Shown here one piece after another: positions 1 through 64,000 of a stretch of 64,000 nucleotides of DNA (its first letter is position 1; each line of letters opens with the position of its first letter). The notes beneath the pieces are model-generated. The model saw only the letters and a program-made list of their open reading frames with translations, did no database searches and had not been told where the DNA came from. Both the position numbers and the translations under genes were made by a program. This DNA is from Polaromonas sp. (GTDB lineage Bacteria; Pseudomonadota; Gammaproteobacteria; Burkholderiales; Burkholderiaceae_C): the NCBI GenBank assembly GCA_013297865.1, contig JAAFIP010000007.1, positions 124,001-188,000 of the forward strand, written 5' to 3'.

Positions 1-379
1 CATCTGCGAGCGCCTGCGCGTGCCGCTGGAGTGCAAGGAGCTGGCCGTGGTGGTAGCCAAGGAGCATGGCAACATCCACCGCAGCGCTACGCTGGACGCC
101 AGCGCCGTCATGCGCCTGCTGGAACGCTGCGACGCGCTGCGCAAACCGGCGCGTTTTGAAGAGGCACTGCTGGCCTGTGAGTGCGATGCGCGTGGCCGCT
201 TGGGCTTGCAAGAGCAGCCTTATCCGCAGCGCGAGCGCCTCTCTAGAGCACTGAAAGCCGCCTTGGCCGTGCCTACCGAGCCGATTGCTGCCAGCGCCAT
301 CGCAGCGGGTGCAGTGGGGCCGAAGATTGGCGAGATGATTGCCCGGGAGCGTGTGAAGGCGATCGCGGCGGTGCTGTAG
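1..379 (+). CDS. cca: C-terminal part of multifunctional CCA tRNA nucleotidyltransferase (5' end outside window)
   Basis: LRVPLECKELAVVVAKEHGNIHR...RKPARFEEALLACECDARGRLGLQEQPYPQ matches the Cca C-terminal/HD-side region; open at the window edge. Confidence 0.8.
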   Translation, partial: ICERLRVPLECKELAVVVAKEHGNIHRSATLDASAVMRLLERCDALRKPARFEEALLACECDARGRLGLQEQPYPQRERLSRALKAALAVPTEPIAASAIAAGAVGPKIGEMIARERVKAIAAVL

Positions 380-445
380 GGCGAGCCGGGCGGCGTTTTA
401 ACTAAGTGCGATGGGTGCGGATAGTCCAGGGTCGCTTGCTATGCG

Positions 446-486
446 CTAGAAGTCTTGGCTGTAGAAAGTAGCGTCAAGACTTCTAG
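446..486. terminator. Perfect 12-bp inverted repeat between convergent genes, possible bidirectional terminator
   Basis: CTAGAAGTCTTG (446-457) and CAAGACTTCTAG (475-486), 17-nt loop, between cca(+) end and kinase(-) end; no clear U-tract. Confidence 0.5.
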
Positions 487-516
487 GGCCTGAGCGCTGC
501 ATGCAGTTGCTGTGCG

Positions 517-1488
517 TCAGCTACCCTGCACGCCCTGCGCAGCCAGCGTCTCATCCCAGGTAGCCGGGTCGCAACCTACACGCTGCACATTGATGCTGGC
601 CGCTGTGACTGCGTGCGCCAAGGCGGCTTGCAAAACTTGCTGTGGCAGTCCCGTCTGCAATGCTTTCACAGAGAGCTGTTGCTGCTTGTCCAAATAAGCC
701 AGCAGCGCAGCCAAAAAGCTGTCGCCCGCGCCCACCGTGTCTGCTACCTGAATGTTCTTGGGACTGGCTTGAAATACCTGTGCGTCACGCGTGAGCAGCC
801 AGGCACCTGCGGCGCCCAGGGTCAAAGCAACCAGTTGGGTAGTGGAGGCCTGAAGCAGTCTGCGCGCAGCGGCCAGCGGGTCAGCCTCTTCCCAACCCAA
901 ATCCTTGAGGTCATCGTCGCTGACTTTCACCATATGGGCCATCGCGCAGGCCTCCAGTACGCAGGCGCGGTACGGGGCCAGATCGGGGCAGACCACGGTG
1001 CGCAGATTGGCGTCTAGCGTGATACACACGCCGCGCGCCTGCGCCGCCTGCAGCAGCGCGCGGGTTTTGGGCCAGTCATCGGGCACCAGCATCAGGCAGC
1101 CGGTGTGCAGCACGGTGGTGGCCAGGGGCAGGGCGGCAATCGCCTCGGCCGTGCTGATGTCGCGGTCTGCCACGGCCTCGCGGTGGAAGGCATAGCTGGC
1201 TTTGCCCTGGGCATCCAGCTGCACCACGGCCATCGACGTGGGCAGGCCGCTGGGCTGCTCGCTGGCCAGCAGCACACCCTCGGCGCTGAGGATCTGGCGG
1301 TACTGCGCACCGAAACTATCGTGTGACAAAGGGTTAAGGTAACTGGTGGGCAAACCCTGGCGTGCAGCCGCCACACAGAAATTAAAAACCGATCCGCCCA
1401 GACAGGCTTGCGAATCTGTGCGCATGCTTTTCTGAGAGTAAGGACTCACAATGAGGTCGATCAAGGCCTCGCCATAACAGGTCAACAT
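517..1488 (-). CDS. PfkB-family carbohydrate kinase (fructokinase-like)
   Basis: MLTCYGEALIDLIV...GGSVFNFCVAAARQGL...VGAGDSFLAALLAY, PfkB signatures; start trimmed to 1488. Confidence 0.85.
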   Translation of the reverse strand: MLTCYGEALIDLIVSPYSQKSMRTDSQACLGGSVFNFCVAAARQGLPTSYLNPLSHDSFGAQYRQILSAEGVLLASEQPSGLPTSMAVVQLDAQGKASYAFHREAVADRDISTAEAIAALPLATTVLHTGCLMLVPDDWPKTRALLQAAQARGVCITLDANLRTVVCPDLAPYRACVLEACAMAHMVKVSDDDLKDLGWEEADPLAAARRLLQASTTQLVALTLGAAGAWLLTRDAQVFQASPKNIQVADTVGAGDSFLAALLAYLDKQQQLSVKALQTGLPQQVLQAALAHAVTAASINVQRVGCDPATWDETLAAQGVQGS

Positions 1489-1537
1489 GGGGGTATTACA
1501 CCGCAAATCACGCAGTCGAAACCTAGGGTTTTCGATA

Positions 1538-1558
1538 AATAAAACAAATTGATTTATT
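1538..1558. promoter_or_regulatory. Candidate ROK-type operator in the divergent kinase/frcB promoter
   Basis: AT-rich inverted repeat AATAAA-N9-TTTATT between divergent genes of a cluster that encodes a ROK repressor. Confidence 0.35.
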
Positions 1559-1640
1559 AAGTTGAAGCGTGAATAATGCACGCAGCCCGTCAATGGGCTG
1601 ATAAATCCATCCCATGTTTTCCCCATCCTAGGAGACCCGT

Positions 1641-2633
1641 ATGTCCTTCAAACTCAAAGCCACCTTGGTACTTGCTGGCCTCGCATTTGCCAGCGGCGCA
1701 GCCTTGGCGCAAAAGCAGCCGATCATCGGCCTGATCACCAAAACCGAGACCAACCCCTTCTTCGTGAAAATGAAGGAAGGCGCGCAGGCTGAAGCCAAAA
1801 AGATGGGCGCCAAGCTCATGACCGCATCGGGCAAAAAAGACGGCGACACCGCCGCGCAGATCGCTGCCATCGAGACCATGACCGCCGCTGGCGCTAAAAC
1901 CATTTTGATCACCTCCAGCGGCGATGCCATCATCCCCGCCGTGAAGAAGGCCCAGGAAAAAGGCGTGCAGGTCATCGCCCTGGACAGCCCGTTTGAAGGC
2001 GCAGACGCATTGTTTGCCACCGACAACTACAAAGCCGGCATCCTGATTGGCGAATATGCCAAGGCCGCTTTGGGTGCCAAGCCCGCCAAGATCGCCATGC
2101 TCGATTTGTTCCCCGGCCACCCCGTGGGCGCGCAGCGCCACAACGGCTTCATGAAAGGCTTTGGCCTGCAGGCGCTGGATGCCAAGTCCAACGAACTGTC
2201 CAAGACCGCTGAAACCGTCTGCGCCGGCGACACCGATGGCAACCAGGCCAAGGGCCAGACCGCGATGGAAAACTGCCTGCAGAAGAACCCCGACATCAAC
2301 GTGGTCTACACCATCAACGAGCCAGCGGCTGCCGGTGCCTACAACGCGCTGAAGAAGGCCGGCAAAGACAAGGACGTGATCATCGTCTCGGTCGACGGCG
2401 GCTGCGCTGGCGTGAAAGACGTGTCCAAAGGCGTGATTGCTGCAACCTCGCAGCAGTACCCCCTGAAGATGGCCGCCATGGGCGTGGCAGCGGGTGTGGA
2501 ATATGCCAAAGGCGGCAAAAAAGCCTCGGGCTATGTGGACACTGGCGTGACCTTGATTGCCAACAAGATGATCAAGGGCGTGGATGCCAAAGACGTGAAG
2601 GTTGGCACGCAACTGTGCTGGGGCAAGGCGTAA
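1641..2633 (+). CDS. Sugar (fructose-type) ABC transporter substrate-binding protein
   Basis: Signal peptide; periplasmic-binding type I family, FrcB-like (QPIIGLITKTETNPFFVKMKEGAQAEAKK). Confidence 0.88.
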   Translation: MSFKLKATLVLAGLAFASGAALAQKQPIIGLITKTETNPFFVKMKEGAQAEAKKMGAKLMTASGKKDGDTAAQIAAIETMTAAGAKTILITSSGDAIIPAVKKAQEKGVQVIALDSPFEGADALFATDNYKAGILIGEYAKAALGAKPAKIAMLDLFPGHPVGAQRHNGFMKGFGLQALDAKSNELSKTAETVCAGDTDGNQAKGQTAMENCLQKNPDINVVYTINEPAAAGAYNALKKAGKDKDVIIVSVDGGCAGVKDVSKGVIAATSQQYPLKMAAMGVAAGVEYAKGGKKASGYVDTGVTLIANKMIKGVDAKDVKVGTQLCWGKA

Positions 2634-2678
2634 GCCAGCCTGAAGACCAAAAGGACACATTGAGCAGAGCGTAGATCC

Positions 2679-3650
2679 ATGAGCACCACCAAAAACACCA
2701 GCGCCTGGGCCACTATCCCCTGGGCGGCGCTGGGGCCCTGGATCGCGCTGCTGCTCGCCAGTTCCTTTTTTGCCACCCAAAGCGACCGTTTTCTCACGGG
2801 GGAAAACCTCTCTTTGGTGCTGCAGCAAGTGATGGTGGTGGGGGTGCTGGCGATAGGCCAGACCCTCATCATCCTGACGGCGGGCATCGACCTGTCCTGC
2901 GGCATGGTGATGGCGCTGGGCGGCATTGTCATGACCAAGTTTGCCACCGAGCTGGGCCTGCCACCCGCGCTGGCCATGCTGTGTGGCATTGGCATCACCT
3001 GCCTGTTTGGCCTGGTCAACGGCCTGCTGGTCACCAAGGTCAAGCTGCCTTCTTTTATCGTCACCCTGGGCACCATGAACATTGCCTTTGCCGTGACCCA
3101 AATTTATTCTGAGTCGCAGACCATCAATGATCTGCCGCCCATGTTGACGGCCTTGGGGCAAACCTTTTCGGTGGGCAGCACCGAGGTGGCTTGGGGCACT
3201 TGCCTGATGATCGTGCTGTATGCCCTGGTGTGGCGCGCCCTGGCCGACACCGCGCCGGGCCGCCATGTCTACGCTGTGGGCAACAACGCCGAAGCCGCCC
3301 GCCTGACAGGTATCTCGGTGGACAAAGTGCTGATCGCCGTCTACACCCTCGCTGGCCTGTTCTACGGCCTGGCCGCCATGCTGTCGGTTGCGCGCACGGG
3401 CGTGGGCGACCCACAGGCCGGGCAAACCGAAAACCTCGACGCCATCACCGCCGTGGTGCTGGGCGGCACCTCGTTGTTTGGCGGGCGCGGCATTTTGCTG
3501 GGCTCGCTGGTGGGGGCGGTGATTGTGGGCGTGTTCCGCAATGGCTTGACCTTGATGGGCGTGCCCTCGGTCTACCAAACCCTGATCACCGGCATCTTGG
3601 TGATTCTGGCCGTGGCCGCCGACCAGATCTCGCGCAAAGGAGCACGCTGA
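2679..3650 (+). CDS. Sugar ABC transporter permease (FrcC/RbsC-like)
   Basis: Multi-TM, GIDLSCGMVMALGG and GGTSLFGGRG motifs. Confidence 0.88.
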   Translation: MSTTKNTSAWATIPWAALGPWIALLLASSFFATQSDRFLTGENLSLVLQQVMVVGVLAIGQTLIILTAGIDLSCGMVMALGGIVMTKFATELGLPPALAMLCGIGITCLFGLVNGLLVTKVKLPSFIVTLGTMNIAFAVTQIYSESQTINDLPPMLTALGQTFSVGSTEVAWGTCLMIVLYALVWRALADTAPGRHVYAVGNNAEAARLTGISVDKVLIAVYTLAGLFYGLAAMLSVARTGVGDPQAGQTENLDAITAVVLGGTSLFGGRGILLGSLVGAVIVGVFRNGLTLMGVPSVYQTLITGILVILAVAADQISRKGAR

Positions 3651-4438
3651 TGGCAACTGCTCCGGTCATTTTCAAAGCCAGCGGCATCGTCAAGCGCTAC
3701 GGCCATGTGGTGGCGCTCGATGGCGTGGATTTTGAGCTGCGCGCGGGCGAGATTCTGGCGGTGATTGGCGACAACGGCGCAGGCAAGTCCTCGCTGATCA
3801 AGGTGCTGTCGGGCGCGGTGGTGCCCGACGAAGGCAGCATGGAGCTGGACGGCAAGCCGGTGCACTTTCGCTCGCCGATTGATGCGCGCAAGCATGGCAT
3901 CGAGACGGTGTACCAGGACTTGGCCGTGGCACCGGCCATGACGATTGCTGAAAATCTGTTTTTGGGGCGTGAGATATTGAAGCCTGGCATTCTGGGCAAA
4001 CTGCTGCGCCTGATCGACAAAAAGCAAATGCTGCAGGATGCCACCACCCATATGGCGGACCTCAAGATCGGCCTGCGCTCCATGGGCCAGGCGGTCGAAA
4101 CGCTTTCGGGCGGCCAGCGCCAGGGCGTGGCAGTAGCCCGCAGCGCCGCGTTTGCCAAACACGTCGTCATCATGGACGAGCCGACCGCCGCGCTGGGCGT
4201 AAAAGAAGGCAATATGGTGCTGGAGCTGATTCGCCGGGTGCGCGACAAAGGCCTGCCCGTGATTTTGATCAGCCACAATATGCCGCATGTGTTTGAGATT
4301 GCCGACCGCATCCATGTGCAGCGCCTGGGCAAACGCGCCGCGGTGCTCAACCCCAAGGCCATCAGCATGAGCGACACCGTCGCCGTGATGACCGGTGCCA
4401 TGCCTGTAGAGAAGATTCCGGAGGAAGCCCGTGCTTAA
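3650..4438 (+). CDS. Sugar ABC transporter ATP-binding protein (FrcA-like)
   Basis: Walker A GDNGAGKS, LSGGQRQ signature, Walker B VVIMDEPT; ATGA overlap with permease. Confidence 0.88.
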   Translation: MATAPVIFKASGIVKRYGHVVALDGVDFELRAGEILAVIGDNGAGKSSLIKVLSGAVVPDEGSMELDGKPVHFRSPIDARKHGIETVYQDLAVAPAMTIAENLFLGREILKPGILGKLLRLIDKKQMLQDATTHMADLKIGLRSMGQAVETLSGGQRQGVAVARSAAFAKHVVIMDEPTAALGVKEGNMVLELIRRVRDKGLPVILISHNMPHVFEIADRIHVQRLGKRAAVLNPKAISMSDTVAVMTGAMPVEKIPEEARA

Positions 4439-4895
4439 AAATATTGATCCTGTTCTCAGCCCCGAGCTGCTCAAGTGTCTGGCCGAAATGGGCCACGAAG
4501 ACGCCATCGTGCTGGCAGACGCCAACTTCACCGCCATGCGCTACCGCGCCAGCACCACCGCGCAAACCATTGTGCGCCTGCCCGGTGTGGGCCTGGTGCG
4601 CGCCGCGCAGGCCGTGCTGTCGGTGCTGCCCCTGGGCATACCCGAGGAAAAACCGGTGGCCTTTATGCATGCCACGGGCACACCGACGGGCTATGCATCT
4701 GCAGTGCAGCGCGAGGTGATTGGGTTGCTCAAGTCAGATGCCAGCACCGCACACCTGCATGCAGAAGCGGTGGAGCGCTTTGCGTTTTACGAGCTGGCCA
4801 GCCAGGCCTATGTGATCGTGCAAACGGGCGAGTTGCAGCCCTATGGCAACTTCATCTTCAAAAAAGGCGTGATCACGCAGGCACTGTCAGCGTGA
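4431..4895 (+). CDS. RbsD/FucU family sugar mutarotase-like protein
   Basis: LKNIDPVLSPELLKCLAEMGHEDAIVLADANF, RbsD/FucU N-terminal signature. Confidence 0.85.
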   Translation: MLKNIDPVLSPELLKCLAEMGHEDAIVLADANFTAMRYRASTTAQTIVRLPGVGLVRAAQAVLSVLPLGIPEEKPVAFMHATGTPTGYASAVQREVIGLLKSDASTAHLHAEAVERFAFYELASQAYVIVQTGELQPYGNFIFKKGVITQALSA

Positions 4896-4902
4896 GTGTG
4901 CC

Positions 4903-6162
4903 GTGCTGACCATGCTGTCTGAGCCTGCCGTGTTGCCACTGCCTGTTGATTCCAGCGCCGAGCTGGAGCAAGTGCATTTCAAGCCGCGTGGCTCCAACCA
5001 AATTGGCATGCGCCAGTACAACGAGCGCGTGGTGCTGCAGGCCATTCGCCTGCACGGCAGCGTGCCCAAGGCGGAGCTGGCGCGTCTGACGCATCTGAGC
5101 TCGCAGACGGTGTCTCTCATCATCGACCGGTTGGAGACCGATGGCTTGGTCATCCGCCAGGAGCCTGTGCGCGGCAAGGTCGGGCAGCCCAGTGTGCCGA
5201 TGGCGCTGAACCCTGATGGCGCATTTGCTATCGGCATCAAAGTCGGGCGGCGCAGTTGCGATACGGTGCTGCTCGACTTTACCGGCCAGGTGCGCGCGCG
5301 CGCTTCGCTGTCTTACGACTTTCCTGACCCCGAGCTGCTGTTTGCCCATCTGCAGGCCCAGCTGAGCGCCATGCCGAGCCATCTGGGCGCACCGCTGGCC
5401 GAGCGCATTATGGGCGTGGGCATCGCAGCTCCCCTGTCACTGGGGGGCTGGCACAGCCTGCTGGAGGTCAGCGCCGAGCGCACCCATGCCTGGGACACGA
5501 TTGACATTGCAGCGCGTGTGCAGACCATGACCGTGCTACCGGTGCAGCAGGTCAAGGACACCGCCGCCGCCTGTGTGGCCGAGCTGGTGGCGGGGCGTGG
5601 GCGCAGCGTGCGCAGCTTTGTCTACCTGTTCATCGACACCTTCATCGGTGGTGGCGTGGTGATCGACAGCCAGTGGCGCTCGGGTCTGCGCGGCAATGCG
5701 GGCGCGATCGGCTCCATGCCGCTGCACGCTGCGCAGGACAGCGCGCCACCGCAGGTGCTCAGTGTGGCCTCGCTGTACCGGCTGGAGCAGCGCTTTGTCG
5801 CAGCTGGGCTGGATGCCAGCGCCTGCTACGACGACCGTGCACTTGCCGGGGACTATGTGGCGCACAGCCTGGCGTGGCTGCGCGAAGCCAGCGCGGCCAT
5901 TGCCCTGGTGGTTCAAAACGCCGCCTGCGTGCTGGATATGGACGCCGTGATCATTGACGGCTCTTTGGGGCGCGCGCTGTTGACCCTGCTGCGCCAGGAG
6001 CTGACCAGCGCACTGGCACGCTACAGCTGGGAGGGCGTGACAGAGCCCGAGGTGCTGCTGGGCACCATCGGTGCTGACGCGCGGGCTATGGGGGGGGCGC
6101 TGTTGCCGCTGTACAGCAGCTTTGCACCGGACCGGGAACTGTTTTTAAAGCTTGACCGCTGA
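4903..6162 (+). CDS. ROK family transcriptional regulator
   Basis: N-terminal HTH (MRQYNERVVLQAIRLHGSVPKAELARLTHLSSQTVS) plus ROK domain. Confidence 0.82.
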   Translation: MLTMLSEPAVLPLPVDSSAELEQVHFKPRGSNQIGMRQYNERVVLQAIRLHGSVPKAELARLTHLSSQTVSLIIDRLETDGLVIRQEPVRGKVGQPSVPMALNPDGAFAIGIKVGRRSCDTVLLDFTGQVRARASLSYDFPDPELLFAHLQAQLSAMPSHLGAPLAERIMGVGIAAPLSLGGWHSLLEVSAERTHAWDTIDIAARVQTMTVLPVQQVKDTAAACVAELVAGRGRSVRSFVYLFIDTFIGGGVVIDSQWRSGLRGNAGAIGSMPLHAAQDSAPPQVLSVASLYRLEQRFVAAGLDASACYDDRALAGDYVAHSLAWLREASAAIALVVQNAACVLDMDAVIIDGSLGRALLTLLRQELTSALARYSWEGVTEPEVLLGTIGADARAMGGALLPLYSSFAPDRELFLKLDR

Positions 6163-6187
6163 CCGTCTGCTGCGGCACCTGGCGTGC

Positions 6188-6640
6188 TTAGTGGATTAGC
6201 AGTGCATGGGCAGGCAGCAAGATCGTGACGGTATCGCCATAACCCAAGCCCTCCATGCGTGGTGCAATGATCTCCATCACACTGCCTGACTGGTGGTGGG
6301 CAGCTTTGGTTTCCGGGTGCGGATGATAGAGCCAGGCGGCCACCAGCCGGTCCTGCCAGCGCAGCTGCAGGCGCAGGAACGAAAAGGTCTCGGGCGGATG
6401 CAGGGCGGTCCATGCCAGATGTTCAAAACAATAATCAGCCCGCAGCAGCGACCAGCTATGCGGCGCAATACTCAGATTGAGCGTGCCACTCCAGCAGTCG
6501 GTCAGGTCCAGCCCCAGCGCTTTGAAGAAGGGCATTTGCATGGCAATGGAGCCTTGCGGGTAGGGGCTGTCAGCAGCGCGGCCCGAGGCCACACCATGGC
6601 CCTGCACGACCTTGGCCAGGAGCTGCAGCGGCGCGTCCAC
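6188..6640 (-). CDS. Uncharacterised protein with RibK/DUF120-like motifs
   Basis: KVVQGHGVASG...SGTLNLSI...VMEIIAPRMEGLGYGDTVTILL resembles the CTP-dependent riboflavin kinase fold. Confidence 0.55.
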   Translation of the reverse strand: MDAPLQLLAKVVQGHGVASGRAADSPYPQGSIAMQMPFFKALGLDLTDCWSGTLNLSIAPHSWSLLRADYCFEHLAWTALHPPETFSFLRLQLRWQDRLVAAWLYHPHPETKAAHHQSGSVMEIIAPRMEGLGYGDTVTILLPAHALLIH

Positions 6641-6649
6641 GCGAGCAGC

Positions 6650-7600
6650 CTAGGCTTCGATCAGCGCCAGTGCGGCCAGATCGCCGACCTGCAGGCCCAG
6701 ACCTGCAGGCACGATATCGCAGCCCTCGGTGAGGGCGCTGAGCTTGCCCGTGATCTGCGCGCGCAGTTTGGGCAGCAAAAAATCCTGGTGATGCCAAAAG
6801 ACGCTGCCACCCAGGCTGATACGTTGCAGATCCAGCGTGACAATCAGGTTGTACAGGGCGCGGCCCATCACGGTGCACAGCTCATCGACCTGGGCCACCG
6901 CCAGCGCCTGGCCTGTGCGTGCGGCGTCCAGCAGCGCTGCTGCGTCGCGTCCCAGGCGGCGGGGAATGGCATTGCCAGCCACTACGGCCTCCAGGTCGCC
7001 ATAGTTGCCGCAGCCGCACAGGGCGTCGGGGTGGTCGCTGACAAACATATGGCCCGCATGGCCTGCGTTGCCGTTTTTGCCGTGCAGTACACGGCCGTCC
7101 ACACACAAGCCCACGCCAATGCCGGTGCTCCAGGTCACATAGGCAGTATTGGCCAGGCCTTTCAATGCGCCCCAGCGCCGTTCGGCTTCCAGTGCGCCCA
7201 CTGCGTCGTTTTCTACCCGCACCTGGGCATAGCGCGCGGTCAGCGGTGCCTGCAGGGGCGCGCTCATCCAGTCGTTGGGCAGCCCCCGTGCCTTGCCACC
7301 CAAGCCGCCACAGATATTGGGCGCCGCCAGCTCCACCTGACCTGCGCGCATCACAAAAGGCCCGCAGCTGGACACCCCCACGCTGGCGATCTGCTGCTCT
7401 GTAATGCCCTGCTCTGCGCAGGCCGCACTGACCATGCGGATGATCTGCTGGGCCAGCGCATCGCTGCTTCCTTCTTTGATGGTGGGTTCTGTGCGGCGGA
7501 CATACAGTTGCAAACTGGAGGGGGACTGACTGTCAGCAATGGAGACCGCGACTTTGGTGCCGCCGATGTCTACGCAGGCGTGGAATACAGAGGTGTTCAT
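6650..7600 (-). CDS. ROK family sugar kinase-like protein
   Basis: ACVDIGGTKVAVSIAD, NAGHAGHM and DALCGCGNYGDLEA ROK motifs; start trimmed to MNTSVF. Confidence 0.85.
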   Translation of the reverse strand: MNTSVFHACVDIGGTKVAVSIADSQSPSSLQLYVRRTEPTIKEGSSDALAQQIIRMVSAACAEQGITEQQIASVGVSSCGPFVMRAGQVELAAPNICGGLGGKARGLPNDWMSAPLQAPLTARYAQVRVENDAVGALEAERRWGALKGLANTAYVTWSTGIGVGLCVDGRVLHGKNGNAGHAGHMFVSDHPDALCGCGNYGDLEAVVAGNAIPRRLGRDAAALLDAARTGQALAVAQVDELCTVMGRALYNLIVTLDLQRISLGGSVFWHHQDFLLPKLRAQITGKLSALTEGCDIVPAGLGLQVGDLAALALIEA

Positions 7601-7607
7601 TGCCCGA

Positions 7608-8954
7608 TTATGCCGCGCGCAGGCCGCTGGCTGGATGCTGGCCGTGGGTGTTGAGATGGTTCCAAAACAGGTACGTTGCTGCTGTCCACGAAAAATTACT
7701 GCCACCAAGCCCCTCGCCTGTGAGGGGATGGTAGTACTCGCAAAAACCAGACTTGGCAAATAAAACCTCGGTGGACTGATGCAGGCGCGTACCCAAAGCC
7801 GTATGACCACAGCGCTCCAGCCCCTCGGCAATCAAGGTGGTCAGATGCTGCCAGATGGGGCCTCGCCAGTAACGCGCGGGTTCAAATTGACTGCAGGTAG
7901 AGCGTGTGGAAGGCAGAGCATAGGGAGTTTCCTGCAGCCAGGCGCTCAAGGTGGCATGCTGGATGGCATCATGTTCGGGCAGCACGAGCTTGCCATACCA
8001 GGTCAGAAAACCTGCGTGGGTGGGCAACTCAAGCAGTTGCCCGGTGATGCAGTCACGCGAGACATACTGACCCAGTGCATCCGACCATAGCGCACCGATA
8101 GCCTTCTGCGTCAGGGCGCAACGTGCTCTCAAAAAAGCAGCATCTTCGTGCAGACCCAACTGATCGCATAGACCCGCCAGACTGTGGCTGGCACGGTTGA
8201 GGATGCTGATGATGCAGACATCGTTCACGCGGTAAGGCCCACTGTCAGCGATGCGCTGGGGATCAAAATCCACCTCGCGGTTAAAGTCCAGTAAATAGAC
8301 CGCGCGATCATAAAACGCCTGCGTGGGCCGCATGGAGTTGTCGATGTGGCCAAGATCCTTGCGCGTATAAGCGCGCGTGGCTGGCGGCACCTTGGCCAAA
8401 GGCACATCCCAGGCGGGGGAGTTGTCCATGCCCGATTCCCAGGGGTGGATGCTGAAGACCAGGCCCGTGTTGTGCGGGTCACGGCAGCGATACCACCAGC
8501 GATGGTGGCGCACCAGGCCCTGCACAATAGGTTGGAGATTGCGCTGCGTGATGGCAGCATCAGAGTGCATCTGCAGCATGGCGCGCACCATGGTGGCATG
8601 CAGCGGTGGCTGGCTGATGCTGGTAGTGGCTACGCGGCGCACCGTGCCGTCTGCCAGGCAGCCCCATTGGTCCGGACCGGGAAAATAGCTGTCGGAAGGC
8701 TGGTGAAAGATGATGTGGGGGATCAAGCCATCGTTGGGGCCGCTGATCCATTGGCCCTTGAGCAGATGGTGGAATTCGTCCCATGCACGCTGCGGGTCGA
8801 AAGTCATCCAGCCCAGTGCCGTCACACCTGCGTCCCAGTTCCATTGAAAAGGGTACAGGTTCGCGGTAGGGACAGTGTAGCCCCCGCGGTCATTGGTCTT
8901 GAGGGTCTGCTGCGCCTGCGCAAGCAAGTGATCGGTATTGCGGGAGGTGTTCAT
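7608..8954 (-). CDS. MGH1-like / GH63-like glycoside hydrolase
   Basis: LYPFQWNWDAGVTALGWMTFDPQRAWDEFHHLLKGQ...GLIPHIIFH...YFPGPDQWG. Confidence 0.75.
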   Translation of the reverse strand: MNTSRNTDHLLAQAQQTLKTNDRGGYTVPTANLYPFQWNWDAGVTALGWMTFDPQRAWDEFHHLLKGQWISGPNDGLIPHIIFHQPSDSYFPGPDQWGCLADGTVRRVATTSISQPPLHATMVRAMLQMHSDAAITQRNLQPIVQGLVRHHRWWYRCRDPHNTGLVFSIHPWESGMDNSPAWDVPLAKVPPATRAYTRKDLGHIDNSMRPTQAFYDRAVYLLDFNREVDFDPQRIADSGPYRVNDVCIISILNRASHSLAGLCDQLGLHEDAAFLRARCALTQKAIGALWSDALGQYVSRDCITGQLLELPTHAGFLTWYGKLVLPEHDAIQHATLSAWLQETPYALPSTRSTCSQFEPARYWRGPIWQHLTTLIAEGLERCGHTALGTRLHQSTEVLFAKSGFCEYYHPLTGEGLGGSNFSWTAATYLFWNHLNTHGQHPASGLRAA

Positions 8955-9967
8955 AAAGCCATCAGCTTTCCGTCTGCGTTGTACCAGCGTGCCTGCGCCG
9001 CGCGTGCGCGCACGCGGATGCGCGCGCCTGCGGCAATGGTGGGTGTTGCGGCTGTGCTCACGCGGATGAGTTCTTCGCCAATACGTGAGTTGATCTGTTG
9101 CGATGCGCCCAGCATCTCCACCACTTTGGCGTTGATCTCCAGTCCGTCTGAGGACAGCTCCAGGTCCTCTGGGCGGATGCCCAATGTGCTGGCCCCGGAG
9201 GGAGCGTGTACGCCCAGTGCTGCGTGCACCGCAGGGTCGCTGAGAAAATTCATCGGAGGATTGCCAATGAAACCGCCCACAAAGCTGCTGGCGGGGTTGG
9301 TGTACACCACAGGCGGCGTGTCGTACTGGACAATCTCGCCGCCATACATCACTGCAATGCGGTCAGCCAGGCTCATGGCCTCGGTCTGATCGTGCGTCAC
9401 ATAAATGGTGGTGGTTTTCAAGTCCCGCAGCAAGCCCTTGAGCTCGCTGCGCATCTCCAGGCGCAGCAGGGCGTCCAGGTTGGACAGCGGTTCGTCCATC
9501 AGCAAGACATCGGGTTGCACTGCCAGGGCGCGCGCCACAGCCACGCGCTGGCGCTGGCCGCCAGACAGCTGGCCTGCATAGCGCTCCAGCAGATGCTCGA
9601 TATGCATCAACTCCGCGGCCATCTGCACCTGCTTCTTGACTTTGTCGTCACTGGCCTTTTTCATGCGCAGGCCAAAGCCGATGTTCTCGGCAATGGTCAT
9701 GTGTGGAAACACGGCATAGTTCTGGAACACCATGGCGATGTTGCGCTCACGGGGAGGCAGGCCGTTCATGCGTTTGCCGTTGATCAGGATGTCGCCGCTG
9801 GTCTCGGTCTCCAGCCCGGCAATGATGCGCATCAGGGTGGTTTTGCCGCAGCCAGACGGCCCCAGCAGCACGCAGAACTCCTGGTCTTTGACGTCCAGGT
9901 TGATCGACTTGAGAGCCTGATGGCCTTTGAATTCCTTGCGGACCTGTCTGATTTCGATAGATGACAT
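8951..9967 (-). CDS. Carbohydrate ABC transporter ATP-binding protein (UgpC/MalK-like)
   Basis: GPSGCGKTT, LSGGQRQRVAVARAL, DVLLMDEPLSNLDA. Confidence 0.9.
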   Translation of the reverse strand: MSSIEIRQVRKEFKGHQALKSINLDVKDQEFCVLLGPSGCGKTTLMRIIAGLETETSGDILINGKRMNGLPPRERNIAMVFQNYAVFPHMTIAENIGFGLRMKKASDDKVKKQVQMAAELMHIEHLLERYAGQLSGGQRQRVAVARALAVQPDVLLMDEPLSNLDALLRLEMRSELKGLLRDLKTTTIYVTHDQTEAMSLADRIAVMYGGEIVQYDTPPVVYTNPASSFVGGFIGNPPMNFLSDPAVHAALGVHAPSGASTLGIRPEDLELSSDGLEINAKVVEMLGASQQINSRIGEELIRVSTAATPTIAAGARIRVRARAAQARWYNADGKLMAL

Positions 9968-10005
9968 ACGGTGTTCCTTCAATGGTGTGGTGAGCTAGCG
10001 CAGCC

Positions 10006-10809
10006 TCAGCGGTTGGCAATGCCCCACATGGAAAACAGATACTTGCGCACCACAAAAATGAATATCAGCGAGGGCAATATCAGGAAAAATCCACCCGCAA
10101 ACCGGAAATGCAGGGGCGATTCCTCCAGGCTGGCAAACAGAAATGCCGTCAGCGTACGGTTGCTCAGCGTGAGCACGCTGGCACTGAACACTTCATTCCA
10201 CGAAATCACAAAACTGAAAATCATGGTGGCGGCCATGCCGGGCAAAGCCAGCGGCAACACCACTTTCATGAAGGCCTGGATCTTGCTGCAACCGAGTGTC
10301 CATGCGGCTTCCTCCAGCTCACGCGGTATGCCCATGAACAGGCTGGACGAAACGAGGATGGAGAACGGCAGGGCCAGTGCCGTGTGCACCAGCGCAACGC
10401 CCAGTTGCGTGTCGTACAAACCGACAGCAATGAAGCGTGTCACCAGGGGCAGCGCCAGGATGGCCAGCGGAAAAGCCCGCGTCATCACAATCAGCACGCG
10501 GTAGATGTTCTGCCCCCTGAAGTCATAGCGCGCCAGCGCGTAGCCCGCAGGGGCGCCGAGCACAATGGCAAACAGCATGGTCAACACCGCAACGATGATA
10601 CTGTTGAGCACCGCTTTCCACACACCGGTGTAGTTCAGGAAAAAATTGAGCGTTTCCAGGGAAAACTGGGTGGGTAGCAGGGTTTTGGGCCACGCTGTGG
10701 CGGCTTCGCGAGGGCTGAGCGCACCCATGGTGATCAGGTAGATGGGCACCAGCCAGCAGACCGAGATGATGATGGCCATCGTGTAGACGAATTTTCGGGT
10801 TTCTTTCAT
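10006..10809 (-). CDS. Carbohydrate ABC transporter permease (MalG-type)
   Basis: EEAAWTLGCSKIQAFMKVVLPLALPGMAA EAA loop; multi-TM. Confidence 0.88.
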   Translation of the reverse strand: MKETRKFVYTMAIIISVCWLVPIYLITMGALSPREAATAWPKTLLPTQFSLETLNFFLNYTGVWKAVLNSIIVAVLTMLFAIVLGAPAGYALARYDFRGQNIYRVLIVMTRAFPLAILALPLVTRFIAVGLYDTQLGVALVHTALALPFSILVSSSLFMGIPRELEEAAWTLGCSKIQAFMKVVLPLALPGMAATMIFSFVISWNEVFSASVLTLSNRTLTAFLFASLEESPLHFRFAGGFFLILPSLIFIFVVRKYLFSMWGIANR

Positions 10810-10822
10810 GGTCTGTTCTCCC

Positions 10823-11674
10823 TCAACTCAGCGTTTCGCGTTTGACTTTGAGGAACTTCAGGTACAGCAAGGTCGATGCAATCGAGATGACCAGGATGAA
10901 CAGCGCATAGCTGGAGGCTACGTTGGTGTTCTGGTAGGCGCCTTGCCAGTTGTAGGCCTCTCCCACCAGCACGGGCAGATCACGCCCGGCCAGTGCGTAG
11001 ACCACTGCAAACACTTCAAAAGCCAGCACCGTGCGCAGTATGAGCGCGGACTGCAGCGAAGGCTTGAGCAGGGGCAGGGTGATCTTGACAAAACGGGTCC
11101 AGGGTTTGGCGCCAAACACTTCGGCTGCTTCGTTGTATTCCTTGGGGATCAGCTGCACGCCAGCGACCAGGATCACCAGCACAATGGCGGTCGCGCGCCA
11201 GATCTCGGCAATGATGACGCAGACAAACAAGGCCACCGGGCTTTGGTAGCTCAGCCAGCTGACCGGGCCGTTGATGAGGCCCAGGCCATTGAGTGCGGTG
11301 TTGAAGTAGCCGCGGTCTGTGAAGATGGCCAACCATGCCAGCCCTGCTGCCAGATCACTCACGCCCAGGGGAATCGTCCAGATATAGAGAAAGCCCATGC
11401 GGCCCTTGTCGATTTTTTGCAGCAGCATGGCCATGCCCAGCGCGATGCACATCTGCAGGGGCACCACGATGGCCACCAGGATCAAGGTGTTTTTGAGCGC
11501 TGTCTTGAAGTTCAGGTCGCCCAGCATCTTCTGTACATACTGGCCAGTCCACTCGCCTGCGGGTGTGCGAAACGCCATGATGGCGGTCTCCGCCAGCGGC
11601 CACACAAACAACACCAGCAGAAACACCACGCTGGGCGCGATCAGGTAATAGGGGATGCGGTCAGATTTGGTCAT
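10823..11674 (-). CDS. Carbohydrate ABC transporter permease (MalF-type)
   Basis: NEAAEVFGAKPWTRFVKITLPLLKPSL EAA loop; multi-TM. Confidence 0.88.
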   Translation of the reverse strand: MTKSDRIPYYLIAPSVVFLLVLFVWPLAETAIMAFRTPAGEWTGQYVQKMLGDLNFKTALKNTLILVAIVVPLQMCIALGMAMLLQKIDKGRMGFLYIWTIPLGVSDLAAGLAWLAIFTDRGYFNTALNGLGLINGPVSWLSYQSPVALFVCVIIAEIWRATAIVLVILVAGVQLIPKEYNEAAEVFGAKPWTRFVKITLPLLKPSLQSALILRTVLAFEVFAVVYALAGRDLPVLVGEAYNWQGAYQNTNVASSYALFILVISIASTLLYLKFLKVKRETLS

Positions 11675-11786
11675 GGTGACTCCCTGTCAGCGCCCGAATG
11701 GCTTTGCCCGACATGTTTTTCACGCGGTTGTGGTGTGGTGCTGGCACCAGCCTGGCTTGAAGCAGGCTGGTGCCAGCGGCGTAGGT

Positions 11787-13055
11787 TTACTGCACGGGGC
11801 AGGTATCTTTGCCAGAAGAGGCGTCAGGTGCCCAGCAGGCCGCTTTGGCTTCTTTCATGACGGCGTCCAGCGCCACGGCCTGCTCGCTGAGCACGGTTTT
11901 GATGTCTTCGCCTTTCACGATGATGCGCTGGAAGGTATCGACATAGACTTTGTTGAACTCGCCGGTCTTGGCGCCCAGGCCCACGGGCAGCAAGGCAGCG
12001 CGGCCATCCTTGGCGTTGAAGGTGTTGGCTACGCCAATAGCAGCGACCGCAGCGCCTTTGGGCATGGCGCTCATGTCCGTCTTGATGACCGGGAAGAAAC
12101 CCACCTGCAACAGCTGCGATTGGGTGGCAGGTTTGGTCAGGTGGTCCAGCAGTCGCTCGGCGGCTGCGCGGTCAGGCGTGTTTTTCGGCACACCCATGCC
12201 GATGATGACGGGCATGAAGAAGCGGCCTTTGGCGGCGCTGGGGGCGGGCACGGCGATGAACTCATCGGGCTTGTCGTTGAACGCGGGCAGCAGGCGCGCG
12301 GTGTGGTCAAAGGCCACCCAGACTTCGCCAGTTTTCAGGGGCTCTTCCATGAAGCCGTAGCTGGTGGAGCGGGGGTTGGTCACGGTCCACAGGTCTTTGA
12401 GGTCGGCCCACATTTTCTCTGCGTCAGCACTTTTGAAGGTGCGCACCACACCGCCGGTGTAGGCGGGGTAGGCATAGCCCTGGAAGAAGCGGTGGATCAG
12501 GCCGCGTGGGCCTGCGGGCAGGCCAAACTTGTTCTCACCGGTGCCGGCCTTCATGTTCTTGGCCCACTGAATGGTCTGCGCCCAGGTCAGTGCATTGACA
12601 TCGGCACCCTGGGGCAGGTACTGCAGGGCTTTTTTGTTCACACCCATCTGGAAGGTGTTGCTCATGAAAGGAATCATGCGTGCCTCGGTGCCGCCCAGCT
12701 TGGCCAGGGTCAGCGCGCCAGCACTGAACTCGCGGTTGGCCGAAAGCTTCTTGAGGATGTCGTCCACGCCCTGCAGGCCGCCGATGCTGTTGATCGGCGA
12801 GAGCTCGCCGTCAATGGCCATGGTCAGGTGTACTTTGCCTGTGGCACCAGCCAATTCGGCCTGCATGCGGGTCATGTAGGTGTTGGGGTCTTCGGGCACA
12901 AAGTTCACCGCATCAGGCGAGCCTTTAAGCAGCACGTTGCGCATTTTTTCGGCTTCCTCAACAGGGCGCAGCTGGGTGGACACCAGGTTCACCTGGGCAA
13001 ATGCAGTGGCGGTCAGTGCCATGCTGAGCGCAGCGAGCAGTTTTTTGAGTTTCAT
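11787..13055 (-). CDS. Extracellular solute-binding protein (carbohydrate ABC transporter)
   Basis: Signal peptide MKLKKLLAALSMALTATAFA; position in ABC operon. Confidence 0.85.
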   Translation of the reverse strand: MKLKKLLAALSMALTATAFAQVNLVSTQLRPVEEAEKMRNVLLKGSPDAVNFVPEDPNTYMTRMQAELAGATGKVHLTMAIDGELSPINSIGGLQGVDDILKKLSANREFSAGALTLAKLGGTEARMIPFMSNTFQMGVNKKALQYLPQGADVNALTWAQTIQWAKNMKAGTGENKFGLPAGPRGLIHRFFQGYAYPAYTGGVVRTFKSADAEKMWADLKDLWTVTNPRSTSYGFMEEPLKTGEVWVAFDHTARLLPAFNDKPDEFIAVPAPSAAKGRFFMPVIIGMGVPKNTPDRAAAERLLDHLTKPATQSQLLQVGFFPVIKTDMSAMPKGAAVAAIGVANTFNAKDGRAALLPVGLGAKTGEFNKVYVDTFQRIIVKGEDIKTVLSEQAVALDAVMKEAKAACWAPDASSGKDTCPVQ

Positions 13056-13104
13056 ACAACAGTCTCCATGGTTAAAGTTCAGGGTTGAAAAATCGGGGGA
13101 CAAA

Positions 13105-14124
13105 TCAGGTGCGCTGGGGACCGAGAGAACTGCGCACAATCAGCTGCGGCTCTTCCAGTTGGGTCAGGCTGGTAGCGTCCTCACCAGCCATCACGCGCAG
13201 CAGCAGCTGCGCCAGGTGGCGGCCGTTGTCCACAATGGCGTGATCGATGGTGGCCAGGGGCGGGTCGGCGTACTGGCCGGCCTCGGTGTTGCCATAGCCC
13301 ACGATGGCGATGTCTTCGCCCACGCGCAAGCGGGCCTGCTTGATGGCCTGCATGGCACCCAAGGCCAGCGTGTCGGTAGCGCAGACAATCGCGCTGGGGG
13401 CAGGGTCAGCGCCCAGCAGGCGACGCGTGAGCTGTTCACCGGCCTGGGCGCTGAGCTCGGCATGGTGGACCGGGCAGTCTGCAGGCGCCAGACCTGCCTG
13501 CGCAATGGCTTTGCGAAAGCCCTGTTCGCGCAGCACGGCAAAGGTCATATGGGACGGGCCATTGATCATGGCGATGCGGCGGTGGCCGCGCTCAATCAGG
13601 GCTTGGGTGGCAAACTCAAATGCACCGACATTGTCAGTGTCTACCCAGGCGTGCGCGGTGTTGGTCTGGGTGCGGCCATGGGTGATGAAGGGGATGCCGC
13701 GCTGCTGCAGCAGGCTCACCCGGGCATCGTCAGTGCGCGTGCGCGCCAGGATGACGCCATCGACGATGCGGGCCGACAGAAAGCGCTCGAACTCCGGCAT
13801 TTCGTCATCGCCTGTCGGAATGCCTACCGATACCGTGAAATATTTTTGCGCCCGCAAGACTTCGGCCGCGCCGGACATCAGCGCGGTATGGGTCGCGTCG
13901 ATGTAGTTGTCCGTGCGCACCGAGGTGATGAGGGCGATGGCACCGGTTTTACCAGTGGCCAACCGGTGCGCTACTGGGTGGGGCTGGTAGTTCATGCTGC
14001 TTGCAGCCTGCCGCACACGCTCGCGCGTGCGCTCGCTCACATCAGGGTAGCCGTTGAGGGCACGCGAGATGGTGGAGATCGACAGACCCAGCGAATCAGC
14101 AAGTGCTTGTATGGACACAGTCAA
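13105..14124 (-). CDS. LacI family transcriptional regulator
   Basis: MTVSIQALADSLGLSISTISRALNGYPDVSERTRERV, LacI HTH. Confidence 0.92.
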   Translation of the reverse strand: MTVSIQALADSLGLSISTISRALNGYPDVSERTRERVRQAASSMNYQPHPVAHRLATGKTGAIALITSVRTDNYIDATHTALMSGAAEVLRAQKYFTVSVGIPTGDDEMPEFERFLSARIVDGVILARTRTDDARVSLLQQRGIPFITHGRTQTNTAHAWVDTDNVGAFEFATQALIERGHRRIAMINGPSHMTFAVLREQGFRKAIAQAGLAPADCPVHHAELSAQAGEQLTRRLLGADPAPSAIVCATDTLALGAMQAIKQARLRVGEDIAIVGYGNTEAGQYADPPLATIDHAIVDNGRHLAQLLLRVMAGEDATSLTQLEEPQLIVRSSLGPQRT

Positions 14125-14143
14125 AGCCTCGTTGTTTGTAAAT

Positions 14144-14190
14144 CAAAAGCGCTTTTGGTACTGAAATTCTAGAACCGGAAGCGCTTTTGA
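14144..14190. promoter_or_regulatory. Two LacI-type operators (AAGCGCTT cores) upstream of the lacI-family gene
   Basis: CAAAAGCGCTTTTG (14144-14157, perfect palindrome) and GGAAGCGCTTTTGA (~14177-14190); core centres 32 bp apart. Confidence 0.75.
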
Positions 14191-14252
14191 AAGCTAGTAC
14201 AAACCCGTAGATTCAGTACAGGTAAAACCCTATGAGGTCTCTGAAGAGGGGG

Positions 14253-14447
14253 CTAAAAAAGCTTGCTGATCAGCCCCACAGCCAGGCTCAGCACGATGGT
14301 GGAGCCCAAGGGAATGGAGATGTCGCGGCCACGCCAGGTGAAGCTGAAATCGCCAGGCAGCCTGCCAAAGCCCCAGCGGCGCAGGGTGGGGGCCAGCCAG
14401 CCGATCAACAGCAAGGCCAGCAGGGTGATAATCAGCCAGCGGATCAT
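14253..14447 (-). CDS. DUF2905 family small membrane protein
   Basis: MIRWLIITLLALLLIGWLAPTLRRWGFGRLPGDFSFTWRGRDISIPLGSTI. Confidence 0.8.
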   Translation of the reverse strand: MIRWLIITLLALLLIGWLAPTLRRWGFGRLPGDFSFTWRGRDISIPLGSTIVLSLAVGLISKLF

Positions 14448-14453
14448 AGATTT

Positions 14454-14512
14454 GCTACTGATTTAATAGCTGCCCCCGCGATATTCCATTGGGCTGCAGC
14501 TTGAAAAGGCAT
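14454..14512. repeat. Dispersed repeat copy R1 (intergenic)
   Basis: atttaatagctgcccccgcgatattccattgggctgcagctt. Confidence 0.9.
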
Positions 14513-14533
14513 AAAAACAGGCATCTGGCAGGC

Positions 14534-14932
14534 TCATTTGCGGCCAAAGTCGTCCTGCAGCCGGGTGATGTCGTCCTCGCCCAGATAGCTGCCCAGTTGC
14601 ACCTCGATGATCTCCACCGGCTCGCTGCCCAGGTTGGCCAGGCGGTGCACCTGCCCCACGGCAATATCGCAGTGCTGGCCGGGCTTTAGGTCCAGCTCAC
14701 GCCAGGTTTCGCCGTCCGGGTTGCCCAAGGTGATGCGCGCTATGCCGCGCACCACAATCCAGTGCTCGGCGCGCTGGGCATGCTTTTGCAGGCTCAGGCG
14801 CTGGCCGGGCTTGACCTGGATGCGCTTGACCTTGTTGCCGGTGGCGCCGTAGCTGGCTTCGTCGATTGACTCATACCAGCCCCAGGGCCGCTCGGTGTGC
14901 TCGACTTGGGAGGTTTTGTAGGTGGTGCTCAT
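14534..14932 (-). CDS. Cupin, mannose-6-phosphate isomerase type II C-terminal-like
   Basis: ERPWGWYESID...VKPGQRLSLQKHAQRAEHWIVVRGIARITLG. Confidence 0.85.
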   Translation of the reverse strand: MSTTYKTSQVEHTERPWGWYESIDEASYGATGNKVKRIQVKPGQRLSLQKHAQRAEHWIVVRGIARITLGNPDGETWRELDLKPGQHCDIAVGQVHRLANLGSEPVEIIEVQLGSYLGEDDITRLQDDFGRK

Positions 14933-14969
14933 GGTGGCAAAACAGTGTGAGCCATGATCATAAGCTGCA

Positions 14970-16076
14970 TCACAGGGTGTGGCTGCGGTCACCCTGGCTA
15001 AAACCTATAGGCTCCCAGTCCATGCCTTTGCCGAGCGCCAGCACCTTGAACAGCTCGCCCATCTCATGCTCGTTGACCAGCTTGGCCACCAGCGCACGCT
15101 GCAGCGGCGCCAGCGACTCCATTTTTTGCAGCAGCCCGCAGTTCATCAAAAAGCGCCCCTGGGTGGCGTAGCCTGCCACATCCAGCCCGGCGTCTTGCGC
15201 CGCTAGCGCCACACCGGTGAAATTGACATGGGCGGTGATGTCCTTGAGACCCACTTTGTCCAGCGGGTGGGGGTCGGCTTGGTGCTGGTAGTGGCACATC
15301 ACCGTGCCCATATGGCGCTGGGGATGGTAATACTCTGCCTCGGGAAAGCCATAGTCGATCAGCAGCGCCGCCCCGCGCGACAGATGGGCCGCCAGCGTGC
15401 GTACAAAGCCTTCGGCTTGGGGGTGGATCTCGGTAAGGTAGTCGTGGCTGCCGGCAATCTCGATGGGCGGGCGCAGCTCGCTGGCGCGGTCGTGCCAGGC
15501 CAGGCTGCCATCCTCGCCCAGCACCACCCCGCGCTCATGCCATTGGCCCTGCAGGCGCGCCAGCAGCTTCACGGGCATGGCGTCCAGCACCTCGTTGCCC
15601 ACGATCACGCCTTGCATCTGCTCGGGCAGCGCGTCCAGCCACTGCACGGTGTCGCCCAGTGCAGCCAGCGCCGCTTGCTGGCGCGCGCGCAGCTCGCTGG
15701 AGACTTCGATAATGAAATAGCGCTCCAGCCCAATAGATAATCGCGGGAGCAGCTCACAAATTTGTAGCGCCAAGGCGCCGGTTCCGGCGCCAAACTCGTA
15801 CACGCAGCGCGTTCCGCTGGCCAGCAGCGCCTGCGCCACCTGCTCGCCCACGCACTGGCCGAACAGCGGCGAGAGCTGCGGTGCGGTGACAAAATCGCTG
15901 CCCGATTGGGGCAAGCTGCCAAACTTCTGCGCGCCGTTGGTGTAGTAGCCCAGGCCAGGCGTGTACAGGGCCAAATGCATGAATTGGTCGAACGGCAGCC
16001 AGCCGCCAGCGGCAGTCAGGGCCTCTTTAATGTGCTGGTGCAGCGCGTCCGATACACTTAGTGCTAAATTACTCAC
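14970..16076 (-). CDS. MidA/NDUFAF7-family (COG1565) SAM-dependent methyltransferase
   Basis: ALYTPGLGYYTNGAQKFG...YEFGAGTGALALQI...GNEVLDAMPVKLL; GTG start at 16076 inferred. Confidence 0.85.
   Translation of the reverse strand: MSNLALSVSDALHQHIKEALTAAGGWLPFDQFMHLALYTPGLGYYTNGAQKFGSLPQSGSDFVTAPQLSPLFGQCVGEQVAQALLASGTRCVYEFGAGTGALALQICELLPRLSIGLERYFIIEVSSELRARQQAALAALGDTVQWLDALPEQMQGVIVGNEVLDAMPVKLLARLQGQWHERGVVLGEDGSLAWHDRASELRPPIEIAGSHDYLTEIHPQAEGFVRTLAAHLSRGAALLIDYGFPEAEYYHPQRHMGTVMCHYQHQADPHPLDKVGLKDITAHVNFTGVALAAQDAGLDVAGYATQGRFLMNCGLLQKMESLAPLQRALVAKLVNEHEMGELFKVLALGKGMDWEPIGFSQGDRSHTL
15721..15770. repeat. Dispersed repeat copy R2, inside the methyltransferase CDS
   Basis: ccagcccaatagataatcgcgggagcagct, near-identical to the intergenic copies. 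Confidence 0.88.
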
Positions 16077-16099
16077 TCTCGTATTGTCCTTGATTGTTG

Positions 16100-16864
16100 A
16101 TGTCTGCTTCTGATTTTCCCGTCGTACTGGTGACTGGCGCTGCCAAGCGACTGGGTCGTGACATCGCGCTGTGCCTGGCGCGCGCAGGCTGGCGCGTGGC
16201 GGTGCACTACCGCGGCTCGCACGCGGATGCGCTGCAGACCGCTGCAGACTGCGCGCTGCTGACCGCAGGCAGCCACGCCTTTGCCGCAGACCTGGCCGAT
16301 GAAGAAGCCACCCAGGCATTGCTGCCCCAAGTGGTGCAGCACATGGGCCGCGTGGACGCCGTGGTCAACAGCGCTGCGTTGTTTGAGCATGATGCGCCCG
16401 CCAGCTTCAGCTACCGCGCGCTGGACCAGCATCTGCGTGCCAACACCGGCGCACCGATCCTGCTGGCCCAGGCCCTGCATGCCCATGCGCTGCAGCGCCA
16501 GGGCACGGGCGTGGTGGTCAATCTGCTGGACCAGAAGCTGTGGAACCCCAACCCCGATTTTCTGAGCTACACACTGTCCAAAGCCGCGCTGGAGGCTGCC
16601 AACACGATGCTGGCGATGGCCCTGGCGCCCCAGCTGCGCGTGGTCGGTGTGGCCCCAGGCCTCACCTTGACCAGTCACATGCTCAGCGACGATAAATTCA
16701 AAGCCCTGCATGCGCTCAGCCCGCTGGGCCGAAGCTCCACCCCGCAGGACGTATGCGCCACCGTGCTGTTCGCGCTGACCAACCAGTCCATCACCGGCAC
16801 CACGCTGCTGGTGGACGGCGGGCAGCATCTGATGAAATTTGAGCGCGATTTTTCGCTGATGTAA
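16100..16864 (+). CDS. SDR family oxidoreductase (pteridine reductase/FolM-like)
   Basis: VLVTGAAKRLGRDIALCLARAGWRVAVHYRGS; immediately upstream of folB. Confidence 0.82.
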   Translation: MSASDFPVVLVTGAAKRLGRDIALCLARAGWRVAVHYRGSHADALQTAADCALLTAGSHAFAADLADEEATQALLPQVVQHMGRVDAVVNSAALFEHDAPASFSYRALDQHLRANTGAPILLAQALHAHALQRQGTGVVVNLLDQKLWNPNPDFLSYTLSKAALEAANTMLAMALAPQLRVVGVAPGLTLTSHMLSDDKFKALHALSPLGRSSTPQDVCATVLFALTNQSITGTTLLVDGGQHLMKFERDFSLM

Positions 16865-16866
16865 GC

Positions 16867-17238
16867 ATGCCCAGCTCCAAAGGTACCCAAATTCTCACCC
16901 TCACTGGCCTGCGCTTTGAGGCCAACCTGGGCATTCTGGAACAGGAAAAAGCCAAGGCGCAGCCGATCCAGGTGGACGCTGAGCTCAACCTGGGTACCCA
17001 GCCCCTGCTGCCCAGTGACGACGAGATCAACCATGTGCTGGACTACCGCAAGGTGCGCCAGATCATCATCGACGAATGCACCGAGCGGCATATCAACCTG
17101 CTGGAGAGCCTGATTGGCAAAGTCAGCGCGCGCCTGATGCAGCTGCCAGGTGTGCTGGGGGTGCGGGTGCGCATTGCCAAGCTGGAGATCTTTGACGACT
17201 GCGAAGTGGCCATTCGGGTGGAGACCGGGCAGTGGTGA
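16867..17238 (+). CDS. folB: Dihydroneopterin aldolase
   Basis: LTGLRFEANLGILEQEKAKAQPIQVDAELNL...HVLDYRKVRQ...HINLLESLI. Confidence 0.85.
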   Translation: MPSSKGTQILTLTGLRFEANLGILEQEKAKAQPIQVDAELNLGTQPLLPSDDEINHVLDYRKVRQIIIDECTERHINLLESLIGKVSARLMQLPGVLGVRVRIAKLEIFDDCEVAIRVETGQW

Positions 17239-18554
17239 ACCATCGCGGCAATGACCCACGGCGCATGGGGCCTGAAACAGTGCCCGAGACCGTGCCTGAT
17301 GCCCTGATGCAGGACACCCGCCTGGACAGACCGCAGCTGGGCCAGATGCTGATCTGCAGCCTGGTGGTGGGCAAGCCCAGCGGCGCGCAGCTGCAGGCGC
17401 TGTATGAACTGAGCCTGACCAATAACCGCAACCTGGGTCTCACGGGCGTGCTGCTGTGCGGCAACGGCGTGTTTGTGCACTGGCTGGAAGGCCTGACCGA
17501 CTATCTGGCGCAGGCCTGGCAAACCATCAGCAAAGACAACCGCCATGAAAAAATCGTGGTGCTGTGGGAACACCACAATGCCAGCGAACGTGTGTTTGGC
17601 GACTGGACCATGGGCCTGCGCAGCACCATCGTGGCACAGGACCTGCTGGCCTTGCTGAAGGTGATCAAGCAGCAGCAACCCCCCAAGGCCATGCTGCGCT
17701 CTGGCTACTACGAGGTGTTCTCTGAAGCCTTTGCCCTGCTGGAGCGGGTGTGCCTGCCACTGCCCGTGCTGGGTCAGCCACCAGCTGCCCCCAAGGAGCA
17801 CAAGCCGATGGGCCCCACCCGCGATGTGATCGCCCACATGAAGGGCATGCAGTTCACGCCCTATATGGTGCAGGCAGAAGCGGGCGGCAAAAAACCGGCG
17901 AATTTCAATGAAATCAGCTCGCTCAACACAGAGCATTCATCTATGTTCAAAAACCCCGTGCCCGCAGCGCACGACGCGCTGTTTGACATGGCTGCAGAAG
18001 GCATGGACGATCTGCTGACCATGCTGGACATGCCACTGCGCTGGGCCTTGGGCCAGGAGCTGTGGTCGCGGCGCAAATCGCTCAGTGAAAGGCCCCTGCA
18101 CTGGACCTATGAGGACAAGCTGGTGGCCGTGTTTGACCACGTTACCTGGCGTATCGGCATGCACCCCGAGCTGACCTCGGTGGCCTACGAGCAGGCGGTG
18201 TTGACAGAAAAGCTGCGCAGCGCCAACGATATTCCCCAGCAGTTTCGCCACACCACAGCGTATGCGCTGTTTTGGGATTACACCGAATCTGAGCTGTCGG
18301 GCGATGTGAAGCTGCCCCCCCGCTTTTTGCAGCATCGCATCCGCCTGCGCCGCCAGCCACCCGTGCCTGCACCCACCCTGAGCACCAACCAGCAGCGCCT
18401 GCTGGTGCTGCTGGGCAAAGGCCCCGAGCGTCTGGCCGACCTGGCCCAGGGCCTGGGTCTGAGCCAGGAGCAGATGGTGCGCCTGCTGCGGCCGTTTTAT
18501 GCCTCCCGCTGCATCGAGGTGGTGGCCCAGGAAGAAAGAACACCCAGGCGCTAA
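17232..18554 (+). CDS. BLUF-domain-like protein (degenerate) with uncharacterised C-terminal region
   Basis: [48 protein letters not shown]...[14 protein letters not shown] pattern. Confidence 0.75.
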
Positions 18555-18621
18555 GCCATGGCCCCTGGCGCCGCTAGGGCACACGCGCCCGGGTGGCTCC
18601 AGAAATGCGAAAATACGCACT

Positions 18622-19563
18622 ATGAACGCCCCCACCGAACCCCGTGCATGGCTGGATACCGCAGCCGATGTGCCCAACGCAGCATCCGCGCCGGACGCCA
18701 GCGCCCGCACTGCCTTTGAAAACAACAAGCTGGACAAGCGCCTGTGCCGTCTGGTGGGCAAAGCCATTGTCGACTACAACATGATCGAGCAGGGCGACAA
18801 GGTGATGGTGTGCCTCTCGGGCGGCAAAGACAGCTACGCCATGCTGGACATTTTGCTCAAGCTGCAAAAGCGCGCGCCCATCGACTTTGAGCTGATCGCC
18901 GTCAATCTGGACCAGAAGCAGCCAGGCTTTCCGGCCGATGTTTTGCCCGCCTACCTGGACAAGCTGGGCGTGCCGTACCATATTGAAAACCAGGACACCT
19001 ACAGCATCGTCAAGGACAAAATCCCCGAAGGCAAGACCATGTGCAGCCTGTGCAGCCGCCTGCGCCGGGGCATTCTGTACCGCGTGGCCAAAGAGCTGGG
19101 CGCGACCAAAATTGCGCTGGGCCATCATCGCGACGACATGCTGCAGACCCTGCTGCTGAACATGTTTTTCGGCGGCAAGCTCAAGGGCATGCCGCCCAAG
19201 CTGCAAAGCGACAACGGCGAGCACATCGTCATCCGCCCGCTGGCTTATGTGGACGAGCGTGACCTGGTGCGCTGGGCCCAGGTGCAGCAGTACCCCATCA
19301 TCCCCTGCACGCTGTGCGGCAGCCAGGAAAACCTGCAGCGCAAGCAGGTGGGCCTGATGCTGCGCGAGTGGCAGACCAAGCACCCCGGCCGCCTGGACAA
19401 CATGCTCAACGCCCTGCAAAACGTGGTGCCCTCCCACCTGATGGACACCAAGTTGCACAACTTCAAGGGCCTTGCGGCCACCGGCACGCCCGACGCACAG
19501 GGCGACAAGGGGTTTGACCATGAAAGCTTTGCACCGGCTGCCAATGTCATCCGCTTTGACTAG
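18622..19563 (+). CDS. ttcA: tRNA 2-thiocytidine(32) synthetase
   Basis: [17 protein letters not shown]-loop; [10 protein letters not shown] and CTLCGSQ Cys motifs. Confidence 0.95.
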
Positions 19564-20239
19564 GCCTGTAAGCCATTTTTTACAGCGTTTCGGGGCTCCA
19601 GCCCAGCAGAATATCGCGGGAGCAGCTATTAAATATGTAGCATACTGCCTCTTGATTCTGGTGGCTTTGCTCCAGCTCACTGGCTGCGCCAGTGTGCGCC
19701 TGATCGACAACGAGGTGAATGCGTTTTCTTCCCTGGGCAGCGGGGCCTCAGGCAGCACGTATCGCTTTGAGCGCCTGCCCTCTCAGCAGGCCAACCCCCA
19801 GCGCCAGGACCAGCTCGAAGCCATTGCCCAGGCCGCGATGACCAAGGTGGGCTTGGTGCGGGTGGGTGACGCGCCTGGCAGCCCGGCCGCGCGCTACAGC
19901 GTGCAGATGGGCATCAACGAAAGCCTGGGCACCGATCCGTGGGACGACGGCCCGCGTTTTAGCGGCTTCATCGGCATTGGCAGCGGCATCGGGCGGCGCG
20001 GCTTTGGGCATATCGGCTACGGTTTCCCCTACTTTCCCACGCCCATCTATGTGCGCGATGTGTCCCTGGTATTGCGCGACAGCGCCAGCAACCAGGTGGT
20101 GTTTGAAACCCGAGCCAAACACGAAGGCCCCTGGGTCGACACGCTGGCCGTGCTGCCCGCCATGTTCGATGCCGCGCTGCAGGGCTTTCCTGCGCCTGCT
20201 GCAGGTTTGCGGCGGGTCAGCATCGAAATTCCGCGCTGA
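19544..20239 (+). CDS. DUF4136-like lipoprotein (start uncertain)
   Basis: [16 protein letters not shown] lipobox; N-terminus overlaps a dispersed repeat and the 3' end of ttcA. Confidence 0.65.
19598..19634. repeat. Dispersed repeat copy R3
   Basis: ccagcccagcagaatatcgcgggagcagctattaaat. Confidence 0.92.
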
Positions 20240-20287
20240 GCGTCTGCCGCGGCTTGCTCTGGCCGTATTTTTCAGTCTTTGAGGCTG

Positions 20288-20324
20288 CCAGCCCAGTAGA
20301 ATATCGCGGGAGCAGCTATTAAAT
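20288..20324. repeat. Dispersed repeat copy R4, directly upstream of the phosphatase gene
   Basis: ccagcccagtagaatatcgcgggagcagctattaaat. Confidence 0.92.
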
Positions 20325-20332
20325 TAAGAGCA

Positions 20333-20983
20333 ATGAACATCACCCGCATCACCGCCATCCGCCACGGCGAAACCGCCTGGAACGTGGACACCCGCATCCA
20401 GGGCCAGCTGGATATCGGCCTGAACGCCAAAGGCCGCTGGCAGGCCGAGCGCGCCGGGGCGGCGCTGGCGGGCGACGATATCGATGCGGTGTACAGCAGC
20501 GATCTCTGGCGTGCCTACGACACCGCCCTCTCGGTGGCCAAGCCGCATGGCCTCAATGTGCAGACCGACGAGGCGCTGCGTGAGCGGGGCTTTGGTGAGT
20601 TTGAAGGCAAAACCTTTGCCGAGATCGAAACCAGCCTGCCCGAGCAGGCCCTGCAGTGGCGCAAGCGCGTGCCCGATTTTGCGCCCCCCGGCGGCGAATC
20701 TCTGCTGCACCTGCGTGAGAGGGTGCTGCAGTGTGTTCACAAGCTGGCCAGTCAACACACCGGCCAGCACATCGCCATCGTCAGCCACGGCGGCGTGATG
20801 GACGTGCTCTACCGGGCAGCCACCGGCCTGGAGCTGCAGGCCGCCCGCACCTGGGACCTGCACAACGCCGCCATCAATCGGCTGCTGTGGAACGGCGAGC
20901 ACTTGAGCTTGGTGGGGTGGGCCGATGTCTCCCATATCGACGACGCTGCTTTTGACGCAAGCCGGGATGAAACTTCTGCCTAG
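20333..20983 (+). CDS. Histidine phosphatase (phosphoglycerate mutase) family protein
   Basis: AIRHGETAWNVDTRIQGQLDIGLNAKG. Confidence 0.9.
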   Translation: MNITRITAIRHGETAWNVDTRIQGQLDIGLNAKGRWQAERAGAALAGDDIDAVYSSDLWRAYDTALSVAKPHGLNVQTDEALRERGFGEFEGKTFAEIETSLPEQALQWRKRVPDFAPPGGESLLHLRERVLQCVHKLASQHTGQHIAIVSHGGVMDVLYRAATGLELQAARTWDLHNAAINRLLWNGEHLSLVGWADVSHIDDAAFDASRDETSA

Positions 20984-21077
20984 GCAATATTTGCCTTTGA
21001 AACGTGACTTTCTTCCTGGTGCTATCCGGTAGGTCAGGTGCGAAAATAGCGGTTTGGAAAAAAACGGAAACCAGCGG

Positions 21078-22181
21078 ATGACAACGAGGGCCTATCTGAG
21101 GTGGTGGACTGCCGCGGCGCTGTGTATGGCGCTGTTCACACCCGCGTGGGCGCAGCAGCCCGCGCAGGCACCCAAGGCAGCCTCCAGCACGCCAGCCAGC
21201 GCGAAACCTCAAGCTGCGGGCACAGTTGACCTGCTCAGCGGCACGGTCACCGTGACCACCTCTCGCGGCACGCCGCGCAACATCACGGTGGGCATGGCTA
21301 TTGAAGAGGGCGACACGATTGCCACCAAGGAAGAAAGCGAAGTGCATGCCACCATGGCCGATGGGGCCTATCTGGCGGTGCGCGCCAATTCCAAAATCAA
21401 GATCACGGCCTACGCGGCCAACGGCAATGCCAGTGACCGCTCCTGGATTGACCTGGTCACCGGCAGCCTGCGCACCGTCACGGGCTGGATAGCCAAGTCG
21501 CGCCCCAAGGCCTATCGCATCGTCACACCCACCGCCACCGTCGGCGTGCGCGGCACCGACCATGAGGTGGTCTACCTCACCGAAGAAGAGGCCGAAACCC
21601 CCGAAGAGGCGGGCACCTACAACGTGGTGTTTGAGGGCGCCACGACGCTGGAAACGCCTAAAGGCAGTGTGAACGTGCAGGTAGGACAGGCCGCGTTCAT
21701 CCTGCCTAAAGAGGCTATTCCGCAGCTGTATGCGCGCGAGCTGCCGGTGTTTTTGGTGCGCGCGCGCGGCCAGTATGACAACGATGTGGTGCAGCACCGC
21801 ATCAACCAGGACAGCATCATGCAGCGCGGCCTGATTGACCGAGGCCTGATGCGCGAGGGGCAGAATCTGCAGGATGTCTTCCGGCGCATTGGCGGCGAGG
21901 GCTTTATCCCCGGTGCCAGCATTCCGGGCAGCGCTCCTGGCAGCAGGCCCACTGCGGCCCAGCAGGAGCAGCGCCTGCAGCAGCAAATGCGCGGTGCGCA
22001 GTCTGAAATCTTCAAGCAAACTTTTGGCGGGCCGGGCAACACCAAAGAGCCGCTGCCCACCCCGTTTGGCCTGCCCGGCGCTGGCAACACCAACGCCCCG
22101 CCGCCCTTGAGCATTCCCGCTCCAGGCGGTGGCAGCGGTGGCGGTGGCGGCGGCGGTGTGCCGGCTTTTCCTACGCGCTGA
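21078..22181 (+). CDS. FecR-domain secreted protein with Gly-rich C-terminus
   Basis: Signal peptide; VGMAIEEGDTIATKEESEVHATMADGAYLAVRANSKIKI...TPTATVGVRGTDHEV. Confidence 0.82.
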   Translation: MTTRAYLRWWTAAALCMALFTPAWAQQPAQAPKAASSTPASAKPQAAGTVDLLSGTVTVTTSRGTPRNITVGMAIEEGDTIATKEESEVHATMADGAYLAVRANSKIKITAYAANGNASDRSWIDLVTGSLRTVTGWIAKSRPKAYRIVTPTATVGVRGTDHEVVYLTEEEAETPEEAGTYNVVFEGATTLETPKGSVNVQVGQAAFILPKEAIPQLYARELPVFLVRARGQYDNDVVQHRINQDSIMQRGLIDRGLMREGQNLQDVFRRIGGEGFIPGASIPGSAPGSRPTAAQQEQRLQQQMRGAQSEIFKQTFGGPGNTKEPLPTPFGLPGAGNTNAPPPLSIPAPGGGSGGGGGGGVPAFPTR

Positions 22182-22186
22182 GACCA

Positions 22187-23344
22187 ATGGACACACCGCA
22201 GTATCCGCACGTCAGCAGTATCGACACGCCTGCGCTGGTGATTGATCTGGATGCGATGCAGCGCAATCTGCAGCGCATGCAGCAGTTCGCCGATCAGCAC
22301 GGCGTGCGCCTGCGTCCGCACGCCAAGATGCACAAGTCAGCGGTGCTGGCGCTGCAGCAGATCAGCGCAGGCGCAGTCGGCGTCTGTGTGCAAAAGCCTT
22401 CCGAAGCCGCGGCCATGGTGGCCGGGGGTGTAAAGAACGTATATGTCAGCAATGAAGTCATTGCGCTATCAAAATGTGAGCTGCTCGCGCGATTGAATAG
22501 TGGGCTGGCGGTCCAAAACGGCCGTATTTCTGTGGCCGTGGACAGCCTGCTGGGCATTGAGCGCATGGCCCAGGCGATGGAGAGCCTTGGCGCTCAAGCT
22601 GCCGCCTCAGCGCCGATGGATGTGTATGTGGAGATTGACGTGGGCCAGGGCCGCTGCGGTGTGCCGCCTGGCATGGCAGCGCTGGCGCTGGTGCTGGCGA
22701 TCTCACAACGCAGTTGCCTGCGTTTTGCGGGCCTGCAGGCCTACCACGGCCGCGCCCAGCACCTGCGCACGGCCGCCGAGCGGCGCGCGGCCATTGCCCA
22801 GGTGGTGCAGCAGGTGCAGCACACCAAAGCGGCGCTGGAGGCCGCGGGCATCAGTGTGCCCCTGGTGACAGGTGCTGGCACCGGCACGTTCATGCACGAG
22901 GCGGCCAGTGGCGTGTACGGCGAGCTGCAGGCAGGCTCTTATCTGTTCATGGATGCAGACTACGCCGCCAACCAGGCCGACCCTGCGCAGCTGCAGTTTG
23001 AGCACGCGCTGTTTGTCAAATCCACCGTCATCAGCCGCAGCAGCACCGCTACCGACGATCGCGCAGTAGTAGACGCAGGCCACAAAAGCCATGCCATCGA
23101 CTCGGGCCTGCCCATCCCCTGGGCAGGGCATGGCGCAGACTGGGTGTTCAGCAACGGTGGGGACGAACACGGTATCCTGCGCGGCAGCCACCTGCCCGAG
23201 CTGGGCGACACGGTCTGGCTGGTGCCCGGCCACTGCGACCCCACGGTCAACCTGCACAACCAGATGGTGGGCGTGCGCGGCGGCCTGGCCGATGGCTATG
23301 TGGAGCGCATCATCACCGTAGATGCCCGGGGTGCGTTGACCTAG
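22187..23344 (+). CDS. DSD1-family PLP enzyme (D-threonine aldolase/alanine racemase-like)
   Basis: IDTPALVIDLDAMQRNLQRMQ...RLRPHAKMHKS. Confidence 0.85.
   Translation: MDTPQYPHVSSIDTPALVIDLDAMQRNLQRMQQFADQHGVRLRPHAKMHKSAVLALQQISAGAVGVCVQKPSEAAAMVAGGVKNVYVSNEVIALSKCELLARLNSGLAVQNGRISVAVDSLLGIERMAQAMESLGAQAAASAPMDVYVEIDVGQGRCGVPPGMAALALVLAISQRSCLRFAGLQAYHGRAQHLRTAAERRAAIAQVVQQVQHTKAALEAAGISVPLVTGAGTGTFMHEAASGVYGELQAGSYLFMDADYAANQADPAQLQFEHALFVKSTVISRSSTATDDRAVVDAGHKSHAIDSGLPIPWAGHGADWVFSNGGDEHGILRGSHLPELGDTVWLVPGHCDPTVNLHNQMVGVRGGLADGYVERIITVDARGALT
22464..22518. repeat. Dispersed repeat copy R9 (diverged), inside the DSD1-family CDS
   Basis: gctatcaaaatgtgagctgctcgcgcgattgaatagtgggctggcggtccaaaac; about 24/30 core identity plus matching flanks. 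Confidence 0.65.
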
Positions 23345-24525
23345 CGCACGGGCTTCAAGGCCAATAGTTCGGCAGAGCTTTGCGTGAACAAGATGTCCAG
23401 CTTGTCAGCGGCATCGTAGTTGTTCAGCACAATCACCGCGCGGTTGTCACTGGGCACGATTTTGACGTACGCGCTCATGACATCAATCGAGCCTGTAAAT
23501 TCATAGCTGGTCTTGCCGCCCTGCGTGAGCAAGCCCCATCCTAAAGCCAGGCCGAATTCACTGCCCGGTACTTTACCGGGTGCCGTGTGCAGCACCTTGA
23601 AAGTGTCTGCCCTGAGCAAAGTGGGTTTTCCGCGTAATGCTTGCAGATGAATCTGCGCATAACGGGCGTAGTCCATCACTGGCATGGAGAGCAAGCCGGC
23701 CGAGTTCAAATAGCTGGGCACGGCCGACACCACCGGACTGTCTGGAGCCACTGGCTCAAACACTCCTGGGTTGGGCTGAAGATGTGCAGCAGGCTGATCA
23801 AGCCCCACGGTTTGCGGCAGCCCGTATTTGCCCCGCAGGCCCAGAGGTGTCAGCACAGTGTCTAGTATGGTCTGCTCAAAGGCTTTGCCGCTGGCACGCT
23901 CGACGATGGCACCTGCCAGAACGTAGCTGGCGTTGGAGTATTCGGTGGTGCTGCCCGGTATATTGACCGGCGCTTGGGCCAGCAACCAGCGTGCAAACTC
24001 CAGCCGCTGCTCACCCAAACCCACTGTGGTGATGGGCACCTGCTCGAACTCGCTGAATTGCAGCATCGGCATGAAGCCCGCTCGAAACGACATGACATCC
24101 AGCAAAGTGCGCTGACGGTACTCAGGCCGCATGCTGGTTGCGAACTCAGGAAATAAGGCAGCAAGCGTGTCAGTCCATTTAAGCTTGCCTTGCTCTACCT
24201 GGACGGCAATGGCCATAGCGGTGATTGATTTGCTGTTCGAGCCAAGATGTAGCCAGTTGCCAGTGGTCAGCGGCGCAGCTGCGTTGCTCGATCGCCTGCC
24301 ATCAGCTGCCAGCACCATAGCACTGTCGCTGATCACACCACCAGCCAAGCCCGGCGCATTGCCACGCGCTTTGGCCAAAACCGCTTTGATCTGCTCTGGT
24401 TTAATGCCGCTGACCGGATCAGCAAGCTGCGGGTCTTTACCGCCGCCGCATGCCTGTAACAAAAAGATGCTGCCCAGGCCTAGCACGGCTTGACGTCTGT
24501 TGGGTAATAGTCCAGATGGATACAT
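23341..24525 (-). CDS. Serine hydrolase, beta-lactamase family
   Basis: SNSKSITAMAIAVQVEQGKLKWTDTL (SxxK); TEYSNASYVLAG (YxN). Confidence 0.85.
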   Translation of the reverse strand: MYPSGLLPNRRQAVLGLGSIFLLQACGGGKDPQLADPVSGIKPEQIKAVLAKARGNAPGLAGGVISDSAMVLAADGRRSSNAAAPLTTGNWLHLGSNSKSITAMAIAVQVEQGKLKWTDTLAALFPEFATSMRPEYRQRTLLDVMSFRAGFMPMLQFSEFEQVPITTVGLGEQRLEFARWLLAQAPVNIPGSTTEYSNASYVLAGAIVERASGKAFEQTILDTVLTPLGLRGKYGLPQTVGLDQPAAHLQPNPGVFEPVAPDSPVVSAVPSYLNSAGLLSMPVMDYARYAQIHLQALRGKPTLLRADTFKVLHTAPGKVPGSEFGLALGWGLLTQGGKTSYEFTGSIDVMSAYVKIVPSDNRAVIVLNNYDAADKLDILFTQSSAELLALKPVR

Positions 24526-24679
24526 ATGCAAACTCCTGTGAAGTGTTGAAGGAGCAAGCAGTATCTGGATTGCGTCAATGGATATCGACCTGTCCCATGG
24601 GCACAGCGTCTTGTCCCATAGGCCAAGACGCTGTTGTTGCCGGATTTGGATGCTGTGAAAGCCCAACGGCCGTCAAATG

Positions 24680-25834
24680 CTAAAGGGCTTGCCGGCGGTA
24701 ATCTGAAGGGGTTGTGCCAGTGAAGCGCTTGAAAGCAGCATTGAATGCGGCTTTGGAGTTAAACCCCGCCCCCAAACCTACTTCAAGCACGGTTTGGCTG
24801 CTGAAGGTGGGATCTTTCAGGCAACGCTTGGCTTCCTCTACGCGCAGACGGTTGATGTATTCAAAAAACGAGCAAGCCAGATGCTGATTCAATACCTGTG
24901 AGATCTGGTGCTGCGGCACGCCAACACGGTCCGCTAAATCGCCTAAAGTGAGATCACCTTCCAGATACGCTTTGTCCGTCGCCATAAACTGTGTCAGCTG
25001 GTCTGCCAGCGTCTGCATACGCTGCTCGGTTAAACCAGATTTTGCGTATTTGGCGGATACGGCGCTAGCGCTGGTCATGGGGTCAGTAACCTGATCTCCC
25101 ATAGAGGCGACATTCAGCGGCATATGCACCGGCGACTGCCGTTGCGCCAAAATTCCCAAGCTCAGTATCATCACGGCGGGTAACGCCGAGTTAACCATAG
25201 CCAAAAGAGGATGTTGCACCACAATGCCTAATATCCAAAAAAGTGCTGCGGCACTGGCGCCCCAGATAAGCGATTGAACCCAGTGTAAATTGACTTTTTG
25301 CAATGAAGAGTAGCTGTTTTCGACATTTTTAGCATGCGTACTGACTAAACGGAAGGCAGCTGAGCAGTAACCGAGTAACTGGGCAACCGCCAACAACACA
25401 AAAACCACCGTGTAGGCAGTGGGCATGAACTCCGACTGCCCTTGATCTGCATCCACTTGCACCTTGTTGGACAGAGCGAGCTGCACAGCAAACCACACAG
25501 CACACAGGGCTGCAGGCAACAGCGATAGCAGCAACGTGTGCAGGCGTGGGCGCACGCTTGAGATTAAGGTAGCGACATAAAAATAAAACAGTGGTGGCAG
25601 CAATAAAAATACAGCATCCAGAGCATTGCCACCCCAGTGGCCGCTACGCGGCTGTGACGCAATAAGCCACGCATCCCCCATCATCAGCAAGGCAAAGCAG
25701 GCGCAAAATGCTGCCAGAAAATCATTGGCATTTTGCGCAGAGCGTTGCATCAGCAAGGCTATTCCAAAGAACAGCCCCAGTGCTGCGCCAAACCCAGCCA
25801 GCGCAACGCTCCACAATCCCAAGGCATCAGTCAT
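24680..25834 (-). CDS. AraC family regulator with N-terminal membrane domain
   Basis: Multiple TM helices followed by AraC HTH (LGDLADRVGVPQHQISQVLN...VGLGAGFNSKAAFNAAFKRFTGTTPSDYR). Confidence 0.88.
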   Translation of the reverse strand: MTDALGLWSVALAGFGAALGLFFGIALLMQRSAQNANDFLAAFCACFALLMMGDAWLIASQPRSGHWGGNALDAVFLLLPPLFYFYVATLISSVRPRLHTLLLSLLPAALCAVWFAVQLALSNKVQVDADQGQSEFMPTAYTVVFVLLAVAQLLGYCSAAFRLVSTHAKNVENSYSSLQKVNLHWVQSLIWGASAAALFWILGIVVQHPLLAMVNSALPAVMILSLGILAQRQSPVHMPLNVASMGDQVTDPMTSASAVSAKYAKSGLTEQRMQTLADQLTQFMATDKAYLEGDLTLGDLADRVGVPQHQISQVLNQHLACSFFEYINRLRVEEAKRCLKDPTFSSQTVLEVGLGAGFNSKAAFNAAFKRFTGTTPSDYRRQAL

Positions 25835-25921
25835 ATAAGCTTCAGTTTTAGCATGTGAGGATTCTAGTGTGCCCCCGAAGCAGGCCAAGATTCGACATAA
25901 TGCAACGTAAAGGAGCATTGC

Positions 25922-27130
25922 ATGGGTAAGGTCATTGTGTACGCCACGCCAGTCTTTCTCTTGCTGATGGCTATTGAGTTGGGTTGGGGTTGGCGTGCGC
26001 AGCGTAAGGGCACGGGCCGCAACACCTACCGCCTGGCCGACGCCCTCAACAGCCTGGGGCTGGGCATGATGAGCCAGTTCACTGCCGTCTTTACCCGGCT
26101 GCTGCGGCTGGGCATTTACAGCTTCATCTACTCAGCCGTCAGCCTGGTGCCGCCAGAGGCAGCGCGTGAATTCTGGAGCAGCTGGTATGGCTGGGTGCTG
26201 GCCCTGGTGTTTTATGATTTTTGCTACTACTGGCACCACCGCGCGGGCCACGAAGTGGCCATCGTCTGGGCCGCGCATGCGGTGCACCACCAAAGCCAGG
26301 ACTACAACCTGTCCACCGCACTGCGCCAAACCTCCAGCGGCGCGCTGCTGGGCTGGGTGTTTTATATCCCGATGGCCTTGGCAGGTGTGCCGCCCGTGGT
26401 GTTTGGCATCGTCGCGCTGATTGATCTGCTCTACCAGTTCTGGGTGCACACCGAGCAGGTGGGCAAGCTGGGCTGGTTTGACCGCTGGTTCTGCAGCCCG
26501 TCCAACCACCGCGTGCACCATGCCGTGAACGACGCGTATCTGGACAAAAACTACGGTGGTATCTGGATGGTGTGGGACAGAATGTTTGGCACCTTCAAAG
26601 ACGAAGACCCGGCCAACCCCTGTGTCTACGGCACGCGCGCTCCCCTCAACAGCTGGGACCCGCTGTGGGCCAATGCGCAGGTGTATGCGGGCCTGGCCCA
26701 CAGTGCATGGCACGCACGCAGCTGGGCGGACAAACTGCGCGTCTTCTTCAAGCCCCCAGGCTGGCGGCCTGCAGATGTGGCAGAGCGTTTTCCTAAGAGT
26801 GTTTTTCAGTGGCAAACGGCACAGAAGTTTGAGGTGCCCGCCAGCAAAAGCGCGCAGGCACTTGCTGTCGTGCTGCTGTTGGTCATGATCCAGTGCGTGG
26901 GCTTGTTTTTGTGGTTTGCAGGCCGCATGCCCCTGACAGGCTGGGCCTGGGGCGTGGCCCTGCTAACTGCTACGCTGTGGGTGCAGGGCGCTCTGCTGCA
27001 GCGCAGACTTTCAGTGGGCTTGGCGCTCGTCTGCCTGGCTGCGCTAGTCGCACTGACTATGTGGTCGCCCCTGCCGCAGTGGATCAGCTTCAGTCAATAC
27101 AACCAGGAATTCTTCCGTTTGCCAAAGTAA
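25922..27130 (+). CDS. Sterol desaturase / fatty acid hydroxylase family membrane protein
   Basis: His-box motifs YWHHRAGHE, AVHHQSQDYN, NHRVHHA. Confidence 0.88.
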   Translation: MGKVIVYATPVFLLLMAIELGWGWRAQRKGTGRNTYRLADALNSLGLGMMSQFTAVFTRLLRLGIYSFIYSAVSLVPPEAAREFWSSWYGWVLALVFYDFCYYWHHRAGHEVAIVWAAHAVHHQSQDYNLSTALRQTSSGALLGWVFYIPMALAGVPPVVFGIVALIDLLYQFWVHTEQVGKLGWFDRWFCSPSNHRVHHAVNDAYLDKNYGGIWMVWDRMFGTFKDEDPANPCVYGTRAPLNSWDPLWANAQVYAGLAHSAWHARSWADKLRVFFKPPGWRPADVAERFPKSVFQWQTAQKFEVPASKSAQALAVVLLLVMIQCVGLFLWFAGRMPLTGWAWGVALLTATLWVQGALLQRRLSVGLALVCLAALVALTMWSPLPQWISFSQYNQEFFRLPK

Positions 27131-27154
27131 GCAGCACCATCTCTGCGCACGGCG

Positions 27155-28198
27155 TTATTTCAGCGGCACATAGCCTGTATCCTGAATCAGTTTTTGCCCT
27201 GGCGCACTCAGCATCCAATCCATGAACTTGCGTGTAGAGGCTTTGGGCTCGCCAGCAGTCACCATAAAAACATCCACCGTAAATGGGTAGGTGCCATTGC
27301 GGATATTGTCTGCCGTAGGCGCAATGCCATCCACCGCGAGCAGCTTGATGGCTGCTGAATTTTGCATTTGGGTGGCGTAGTAGCGAAATGAATACCCAAT
27401 AGACTGCGAAGCATTGCGGTACGAGGCCACACGCCTGACTGCGCCACCCATGCCTCGCACTTTTTCCTCCTGCAGTGGCGCGCGCATTTTTTCGCTTCGC
27501 ATCACCTTGGCCAGCATGATGGTCTGGCTGCCGGAGTTTTCAGGGCGCTGAAAAGCCATTACCGTTTCACTGCTGCCGCCAACCTCGTCCCATTTCTTGA
27601 CGCGGCCAGAATAGATATCGCGAATTTGCTGTGCGGTTAAATTGCTGAGCGGATTTTTGTCACTCACCAAAAAAACAAATGCTTCTTTTGCCACCGGGGT
27701 CAGATTGAGCTGGATGTTTTTTTCGGCAGCTAGTTTCTTGTGCGCTTGCGAGGCCTGGGCGACGAAAATGACATCCACCTCGCCTTTGATCAGGCGTTCA
27801 TAAGCTTCCGGTGTTTTGCTGACTTTGATTTTTTCCGCAGCCTCAGGTGAATACAAGGCTTGGGCTGCGGCTGCATACACTGGATAAGCTGCGGTTGCGC
27901 CGTCTAGGCTGGGGGCTTCCTCCAGTGCAAATTTGATGGATGGATTGGGAGTTACTTTGACGAGTCGGTTATCGGTTGCAAATGGCTTGTACAGATCCAA
28001 GTTCACCTCTTCACTCGCCACTTCCTGGCCATAGGATTTGTCCACGATGTCTTTTTTACCCTGATAGCTGTTCCAGAAAAATGCCGTGGTTATTACCACG
28101 GCAGGTATGGCGACCAGCACCACAACCAAGGCTAGTGCACCTACCAGCATGGTTTTCAGAAAAAGCCAAACGGATTCCATCAGCTGGGTACTCCACAA
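27155..28198 (-). CDS. Membrane-anchored PstS-like phosphate-binding protein
   Basis: N-terminal TM; KNPLSNLTAQQIRDIYSGRVKKWDEVGG PBP-like motif. Confidence 0.78.
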   Translation of the reverse strand: MWSTQLMESVWLFLKTMLVGALALVVVLVAIPAVVITTAFFWNSYQGKKDIVDKSYGQEVASEEVNLDLYKPFATDNRLVKVTPNPSIKFALEEAPSLDGATAAYPVYAAAAQALYSPEAAEKIKVSKTPEAYERLIKGEVDVIFVAQASQAHKKLAAEKNIQLNLTPVAKEAFVFLVSDKNPLSNLTAQQIRDIYSGRVKKWDEVGGSSETVMAFQRPENSGSQTIMLAKVMRSEKMRAPLQEEKVRGMGGAVRRVASYRNASQSIGYSFRYYATQMQNSAAIKLLAVDGIAPTADNIRNGTYPFTVDVFMVTAGEPKASTRKFMDWMLSAPGQKLIQDTGYVPLK

Positions 28199-28223
28199 CG
28201 GACTGAGAAACGCCTGTCAGTCA

Positions 28224-29291
28224 TCAAGCTTCATCAAACATTCCACCCGCGACCTTAGGTGGCACCACGCCCAGATGTTTATACGCCGCCAGCGTCGCAA
28301 TACGCCCGCGTGGCGTGCGCTGCAAAAAACCTTGTTGGATCAAAAAGGGCTCGATCACGTCTTCAATCGTGTCGCGCTCTTCGCCGATGCTGGCTGCGAT
28401 GTTGTCCAGGCCGACGGGGCCGCCGTCGAAGCGGTGGATGACGGCTTCGAGCAGCTTGCGGTCCATGATGTCGAAGCCTTGCGGGTCTACGTCCAGCATG
28501 GCCAGGGCTTTGTTGGCGATGTCCAGCGTGATGATGCCTTTGCCCTTTACGTCGGCAAAGTCGCGCACGCGGCGCAGCAGGCGGTTGGCGATGCGTGGGG
28601 TGCCGCGCGAACGGCGGGCGATTTCAAAGCCGCCTTCTTCGTCCATCGGTGCGTTCAGCAGCGCCGCGCTGCGCTTGACGATGCGCGCCAGCTCCTCGGC
28701 GGTATAAAACTCCAGCCGCGCCACAATGCCAAATCGGTCACGCAGCGGATTGGTCAGCATGCCCGCCCGTGTCGTTGCGCCCACTAAAGTGAAAGGTTGC
28801 AAATCCAGCTTGATAGAGCGCGCCGCTGGGCCTTCGCCAATCATGATGTCGATCTGGTAGTCCTCCAGTGCGGGGTAGAGGATTTCTTCGACGACCGGAG
28901 AGAGCCGGTGAATCTCGTCGATGAACAGGACGTCGTTTTTTTCCAGATTGGTCAGCAGCGCCGCCAGGTCTTTGGGCTTTTCCAGCACCGGCCCCGAGGT
29001 CTGTCGCAGGTTCACGCCCAACTCATGCGCGATGATGTGACTCAATGTGGTTTTACCCAAACCCGGCGGCCCAAACAGCAGCACATGGTCCAGCGCCTCA
29101 CTGCGCATGCGCGCCGCGCCAATAAAAATCTCCAGCTGCTCACGTACCTTGACCTGCCCCACATATTCGTCCAGCAGCTTGGGCCGCAAAGCCCGCTCAA
29201 TCGCCTCTTCTTTGGGCGAGTCAGGCGCGGCAGACACCACGCGGTTGTTTGCGCGCTCGGGCAGGGAGAAATTGTCGGTTTGGATGGCCAT
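28224..29291 (-). CDS. ruvB: Holliday junction branch migration helicase RuvB
   Basis: [18 protein letters not shown]...[24 protein letters not shown]. Confidence 0.97.
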
Positions 29292-29322
29292 TATTTGTCC
29301 GTAGGCTGGGCTACTCGTTGGA

Positions 29323-30165
29323 TCACTGTACCACCCAGTCTTTCAGCGCCTGATTGCTCCAGACTTTGGCTGCTGTACCTATGGATATCTGCGGCAGAGA
29401 CGGGGGCGATAATTTTTGATTGCGCTCTTTCTGATCTACGGTCTTTTGGGCTTGCGCCATCAACTGCTCCAGAGAAAAGCTTGTCAACTCAGCCTGGTTG
29501 AGCAGCGCATCCATGAAGTAGGTATTGGTGCTGTGAAATTGACAGCCGAAGGATGAACGGTCTTTGGCAGACGCTGTCAGCACGATGCGGCTGGGTCCGC
29601 CCACTGCGGGTAGAAACGAACCGCTGTAGCAGGCGGACAGCAGTAAAAGAGTCTGCTTGCCGCGCAGGTCTTTGAGCCAATCGTTGAGCACCCTGGCGTT
29701 GACATGCGGGTAGTACTGGGTACTGAAGTTGACCGACAGGACATCCACATTGCCGTGGGTGGTCATCAAAATCACCGCCTTGTCATTGTCTCTGGCCAGT
29801 GCGCTGACTTTCTTGAGCACCTGCTCCATATTTTGTGTAGTGGCGTAGGGCCAGTCAGCATCCTGACCGAAGGCGGGGTTGCTGAGTTTCAGAACGATGG
29901 CGTTGGGGTCTATGGCGAGAACGCTTTTTTCCGCCAGCAGCACATCGCCCCGGAAAGCTCTGGATTGCGAATGCATGGCAAAGCCCGCAAAAATGATACG
30001 TCCTTCGGGCTTGCTGGCGCGCTGCTGGTCGGCTGCCTCCAGTTGCTGCTTGAGCAGTGCATCGCTCTTGGTTTTTCCTTCGCCCTGGTAGGGGCCTGTG
30101 GCGCAGCCCGCAAGAAAAAGTGCGAATAAAACGATCCAATGAGACAACCATAACTTTTTGTACAT
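29323..30165 (-). CDS. Lipoprotein, C13 (legumain/caspase-like) peptidase family
   Basis: Lipobox [21 protein letters not shown] (His), [14 protein letters not shown] (Cys), [15 protein letters not shown]. Confidence 0.75.
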
Positions 30166-30186
30166 GTGCTCTCCCGTATCGTGAAT

Positions 30187-30759
30187 TTACTTGGCCAAAG
30201 CCTTCAGCGCCAATTTGATCCCCTCACTCACGCCACAATCCGCGGGCAGCGCCTTCAGTGCCAGCGCCGCATCGCGGTCGCTATAGCCCAGCGCGATCAG
30301 GGCTTGCAAAATGTCGGCTTGGCTGTCATTGACCACCGATGCGGTAATGCCGATATCAGCGCCCAGCTTGCCTTTGAGCTCCAGCATCAGGCGCTCGGCG
30401 GTTTTTTTGCCGATACCGGGGATTTTGGTGAGGCGATTGGCGTCTTGCAGGGTGACGGCTTGGGACAACTCGGCTACGCTCATGCCGCTCAGCACGCCCA
30501 GCGCCATCTTGGGGCCGACGCCGGAGATTTTGATGAGCTGGCGGAAGGTGGCGCGCTCTTGCGCGGTGCCAAAGCCAAACAAAATCTGCGCATCTTCGCG
30601 CACTACAAAGTGGGTGAGCAAACTCACTTTGTCGCCCAGGCCGGGCAGGTTGTAGAAGGTGCTCATGGGCACATCGACCTCGTAGCCTACGCCCGAGCAG
30701 TCGACGATGATCTGGGGGGGATTTTTCTCGGCCAGGGTGCCTGTGAGTTTGCCAATCAT
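30187..30759 (-). CDS. ruvA: Holliday junction branch migration protein RuvA
   Basis: [31 protein letters not shown]...[21 protein letters not shown]. Confidence 0.96.
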
Positions 30760-30834
30760 GGGTGCTTTGCTGCTGTGATGGTTGTATTGGGTGGGCTTTT
30801 CGCTAAGATGCGGGACTAACTTAGGATTATCCGC

Positions 30835-31761
30835 TTGATTATTCGCCACATTTTCTCTCCCAGCAACAATACCCGTATTGGCCACCTGTGCGGCCCTACC
30901 GATGAAAACCTGCGCCGTATCGAACAGGCACTGGGTGTGAAGATTGCCCACCGCCATGAGCAGTTCAAGGTGGACGGCCCCAAGGCGGCAGCCACGCGCG
31001 GCATGGAGCTTTTGCAGGCACTGTATGAGATAGCGGCCCGCCCCATCAGCCTGGAAACCCTGCAGCTGATGCTGGCGGGAGACGGCGACATGCTGGGCAC
31101 CGACAGCGCAGGCCTGCAAACCCGCCGCGCTGACCTGCGCGCCCGCACGCCCAACCAGGCCACCTACCTGGACAATATCGCCCAGCACGACATCACCTTT
31201 GGCATTGGCCCGGCGGGCACCGGCAAAACCTATCTGGCAGTGGCCAGCGCGGTGGACGCGCTGGAGCGCAGCGGCGTGCAGCGCATTGTGCTGACGCGCC
31301 CAGCCGTGGAGGCAGGCGAGCGCCTGGGCTTTTTGCCGGGCGACCTGACGCAAAAGGTAGACCCCTATCTGCGCCCGCTGTATGACGCGCTGTACGAGCT
31401 GATGGGGGTGGACAAAGTGCTCAAGGCTTTTGAGCGCCAGCAGATCGAGATTGCGCCCCTGGCCTTCATGCGCGGGCGCACGCTCAACCACAGCTTTATC
31501 ATTCTGGACGAAGCGCAGAACACCACGCCCGAGCAGATGAAAATGTTTTTGACCCGCATTGGCTTTGCCAGCAAGGCGGTGGTGACCGGCGATGTGAGCC
31601 AGATCGACCTGCCGCACGAACAGACCAGCGGCCTGGTGGAGGCTGACCAGGTGCTGCGGCGCGTGCAGGGTATCGCCCACAGCCGCTTTACCAGCGCCGA
31701 CGTGGTGCGCCACCCGCTGGTGGCGCGCATTGTGGACGCCTACGAAGCAGCCAAGAAGTAA
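30835..31761 (+). CDS. PhoH family protein
   Basis: [16 protein letters not shown]...[37 protein letters not shown] start. Confidence 0.93.
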
Positions 31762-31763
31762 AC

Positions 31764-31814
31764 GCTATACAAAATATAGCTGCTCCCGCGATATTTTAAA
31801 GGGCTAGAGCCTGA
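31764..31814. repeat. Dispersed repeat copy R5, between phoH and ybeY
   Basis: gctatacaaaatatagctgctcccgcgatattttaaagggctagagcctga. Confidence 0.88.
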
Positions 31815-31815
31815 T

Positions 31816-32277
31816 TTGATGATGAAAAACACAATGGAAACGACGATCAGCCTGCAGTTTGGCGATGTGCCTGATGCGCCTGCGCTGCGCAAGCTGCTGC
31901 CGCGCGCCAAAGTGCGCTCCTGGGTGCTGCATGCGCTGCAGGGCGCGGGCGAGATCACGGTGCGCATTGAGGGCCAGGCCGAGGCGCGGCGGCTGAACCA
32001 GCTGTACCGCCGCAAAGACTACGCCACCAATGTGCTGACCTTTGACTACGCCCAGGAGCCTGTAGTAATGGCTGATCTGGTGCTGTGCGCCGAGGTGGTG
32101 GCGCGCGAGGCGGCCGAGCAGGGCAAGAGCCTGCAGGCACACTATGCGCATCTGATCGTGCACGGCACCCTGCATGCCCAAGGCTACGACCACGAAGGCC
32201 GTCAAAGCGATGCTTTGGAGATGGAAGCGCTGGAGATTTTGCTGCTGGGCAGCCTGGGCTATCCCAATCCGTACTGA
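31816..32277 (+). CDS. ybeY: rRNA maturation RNase YbeY
   Basis: NVLTFDYAQ...HLIVHGTLHAQGYDHE Zn motif. Confidence 0.94.
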   Translation: MMMKNTMETTISLQFGDVPDAPALRKLLPRAKVRSWVLHALQGAGEITVRIEGQAEARRLNQLYRRKDYATNVLTFDYAQEPVVMADLVLCAEVVAREAAEQGKSLQAHYAHLIVHGTLHAQGYDHEGRQSDALEMEALEILLLGSLGYPNPY

Positions 32278-32288
32278 AGGCACACGCC

Positions 32289-32909
32289 ATGGCCCGCCCC
32301 CAGTCTGCCGACCATCACCTCAAGCGCGACAACATCCTGGACGCTGCCGCCCAGTGTTTTGCCGAGCAAAGCTACCCCGCCGCCAGCATGGCAGGCGTGG
32401 CGGCCAAGGTGGGTGCCAGCAAAGCACGCATCTACCACTACTACGAAAGCAAGGACGCTCTGCTGTTCGATCTGCTGGACCGCTATACCCAGAAACTGCT
32501 GGCCATCGTGGGCGAGACCGAGGCGCATGCCCAGCGCCGCAAGCTCAGCGACCGGCAGGCCCTGCACGCGCTGGTGCATGCCTTTTTGGTGGAGTATGAA
32601 AACTCTGCCACGCGGCATGTGGCGCTGTTGGCTGACACCAAGTTTTTAAGCGACGTGGTGGATGATGCGCTGGGCAAGTCGCAGCGTGAGTTGATTTTGC
32701 AGCGCCAGCGCGATGTCGTCAGCGCCTTCACCCGCTTTCTGCGCCGCGCCTACCCCGAGCGCCTGACCGATGCCAACCAGACTGCCATCACCATGATGCT
32801 GATGGGCATGATCAACTGGACCTTCACCTGGCTGCGGCCTGGCGGCCCAATGAGCTATGCTGACTTTGCCGACGAGGTGGTTCTCACTCTGGAGCGCGGA
32901 CTGCAGTAA
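32289..32909 (+). CDS. TetR family transcriptional regulator
   Basis: ILDAAAQCFAEQSYPAASMAGVAAKVGASKARIYHYYESKDALLFDLL. Confidence 0.92.
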   Translation: MARPQSADHHLKRDNILDAAAQCFAEQSYPAASMAGVAAKVGASKARIYHYYESKDALLFDLLDRYTQKLLAIVGETEAHAQRRKLSDRQALHALVHAFLVEYENSATRHVALLADTKFLSDVVDDALGKSQRELILQRQRDVVSAFTRFLRRAYPERLTDANQTAITMMLMGMINWTFTWLRPGGPMSYADFADEVVLTLERGLQ

Positions 32910-32930
32910 TTTTGAATGCATTTTAGGCCG

Positions 32931-32967
32931 CCAGCCCAATAGAATATCGCGGGAGCAGCTATTAAAT
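32931..32967. repeat. Dispersed repeat copy R6, between convergent genes
   Basis: ccagcccaatagaatatcgcgggagcagctattaaat (used here as consensus). Confidence 0.93.
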
Positions 32968-32991
32968 CTATAGTGAATGAATTGGCATCCG

Positions 32992-34029
32992 TCATGCAGA
33001 CTGCCTAGCTTTGACCTGCTGCGCCAGCCTTTCAAACAGGTCCACCCCCATCTGCAGCAACAGATCGGGCAGGTCGATCATCACCCAGTTTTCGCGCAAG
33101 GTTTCGCCCTCGCGACGCCACCAGTCGGCCACGCGCATGGTGATGGCTTTGTGGGTGGCAGGCGCGCCCAGGTAGTCGCCCGCATGCGTGGCGTGCACGC
33201 TGGGCCAGCCGGTGGAGGCGATGTAGTGGCCTTCGCTGATGCGGCTGATGTGGTTGCCACCCACCCGGTCTGGGAAGGCATGCAGAAACGGCTTTTGGTG
33301 GTGCTTTTGAAAGCCCTCCACCTGGCGCGAGGTGCCTATGCCGCAGGGCCCGTACCACATCATCTCAGGGTGCCAGAAGGCATGCATGCCCATGCTTTTG
33401 AGGTCTTTCTGGTTAAAGGATTTGAGGCCGCCAATCATGCGGTCCAGGCTGGCCATCGAGTCCAAAGCTGCCTGCGGGTCTTGTTCGCCAAGCAGCAGGC
33501 CGTCGTGCATCTGCGGGCCAGGAACGATCAGGCGCGCACCCGTGCTGCGCGGCAGTACCTCAATACCCACCTGGCGCATCACGTCCACCAAATCCAGCAA
33601 GATGCGCGCATCCACGATCTTGCCGTTTTCCACCCTGTAAAATTCGCCTATTCGCACATACACCGTGTCGCCACTGGCAGGAATGCCCAGCCAGTCGCGC
33701 TGCATCGTGCCGCACAGATAGCCATGCGCTGTGACCCATGTGCCCGCGCCACCGCAAAAACGCCCATCAAAATCACCTGCAAACAGCAAGTCACAGCGAC
33801 GCTCCAGATTGGGAAAAGCCTGCAGCAGTGGCTGCCAAAATTGGCTGTGCATGGCGTCGATGCCATGGATCTCGTTAATTGGATGAAACACGTGGCACTG
33901 TGCATCAGGTGTGAAAAATCGCTCCAGGCTCGTGCGCGAGTCTGCTGCAGTGGGTATGCTGGCGGTATTGCCTGGCAATTGCTGAAGGTATTGCCAAACC
34001 AGGTTTTTAGCGTGCTGAAGGTGTTGCAT
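32992..34029 (-). CDS. Double-domain NTF2/SnoaL-like (ester cyclase-like) protein, copy A
   Basis: Two SnoaL-like halves (SLERFFTPDAQCHVFHPINEIHGIDAMHSQFWQPLLQAFPNLE... and MHAFWHPEMMWYGPCGIGTSRQVEGFQKHHQKPFLHAFPD). Confidence 0.7.
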   Translation of the reverse strand: MQHLQHAKNLVWQYLQQLPGNTASIPTAADSRTSLERFFTPDAQCHVFHPINEIHGIDAMHSQFWQPLLQAFPNLERRCDLLFAGDFDGRFCGGAGTWVTAHGYLCGTMQRDWLGIPASGDTVYVRIGEFYRVENGKIVDARILLDLVDVMRQVGIEVLPRSTGARLIVPGPQMHDGLLLGEQDPQAALDSMASLDRMIGGLKSFNQKDLKSMGMHAFWHPEMMWYGPCGIGTSRQVEGFQKHHQKPFLHAFPDRVGGNHISRISEGHYIASTGWPSVHATHAGDYLGAPATHKAITMRVADWWRREGETLRENWVMIDLPDLLLQMGVDLFERLAQQVKARQSA

Positions 34030-34157
34030 TGCACGATTATTGCAAGCCTATGCACAGCAAGCAATGCTTCTTTTTTGAAATTTTCTAGGGTAATTACTGG
34101 GTTTTAGGGAAAATTGGATTTTCATAATGAATACGAATGCATTTGCCGGGACAATTC

Positions 34158-35201
34158 ATGAAAACACCTGCTTCCATGCGCAACGCAGCTGAGCTGACTG
34201 CATTGACCAAGTCCACCGCGCCAGCGCTGCGCGTGGGCTTTGTGCTGTTGCCACGGTTTACTCTCACAGCCTTTGCAGGCTTTGTAGACACTTTGCGTTT
34301 GGCTGCGGACGAAGGCGACCGCAGCCGCGCACGGCGCTGCCAATGGGCTGTGCTGGGGCAGCCAGGTGAGGCCATCACTTCCAGCAGCGGTGTGCAGGTT
34401 CTGGCAGACAGGCCGCTGGACGGCAGTGCTAGCTATGACTATGTGGTGGTGGTGGGCGGTTTGCTCAGCGCGCAAAAGGCTACAGGCGCGATTCAGCGCA
34501 GCCTGAGCCGCTTTGCACAGCAGGGCGTGCCCTTGGTGGGGCTGTGCACAGGCTCGTTTGTGCTTGCGCGCGCGGGGCTGCTGCAGGGCCATGTGGCTTG
34601 TGTGAGCTGGTTTCACAGGCAGGACTATGAGGCAGAGTTTCCCGGCCACCGCGTGCTGAGCAACCAGATGTATGTGATGGACCGCGAGCGGCTGACCTGC
34701 GCGGGGGGCACAAGTGTGGTGCATCTGGCGGCTGCCTTGGTGGAAAAGCACATCAACCGCGCTGAAGCAGTGAAAGCGCTGCGCATTTTGATCGAAGAGC
34801 AGCCGCTGCCTGCCAGCACCTTGCAGCCCGAGGCTGTGCTGACGGTGCGGGCGCAGGACCGCTTGGTGCACAAAGCCATGCTGCTGATGGAGCAGCAGCT
34901 GGCAGAGCCACCCGACTTGCAGCGCCTGGCTGCGCTGCTGGGCTTGGGGCGCAGACAGCTGGAGCGGCGCTTTGCTGCCGACATCGGCATGAGTCCGGCG
35001 CACTATCACCGCAGCCTGCGCGTGTCTCGGGCGCGCTGGATGCTGACGCACTCAGATTTGTCGCTCAGGGACATTGCTGCCGAATGCGGCCTGGGCGACG
35101 GCAGCGGCTTTGCACGCGCGGTGCGACAGGCTACAGGCGTCAGCCCAGCTGCGTACCGGCAAAGCACGCGGCTCTCGCCAATGTCGCTTATTGCACAGTG
35201 A
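34158..35201 (+). CDS. GlxA/GbdR-type AraC family regulator with DJ-1/GATase-like N-terminal domain
   Basis: RVGFVLLPRFTLTAFAGFVDTLRLAADEGD...C-terminal AraC HTH; adjacent to the sox operon. Confidence 0.87.
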   Translation: MKTPASMRNAAELTALTKSTAPALRVGFVLLPRFTLTAFAGFVDTLRLAADEGDRSRARRCQWAVLGQPGEAITSSSGVQVLADRPLDGSASYDYVVVVGGLLSAQKATGAIQRSLSRFAQQGVPLVGLCTGSFVLARAGLLQGHVACVSWFHRQDYEAEFPGHRVLSNQMYVMDRERLTCAGGTSVVHLAAALVEKHINRAEAVKALRILIEEQPLPASTLQPEAVLTVRAQDRLVHKAMLLMEQQLAEPPDLQRLAALLGLGRRQLERRFAADIGMSPAHYHRSLRVSRARWMLTHSDLSLRDIAAECGLGDGSGFARAVRQATGVSPAAYRQSTRLSPMSLIAQ

Positions 35202-35284
35202 ATGACGTAAATTATCTACTACTGACGCTCTGATCTGCCTACACTTCCTGTTTGGACTGGGCGCATCCACGAGGGGCAGAGACG

Positions 35285-36529
35285 ATGCAACATTTTTCGA
35301 TTTGGTCATTGCTGCGCAATGCCATGAGTTACCACGAGGGCTGGCAGCGCCAATGGCGTGATGCGCAGCCGCAAAGCGAATACGACGCCGTCGTGGTGGG
35401 CGGCGGCGGCCACGGCCTGGCCACGGCCTATTACCTGGCCAAGGAGCACGGCATGCGCCGTATCGCTGTGGTGGAGAAAGGCTGGCTTGGCGGCGGCAAT
35501 ACCGGGCGCAACACCACTATCGTGCGCAGCAACTATCTGTGGGACGAAGCCACTGCACTGTACGAAAAGTCGATGAAGCTGTGGGAAGGGCTGTCGCAAG
35601 ACATCAACTACAACGTGATGTTCAGCCAGCGCGGCGTGATGAACCTGGGCCACACGCTGCAGGATATGCGCGACATTGAGCGGCGCGTTACGGCCAATCG
35701 CTATAACGGCGTGGATGCCGAGGTGCTCTCGCCAGCGCAGATCAAGGAGATGCTGCCCTTCATCAACCTCAACACCCGCTACCCCGTGCTTGGCGCAAGC
35801 TATCAACCCCGCGCTGGCGTGGCGCGGCACGATGCAGTGGCCTGGGGTTTTGCACGCGCAGCCGATGCGCTGGGTGTGGACATCATTCAAAACTGTGAAG
35901 TCAAGGCGATTCGCCGAGAAAACGGCACAGTGGTCGGTATTGAAACGGTCAAGGGTTTTATCAAAACGCCCAAAGTTGCAGTGGTCGCCGCGGGCCATAG
36001 CAGCCAGATCGCGCAGATGGCGGATATCCGACTGCCGCTGGAGAGCCACCCGCTGCAGGCGCTGGTGAGCGAAGCGCTCAAACCGATCTTCCCGACGGTG
36101 GTGATGAGCAATGCGATTCATGCCTACATCAGTCAGAGCGACAAAGGCGATTTGGTGATTGGTGCGGGTATTGATGCTTATACCGGCTTTGGTCAGCGCG
36201 GCAGTTTCCCGATCATTGAGCACACGCTGCAGGCGATTGTGGAGCTGTTTCCGCTGTTCTCGCGCGTGCGTATGAACCGGCAGTGGGGTGGCATTGTGGA
36301 TGTGTCGCCTGATGCCTGCCCGATCATCGGCCTCACGCCAGTCAAAGGTTTGTATATCAACTGCGGCTGGGGCACGGGTGGCTTCAAGGCCACGCCCGGC
36401 TCTGGCTGGGTGATGGCGCACACCGTGGCACAAGACAGGCCACACGAGATCAATGCGCCTTTCTCACTGGACCGCTTCGCCAGTGGCCATTTGATTGACG
36501 AGCATGGTGCAGCCGCTGTGGCGCATTGA
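35285..36529 (+). CDS. soxB: Sarcosine oxidase subunit beta
   Basis: [27 protein letters not shown]...[23 protein letters not shown]. Confidence 0.95.
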
Positions 36530-36547
36530 GCAAGGGAGAACTACAGC

Positions 36548-36859
36548 ATGCTGGAAATCAACTGTCCTTTTTGTGGCATACGTGCCGAGAGTGAATTTAC
36601 CCATGGCGGCGAAGGTGGCATCGCAAGACCGCTGAACACCGACACCATGAGCGACCAAGCCTGGGGCGATTACGTCTTCATGCGCAACAACATCAAAGGC
36701 CTGCGCCATGAGCAATGGCGGCATTCAAGTGGCTGCGGGCGTTGGTTCAACGCGCTGCGCGATACGGTGAGCTACCGTTTCCACGCCACCTGGAAAATCG
36801 GTGAAGACATGCCGCAGACCAGCCCGGATAGCCAGGTAACGCAAGGAAATGCACCATGA
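36548..36859 (+). CDS. soxD: Sarcosine oxidase subunit delta
   Basis: MLEINCPFCGIRAESEFTHGGEG...QWRHSSGCGRWFNALRDTVSY. Confidence 0.95.
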   Translation: MLEINCPFCGIRAESEFTHGGEGGIARPLNTDTMSDQAWGDYVFMRNNIKGLRHEQWRHSSGCGRWFNALRDTVSYRFHATWKIGEDMPQTSPDSQVTQGNAP

Positions 36860-39828
36860 GTTTCGCACCTTCACGCCTGGCGCAGGGCGGCCGCATTGAC
36901 CGCAACTGCCCCGTGCAATTCACCTTTGATGGCAAACCATATACCGGGTACAAGGGTGACACGCTTGCATCAGCCTTGCTTGCCAATGGCGTAACCTTGA
37001 TGGCGCGCAGCTGGAAATACCACCGTCCACGCGGCCTGCTGGGCGCTGGTGTGGAAGAGCCCAATGCGCTGGTGCAGTTGCATGCAGGCGCGCACACCGT
37101 GCCCAATGCGCGGATGACAGAGGTGATCCTGTCCGAAGGCCTGGTGGCAAAGAGCGTTCACGCCAGCCCGAACCTGAGTTTCGACTGGCGTGCGATCAAT
37201 GGATTTTTTGCCAGACTGATTCCCGCAGGTTTCTATTACAAGACCTTCATGGCCTCGCAGAGTGCTTGGCATTTTTTTGAAAAGCACATCCGCAAAGCCA
37301 GCGGCCTGGGTGCGTCGCCCGAGCAGCCCGACCCCGATGTGTATGACAAGCAGTTTGCACACACCGATGTGCTGATAGTTGGCGGCGGCGCAGCGGGCTT
37401 GGCGGCGGCGCTTTCTGCTGCAAGACAAGGCCAGCGCGTGATGCTGTGCGACGAGCAGGCCGAGCTGGGCGGCTGGCTGCTGACAAGCAACGAGCCTATC
37501 GAAGAACACAACGCGGCATCCTGGCTCACGCAGACTTTGCATGCCCTGCGCCAGTTACCCGAGGTCACTTTGCTGCCGCGTACTACAGCCTTTGGCTACC
37601 AGGACCACAACCTGGTGACGCTAATTGAGCGCAAGCACGATGGTCAGCCTGTTGCACAAGCTAAGGGCTATCGCGAGCGTTTGTGGAAAGTGCGCGCAAG
37701 CCAGGTGATTCTGGCCACTGGTGCGCACGAGCGGCCCATGGTATTTGCAAATAACGATCTGCCCGGCGTGATGCTGGCCAGCGCCGCAGCGGTGTATGTG
37801 CAGCGCTATGCGATCCGCCTGGCGTCCACAGCCATTGTGTTTACCAACAACGATGCTGCTTATGAGGCAGCACTGGCTTTGAAAGAAAGCGGGGCCAAGG
37901 TGCGCGTTGTTGATACGCGTGCAGAACCCAGCGGCGAATGGACACAACGCGCCCGCTTGTTGGGTATTGAGATTTTGACTGGCCAGGTGGTGACACAGGG
38001 TATGGGTAAAAAGCACATCACAGGTGTGCAAGTGCAGGCGATCGATACACGCAATCAGTTACTAGGCGAGCCATACAGCCTGGCTTGCGATCTGCTGGCC
38101 ACCTCCAATGGTTTCAGCCCTGTGGTCCATTTGCATTCACAAGCGGGCAGCAAGGCCATCTGGAGCGACGAGCAGCTTGCTTTCGTGCCCGGCAAGTCCG
38201 CGCAAGGCGAACGCAGTGCAGGTGCGTGCCGGGGCACTTTCAGCTTGCAAGCCGCAGTGCAGGACGGTAAAGACTGTGGCGCTGCACTTGCTCAACAGAC
38301 ACCTGCGAATCCGAACCTGCGCGAGCTATGGCTGGTGCCGCACGCGTTGCCACCCAGCCGCGCACCCAAGCAGTTTGTAGATTTTCAAAACGATGTGGCG
38401 GCAGCAGACATTTTGCTGGCCACACGCGAAGGCTTTGAATCGATTGAACATGTCAAGCGCTACACAGCGCTGGGCTTTGGCACCGATCAGGGCAAAACGG
38501 GCAATATCAACGGCATGGGTATCGTGGCGCAAGCCCTGGGCAAGCCGATTCCTGCCGTGGGCACCACTACCTTCCGCCCCAATTACACGCCAGTTACCTT
38601 CGGTGCACTCGCAGGGCTGGAGCTGGGCGATGGTTTTGATCCGGTGCGCATCACGCCGATGCATTCATGGCATGTGAAGCACGGCGCGACGTTTGAAGAT
38701 GTCGGTCAATGGAAGCGCGCATGGTATTTCCCCCAGGCGGGTGAAGACATGCATACCGCTGTGAAACGCGAAGTGCTGGCTGTGCGCCATGCCGTGGGCA
38801 CGCTTGATGCGTCCACTCTGGGCAAGATTGATATCCAAGGGCCGGATGCTGCCACTTTGCTCAACTGGGTGTATTCCAACGCCTGGAGCAAACTCGAAGT
38901 AGGCAAATGCCGCTATGGCCTGATGCTCGATGAAAACGGCATGGTGTTTGACGATGGTGTGACGGTGCGCTTGGCTGAAAATCACTTTTTGATGCACACC
39001 ACCACGGGCGGCGCAGCCCGCGTGCTGGCCTGGCTGGAGCGCTGGCTGCAAACCGAATGGCCGCATCTGAAGGTGTATCTCACCAGCGTCACCGACCATT
39101 GGGCGACGACTGCATTGGCTGGCCCCAAGAGCCGTGATGTGCTGAAAAAGCTGTGCAGCGATGTAGATTTTGATGATGCGGCGTTTCCATTTATGTCCTG
39201 GCGCGAAGGCACAGTGGCCGGCGTGAAAGCACGCATTATGCGCATCAGCTTCTCAGGTGAACGCAGCTACGAGGTGAATGTGCCTGCAGTGGATGGATTG
39301 CGCGTTTGGACAGCGATTCACCAAGCAGGTGAGCCTTTGGGCATCACGCCTTATGGCACAGAAACCATGCATGTGCTGCGCGCAGAAAAGGGCTTCATCA
39401 TCGTGGGGCAGGATACGGATGGATCGGTTACACCCATTGACCTGGGTATGGCTGGCATGGTGGCCAAGACGAAAGATTTCCTGGGCAAGCGTTCGCTGTC
39501 GCGATCAGATACTGCACGGCTTGATCGCAAGCAGCTCGTGGGCTTGCTCACCGAAGATGCGCAGTTTGTGTTGCCAGAAGGCGCGCAAATCCTTGAAGCA
39601 GATCCCGCCCAACTGCCAGCAGGCCAGCTCGTGCCCATGGGTGGGCATGTGACGTCGAGTTATTTCAGCCCCACGCTCAATCGCAGCATTGCTATGGCTT
39701 TGGTCAAAAGCGGCCACAGCCGCACCGGCCAGCGTATTCGCGTGGGCATGCGCGATGGCCGCAGCGTGATGGCCACCATCGCCAGCCCCGTGTTCTTTGA
39801 TCCTCAAGTGGAGCGCCAAAATGCCTGA
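36856..39828 (+). CDS. soxA: Sarcosine oxidase subunit alpha
   Basis: GGRIDRNCPVQFTFDGKPYTGYKGDTLASALLANGV; GcvT-like C-terminal domain. Confidence 0.95.
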   Translation: MSFAPSRLAQGGRIDRNCPVQFTFDGKPYTGYKGDTLASALLANGVTLMARSWKYHRPRGLLGAGVEEPNALVQLHAGAHTVPNARMTEVILSEGLVAKSVHASPNLSFDWRAINGFFARLIPAGFYYKTFMASQSAWHFFEKHIRKASGLGASPEQPDPDVYDKQFAHTDVLIVGGGAAGLAAALSAARQGQRVMLCDEQAELGGWLLTSNEPIEEHNAASWLTQTLHALRQLPEVTLLPRTTAFGYQDHNLVTLIERKHDGQPVAQAKGYRERLWKVRASQVILATGAHERPMVFANNDLPGVMLASAAAVYVQRYAIRLASTAIVFTNNDAAYEAALALKESGAKVRVVDTRAEPSGEWTQRARLLGIEILTGQVVTQGMGKKHITGVQVQAIDTRNQLLGEPYSLACDLLATSNGFSPVVHLHSQAGSKAIWSDEQLAFVPGKSAQGERSAGACRGTFSLQAAVQDGKDCGAALAQQTPANPNLRELWLVPHALPPSRAPKQFVDFQNDVAAADILLATREGFESIEHVKRYTALGFGTDQGKTGNINGMGIVAQALGKPIPAVGTTTFRPNYTPVTFGALAGLELGDGFDPVRITPMHSWHVKHGATFEDVGQWKRAWYFPQAGEDMHTAVKREVLAVRHAVGTLDASTLGKIDIQGPDAATLLNWVYSNAWSKLEVGKCRYGLMLDENGMVFDDGVTVRLAENHFLMHTTTGGAARVLAWLERWLQTEWPHLKVYLTSVTDHWATTALAGPKSRDVLKKLCSDVDFDDAAFPFMSWREGTVAGVKARIMRISFSGERSYEVNVPAVDGLRVWTAIHQAGEPLGITPYGTETMHVLRAEKGFIIVGQDTDGSVTPIDLGMAGMVAKTKDFLGKRSLSRSDTARLDRKQLVGLLTEDAQFVLPEGAQILEADPAQLPAGQLVPMGGHVTSSYFSPTLNRSIAMALVKSGHSRTGQRIRVGMRDGRSVMATIASPVFFDPQVERQNA

Positions 39829-40381
39829 CTCTTCTGAAAATCTCTACATCTACTGGCAAGACGATCTCACTGTGCTCAGCTTGCGTGGCGAAGGCGTGGC
39901 AATCGCACAAGGCGTTAAAAATGCTTTGAGCCTGGACTTGCCCTTGAGCGCCAACACCACACGCACGCTGGGCGGCATCCGGCTGGTCTGGGTCAGCCCT
40001 GATGATTGCTTTGTGATTGCTCCGCCAGCGCAAGCCTCTAGGCTGGAAGCCGCTTTGCGCGAAGCACTGCAAGGCCAGCACTTTGCGGTCACTGATGTCA
40101 GCAGTGGTTATCTCCTGCTCACGCTGGCAGGGTCAGCAGCACGCGCCACGCTCGCGCAGGGCTGCCCTCTGGATTTACACCCGCGCAGCTTGGGCCTGGG
40201 CCAATGCGCAGGCAGCCATTTTTTCAAAGCCTCGCTGTGGCTGTGGCCTGCATCGGATGAGTCCAAGTTTGAGCTGCTGGTACGGCGCAGCTTTGCACCT
40301 TATGTGGACACCATGATTAACAAAGCCAGCTTGGAATGCAAAGTGCAGCGCGCAGGTGTGGAGATAGAAGCTTATGTCTGA
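39821..40381 (+). CDS. soxG: Sarcosine oxidase subunit gamma
   Basis: Position after soxA and GcvT-like pattern (VSPDDCFVIAPP...DVSSGYLLLTLAG). Confidence 0.88.
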   Translation: MPDSSENLYIYWQDDLTVLSLRGEGVAIAQGVKNALSLDLPLSANTTRTLGGIRLVWVSPDDCFVIAPPAQASRLEAALREALQGQHFAVTDVSSGYLLLTLAGSAARATLAQGCPLDLHPRSLGLGQCAGSHFFKASLWLWPASDESKFELLVRRSFAPYVDTMINKASLECKVQRAGVEIEAYV

Positions 40382-41264
40382 TGCTACACCTACGCAAGCA
40401 GTACGGTATGCACTCACACTGGAGGCAGCCAGCGAGCGCGGTCAAGTAGCGGCTATCACGGCGCTACTGGAGCAGCATGGTGCTTACATTGAAGAGCTTT
40501 CCGTTTTTGATGATGATCTCAGCCAGCGCTTTTATCTGCGCTGTGTCTTCCGCACGACGAGCGCCACCACCGCTCATGCATTTGATTTGAGCGCATTGCG
40601 CAGCCAGTATGCGGCCTGGCTCGGCTCGCAGCAAGATGCAGGCGGCTTGGTGGCCGTGCTGTCTGAACCTGCGCGCGTGCTCATCATGGTCTCCAAAGCC
40701 GATCATTGCCTACAAGAAATTTTGGCGCAATGGCGGCGTGGCGAGCTACCGATGCAGATTACTGCTGTGGTGTCTAACCATCGCGATTTAGAGCCACTGG
40801 CGCAGGCGCACGGTATTGCCTTTCATCATCTGCCCATCACGCCCGAGACTAAGCCTGCTCAGGAAGCCAAGCTGCTGGAGCTGATGGTGCAATACAAAGT
40901 GCAATGGGTGGTGCTCGCGCGCTATATGCAGGTGCTCTCGCCAGCGATGTGCGAGCGCTTGAAAGGCAGCGCCATCAACATCCATCACTCCTTCCTGCCC
41001 GGCTTTAAAGGCGCAAGACCCTACGAGCAAGCCCATGCGCGCGGCGTCAAAATGATCGGCGCCACAGCGCATTTCGTCACCACCGATTTAGACGAAGGCC
41101 CCATCATCGAGCAAGAGGTGCAGCGGGTAGATCACAGTGCTAAGCCGCAGCAGCTTCAAAGCATAGGCCGCCATCTAGAAAGTTTGGTGCTTTCGAGAGC
41201 GCTCGGTTATGTGTTGGAACACCGCGTATTTTTAAACGGACACCGCGTTGTCGTTTTGCGATAG
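40374..41264 (+). CDS. purU: Formyltetrahydrofolate deformylase
   Basis: ISNH-like VVSNHRDLEPLAQAHGIAFHHLPI...INIHHSFLPGFKGARPYEQAHARGVKMIGATAHFV. Confidence 0.95.
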   Translation: MSDATPTQAVRYALTLEAASERGQVAAITALLEQHGAYIEELSVFDDDLSQRFYLRCVFRTTSATTAHAFDLSALRSQYAAWLGSQQDAGGLVAVLSEPARVLIMVSKADHCLQEILAQWRRGELPMQITAVVSNHRDLEPLAQAHGIAFHHLPITPETKPAQEAKLLELMVQYKVQWVVLARYMQVLSPAMCERLKGSAINIHHSFLPGFKGARPYEQAHARGVKMIGATAHFVTTDLDEGPIIEQEVQRVDHSAKPQQLQSIGRHLESLVLSRALGYVLEHRVFLNGHRVVVLR

Positions 41265-41270
41265 CTGTTT

Positions 41271-42251
41271 TTATCGACTCGTTTGATGCGCGTAAATCTG
41301 TTTCCAGATCGACACTTCATCAAAGGTGATCCACTCATTCATCACGCGGCCTTGGGTCACGTGGGCGTGTGACAAACCCATGATGTAGAGTGGTGCGCCG
41401 CTGGGTTGGCCGAAGTGGCCCCAGCCGGTGTGTGTGCCGCTGAGTGACCAGCGCGCGGCAATCCGCAGGGGCTGCTCGGCATCGCGGTTGATGAAGGCGC
41501 TGTGCACTTGCAGCTTGGCATCGGGCACGGAGGCTAAGTAGCCGATGATGAAGCGATCAATATCAGCGTGACCGTAGCGAATATCGCCGCCAGGGGCGTA
41601 GAGATTCGCGCCGTGAAAATAGGCATCGCGAATGGCGGCTGTATTTTTCTCGTTCCAGATGTCGTGCAGACTTTGCACGTAGCGCGCCACGGCAGGGTCT
41701 TTTTCAATGCCGAAAGGGCACTGGCTAGGCTGATCATGCTCGGGCTTGAAGAAGCTGATGGGCTGACCTGCTTGCAGCTCAGTATCTGCCATTGCGCGCG
41801 CCATCTCGCGGGCGCTCGTGCCCATGCAATTAGCAAACGCGGCTTGATCGCGCACCAGCCATTCTTCGACTACGACTTGGTCACGCACCCAGCAATCGGC
41901 AATGATGCGGCTGCGTACTGGCTTTCCTTGGGCTTTGCCATACACGCCATCGCCAGTGTGAGTCATCACTGAGACCAAGCGATGCGATGAGAGAAACGAG
42001 CCATCCGCATAGGGCTGCCAGATGACATCTTCGCCAACGAGCTGGCGGTCTGGGAACTGGTGCAGGGTTTGCAGGGTTTGTGCCGTGACGCCTTGGTTGG
42101 AGCCGGTGTAGCCTGTGGGTGCGCGCAGTTTGATGTCAGGCGCATAGTATTTATCGAGCTTGGCGCCGATACCGCGATCCTCCCAAATTTCGCGTGTGAT
42201 GCCATAGATGAAATCAGGTACGTTTTTGTAAGGGCTTAAATCGTGGGGCAT
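41271..42251 (-). CDS. Double-domain NTF2/SnoaL-like protein, copy B
   Basis: FLSSHRLVSVMTHTGDGVYGKAQGK...IIADCWVRDQVVVEEWLVRDQAAFANCMG; paralogous to 45562-46596. Confidence 0.7.
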   Translation of the reverse strand: MPHDLSPYKNVPDFIYGITREIWEDRGIGAKLDKYYAPDIKLRAPTGYTGSNQGVTAQTLQTLHQFPDRQLVGEDVIWQPYADGSFLSSHRLVSVMTHTGDGVYGKAQGKPVRSRIIADCWVRDQVVVEEWLVRDQAAFANCMGTSAREMARAMADTELQAGQPISFFKPEHDQPSQCPFGIEKDPAVARYVQSLHDIWNEKNTAAIRDAYFHGANLYAPGGDIRYGHADIDRFIIGYLASVPDAKLQVHSAFINRDAEQPLRIAARWSLSGTHTGWGHFGQPSGAPLYIMGLSHAHVTQGRVMNEWITFDEVSIWKQIYAHQTSR

Positions 42252-42434
42252 GGGATGATCTCCAATGGAAAAGATTATGCGTCAAGTTAAATTGAATATG
42301 TATGCAATACACCGGTGCAAGCATTGTCCTGGAAAAAAATCTAGATTTCACTGGCAAAACTAGGGTATTTACGGATGAATGCATGACTCGAAATAAATAT
42401 GATGCATTCGTATGCAAACTAGAAAGCGACTGCT

Positions 42435-43757
42435 ATGACGATACGTTATCTCAAACGCGGTAAAGACGCGCAAGCCAAATCTGAGGCTGATGCCAAGGTG
42501 CGAGCCACTGTTGAGGGCATTTTGAAAGACATTGAAGCACGTGGTGATGCAGCTGTGCGTGAATACAGCCAAAAGTTCGACAAATGGGATCCGGTTGATT
42601 TCCGGCTTTCACAGGCAGAGATTGAAAAGGCGGTGAAATCACTGTCTGCGCGCGAGATTGAAGATATCAAGTTTGCCCAGAAGCAGATTCGCATGTTTGC
42701 CACAGCTCAGCTGCACAGCATGAAAGAGGTGGAAATCGAGACGATGCCCGGCGTGATTCTTGGCCACAAACATGTGCCCATGAGTGCTGTGGGCTGTTAC
42801 GTGCCTGGCGGCAAATACCCGATGATCGCCTCGGCGCACATGAGCGTGCTCACCGCCAAGGTGGCGGGTGTCAAGCGCATCGTGTCCACCGCCCCTGCAT
42901 TTCATGGTGCGCCACATCCCGCCATCGTCACCGCGATGCATTTTGCCGGCGCTGATGAAATTTTGACACTGGGCGGCGTGCAAGCCGTGGCTGCCATGGC
43001 GATTGGCACGCAATCCATCAAGCCAGTGGACATGCTGGTAGGGCCCGGCAATATGTTTGTAGCAGAAGCCAAGCGCCAGCTCTATGGCCGCGTCGGTATT
43101 GATCTGTTTGCAGGCCCGACCGAGACCCTGGTGATTGCAGACGAAACCGTCGATGGCGAAATCTGCGCTGTCGATCTGCTCGGCCAAGGCGAGCATGGCC
43201 CTACGTCCCCAGCAGTGCTGCTCACCAACAGCGAGAAGCTGGCCAAAGACACGCTCGCTGAAGTGGAGCGACAGCTCAAAATTTTGCCGACAGCAGAAAT
43301 TGCAGCCCAAAGCTGGGCTGAATTTGGCGAAGTGATTGTCTGTGACACCTACGAAGAAATGCTGGAAAAAGCAGATGAATTGGCTTCTGAGCATGTACAG
43401 ATCATGACCAGTCGCGATGATTGGTTTGCCACGCATATGCAAAACTATGGTGCACATTTCATCGGTCCACGCACCAATGTGGCTTATGGTGACAAGGTGA
43501 TTGGCACCAATCACACCCTGCCTACGAACAAAGCTGCCCGCTACACCGGTGGCCTGTGGGTGGGCAAATTCCTCAAGACCTGTACCTACCAAAAAGTCAC
43601 CACCAACGAGGCAAGTGCCCTGATTGGTGAATACTGCTCCCGTCTGTGCCATATGGAGAACTTTGCAGGCCACGGCGAACAGGCCAACATCCGCGTGCGT
43701 CGCTATGGCACGCGTGCCGAAGTGCCTTGGTATGAACCAGTGCCTGCACTGGCCTGA
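42435..43757 (+). CDS. Histidinol dehydrogenase-family NAD-dependent dehydrogenase (HpsN-like subgroup suspected)
   Basis: [29 protein letters not shown]...[28 protein letters not shown]...LGQGEHGP...[19 protein letters not shown]. Confidence 0.85.
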
Positions 43758-43778
43758 AGCTTGCATCCATCAAGAGAT

Positions 43779-44546
43779 ATGAAAACTCCCAGCTTTCGCC
43801 TAGACGGCAAGCGCGCTCTGGTCACAGGGGGCTCCAAAGGCATTGGTCTGGCTGCTGCGCATGCGCTGGTGCAGGCAGGCGCACAGGTGATGATCGTAGC
43901 GCGCAACACGCCTGATCTAGTTGCTGCGAGTGCCGACATTGTCAAGGCAAGCGGCCAGGCTGCAACGCAAGTCACCCATGCAGCGCTCGATGTTCGCAAC
44001 AGCTCGGCAGTGGAGGCCTTGTTCAAAGAGCATGGCCCATTTGATATCGTGGTCAACAACGCGGGAACGACACGTACCAAGTTGATTGATGAGGCCACGG
44101 ATGAAGACCTCGATACCGTCATTGACCTGAATATCAAGGCAGCTTTTTATGTGCTGAGAGCTGCCGCACGCAGCCTCAAAGCGGCCGGCAGACCCGGTAG
44201 CCTGATCAACATCTCGTCGCAGATGGGCCATGTGGGCGGGCCCAAGCGCACGCTGTACTGCGCCAGCAAGCACGCACTGGAAGGCATGACCAAAACCTTG
44301 GGCTGGGAACTGGGCCCCATCGGTATTCGCGTCAACTCCATCTGCCCTACATTCATCGAAACCGAGCTTACTGCGCCCATGCTGGCTGATCCCGATTTCA
44401 AATCCTTTGTCACCAGCAAGATTGCTTTGGGTCGCGTTGGCAGACTGGAAGAAATCATGGGTGCAGTGGTATTTTTGGCGGGCGACGCATCCAGTCTGAT
44501 GACTGGCAGCGCCCTCATGCTAGACGGCGGTTGGACCGCGAGCTGA
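43779..44546 (+). CDS. SDR family oxidoreductase
   Basis: ALVTGGSKGIGLAAAHALVQAGAQV; NNAG; YCASK. Confidence 0.92.
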   Translation: MKTPSFRLDGKRALVTGGSKGIGLAAAHALVQAGAQVMIVARNTPDLVAASADIVKASGQAATQVTHAALDVRNSSAVEALFKEHGPFDIVVNNAGTTRTKLIDEATDEDLDTVIDLNIKAAFYVLRAAARSLKAAGRPGSLINISSQMGHVGGPKRTLYCASKHALEGMTKTLGWELGPIGIRVNSICPTFIETELTAPMLADPDFKSFVTSKIALGRVGRLEEIMGAVVFLAGDASSLMTGSALMLDGGWTAS

Positions 44547-44548
44547 TC

Positions 44549-45565
44549 ATGGTCAAAGCTGCCACATCGATTGACGTTGCCAAGCTTGCGGGTGTCAGTC
44601 AGTCTGCTGTGAGCCGCACTTACACCCCCGGCGCAAGTGTGGCAGAGCACACGCGCAGCAAGGTGATGGATGCCGCCCGCAAGCTGGGCTACCGTCCGAA
44701 TGCAATTGCCCGCACACTTATCACGCGCAAGAGCCGCATGATCGCTGTAGTTGCTTCTTATCTGGACAATCAGTTCTATCCCGTGGTGATAGAGAAGCTG
44801 TCGCAGCGTTTTCAGGAAGATGGCTACCATGTGCTGCTTTTCATAGCCGAGGCACGTACCGAAGCTGATGAATTGCTTATGCAGCTCATGCAATACCATG
44901 TGGATGGCATTGTGCTGCTCAGTGCCACATTGTCTTCCGGAATCGCCAAAGACTGCGCTGATGCAGGTATCCCTGTAATTTTGTTCAACCGAATTGCACA
45001 AGCTGGCGGCACGGTCAATTCCGTAGCAAGCGACAACGAGGCGGGAGGGCGCATGGCTGCCAAGGCTCTGCTGGCAGCCGGGCATGTGCGCATCGGCTAT
45101 ATCGCTGGCATGGAGGACTCTTCCACCAACCGCGACCGCGAGGCGGGTTTCAATGCTGAGCTGGCAGCCAGTGGTAAGCGCGTGTTTGCACGCACGGTGG
45201 GGCATTACAGCTTTGAGGGCGCGCAACTTGCTGCGCGCCAGATGTTCCAGGCCGTTGATGCAGCACAGCGACCGAGCGCAGTATTTGTGGCCAATGATCA
45301 TATGGCTATTGCAGTCATGGACACATTGCGCGGTGAATTGGGCTTGCGTGTGCCCCAGGACGTCGCTGTGATTGGTTTTGACAATGTGCCGCAAGCCGCG
45401 TGGGGCGGATATTCGCTCTCCAGCATCGAGCAGGATGCACACGCCATGATTGAAGCTACAGCGCGTATCATGCTCGAGCAAATTCAAAACGAATCGGCGC
45501 TGGCACAGCATGTGAGCCTGTCTGTTCGTCTGATTGAACGCGGCTCTACCGGTAAAACCCCATGA
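44549..45565 (+). CDS. LacI family transcriptional regulator
   Basis: SIDVAKLAGVSQSAVSRTYTPGASVAEHTRSKV plus periplasmic-binding-like domain. Confidence 0.92.
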   Translation: MVKAATSIDVAKLAGVSQSAVSRTYTPGASVAEHTRSKVMDAARKLGYRPNAIARTLITRKSRMIAVVASYLDNQFYPVVIEKLSQRFQEDGYHVLLFIAEARTEADELLMQLMQYHVDGIVLLSATLSSGIAKDCADAGIPVILFNRIAQAGGTVNSVASDNEAGGRMAAKALLAAGHVRIGYIAGMEDSSTNRDREAGFNAELAASGKRVFARTVGHYSFEGAQLAARQMFQAVDAAQRPSAVFVANDHMAIAVMDTLRGELGLRVPQDVAVIGFDNVPQAAWGGYSLSSIEQDAHAMIEATARIMLEQIQNESALAQHVSLSVRLIERGSTGKTP

Positions 45566-46596
45566 AGCCCACTTCGCTGGCATCTACCACGCCTGCCCTG
45601 CACAGCAGTGCTGCCATGCAAGGCTTTCACGCTGAATTCAGGAATCTGGATGATTACATTCGCGTGATCACGGACCGCATCTGGGAAGGCCGTCAGATCG
45701 AGACGATTCGTGATTACTATAGCAACCCATGTGGCGTGATCACGCCCGCAGGCGCGACGACCGATGTGCAAAGCGTGATCGATGGCACCAAGGCCACTCT
45801 CGCGCAGTTTCCCGATCGACGCTTGCTGGCGGAAGATGTCATTGAAGCTGGCAATGCTCAAGAGGGTTTTCTGTCTTCCCATCGCATCATCAGCACCATG
45901 ACGCATTTGGGTGATGGCAATTTTGGCAAAGCCACCGGTAAAAAAATTCATGTGCGCACTGTGGCTGATTGCGTGTGTAAAGACAACCGCATCGTGCATG
46001 AGTGGCTGGTGCGCGATCAGGGTGCGATTGCCCAGGCTATAGGCAGCACGCCGCAAGAGATGGCAAGGCAATGGCTTTCACAACGAGATAAACCATTGCT
46101 TCCTTTGTCACAAGCTCCCGCACCCATTTGGTGGCGCAATCCGATGAGCGATGAGCCAATGGCACAGCGCTATGCACAGTCCGTTGGACGCATGCTTTCC
46201 GGGCTAGGCAATGATGACGCGCTTTATGACGAAGCAGCCTGCAGCCTGGGGCCGACCAACTCCATCCATTATGGTCGCCTTGAAATTCAAGGATTTTATG
46301 CCTCCATCGCTCAAAGCATCACTGTAGAAAGCTACGACATAGAAAGCATAGCCTTCATGCCTGCCAGCAGCGCTGTAGGCCGACCACCGCGAGTAGCTCT
46401 GCGCTGGCGGCTCAAGGGCCAGCACACCGGCGCAGGCCGCTATGCAGGCAGCGCGCGTAACTCCCTGGACATCTTGGGCATTCAACATGCTGAATTTGTG
46501 AAGATTGGAAAAGCATGGCAAGTGCACCGGGAATGGGTGCTCGTTGATGATGTAGCCGTCTGGATGCAGGCGCTTGACGGCACTGCCGAAGAATAA
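45562..46596 (+). CDS. Double-domain NTF2/SnoaL-like protein, copy C
   Basis: FLSSHRIISTMTHLGDGNFGKATGKKIHVRTVADCVCKDNRIVHEWLVRDQGAIAQAIG; paralog of copy B. Confidence 0.7.
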   Translation: MKPTSLASTTPALHSSAAMQGFHAEFRNLDDYIRVITDRIWEGRQIETIRDYYSNPCGVITPAGATTDVQSVIDGTKATLAQFPDRRLLAEDVIEAGNAQEGFLSSHRIISTMTHLGDGNFGKATGKKIHVRTVADCVCKDNRIVHEWLVRDQGAIAQAIGSTPQEMARQWLSQRDKPLLPLSQAPAPIWWRNPMSDEPMAQRYAQSVGRMLSGLGNDDALYDEAACSLGPTNSIHYGRLEIQGFYASIAQSITVESYDIESIAFMPASSAVGRPPRVALRWRLKGQHTGAGRYAGSARNSLDILGIQHAEFVKIGKAWQVHREWVLVDDVAVWMQALDGTAEE

Positions 46597-46617
46597 ATCC
46601 ACTGGGAATCAGCAATT

Positions 46618-47694
46618 ATGGCTCGTGTACAACTCAAATCCATCGCTAAATCCTGGAATGCGGGCGGCAAGACTTCCGTAGGAGTGAAGGAAATGTCGCT
46701 TGATATCGCGGATGGCGAATTCCTTGTGCTGCTTGGACCCTCAGGATGCGGCAAGACCACAACCATGCGTATGGTTGCAGGACTGGAAGATGCTACCCAG
46801 GGCGAGATTTGGATTGGCGAGAGAAAAGTCAACGATTTGGAGCCCAAAGACCGTGATGTAGCGATGGTGTTTCAAAGCTATGGTTTGTATCCCAACATGA
46901 CAGTGTATGAGAACATCAGCTTTCCGCTGCGCATTCGTGGCACCAAGGTGGCGGAGATCGATCCGGCTGTGAAGCGCGCTGCTGAAAAAGTGGAGCTGAT
47001 GGATTTTCTGGACCGCCGCCCCAAGGAGCTCTCGGGTGGCCAGCGTCAGCGTGTGGCGCTGGCACGCGCTATCGTGCGTCAGCCGGCGGTGTTTCTGATG
47101 GACGAGCCGCTATCCAACCTGGATGCCAAGTTGCGTGTCTCTATGCGCTCGCACATCAAGCATCTTCACCACGAGCTCAAAACCACCACAATTTATGTGA
47201 CCCACGATCAAATCGAGGCCATGACACTGGCGGATCGCGTGGTGGTAATGAGTAAAGCTGAAGTGCAGCAAATCGGCACACCTGAGCAAATTTATAACGA
47301 CCCGGCCAATCTGTTTGTAGCCGGTTTCATTGGCAATCCTTCAATGAATTTGATCGATGGCAAGCTGGAGAACGGCTGCTTTATCGCCGAAGGCCTGCGT
47401 ATTGAAGGTATGGGCCGGGGTGCGGTTGAGAAAGTGGTGCTCGGCGTGCGCGCCGAAGACCTCATGCTCGCAAACACTGACAACGCCAACGTGCGCGGCA
47501 GCGTATTCTCTTTTGAGCTGACTGGCGATGCGACGCTGATCACTTTGCAATGCGGTGCACAGCGAATTACCGCACGCTCAAGCAAAGAGTTCCGCACCCG
47601 CATCGGTGAGCAGCTTGGTTTTATGGCGGCGCCTGAGCGCAGCTATTTGTTCGATGGTCAGACGCAGAACCGGCTGCGTTTTGATCGCTCTTGA
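46618..47694 (+). CDS. ABC transporter ATP-binding protein (UgpC-like)
   Basis: GPSGCGKTTTMRMVAGLE; LSGGQRQRVALARAI; VFLMDEPLSNLDAKLR. Confidence 0.92.
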   Translation: MARVQLKSIAKSWNAGGKTSVGVKEMSLDIADGEFLVLLGPSGCGKTTTMRMVAGLEDATQGEIWIGERKVNDLEPKDRDVAMVFQSYGLYPNMTVYENISFPLRIRGTKVAEIDPAVKRAAEKVELMDFLDRRPKELSGGQRQRVALARAIVRQPAVFLMDEPLSNLDAKLRVSMRSHIKHLHHELKTTTIYVTHDQIEAMTLADRVVVMSKAEVQQIGTPEQIYNDPANLFVAGFIGNPSMNLIDGKLENGCFIAEGLRIEGMGRGAVEKVVLGVRAEDLMLANTDNANVRGSVFSFELTGDATLITLQCGAQRITARSSKEFRTRIGEQLGFMAAPERSYLFDGQTQNRLRFDRS

Positions 47695-47726
47695 TGAACC
47701 TCCCGGTTTTTTATTGGAGAATCCCC

Positions 47727-48989
47727 ATGAAAGCTCTGACCATCCGCCGCTCCCTGTTGGCAGCAGCAGCATTGACAGCTGCTCTACCATTTACCGCACA
47801 TGCGCGTTGCGATAAATTGATCAACGCCAAAGCAGGCGAAATTAACATCATTGGTGCTACTTTCCCTGCACTGCAACATATCGCCAAAGAGATGGAGACC
47901 TGTACGCAAGGCGGCGTCAAAGTCTCTTTTAAAATGTCGTCCAACAACCGTGTTGAGACAGAGCAGGCGTTTGCAACAGCTGGTCCCTCACCATTTGATG
48001 CCGCCGTTGTCTCGGGTGCAGTGTTTTCTGCGCTCAACGGCAAAAGCCAGTTGCAGCCCATGACGGACTTGGTTGAAAAATACAAGGCTAAATACAAGAT
48101 TGAAGATAACATGCTGGTCAAGGTCAATGGCCAGGTGATGGGTATTGCTTTCATGCAGAACTCCCTCAATCTCTACTACCGCAAAGACCTTTTCGATAAA
48201 CATGGCATCAAGGTGCCCACCACCTACGCTGAAATGCTTGCAGCTGCCAAAGTGCTCAAGGAAAAAGAGCCCAGCATTGAGTTTCCCATTGCACAAACCT
48301 TCGCCAAGGGCTGGGACAGCGGCAAGGAATTCATTGATCTGTATGTAGGCATGGGCGGCAAGCTGTTCAAATCTGGCAGCGCACAACCCGATTTCAATAA
48401 TGACATTGGCGTGCGCACCTTGGATCTCATGAAATCCATGACGCAGTACATGACGCCTAACTATCTTGCATCGAACAGCGACGATGTGACCAACCAATTC
48501 CAGCAAAGCAAAGCCGCAATGGGTGTTTTCTGGGCGTCGCGTGGATCGCGTATGGATGATGCAACAGTCTCCAAAGTGGTGGGCAAGATTGAATTTGCCG
48601 CCGCCCCAGCAGCTGTAGCCGGTGGAAAGCCTGCCAGCCATATGTGGTGGGATGGCGTGGTGATGCCCAAAAATATGAAGGGTGATCGCGACACCGTTTT
48701 TCAGGTGCTGATGGAAGCGCTGGACGAAGACACCACTCGCAAAGGCAATGATCTGACTACCTGGGTACGCTCTGCTTATAAGCCCACACGCTTTGCATCT
48801 GGTGTAGCAGCTAACGCCAAAGCCGGCACTCCCGTATGGCCAACCGAGCCCTATGCTGGTCTGGTGCACAGTGAGCTGGGCAAGGTTGTAGCCGATGTAC
48901 TGGCCGGTACCACACCAGCCAAAGCTGCATTGGACACGGCTGCGGCTGCATATGTGCGCGTAGCAACAGAGCAGGGTTTCATCAAGTAA
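47727..48989 (+). CDS. Extracellular solute-binding protein (ABC type 1)
   Basis: Signal peptide MKALTIRRSLLAAAALTAALPFTAHA; SBP pattern (GIAFMQNSLNLYYRKDLFDKHGIKVPTTYAEMLAAAK). Confidence 0.88.
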   Translation: MKALTIRRSLLAAAALTAALPFTAHARCDKLINAKAGEINIIGATFPALQHIAKEMETCTQGGVKVSFKMSSNNRVETEQAFATAGPSPFDAAVVSGAVFSALNGKSQLQPMTDLVEKYKAKYKIEDNMLVKVNGQVMGIAFMQNSLNLYYRKDLFDKHGIKVPTTYAEMLAAAKVLKEKEPSIEFPIAQTFAKGWDSGKEFIDLYVGMGGKLFKSGSAQPDFNNDIGVRTLDLMKSMTQYMTPNYLASNSDDVTNQFQQSKAAMGVFWASRGSRMDDATVSKVVGKIEFAAAPAAVAGGKPASHMWWDGVVMPKNMKGDRDTVFQVLMEALDEDTTRKGNDLTTWVRSAYKPTRFASGVAANAKAGTPVWPTEPYAGLVHSELGKVVADVLAGTTPAKAALDTAAAAYVRVATEQGFIK

Positions 48990-49014
48990 GTTTGATGATG
49001 ACCGATCGGCTTTC

Positions 49015-50061
49015 ATGAAAACATCCACCTTCGCGCGCTTTGTAGCGCCCTCCGTGCTGTTGATGCTCGCCTTGCTGGCGATGCCGCTGGCGGTGACGTT
49101 CTATCTCTCGGTGCGCAATTGCACTTTTGATATGGAAACCGTCACCGTGCAGCAATCAGGCCCGTTTGGCAGCTCAGAGTCAACCACGCAGCGCGCGCGG
49201 GTGGATGCCAATGGCAAGCCAATCCAACTGTGCAAATACGTTGGCACAGCCTATTTCCGATCTGTGCTCGGGCTTACTGCGCAAAGTGGCCAAGCGATGG
49301 CTGCTGCGGGCGAGCCACCTGACGCATCATCAGCACCAGCGGGCAGTGCTGTGAATCCTGCAGCCAGCAAGAGCTCGCAGGAATTCGTGGGCGCGCTCAA
49401 ATTCACACTGCTCTACACCATAGTGACCACGCCTTTGGTGCTGCTGCTGGGCTTTTTTATCGCATTGGGTGTGCATCACTCCGCCCAGCGCCTGAAGGCG
49501 ATTTTCATCACGGCTTCACTGCTGCCCTTCATCATCACGCCTATCGTGGGTGCGCTGGCCATCAAATGGCTGTTCCGCGATGGCGGTTTGGTGCCGCATG
49601 TTCTCTCGCAATTTGGGCTCTCGATCTTCTGGATGGCTGAGGCCTGGTCTGCCCGGCTCTTGATCATTCTCTACGGCGTGTGGCACAGCGCGCCATTCGC
49701 CTTCATTGTGTTTTATGCGGGCCTGCAATCTGTACCGCAGGATTCTCTGGAGGCAGCCACGATTGATGGCGCTACACGCTGGCAAAAGCTGCGCTACATC
49801 ACCTTGCCACATTTGATGCCGCTGATCGTGTTTGTGGCGTTGATCCATGTGATGGATGCCTATCGCGTATTTGAGCCTGTAGTGGTACTCACGCAGGGCG
49901 CTTTCACCACCAGCGTGCAATACCTCACTTATCACATTCTTTCAGTGGAAAACAACCCCTACAAAGCCAGTGCATCGGCTGTGTTGACCACGCTCGGCAT
50001 TGGTGTGCTGATCATTCCCATGCTGATCAAGACCTGGAGGGAGCAGCGCAACGGTCGTTGA
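49015..50061 (+). CDS. ABC transporter permease (MalF-type)
   Basis: QDSLEAATIDGATRWQKLRYITLPHLMPLI EAA loop. Confidence 0.9.
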   Translation: MKTSTFARFVAPSVLLMLALLAMPLAVTFYLSVRNCTFDMETVTVQQSGPFGSSESTTQRARVDANGKPIQLCKYVGTAYFRSVLGLTAQSGQAMAAAGEPPDASSAPAGSAVNPAASKSSQEFVGALKFTLLYTIVTTPLVLLLGFFIALGVHHSAQRLKAIFITASLLPFIITPIVGALAIKWLFRDGGLVPHVLSQFGLSIFWMAEAWSARLLIILYGVWHSAPFAFIVFYAGLQSVPQDSLEAATIDGATRWQKLRYITLPHLMPLIVFVALIHVMDAYRVFEPVVVLTQGAFTTSVQYLTYHILSVENNPYKASASAVLTTLGIGVLIIPMLIKTWREQRNGR

Positions 50062-50089
50062 TTTCAACCATTGACTGCGCGATACAGGT

Positions 50090-50920
50090 ATGAAAAAAAA
50101 TCCATTGTCTTTGCAAGTGCTGCTCTATGGCGGCCTGCTCTTTTGGTTGATCGCAGCCAGCATCCCTGTGATCTGGACGGCGATGATCTCGCTACGCCAT
50201 TATGTAGATGCGTTTTCCATTCCGCTCAAATGGATTGCGCCAATTACCTTTGACAACTACACCTCACTGTGGATTGATAAAGGCTTTTCGCGTAATTTTT
50301 TCAACACGTTGATCGTCACTTTCGGCACGGTAACCATTTCGCTCACGGTAGGTTGCCTGGCAGGCTACGCGCTCTCACGTTATCGCGGAAGTTTGGGTTT
50401 TTGGCTGCTTATCATCGCGCTGGTTTTCCGTTCGTTGCCGCACTCCACCTTGCTGCCTTCGTTTTATGTAATCTTTGATTCGCTGGGCGTGCGCAATGAA
50501 TATTTTTCATTGATTCTCGTCTTGGTAGCTATCAATCAGCCTTTCACGATCTGGATGCTGCGCAGCTTCTTTGTCAACATTCCACAGGAGCTCGATGAAG
50601 CTGCTTTGGTGGACGGCTGCTCGCGCCTGCAGGCCTTTCGCAAAGTGATCATTCCAGTCATGTGGCCGGGTGTCATTACCACTGGCTTGTTCAGCTTCCT
50701 GCTTGCCTATAACGACTTCCTGCTCAGCACCTCGCTCGTCGATGCGGCCAAGCAAACCATGCCTGCTGCCATTTCCAATTCGATTCATGCAGAGAGCGAA
50801 TTGCTGCTCATGCAGGGTGTGGCAGGGGCAGTAAGCATCACGATTCCACTGATTATCCTTGTGGTGTTGTTTCAGCGGCAAATTGTCTCGGGGCTTACGC
50901 AAGGTGCGGTCAAGGGCTGA
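50090..50920 (+). CDS. ABC transporter permease (MalG-type)
   Basis: QELDEAALVDGCSRLQAFRKVIIPVMWPGV EAA loop. Confidence 0.9.
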   Translation: MKKNPLSLQVLLYGGLLFWLIAASIPVIWTAMISLRHYVDAFSIPLKWIAPITFDNYTSLWIDKGFSRNFFNTLIVTFGTVTISLTVGCLAGYALSRYRGSLGFWLLIIALVFRSLPHSTLLPSFYVIFDSLGVRNEYFSLILVLVAINQPFTIWMLRSFFVNIPQELDEAALVDGCSRLQAFRKVIIPVMWPGVITTGLFSFLLAYNDFLLSTSLVDAAKQTMPAAISNSIHAESELLLMQGVAGAVSITIPLIILVVLFQRQIVSGLTQGAVKG

Positions 50921-50923
50921 GCT

Positions 50924-51649
50924 GTGTTGCCAACAGTTTTCATGCTTCCAGGCACATTGTGCGATGCGCGTATTTTCACGGCGCAAAAGCGCAGCTTGCG
51001 CGGCAAAGCCAATGTTATTTGCGCCAGCTACAGTGGCATGAAGGATCGCACCCAGTGGCTGCAAAACTGCCTCGCGCGGCTGCCAGATAAATTTTATGTG
51101 GCAGGTTTTTCCTTGGGCGGTCTGCTTGCCTTGGAGCTGCTGCGCATGGCGAAGCAGCGTGTGCTTGGCATTGCGTTGATTGCCAGCAACGCCCAGAGCG
51201 CCAACTCCAAGGCGCAGCGCAGAAGTGCGATGCTGCGCCGCCTCTGGCTGGAACGTGGGCCGTCGATAGTGGCGAAGCATGTCAAGCCGGCCTATTTTCA
51301 TCATGAGGCAGAACGCAGACAGCATCAGCGTTTGGTCTTTGCCATGGCTTTGCAAACACCACAGCGCAGTGCATTTGAAGAATTCGCTTGGGCTGCCAAG
51401 CGCCCAGATGGTTTGCAGACCTTGCGCGAATTCGAAGGCAGTGTCCTCGTTGTGAGCGGTCAGCAGGATAGTTTGTGCCCACGCTTCTTGCAGCAGGAGA
51501 TGCTTACAGCGCAGCCGCGCATTCAATGGCGCGAAATTGCGCGCTGCGGTCATTTTGTTCCGCTGGAGGCACCAGCTGCTCTGGGTAATGCCCTTTTTCA
51601 CTGGCTGGTCAATGACAAGCAGCTCACTGCCGCCACGTTTAATCCATAG
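50924..51649 (+). CDS. Alpha/beta hydrolase
   Basis: FVAGFSLGG-type nucleophile elbow (FYVAGFSLGGLLALEL); C-terminal RCGHFVPLE. Confidence 0.82.
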   Translation: MLPTVFMLPGTLCDARIFTAQKRSLRGKANVICASYSGMKDRTQWLQNCLARLPDKFYVAGFSLGGLLALELLRMAKQRVLGIALIASNAQSANSKAQRRSAMLRRLWLERGPSIVAKHVKPAYFHHEAERRQHQRLVFAMALQTPQRSAFEEFAWAAKRPDGLQTLREFEGSVLVVSGQQDSLCPRFLQQEMLTAQPRIQWREIARCGHFVPLEAPAALGNALFHWLVNDKQLTAATFNP

Positions 51650-51676
51650 TTTGCCATTTCACCAGGAATATCGACC

Positions 51677-52852
51677 ATGACGACTTTCACGAGCCAGGAG
51701 CTGCAGGCGCGCTTTATCCCTGCGGCAAGCCTGCGCTACAGCACAGACGCTTTCATCGACTATCGCATCCCTGGCTGTGGGCCTAAAAAGAACTACGCGC
51801 TGATCGGTCCTGGCGTTTCACAAAACCCCAATCAGCCCGTGAGCCTGCGCGAGAAGCATGGTTTCCAGGTCGGAGGCGTGGCCATGGGGCCCGGTGTGAT
51901 CAATCCGCCGCATATGCATTTCACGGCAGAGGTGTTCATCTGCACGCGCGGCAGCTTCTCGCTGCATTGGGGCTTCAATCCAGACCGTCTGGAACATCCG
52001 TTGTTTGAGGGCGATATCGCTTCCATACCGACTTGGATTTATCGCGGCTTCCAAAGCCATGGAACTAAGGATGGTGGTGAAGGTTTCATGTTCACCGGCT
52101 TGGGCCAAGACGATACAGGCGGCATTCTCTGGGGCGCGGCCACTCTGGAGGCAGCTAGTGCGCAGGGTGTACATCTCACCGAAGACTACCAAATTATTGA
52201 CGAGCATTTGGGTGGCAAGTGGGATGCATCGATGAAGCGCCTGCAGCCAATGACACCGCAGGAAGTGGGCCAGCTACGCACCTGGAGTCCTGAGCAAATG
52301 CGCCAGCGGGTGGTTAAATTTGCTGAGCTTGATTGGTCAGGTCGCGCGCTGCTAGATAGTGCCTTGCCAGGCTGTGGTGCATCGATTGCGCCTGTGATCG
52401 GCCACGGTATGAGCGCTGAGCGTAACCATCTTGCACCCATCATGAATGCGCATGGCTTCTCTATCGAATGGCTGACGATACCCCCAGGTGGTAGCGTCAG
52501 CTGCCACCAACTCGCTGCCAAACAGGTGTTGGCTGTGTACCAAGGAGGTATTGAGATTTCCATTCACAATGAGCCATTCACCTTGATGGAATCTGCGCAA
52601 AACGCCACCAAGTTAGTGGCGTACGGCAATGCGCAAGGTAATGACAGCTACGCTATGCCAGCCAGCGTATGGCGCGCCTATCGCAACACGGGTAGCCAGG
52701 ATGCGGTGATGCTGGTGATGACACCAGGTGATGAGCGCAAGCGCATCGCGTGGGCACCCGAAGTTTCCACTGCTGCCGCTCTGGCAGGTTGGGGCATTGA
52801 TGCGAATGGCTATGTGGGCCTCAAGCGCTACATTGATCGTTCACAAAGATAA
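51677..52852 (+). CDS. Bicupin-domain protein
   Basis: NPPHMHFTAEVFICTRGSFSLHWG...GDIASIPTWIYRGFQ; second cupin IPPGGSVSCHQLAAKQVLAVYQGGIEISI. Confidence 0.7.
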   Translation: MTTFTSQELQARFIPAASLRYSTDAFIDYRIPGCGPKKNYALIGPGVSQNPNQPVSLREKHGFQVGGVAMGPGVINPPHMHFTAEVFICTRGSFSLHWGFNPDRLEHPLFEGDIASIPTWIYRGFQSHGTKDGGEGFMFTGLGQDDTGGILWGAATLEAASAQGVHLTEDYQIIDEHLGGKWDASMKRLQPMTPQEVGQLRTWSPEQMRQRVVKFAELDWSGRALLDSALPGCGASIAPVIGHGMSAERNHLAPIMNAHGFSIEWLTIPPGGSVSCHQLAAKQVLAVYQGGIEISIHNEPFTLMESAQNATKLVAYGNAQGNDSYAMPASVWRAYRNTGSQDAVMLVMTPGDERKRIAWAPEVSTAAALAGWGIDANGYVGLKRYIDRSQR

Positions 52853-52872
52853 TTTCAAAAAGAAGACACTTC

Positions 52873-54039
52873 ATGACAAACCGAATCCTCACTACCCACG
52901 TTGGCAGCCTGCCGCGCCCGCAACGTGTGGTTGACCAGCTCTTCGCGCAAGACGCCAATCTCAATTACAACGAAGCTGAATTTGACAGCATCATGATCGC
53001 TGAGACGGACGCTGTAGTGACCTCACAGGTTGAGGCGCGTGTGGATGTGGTGAGCGATGGCGAGATGAGCAAGATCAGCTACGCCACCTACATACGCCAC
53101 CGCCTCACCGGCTTTGAGATCGGTGAGATGCCACGCGCCACGCCGCGCGATCTGGACGATTTTCCTGAGTTCAAAGAGCGCCTGGCCAAGCTGGGTGCCA
53201 CGCCCAAATACCATCGACCAATCTGCACCGGGCCCATTGCAGTGAAAGACCTGAGTGGTCTGCACAAGGACATTGCCAATCTCCAAGGTGCGGTAAAGAA
53301 AGCGGGTGCACAAAGAGCTTTCATGAATGCAGCCAGCCCCGGCGTGATTGCTGTATTCCAGCCCAACAAATACTACAGCTCTCACGAAAAATACCTTGAA
53401 GCGCTTGCCAATGCGATGCAAACCGAGTACGAGGCCATTGTGGCGGCAGGCCTGGATTTGCAGATTGATGCGCCTGATCTGGGCATGGGCCGCCACATCA
53501 AATTCCGTGATGCATCAGAAGAAGAGTTTTTGCGCAACGCCCATCTGCAGGTGGAAGCACTCAACCATGCGCTGCACAACATCCCTGCCGAACGTATCCG
53601 CATGCATATCTGCTGGGGCAACTACGAAGGCCCGCACCACCACGACATTGGGCTGGATCGCATCATGGGCCTGGTCTGTCGGGCCAAGCCCGCCACCATA
53701 TTGTTTGAAGGTGCCAACCCGCGCCACGCCCATGAGTGGGAGGTGTGGGCTGATGCGCAAAAGCAGGGCCGCATTCCAGACCACAAAATCCTCTGCCCCG
53801 GCGTGCTGGACTCCACCACCAACTTCATCGAACATCCCCAGCTGATCAAGCAGCGCCTGCTGCAATACGCCCATATCGTGGGCCGTGACAGGGTGATGGC
53901 GGGCACGGACTGCGGGTTCGGCACTTTTGCGGGCTTTGGTGCTGTGCATCCCCCGATTGCCTATGCCAAGCTGCACAGCATGGCCGAGGGCGCCGCGCTG
54001 GCTAGTGCACAATTGTGGCCATCCACTTCTATGGCATAA
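52873..54039 (+). CDS. Cobalamin-independent methionine synthase (MetE C-terminal)-like protein
   Basis: TTHVGSLPRPQRVVDQL; candidate Zn ligands MHICWGN (HxC) and AGTDCGFGTF (C). Confidence 0.88.
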   Translation: MTNRILTTHVGSLPRPQRVVDQLFAQDANLNYNEAEFDSIMIAETDAVVTSQVEARVDVVSDGEMSKISYATYIRHRLTGFEIGEMPRATPRDLDDFPEFKERLAKLGATPKYHRPICTGPIAVKDLSGLHKDIANLQGAVKKAGAQRAFMNAASPGVIAVFQPNKYYSSHEKYLEALANAMQTEYEAIVAAGLDLQIDAPDLGMGRHIKFRDASEEEFLRNAHLQVEALNHALHNIPAERIRMHICWGNYEGPHHHDIGLDRIMGLVCRAKPATILFEGANPRHAHEWEVWADAQKQGRIPDHKILCPGVLDSTTNFIEHPQLIKQRLLQYAHIVGRDRVMAGTDCGFGTFAGFGAVHPPIAYAKLHSMAEGAALASAQLWPSTSMA

Positions 54040-54044
54040 ATACT

Positions 54045-54860
54045 ATGACAACCATTCAACACCCTATCGATGCACGCCTGAAACAACTCATCAAAAACCG
54101 CACTCCTATGCGCGGGCTCTTCAATGGCCTGGCCTCGCCTGCGCTGGTGGAGATGAGTGCTTTTGCGGGTTATGACTTCACCATCATCGACAACGAGCAC
54201 GGCAGCGCCAGCCTGGAGACCACCGAGCACATGCTGCGCGCGGCCCGCGCTGCGGGCATGCCGGCCCTGGTCCGCTGCCTTGAGCACGATATTGCACGCA
54301 CCCTGGACGCTGGGGCCACCGGCCTGCAGATTCCCATGGTGCGCAACGCAGCGCACGCACAGGCCGTGGTCAACAAAGTGCGCTATCCACGCGCCAGCAG
54401 TTTCAAGGGTCTGAGCGGCGAGCGCGGCGTGGCCTATTCGGTGCGCGCCGCAGGCTATGGCGCGCTGGGCGGCGCAGCCTGCAACGCCTATGGCAATGAC
54501 AATGTCGTTCTGGTCGTCATGATTGAGTCCATGGAGGCTGTTAACGCCGCTGCAGAGATAGCTGCAGTAGACGGCGTGGACGCTGTGTTCATTGGCCCCA
54601 ACGACCTGGCCCACAGCATGGGTCACGAAAACCGCTTCTACGAGAGCGAAGTGCAGGCTGCGATTGAAAAGGCCGTACGTGCCGTGGCCTCCACGGGCAA
54701 GTGCGCTGGTGTGCTGGCGCTGACTCCAGAAGACGAAGCACGCTACGCCAGCTGGGGCGCCAGCTATTTTGCCAACGTCATCACCAGCGTGCTGACCAAA
54801 GCCCTCAAAGACGCTGCCAGCGCAGGGCGCAGCAGCGAAGTGTCCGTATTGAGCTACTGA
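54045..54860 (+). CDS. HpcH/HpaI aldolase family protein
   Basis: FTIIDNEHGSASLE...GATGLQIPMVRNAAHAQAVV...VMIESMEAVNAA...VFIGPNDLAHSMG. Confidence 0.92.
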   Translation: MTTIQHPIDARLKQLIKNRTPMRGLFNGLASPALVEMSAFAGYDFTIIDNEHGSASLETTEHMLRAARAAGMPALVRCLEHDIARTLDAGATGLQIPMVRNAAHAQAVVNKVRYPRASSFKGLSGERGVAYSVRAAGYGALGGAACNAYGNDNVVLVVMIESMEAVNAAAEIAAVDGVDAVFIGPNDLAHSMGHENRFYESEVQAAIEKAVRAVASTGKCAGVLALTPEDEARYASWGASYFANVITSVLTKALKDAASAGRSSEVSVLSY

Positions 54861-54932
54861 TACGCCTGCAAGTTACAGATTGCACGGTAAAAAGCCCTCG
54901 TTTTTCGGGCAGACACCCGCTAAACTCAAACC

Positions 54933-55427
54933 ATGACAGTAGTGGTGGTTATGGGTGTGGCCGGTTGCGGCAAATCAGCGGTAGCGCGCAAGCTGGCGAC
55001 CACGCGCGGCCTGCCCTGGATCGAGGGCGATGATTTCCATCCCCCGGCCAATGTGCACAAAATGCGCGAGGGCATCCCGCTGGACGATGCCGACCGCGAG
55101 GGCTGGCTGCGCACCCTGTGCGAGGAGATCCGCAAGCACCCCCAGGGTTGTGTGCTGGCCTGCTCCGCACTCAAGCGCAGCTACCGCGACACTCTGCGCC
55201 AGGTCTCGCCTTCAGTGCGCTTTGTCTACCTGCACATCACCCCCAAAGAGTCCCTACGCCGCGTGGCCGAGCGCAGCGGGCATTTCTACCCGCCCAGCCT
55301 GGTGCTCAGCCAGTTCGATACGCTGCAGGACCCGGAAGGCGAAAACGACGTGTTGCGCGTGGATGCCATGGGGCCGATGGGCAGCATGGTGGATGTGGTG
55401 CAAAAAGGGTTACTGAAGCTGTCCTAG
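54933..55427 (+). CDS. Gluconokinase, GntK/IdnK-type
   Basis: VVMGVAGCGKSAVARKLATTRGLPWIEGDDFHPPANVHKMREGIPLDDADREGWL. Confidence 0.95.
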   Translation: MTVVVVMGVAGCGKSAVARKLATTRGLPWIEGDDFHPPANVHKMREGIPLDDADREGWLRTLCEEIRKHPQGCVLACSALKRSYRDTLRQVSPSVRFVYLHITPKESLRRVAERSGHFYPPSLVLSQFDTLQDPEGENDVLRVDAMGPMGSMVDVVQKGLLKLS

Positions 55428-56341
55428 GCTGGAGCGGACTTTGGTTGATTTTTGAGTCGGTGCTGGAGACGGGGTGCCAGCCACTGCTTGAGTGTTTTGA
55501 TTCGCGCTGATGCCATCCTACCGGGTGGAGTGATCAAATTCACTGGCAAGGCAGGTGTGGCGTAGCGTGCCAAAACGGGAACCAGCGTCCCTGTGCGTAG
55601 TTGAGCACTGACCTGGTAGGACAGAAAGACCGCGCAACCTATGCCCGAGATGCAAGCCTCCAGTGCTGCGTCCAGATGGTTGGTAGACATGACATTGCGA
55701 GGACGAGCAGAGATGCTTTTGCCAGCGACGTCAAATACCCATTCGCTGTGCGGCGCATAACCGTCAAAATGCACGCAGCGGTGTGCTGGCAGATCTTCAG
55801 GTTTTTGAGGGATTCCGTGGTCATGCCAGTATTTCGGACTGGCGCACACCACGCGCTGGACTTGAGCCACTTGCTGCGCAATCATGGAAGAGTCGGTCAG
55901 ATGTCCAACACGGATACCCAAATCAAATGACTGATTGACTAAATCCACCACACGGTCGCTCAGCTGAAAATCCAGTATGAGTTGGGGATGTTCGTTCAAA
56001 AAAGCAGCGAGCAGCGGTGCAATATGCAATCGCCCCAGCATGATGGGCGCTGTTACGCGGATCAAGCCACTTAGCTGAGCCGCGGATTCGCGGGTATGTC
56101 GATCCGCTTCCTGCAGATCGGCCAGGATGGTGCGGCAGCGTGCAGCATAGGCCGCCCCTTCTTCGGTAAGGATGACGCGTCGGGTAGTGCGTCTGAACAG
56201 CTGCACGTTCAGACTCCGCTCCAGTGCAGCTACAGCACGTATGGGTGCGCTTGGCGCCACGCCTTTGAGGGCGGCAGCAGCAGAAAAACCACCAGTATCT
56301 ACAGTGGCTAAAAAATAGCTGAGTTGGGCAAACTTGTCCAT
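55424..56341 (-). CDS. LysR family transcriptional regulator
   Basis: FLATVDTGGFSAAAALKGVAPSAPIRAVAALERSLNVQLFRRTTRRVILTEEG. Confidence 0.92.
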   Translation of the reverse strand: MDKFAQLSYFLATVDTGGFSAAAALKGVAPSAPIRAVAALERSLNVQLFRRTTRRVILTEEGAAYAARCRTILADLQEADRHTRESAAQLSGLIRVTAPIMLGRLHIAPLLAAFLNEHPQLILDFQLSDRVVDLVNQSFDLGIRVGHLTDSSMIAQQVAQVQRVVCASPKYWHDHGIPQKPEDLPAHRCVHFDGYAPHSEWVFDVAGKSISARPRNVMSTNHLDAALEACISGIGCAVFLSYQVSAQLRTGTLVPVLARYATPALPVNLITPPGRMASARIKTLKQWLAPRLQHRLKNQPKSAPA

Positions 56342-56480
56342 GGCAGAGATGTGTTGGCGGGTTGAATTCAGAATTTATTTATGCGCTAATCGCACTAATG
56401 TTAGTTTATTTTTCGTATTGATTCAAGCGCAGTGCCGCACCACACTACTACCCAAATTACTGCATTACCTGACTCGCACC

Positions 56481-56888
56481 ATGCAAACCAATCCATCCCG
56501 AATCAAGGCTTATGACCATGTAGGCATCCGTGTTTCCGACAGAGACAAAGCGATTGCTTTTTATGAGCGCCTTGGGTTTCGACAGACCGACTATTTTCGC
56601 GATCATCAGGCCAATGAAATGGAAAGCGCAGATGGTGTGCGCATCAATTTGATATTCAATGCCGCCAAACGCCCTGATAGTAGCAATGTGCTGCTGGATG
56701 AGCCGATCAAACTACCGGGCATCACGCACCCTGCTTTTATCGTAGACGATCTTGCTGTCATGCAGCGCTGGCTTGAGCAAGCTGGCATCCGCATTACTGA
56801 AGGCCCCGAGGCGATAGGGCCACGACGCATAGCGCTGTTCATTCGCGACCCCGATGGCAATGTGCTGGAGTTTGACCAGCTTTTATGA
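56481..56888 (+). CDS. VOC (glyoxalase/bleomycin resistance) family protein
   Basis: YDHVGIRVSDRDKAIAFYERLGFRQTDYF...FIRDPDGNVLEFDQ. Confidence 0.9.
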   Translation: MQTNPSRIKAYDHVGIRVSDRDKAIAFYERLGFRQTDYFRDHQANEMESADGVRINLIFNAAKRPDSSNVLLDEPIKLPGITHPAFIVDDLAVMQRWLEQAGIRITEGPEAIGPRRIALFIRDPDGNVLEFDQLL

Positions 56889-56921
56889 CCCTGACCTCAA
56901 CTTTTACTTTTGGAACACACC

Positions 56922-57515
56922 ATGAAACTCTATGACCTTGAACTCTCTGGCAATTGCTATAAAGTTCGCCTTTTTGCTGCTTTGGCCCGTATTCCCTTGG
57001 ACATTGTGCCTGTGGATTTTTTGTCTGGGGCGCACAAAAAATCACCCTTGATTGAACTCAACCCTTGGGGAGAATTACCCATTTTGGTAGACCAAGACCT
57101 TGTGTTACGCGATTCGCAGGCGATATTGGTGTATTTGGCGGGGCAATATGGCGGAGAGGCATGGCTGCCTAAAGACCCGGCCCACATGGCGGGGGTGGTG
57201 CAATGGTTGTCTGTAGCCTCTAACGAGGTACAAAATGGCCCGGCTGCAGCGCGACTGGTAGATAAATTTGGCTACGTTATTGACAAGCCAGACACCCTCA
57301 AGCGCAGCGGGCGCATTTTGCCGCTGATCGATGCGCACCTGGCCACAAACAAGTGGCTGACGCTGGGCAGACCAACCATAGCGGATTGTGCGGTGTTTCC
57401 GTATGTGGCATTGGCACCGGAAGGTGCGGTTTCTCTCACGCCTTACACGCACATACATGCCTGGATCGAGCGCATGAAAGCACTACCTTATTTCGCGCCT
57501 ATGCCAGGCGTGTAG
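56922..57515 (+). CDS. Glutathione S-transferase family protein
   Basis: MKLYDLELSGNCYKVRLFAALARIPLDIVPVDF...NPWGELPILVDQDLVLRDSQAILVYLA. Confidence 0.92.
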   Translation: MKLYDLELSGNCYKVRLFAALARIPLDIVPVDFLSGAHKKSPLIELNPWGELPILVDQDLVLRDSQAILVYLAGQYGGEAWLPKDPAHMAGVVQWLSVASNEVQNGPAAARLVDKFGYVIDKPDTLKRSGRILPLIDAHLATNKWLTLGRPTIADCAVFPYVALAPEGAVSLTPYTHIHAWIERMKALPYFAPMPGV

Positions 57516-57527
57516 TGATTGGGATGG

Positions 57528-57563
57528 ATTTACCTAAACGAAACGAATTACGTTTAGGTAAAT
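57528..57563. promoter_or_regulatory. 13-bp-arm perfect inverted repeat upstream of the MBL hydrolase gene, candidate operator
   Basis: ATTTACCTAAACG-aaacgaatta-CGTTTAGGTAAAT. Confidence 0.75.
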
Positions 57564-57605
57564 TTGCTACACTGCTGAACAATTCATTCTTTACCGAGTT
57601 CAGCC

Positions 57606-58598
57606 ATGTCCCAAGCCCCCACCAAAGCCTTTGCTTCCCAGGCCGATCTGGAAGCCAAAAAGATCACTTTCGAGCAGCTTTCTGCCCACTGCTGGGCCTA
57701 CACCGCCGAAGGCGACCCCAACTCGGGCGTGATCATTGGCGACCAGTACATCATGGTCAGCGATGCCACGGCCACACCTGCCATGGCGCGTGATCTGATC
57801 GCCAAAATCCGCACCGTCAGCAGCAAGCCCATCAAATATGTGTTGCTTACCCACTACCACGCCGTACGCGTGCTGGGGGCCAGCGCCTATGTGGCCGAGG
57901 GCGCTACCGAGGTGATTGCCAGCCGGGGCACCTATGAGCTGATCGTAGAGCGCGGCGCGCAGGACATGCAAAGCGAGATCGAGCGCTTTCCGCGCCTGTT
58001 CCAGGGCCGCGAGAGCATCCCCGGTCTGACCTGGCCCACGATGGTGATTGGCGACGGCAACCCAGGCCGCCAAGGCTCGCTGACGGTGGACCTGGGCGGC
58101 GTGAAGGTGCAGATCTGGCACCCCGGTGCGGGCCATACGCGCGGCGACACTATTGCTTGGGTGGAAGAAGAAAAAGTACTGTTCAGCGGCGATCTGGTGG
58201 AGTATGAAGCGGGTGTCTACACAGGGGATGCCCAACTAGAGGAATGGCCAGCCACGCTGGAGGCCCTGCGCGCCCTGAAAGCCCAGGCTATCGTGCCCGG
58301 GCGCGGCGAAGCCATGAAAGGCGCAGCCCAGGTCGACAAGGCACTGGACTACACCCTGCGCTGGGTGACCACGCTGTTCCAGTGCGGCAAGGAAGCCGCC
58401 GCCAAGGGCATGGACCTCAAGGCAGCCATGGCCCACACGCGCCAGCGTATGGACCCGCTGTTTGGCCATGTGTTCATCTACGAGCACTGCCTGCCTTTTG
58501 ATGTGAGCCGCGCTTACGACGAAGCCAGAGGCATCAAAAACCCGCGCATCTGGACGGCAGAGCGTGACCAGGAGATGTGGGCCGCCTTGCAGGCCTGA
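57606..58598 (+). CDS. MBL-fold metallo-hydrolase
   Basis: LLTHYHAVRVLGAS...WHPGAGHTRGDTIAWVEEEKVLFSGDLVEYE. Confidence 0.85.
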   Translation: MSQAPTKAFASQADLEAKKITFEQLSAHCWAYTAEGDPNSGVIIGDQYIMVSDATATPAMARDLIAKIRTVSSKPIKYVLLTHYHAVRVLGASAYVAEGATEVIASRGTYELIVERGAQDMQSEIERFPRLFQGRESIPGLTWPTMVIGDGNPGRQGSLTVDLGGVKVQIWHPGAGHTRGDTIAWVEEEKVLFSGDLVEYEAGVYTGDAQLEEWPATLEALRALKAQAIVPGRGEAMKGAAQVDKALDYTLRWVTTLFQCGKEAAAKGMDLKAAMAHTRQRMDPLFGHVFIYEHCLPFDVSRAYDEARGIKNPRIWTAERDQEMWAALQA

Positions 58599-58612
58599 GA
58601 CCTGCGCCGGGT

Positions 58613-60484
58613 CTAGCCCGAGCGCGCAGTGTTGTCGTGCAGATCTTTTTCGGGGCGCACGGCGATGGCATCGGGGTCCAGCAGCGTCACAGCGCGCTCC
58701 TGCGCCATCAGCTCCTCTAGCTGCTTGCGGCCCGCACGGGCGATGCTGATCAGGCGCTCTTCATCTTGGTGGTGCGGCCAGGCGGTCTCGATCTGGGCCA
58801 GATTGTGGGAGCGAAAGCGCTGCGCTGCCACATGGGCATCGGCCGCGCTGTGGCCCAGCACCTGCAGCACATCCTCGGCGCTCAGCAGAGACGACTCAAA
58901 CGTTTCGCGCTGGATCAGCGTAACGCCCTTGGCACGCAGCTGGTAGTAGTGCTGCACATTGCGCGCCCGTACCACGAGCTGCAGATTGGGAAAATGCGTT
59001 TGGCAGATGTCTACGATTTCCAGCGACTGCTCCATATTGTCAATCGCTACTATCAGCACTTTGGCCGTGGCCGCGCCTGCCGTGCGCAGCAGGTCCAGCC
59101 GGGTGGCGTCGCCATAAAACCCGCGGTAGCCAAAACGTATCAGGCCTGTCACCTGCTCGGCATCATGGTCCAGCACCGTAGCCTTGTAGCCATTGGCAGA
59201 CAAGATGCGCAGGATGATCTGTCCATAGCGGCCGATGCCGGCCACGATGATGGGTGAAGTTTGCTGCTCACTGATCTCCTCCATCTGGGTCGCGCTGCAC
59301 AGCGCATAGCGCGGCAGCAGCAGCTTGTCGATAGCCACCAGCAGCAAGGGCGAGAGCAGCATCGACAGCGCCACTGCGCCCACCAGCATCGAGCCGACTT
59401 CGGGTGTGAAAATCTTCAGGCCCACCGCCTGCTGAAAGACTACAAAAGCGAACTCGCCGCCTTGCGCCAGCATGAGCGTGAAAATCGGTCGCTCCTGATA
59501 GGCCAGCTTCATGGCCCGCGCCAGGGTGTAGATCACCGCCGCCTTGAGCAGCATAAAAGCCAGCACGATGCCAGCGATCAGCCAGGGCGACTGCAGCAGC
59601 ACGCCAAAGTCAATGCTCATGCCCACTGCAATAAAAAACAAGCCCAGCAGCAGGCCTTTGAAGGGCTCAATATCGGTTTCCAGCTCGCGGCGGTATTCGC
59701 TCTCTGCCAGCAGCACCCCCGCCAGAAACGCCCCAAGCGCCATCGACAGGCCCACAAACTGCATTAGCGCGGCAATCGCTACCACCAGCAGTAAGGCGGC
59801 TGCCGTAAAAATCTCTGGCGTCTTGCTGCGCGCAATCCAGCGAAACAGTGGCCGCATCAGCAGCCTGCCGCCGACAATGATGGCCCCAATCGCGCCAACC
59901 GCCTTGGCCGCTTCCAGCCAGGCGTTAGCATCGTTTTCAGCGCCTTGGGCGGCCAACAGGGGCAGCAAAGCCAGGATGGGGATGGCGGCCACGTCCTGAA
60001 ACAGCAAAATCGCAAAGGCAGACTGGCCTGAGGGTGTACTGAGCTGGTTGCGCTCTCCCAGCACCTGCAGGGCGATGGCGGTGGACGACAGCGCCAGGCC
60101 CAGCGAGGCTACCAGCAGCACTTTCCATGTATGATTTGTGCCGCTAACCCAATAGAATATCGCGGTGGCAGCTATCAATAAAATAGCACTACAGGAGAGT
60201 ACCTGCAGCGAACCCCAGCCAAAAATCGGCCGCCGCATGCTCCACAGCCGCTCGGGTTCGAGCTCCAGCCCCACCAGAAACAGCATCAGCACCACGCCAA
60301 ATTCGGCAAAATGCAAAATGCTCTGCACATCGGTCACCAGCCCCAGCCCCCAGGGCCCAATGGCAATGCCAGCGGCCAGGTAGCCAATGATAGAGCCCAG
60401 GCCCAGGGCCTTGGACAGCGGCACCACCACCACCGCAGCGGCCAGGTAAATGAGGGAATTGGTCAGCCAAGAAGAGTGTTCCAT
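58613..60484 (-). CDS. Monovalent cation:proton antiporter-2 (KefB/KefC-like) with RCK/TrkA-N domain
   Basis: CPA2 TM region (GFG-type FGVVLMLFLVGLELEPERLW) and IVAGIGRYGQIILRILSANGYKATVLDHDAEQV. Confidence 0.92.
   Translation of the reverse strand: MEHSSWLTNSLIYLAAAVVVVPLSKALGLGSIIGYLAAGIAIGPWGLGLVTDVQSILHFAEFGVVLMLFLVGLELEPERLWSMRRPIFGWGSLQVLSCSAILLIAATAIFYWVSGTNHTWKVLLVASLGLALSSTAIALQVLGERNQLSTPSGQSAFAILLFQDVAAIPILALLPLLAAQGAENDANAWLEAAKAVGAIGAIIVGGRLLMRPLFRWIARSKTPEIFTAAALLLVVAIAALMQFVGLSMALGAFLAGVLLAESEYRRELETDIEPFKGLLLGLFFIAVGMSIDFGVLLQSPWLIAGIVLAFMLLKAAVIYTLARAMKLAYQERPIFTLMLAQGGEFAFVVFQQAVGLKIFTPEVGSMLVGAVALSMLLSPLLLVAIDKLLLPRYALCSATQMEEISEQQTSPIIVAGIGRYGQIILRILSANGYKATVLDHDAEQVTGLIRFGYRGFYGDATRLDLLRTAGAATAKVLIVAIDNMEQSLEIVDICQTHFPNLQLVVRARNVQHYYQLRAKGVTLIQRETFESSLLSAEDVLQVLGHSAADAHVAAQRFRSHNLAQIETAWPHHQDEERLISIARAGRKQLEELMAQERAVTLLDPDAIAVRPEKDLHDNTARSG
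60144..60190. repeat. Dispersed repeat copy R7, inside the KefB-like CDS
   Basis: ctaacccaatagaatatcgcggtggcagctatcaat, about 26/30 core identity. Confidence 0.85.
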
Positions 60485-60552
60485 GGCCGTAGCTTAATCG
60501 AGTTTGCCAAAAAACCTACAGTGCTTTATGCAGGCTGCCAGCACAGGCTGCT

Positions 60553-61329
60553 TCAGCTCCAGCCCGCATCCACCTTGAACTCCTGCGCGGTGCACATGGC
60601 AGCGTCATCCGAGGCCAGAAACAGGGCCATGCGCGCCACATCGCCTGCCATCAGCTTGTCAGGCAGGCACTGGTTGCGCCGGATGGACTCTTCGCCTTCA
60701 GGGTTGAGCCACAGCTTGATCTGCCGCTCGGTCATCACCCAGCCCGGCGAGAGGGTGTTGACACGGATGCGGTGTGGCCCCAGGCTGCCTGCAAATCCGC
60801 GCGTGAGCCCGTTGACCGATGACTTGGCTATCGCATAGCACGGGAACATGCCGCCCTTGGTCTGCCAGCCGGTCGAGCCAAAATTGATGATCGAGCCGCC
60901 ACCCAGGCGGCGCATGCCCGGCACCAGCGACTGGATGGCAAAAAACGCAGGCCGCTGGTTGACAGCCATGCGCTCATCCCAGTACTCAGGGGTGACGTCT
61001 TCGAGGCTGTGGCGGTCGTCGCGCGCGACGTTGTTGATCAGGGTGAAAAAGTCACCGAGCTCGCTCACAGCCTGTGCAATGGCGCTTTGCAGTGCCTGCA
61101 CATCGCGCACATCACAGTGGCGCCACCAGGGGGTGGGGTAGCCTGCAGCCGTCAGGTGCTGCACCAGTGCAGCGGCTTCCTCCTGCGCAAAATCCACAAA
61201 TGCCACCTGCGCGCCTTGCTCGGCAAAGGCAGCGACCATGGCCGCGCCGATGCCTGTGGCCCCCCCGGTGATAAACACGCGCTGGCCGCGCAGGCTGGGA
61301 TAAGTGGCCAGGGAAGAAGGGGAGGGCAT
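60553..61329 (-). CDS. SDR family oxidoreductase
   Basis: VFITGGATGIGAAMVAAFAEQGAQVAFVD; NNVA; YAIAKSSVNGLTRG. Confidence 0.92.
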   Translation of the reverse strand: MPSPSSLATYPSLRGQRVFITGGATGIGAAMVAAFAEQGAQVAFVDFAQEEAAALVQHLTAAGYPTPWWRHCDVRDVQALQSAIAQAVSELGDFFTLINNVARDDRHSLEDVTPEYWDERMAVNQRPAFFAIQSLVPGMRRLGGGSIINFGSTGWQTKGGMFPCYAIAKSSVNGLTRGFAGSLGPHRIRVNTLSPGWVMTERQIKLWLNPEGEESIRRNQCLPDKLMAGDVARMALFLASDDAAMCTAQEFKVDAGWS

Positions 61330-61369
61330 AGGGCTATCCTGTGGATGCAGTGCGGTCGCTGTCGGCGCA

Positions 61370-61618
61370 CTAGCGGTAAAAAACTTCGACCGTGCCTTTG
61401 AGCTTGATCATCAGCGGCTGGCCCTTTCGGTCCACGGTCTTGCCCGCGGGCACCTTGATCCAGCCCTCGCTGATGCAGTACTCCTCCACATCGGCGCGTT
61501 CCTTGCTATTAAAGCGGATGCCTACAGAGTGTTCAAAAACAGCAGCCACGTGGTGGGGGCTGCGCGGGTCTACCGACAGATGGTCTGGCAGCGGGGGGCG
61601 TTCGTTGGAAGGGTTCAT
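61370..61618 (-). CDS. DUF3297 family protein
   Basis: DHLSVDPRSPHHVAAVFEHSVGIRFNSKERADVEEYCISEGWIKVPAGKTVDRKG. Confidence 0.85.
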   Translation of the reverse strand: MNPSNERPPLPDHLSVDPRSPHHVAAVFEHSVGIRFNSKERADVEEYCISEGWIKVPAGKTVDRKGQPLMIKLKGTVEVFYR

Positions 61619-62721
61619 GGCAGTGATTTTAATGAACTTGTCGCAAGCGACTTGCCATGCTCTGGCGCAGGCCACAGGCCACGCGGGCGCAGCAGCATGG
61701 CCGCGATCATCGCCAGCGCGATCAAAAGCTGCCGCAAAATGCCTGCGTCCAGCCGGCCATCGGTGATCTCCTGCAGCGGGCCTACCACATAGCGTAGCGT
61801 CTCGGGCAGTGCTGTGAGCAGCACCGCCCCGAGAATCACCCCCGGAATGTGACCCATCCCGCCAAACACCACCATCGCCACAATCATCACCGACTCCTGC
61901 AGGCTGAACGACTCTGGCGACACATAGCCCTGCAAAGACGCAAACATCACCCCCGCCAGACCGCCAAAACTGGCTCCCAGACCAAAAGCCAGCAGCTTCA
62001 TGTGGCGGGTGTTGATGCCCATCGCCTCGGCGGCAATCTCGTCATCGCGAATCGCCATCCAAGCGCGGCCAATGCGCGAGTCCTGCAGCCGATAGCAGAC
62101 CATCACCGTCAGCAGCATCAGCACCAGAAACAGGTAATAGTACAAAGTGACCGAAGACAGGGTGTAGCCGCCCAGCTGCAGAGGTTTGCCCAAGTCCACG
62201 CCCATAAAACGGATGGAGTCAATTTGTCCCAAGCCCCGGGCACCGTTGGTGATGTTGATAGGGTGCCCCAGGTTATTGATCAAGATGCGCACGATCTCCC
62301 CAAAGCCCAGGGTCACAATGGCCAGATAGTCACCCCGCAGCTTCAGTGTGGGCGCACCCAGCACCACGCCAAACAGCGCTGCCAACAAGGCAGCCAGCGC
62401 CATAATGACCCACCAGGGCGTATGTAGGCCTGTCGGAAAAGCCGCAGCCAGCGTGGCAAATTGTTCCAGTAGATGCGGCGAGCCCAGCAAGGCAAACAGA
62501 TAGGCCCCCACTGCATAAAAAGCCACATAACCCAGGTCCAGAAGCCCGGCGTAGCCCACCACAATGTTCATGCCCAGCGCCATCAGGATATACAGCAGAC
62601 AGGTGTCCGCAATACGCACCCAATGGTCGCCCATGCTTTGCAGTAGTAGGGGCAACAGCAGCAGACTGATCAGAACAGTCAGTCGTTGGATTGCAGGCTG
62701 TTGAAAAATGGAATATGGCAT
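61615..62721 (-). CDS. Branched-chain amino acid ABC transporter permease, LivM family
   Basis: YAGLLDLGYVAFYAVGAYLFALL...LRGDYLAIVTLGFGEIVRILINNL; GLAGVMFASLQGYVSPESF. Confidence 0.93.
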   Translation of the reverse strand: MPYSIFQQPAIQRLTVLISLLLLPLLLQSMGDHWVRIADTCLLYILMALGMNIVVGYAGLLDLGYVAFYAVGAYLFALLGSPHLLEQFATLAAAFPTGLHTPWWVIMALAALLAALFGVVLGAPTLKLRGDYLAIVTLGFGEIVRILINNLGHPINITNGARGLGQIDSIRFMGVDLGKPLQLGGYTLSSVTLYYYLFLVLMLLTVMVCYRLQDSRIGRAWMAIRDDEIAAEAMGINTRHMKLLAFGLGASFGGLAGVMFASLQGYVSPESFSLQESVMIVAMVVFGGMGHIPGVILGAVLLTALPETLRYVVGPLQEITDGRLDAGILRQLLIALAMIAAMLLRPRGLWPAPEHGKSLATSSLKSLP

Positions 62722-62770
62722 TGGTCAAGCCAGCATAGCAGATACTCCAGGCAACTGCGGCAATAGTAGA

Positions 62771-62822
62771 CGCTATATTTTTAATAGCTGCTCCCGCGAT
62801 ATTCTATTGGCCTGCAGGCTTA
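62771..62822. repeat. Dispersed repeat copy R8 (intergenic)
   Basis: cgctatatttttaatagctgctcccgcgatattctattggcctgcaggctta. Confidence 0.92.
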
Positions 62823-62842
62823 AATCATCTATTTCCTGGAGC

Positions 62843-63112
62843 TCATTCGTAAAACTGGGGTTCTGCGCGGGTTCTCGGTGTTTTGCTGCCCGGCATCCAT
62901 GCGTTAGCAGCCTGTTTTGGGGTGTCTTCGGCTTTATTAAAAATAGCCGTTACACGCATATCAACGGGACCAAGTGTTGCGAAGGTGCTGTATGAAATAC
63001 CCCAGGTGCCATCGCTCGGTGCCTCAAAGATATTTCCAAAATTCAAACAAGCAGCGAGTTTGCCAGCCATGGTTGCTGCAGCTCTCGAAAAGCCCGGTAA
63101 AACAGCGTTATA
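62843..63112 (-). pseudogene. Remnant of a GH5 cellulase N-terminal region
   Basis: AAATMAGKLAACLNFGNIFEAPSDGTWGISYSTFATLG resembles the GH5 N-terminal (G)xNFGNxxEAPxEGxWG signature; the catalytic remainder is missing. Confidence 0.6.
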
Positions 63113-63175
63113 AAAATAACGTTGGTAAACTTAATCGCACGGCAGCATTCACCGACAGAGAATGTCTATGCATAG

Positions 63176-64000
63176 TTATTGCGCTGGAATGAGCGAGCGC
63201 CACAGCGCTTCGCGAGGCTTACCGGACGTCAGGTCATAGATACCAAATCCTGACGCGAGCTCCCAGTAAGCCCAGCTCATGTTCCTGCGTTCCATTTCTT
63301 CACGCATGAAGACATTGAAATTCACCCGTTGCTTGGTGACTTCGTCGGTGTGATTTTTATGCGCATAGGCTCCAAATTCACCGACATAGATTGGGTACTT
63401 GTTTTGTTGCGACCAAGTATGTGCCTTATCCAGGATGCTAACAATCTGCCGCTTTTGAGAGTCGCTGCAACAAGTCTGGCCGATTGGTTTGCGTGGGTTC
63501 GTCCACTCGGCACCTTGGTGTGTAAAGTTGAACGGCTCGTATTGATGAACCGTGACGATCAAATGAGGATCGTTTGGCAAGCGCAATTGATTCAGCCAGT
63601 AGGCGTTGTTCCAATGCGTGGGGCCTACGACAACAATCCGCTCTGGATTGGTGGCGCGCACCTGAGCTATTGCATGCGCCATCAAGTTGTTCCACGCATC
63701 GCTGTTGCCAGAGGGCGTTTGCCCAGTTTGCATACGGCCATGCGGCTCGTTGTACAACTCAAACACCAGTTGATCATTCGGGTAGTCTTTGAATGTTTGG
63801 GCGATTTGCTGCCAGAGCATCACAAACCTCACCTGCACCAAGTCGTCTGGCACGGCAGCCTCGCCGTTATCTAACTTGTCACCATCCAGCTGACGATAGT
63901 GATGCACATTGAGCATCACTATCAGGCCTTGTGCAATGAGACCATCGACTGTAGCTTTGACTTGCGCCATGAACGCGGGATTGATGGTGTAGGGAGGGCG
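63176..64000 (-). CDS. Glycoside hydrolase family 5 (cellulase-like), N-terminus beyond window
   Basis: LIVMLNVHHYRQLDGD...LVFELYNEPHGRM...YPIYVGEFGAYAHKN; ORF stays open to the window edge. Confidence 0.9.
   Translation of the reverse strand, partial: RPPYTINPAFMAQVKATVDGLIAQGLIVMLNVHHYRQLDGDKLDNGEAAVPDDLVQVRFVMLWQQIAQTFKDYPNDQLVFELYNEPHGRMQTGQTPSGNSDAWNNLMAHAIAQVRATNPERIVVVGPTHWNNAYWLNQLRLPNDPHLIVTVHQYEPFNFTHQGAEWTNPRKPIGQTCCSDSQKRQIVSILDKAHTWSQQNKYPIYVGEFGAYAHKNHTDEVTKQRVNFNVFMREEMERRNMSWAYWELASGFGIYDLTSGKPREALWRSLIPAQ

Follow-up and report, generated by a model that had tools for sequence, protein, structure and literature searches.

Rickettsia is, to our knowledge, the main source of known translated repeats, which have been described there as insertions. 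The palindromic elements of that genus (RPEs) have a length of about 150 bp and add residues in frame; a review of MITEs (PMC10969869, which cites Ogata et al. 2000 and 2002) describes them. Like the element studied here, they are short interspersed repeats located in intergenic regions and, with unusual frequency, in frame within unrelated conserved genes. In-gene copies are likewise on record for the enterobacterial RU (PMC2759123) and for BRE, a repeat of about 90 bp and 69% GC that is often tandem and that resembles the present element in being betaproteobacterial, in occurring also in Comamonadaceae and in having some copies entirely within coding sequences (PMC3110155). The DUS of the Neisseriaceae comprise only 10-12 bases and exist in dialects that differ at few bases; their occurrence at many sites inside and outside genes, in lineage-specific versions that follow phylogeny and with stop codons limiting the frames, again has its counterpart here (PMC3630211). 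The same can be said of the REP sequences with their RAYT/TnpA-REP proteins, which are high-copy, mostly extragenic and enriched downstream of genes (PMC8266576, PMC3733652, PMC2817692). RPEs (as in-frame palindromes), the DUS dialects and REP/RAYT are the closest known systems, and the element fully fits none of them.

The window, by which is meant the whole 64-kb stretch of DNA that was analysed, holds nine copies of an interspersed repeat with the consensus TTGCTATAAATTTAATAGCTGCTCCCGCGATATTCTATTGGGCTGGAGGCCT (Table 1). The copy of principal concern lies in a MidA-like SAM methyltransferase gene, where the minus strand reads GCGCTACAAATTTGTGAGCTGCTCCCGCGATTATCTATTGGGCTGGAGCGCTAT and the codons GCG CTA CAA ATT TGT GAG CTG CTC CCG CGA TTA TCT ATT GGG CTG GAG CGC TAT encode ALQICELLPRLSIGLERY, preceded by GAGTGALA and followed by FIIEVSSELRARQQ. 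The ORF is uninterrupted across the copy, bearing out the proposal of an earlier note that a repeat of the intergenic type is read in frame here; the same note had remarked on how few changes separate the copy from the consensus, and against the family consensus AGCTGCTCCCGCGATATTCTATTGGGCTGGAG there are indeed only two in the 32-base core (AT to TA). In the profile search of the larger sample described below, the copy scored 36.1 bits and fell entirely within the gene. The predicted structure of the protein matches 4g67 and 4f3n in fold (TM 0.92 and 0.90, respectively) and has a pLDDT of about 95 at the repeat segment, which is predicted to form, as the earlier note had expected, a helix (residues 101-112) placed after the SAM-binding glycine motif and a loop (113-118) that precedes the next strand.

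Table 1. Copies of the repeat in the 64-kb window and two of the genes that carry them
Feature	Position	Strand	Evidence and context
MidA-like SAM methyltransferase gene, 368 aa, repeat carrier	14970-16076	-	PF02636 184 bits; PDB 4f3n E 7e-110
Repeat copy within the MidA-like gene	15719-15769	-	nhmmer 41.7 bits, E 4.4e-12 in window; frame same strand, phase 1; MidA residues 103-119
Intergenic-type copy	14451-14501	+	nhmmer 56.5 bits
Intergenic copy	19593-19643	-	nhmmer 56.6 bits
Intergenic-type copy	20283-20333	-	nhmmer 55.6 bits
Alanine-racemase-N/D-Ser dehydratase-like gene, host of the copy at 22464-22512	22187-23344		Pfam
In-frame copy (LSKCELLARLNSGLA; CELLARLNSGL), degenerate, in MidA's frame	22464-22512	+	nhmmer 13.4 bits
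Copy at 3' side of gene 30835-31761	31762-31813	+	nhmmer 45.5 bits; gene context
Intergenic-type copy	32925-32977	-	nhmmer 61.5 bits
In-frame copy (SAILLIAATAIFYWVSG, phase 2)	60139-60189	-	nhmmer 44.5 bits; within Na/H exchanger-TrkA_N gene 58613-60484 (Pfam)
Intergenic-type copy	62769-62821	+	nhmmer 61.0 bits

A 15-base core, searched with at most one mismatch, returned 572 matches in the 4.0 Mb Comamonadaceae genome and none for the reversed control. With this many core matches against 0 for the backwards pattern, a chance match is excluded as the source of the MidA copy, and so is native resemblance. A native stretch of MidA with a likeness to the repeat that arose by chance or from convergence at the protein level would accord with outgroups that keep a helix of equal length (ALALQxLxxLxxxGxxxxRYTIVD), but it is refuted by the match statistics and its probability is close to nil: 40 of the 48 bases are identical to those of the 572-copy repeat, compared with a mean of 12.5 at the other in-frame positions of the gene, and the DNA of outgroups at the site stays near background (14.4 vs 12.1 consensus matches).

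The conserved unit spans about 50 bases and consists of a left arm and a core of 24-27 bases, with a consensus of 44% GC that contains CTAT-N7-ATAGC and a weak second stem. A hairpin was ruled out as a conserved feature, the consensus folding no better than shuffles (z -0.19), and the tag is ATAG in most copies and GTAG in a minority only. The element therefore differs from the palindromic RPEs of about 150 bp in both length and folding, and from REP sequences in having neither a strong hairpin nor a fixed GTAG/CGTC tag. In the sample described below, the spacing of copies is more regular than that of a random distribution (CV 0.81), and gaps of less than 500 bases make up 1.3% compared to the 9.2% expected. 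BRE, taken from its published description, was considered as an identity for the element and judged different on length, GC content and tandem habit, the present repeat being shorter, poorer in GC and not tandem, with short gaps rarer than chance. An Rfam search of the whole window gave no match at the gathering score, and assignment to a known RNA family was rejected, while a literature search by the repeat sequence did not find the cores of the element in print in the papers covered. The general form CTAT-N7-ATAGCTGCTNSCGC was looked for in 37 genomes of Comamonadaceae, 14 of which have it, and in 24 from other families of the Burkholderiales, where it was absent throughout. A search for relatives returned no other genome of the source organism's genus.

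As in the REP/RAYT systems, the genome has a single Y1 transposase-like gene (G000:C12:185248-185589, locus L271), and a copy of the repeat lies some 650 bases from it; the sister genus discussed below likewise has one such gene. Y1_Tnp is present in 14/14 repeat-positive genomes and also in most repeat-negative Comamonadaceae. In contrast to REP/RAYT, many relatives lacking the repeat have a RAYT-like gene as well, and since most repeat-poor relatives have it too, the Y1 transposase is only a candidate for the mover of the repeat. We know of no REP that has been described as a translated, dialect-tracking element.

In-gene copies were surveyed in 1.264 Mb stitched from the genome, about a third of it and including the window, with copies located by profile search and genes predicted by a home-made caller based on codon usage. 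This sample yielded 238 copies compared to 1 in the reversed control, distributed as 132 intergenic copies, 37 that straddle the boundary of a gene (the 3' end in 26 cases and the 5' end in 11) and 69 wholly within predicted genes. With 69 of the 238 sampled copies wholly within genes, in-frame copies are common in this genome, and the rarity that the earlier note ascribed to them outside Rickettsia does not extend to it; for this high-copy betaproteobacterial repeat, the share of copies in frame within genes is about three in ten. Intergenic copies favour the gaps between convergent genes (40/128 vs 73/605 gaps) and avoid those between divergent genes (10/128 vs 135/605 gaps). Ten carrier genes that were checked are clear by Pfam, two of them in the window (the D-Ser dehydratase-like gene and the Na/H exchanger) and the others encoding a methylmalonyl-CoA mutase/MeaB fusion, the cobalamin-dependent methionine synthase (MetH), Lnt, Tex, methionyl-tRNA synthetase (MetG), UvrC, a carboxyl transferase and an alpha/beta hydrolase. 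Together with orthologs, the Pfam matches show that the repeat-carrying genes are real.

All six readings of the repeat are used by in-gene copies, the commonest being the opposite-strand phase 2 peptide (33/65). Read in that frame, the intergenic consensus has one stop, and MidA's frame contains three of them. The triplet CTA, a stop on the other strand, occurs in none of the 33 opposite-strand phase 2 copies within genes, in comparison to 82/128 intergenic copies (P=8e-13), and TAG at the left-arm anchor occurs in 0/7 copies in MidA's frame compared to 126/128 intergenic copies. This loss of stops shows a tailoring of in-gene copies to their frames and falls short of proving translation, because in-gene calling already requires an open frame. 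In the proportion of copies within genes and in the removal of stops frame by frame, the element is again like the RPEs, which the earlier note had invoked: the likeness is apt as an analogy, and by the features tested the element falls outside the RPE family. It occurs in a betaproteobacterial family, its copies within genes follow genus-specific dialects, and its copy in MidA replaces residues without a change in length, where an RPE adds them, although the copy in MetH (C6_40939, locus L241:364-3156:-) does insert 20 residues in frame relative to the relative G005. That genome had been considered as a repeat-free outgroup and was rejected as such, for it has a third version of the repeat as its own dialect.

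The closest MidA proteins, L061, L062 and L063, share 67-71% identity with that of the window and come from one sister genus (two of the three source genomes are MAGs). At the repeat site they read ALQICEHLxQISxxLExYFIIEISSELR (ALQLCEHL in L063), and in a tree of MidA from which both repeat sites were removed they form one clade with the protein of the window (support 100/100). Other Comamonadaceae have a helix of equal length at the site, ALALQxLxxLxxxGxxxxRYTIVDLS, and the alignment over the repeat is free of gaps against Burkholderia 4f3n (LLTALAALGVELDEYAIVDLS) and many Comamonadaceae. The possibility that orthologs in genomes without the repeat might carry the same amino acids, raised in the earlier note, was not borne out, similar residues being found only in L061, L062 and L063, all from the genus that carries a repeat version of its own. 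From these alignments, the repeat appears to have replaced a segment of MidA without lengthening the protein and before the two genera split, a replacement rather than an insertion because the alignment to 4f3n is gap-free, and one that would predate the split because the sister genus has the copy at the same codons. The left part of the segment may be native, given that some Rhodoferax-like outgroups have GCGCTACAAATTTTG at the site without the core.

The earlier note had instead taken the copy for a recently acquired insertion. An RPE-like jump of a mobile repeat into MidA in this lineage, adding an in-frame peptide, would account for a near-consensus core within a coding gene and has a parallel in the true in-frame insertion of the family in MetH, but MidA has gained no residues relative to 4f3n and many Comamonadaceae, and the copy at the same codons in the sister genus mostly refutes the idea for this gene, leaving it very improbable.

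The repeat of the sister genus has the dialect ACTATAAATTTAATAGCACTCCGCGCAGTTTCTATGCCGGCGAAATG and numbers about 290 copies per Mb; it keeps the CTAT-N7-ATAGC left arm and has a different core, such that the two dialects differ at most core positions and TTCTAT is displaced by one base. The comparison of the two genera covered 0.55 Mb of the sister genus and the 1.26 Mb sampled here, which provided 145 ortholog pairs with a median identity of 71.5%. Of the in-gene pair-sites in this genome, 14 could be compared, and 13 of them are matched by a sister copy that occupies the same codons and points the same way; 18 further pair-sites have a copy on the sister side alone, and at least two of these (the C-terminus of MidA and an SDR gene) look like older copies that have degraded here. 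The dialect of the genome itself outscores the other at all 13 shared pair-sites, located in 10 genes, and does so in both directions, the mean scores for own and other dialect being 36.1 and 6.9 bits in this genome and 29.7 and 3.8 bits in the sister genus. Genome-wide, the own dialect gives the best score for 236/238 copies here and 161/161 in the sister genus, and in these lineage dialects the element resembles the DUS. The mutase serves as an example (NPALAQQIIAGAATKKGAIPVIGITG here vs KVPLAGVLSAQTATKKIAIPVIGITG in the sister genus), as does a second pair (QAPGQWNIAGAAIENIAF vs QHVAGIDTAQSAIDLIVF) and the second carrier gene of the window, at 22187-23344 (LSKCELLARLNSGL vs LSKCEHLAQILRR), the sister ortholog of which has LSKCEHLAQI at the matching place in its own dialect (27.4 bits). 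The sister MidA copies match their own dialect weakly (23.4, 14.0 and 6.5 bits); MidA taken by itself gives a thin dialect match in L061, and the claim is carried by the other sites.

The two parts of the unit behave differently in these comparisons. The left arms of orthologous in-gene copies agree at 12.2 of 17 bases compared to 8.4 in mismatched pairs, above the highest of 5000 permutations (10.8), an agreement that may in part be protein constraint, the arms being in coding sequence. Orthologous in-gene cores agree at 10.1 of 24 bases vs 9.6 for unrelated copies, a value reached by 246 of 5000 permutations, and at 12 syntenic intergenic sites no orthology signal was detected in the left arms (10.3 vs 10.3). 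The pattern indicates that the site is ancestral and the core is not, each lineage having its own version at shared sites both inside and outside genes. Were the site instead a target at which each genus had separately received a copy in its own dialect, orthologous cores hardly closer than random pairs and intergenic arms without an orthology signal would be expected, as observed; yet place and orientation coincide at nearly all comparable in-gene pair-sites, a coincidence within 20 bases would arise by chance at less than 1% per site at the copy density of the sister genus, and the in-gene left arms agree, down to the unusual TGTGAGC. Independent acquisition is on these grounds improbable.

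The best explanation, to which we assign a probability of about 0.78, is that the MidA segment is an old, inherited and translated repeat whose core has been kept in step with the dialect of its genome, by conversion or by motif drive. A short interspersed repeat spread throughout the Comamonadaceae would have taken the place of the helix-loop segment of MidA before the split, leaving the length of the protein unchanged, and would then have passed down vertically, tolerated by the protein and with its frame kept open by substitution of the repeat bases that make stops. After the split, the 24-base cores of the MidA copy, of the other in-gene copies and of the extragenic copies would have been aligned to the dialect of their own genome. 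The process responsible is inferred, the most likely candidates being a conversion-like replacement by another copy of the family and a sequence-specific drive or selection acting on the core at the DNA level. Replacement is slightly preferred to a drive that proceeds base by base: most core positions differ between the dialects, TTCTAT has moved by one base, and true insertions occur among the copies.

Under motif drive, the core would be recognized by a protein that binds DNA or takes it up, with all sites changing base by base as the specificity of that protein changes, by analogy with DUS dialects. It is a sub-case of how cores might stay in step and is thus compatible with the inherited-repeat explanation; the purity of the dialects, the even spacing of copies, the replacement in MidA without indels and the precedent of the DUS dialects (PMC3630211) are all in its favour. 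The core is much longer than a DUS, however, a stepwise path between such different dialects within reading frames would be hard, and true insertions are found among the in-gene copies, with the result that it is possible but doubtful. The element further departs from DUS, which serve in DNA uptake by way of a receptor such as ComP, in having a left arm in addition to its core of 24-27 bases, fewer copies and a bias to the 3' side of genes. A broader and equally tentative proposition is that a sequence-directed process rewrites existing copies in place throughout the genome, conserved genes included, so that the dialect of a lineage would bring new peptides to the same sites; the route could be a homing-like conversion, or single-stranded repeat DNA that anneals at the replication fork.

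Orthologous in-gene copies in two genera with different genome-specific cores make concerted evolution inside coding sequence testable, and the system may show whether dispersed repeats act as selfish elements, serve as functional DNA motifs or combine the two roles. They also call for caution in reading the 'lineage-specific' stretches of conserved enzymes in Comamonadaceae, which may be repeat-derived and not adaptive.

Beyond the MidA copy itself, the C-terminal region of the same protein (residues about 308-332) and the SDR gene at 16100-16864 (+) correspond to dialect copies in the sister genus and other Comamonadaceae (for example L062:3933, L035 and L087), and both sites are degraded beyond recognition in this genome. 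Native sequence resembling the repeat was ruled out for the two, as the outgroup DNA resembles the repeat in other dialects, and by sequence they look like very old, family-wide copies. Elsewhere, in the comparison of C2:68438-69151 (-) with the sister genome G063, the sister repeat copy forms a signal-peptide-like N-terminus (LRFTIQSIALCAVLMPATALFAQE).
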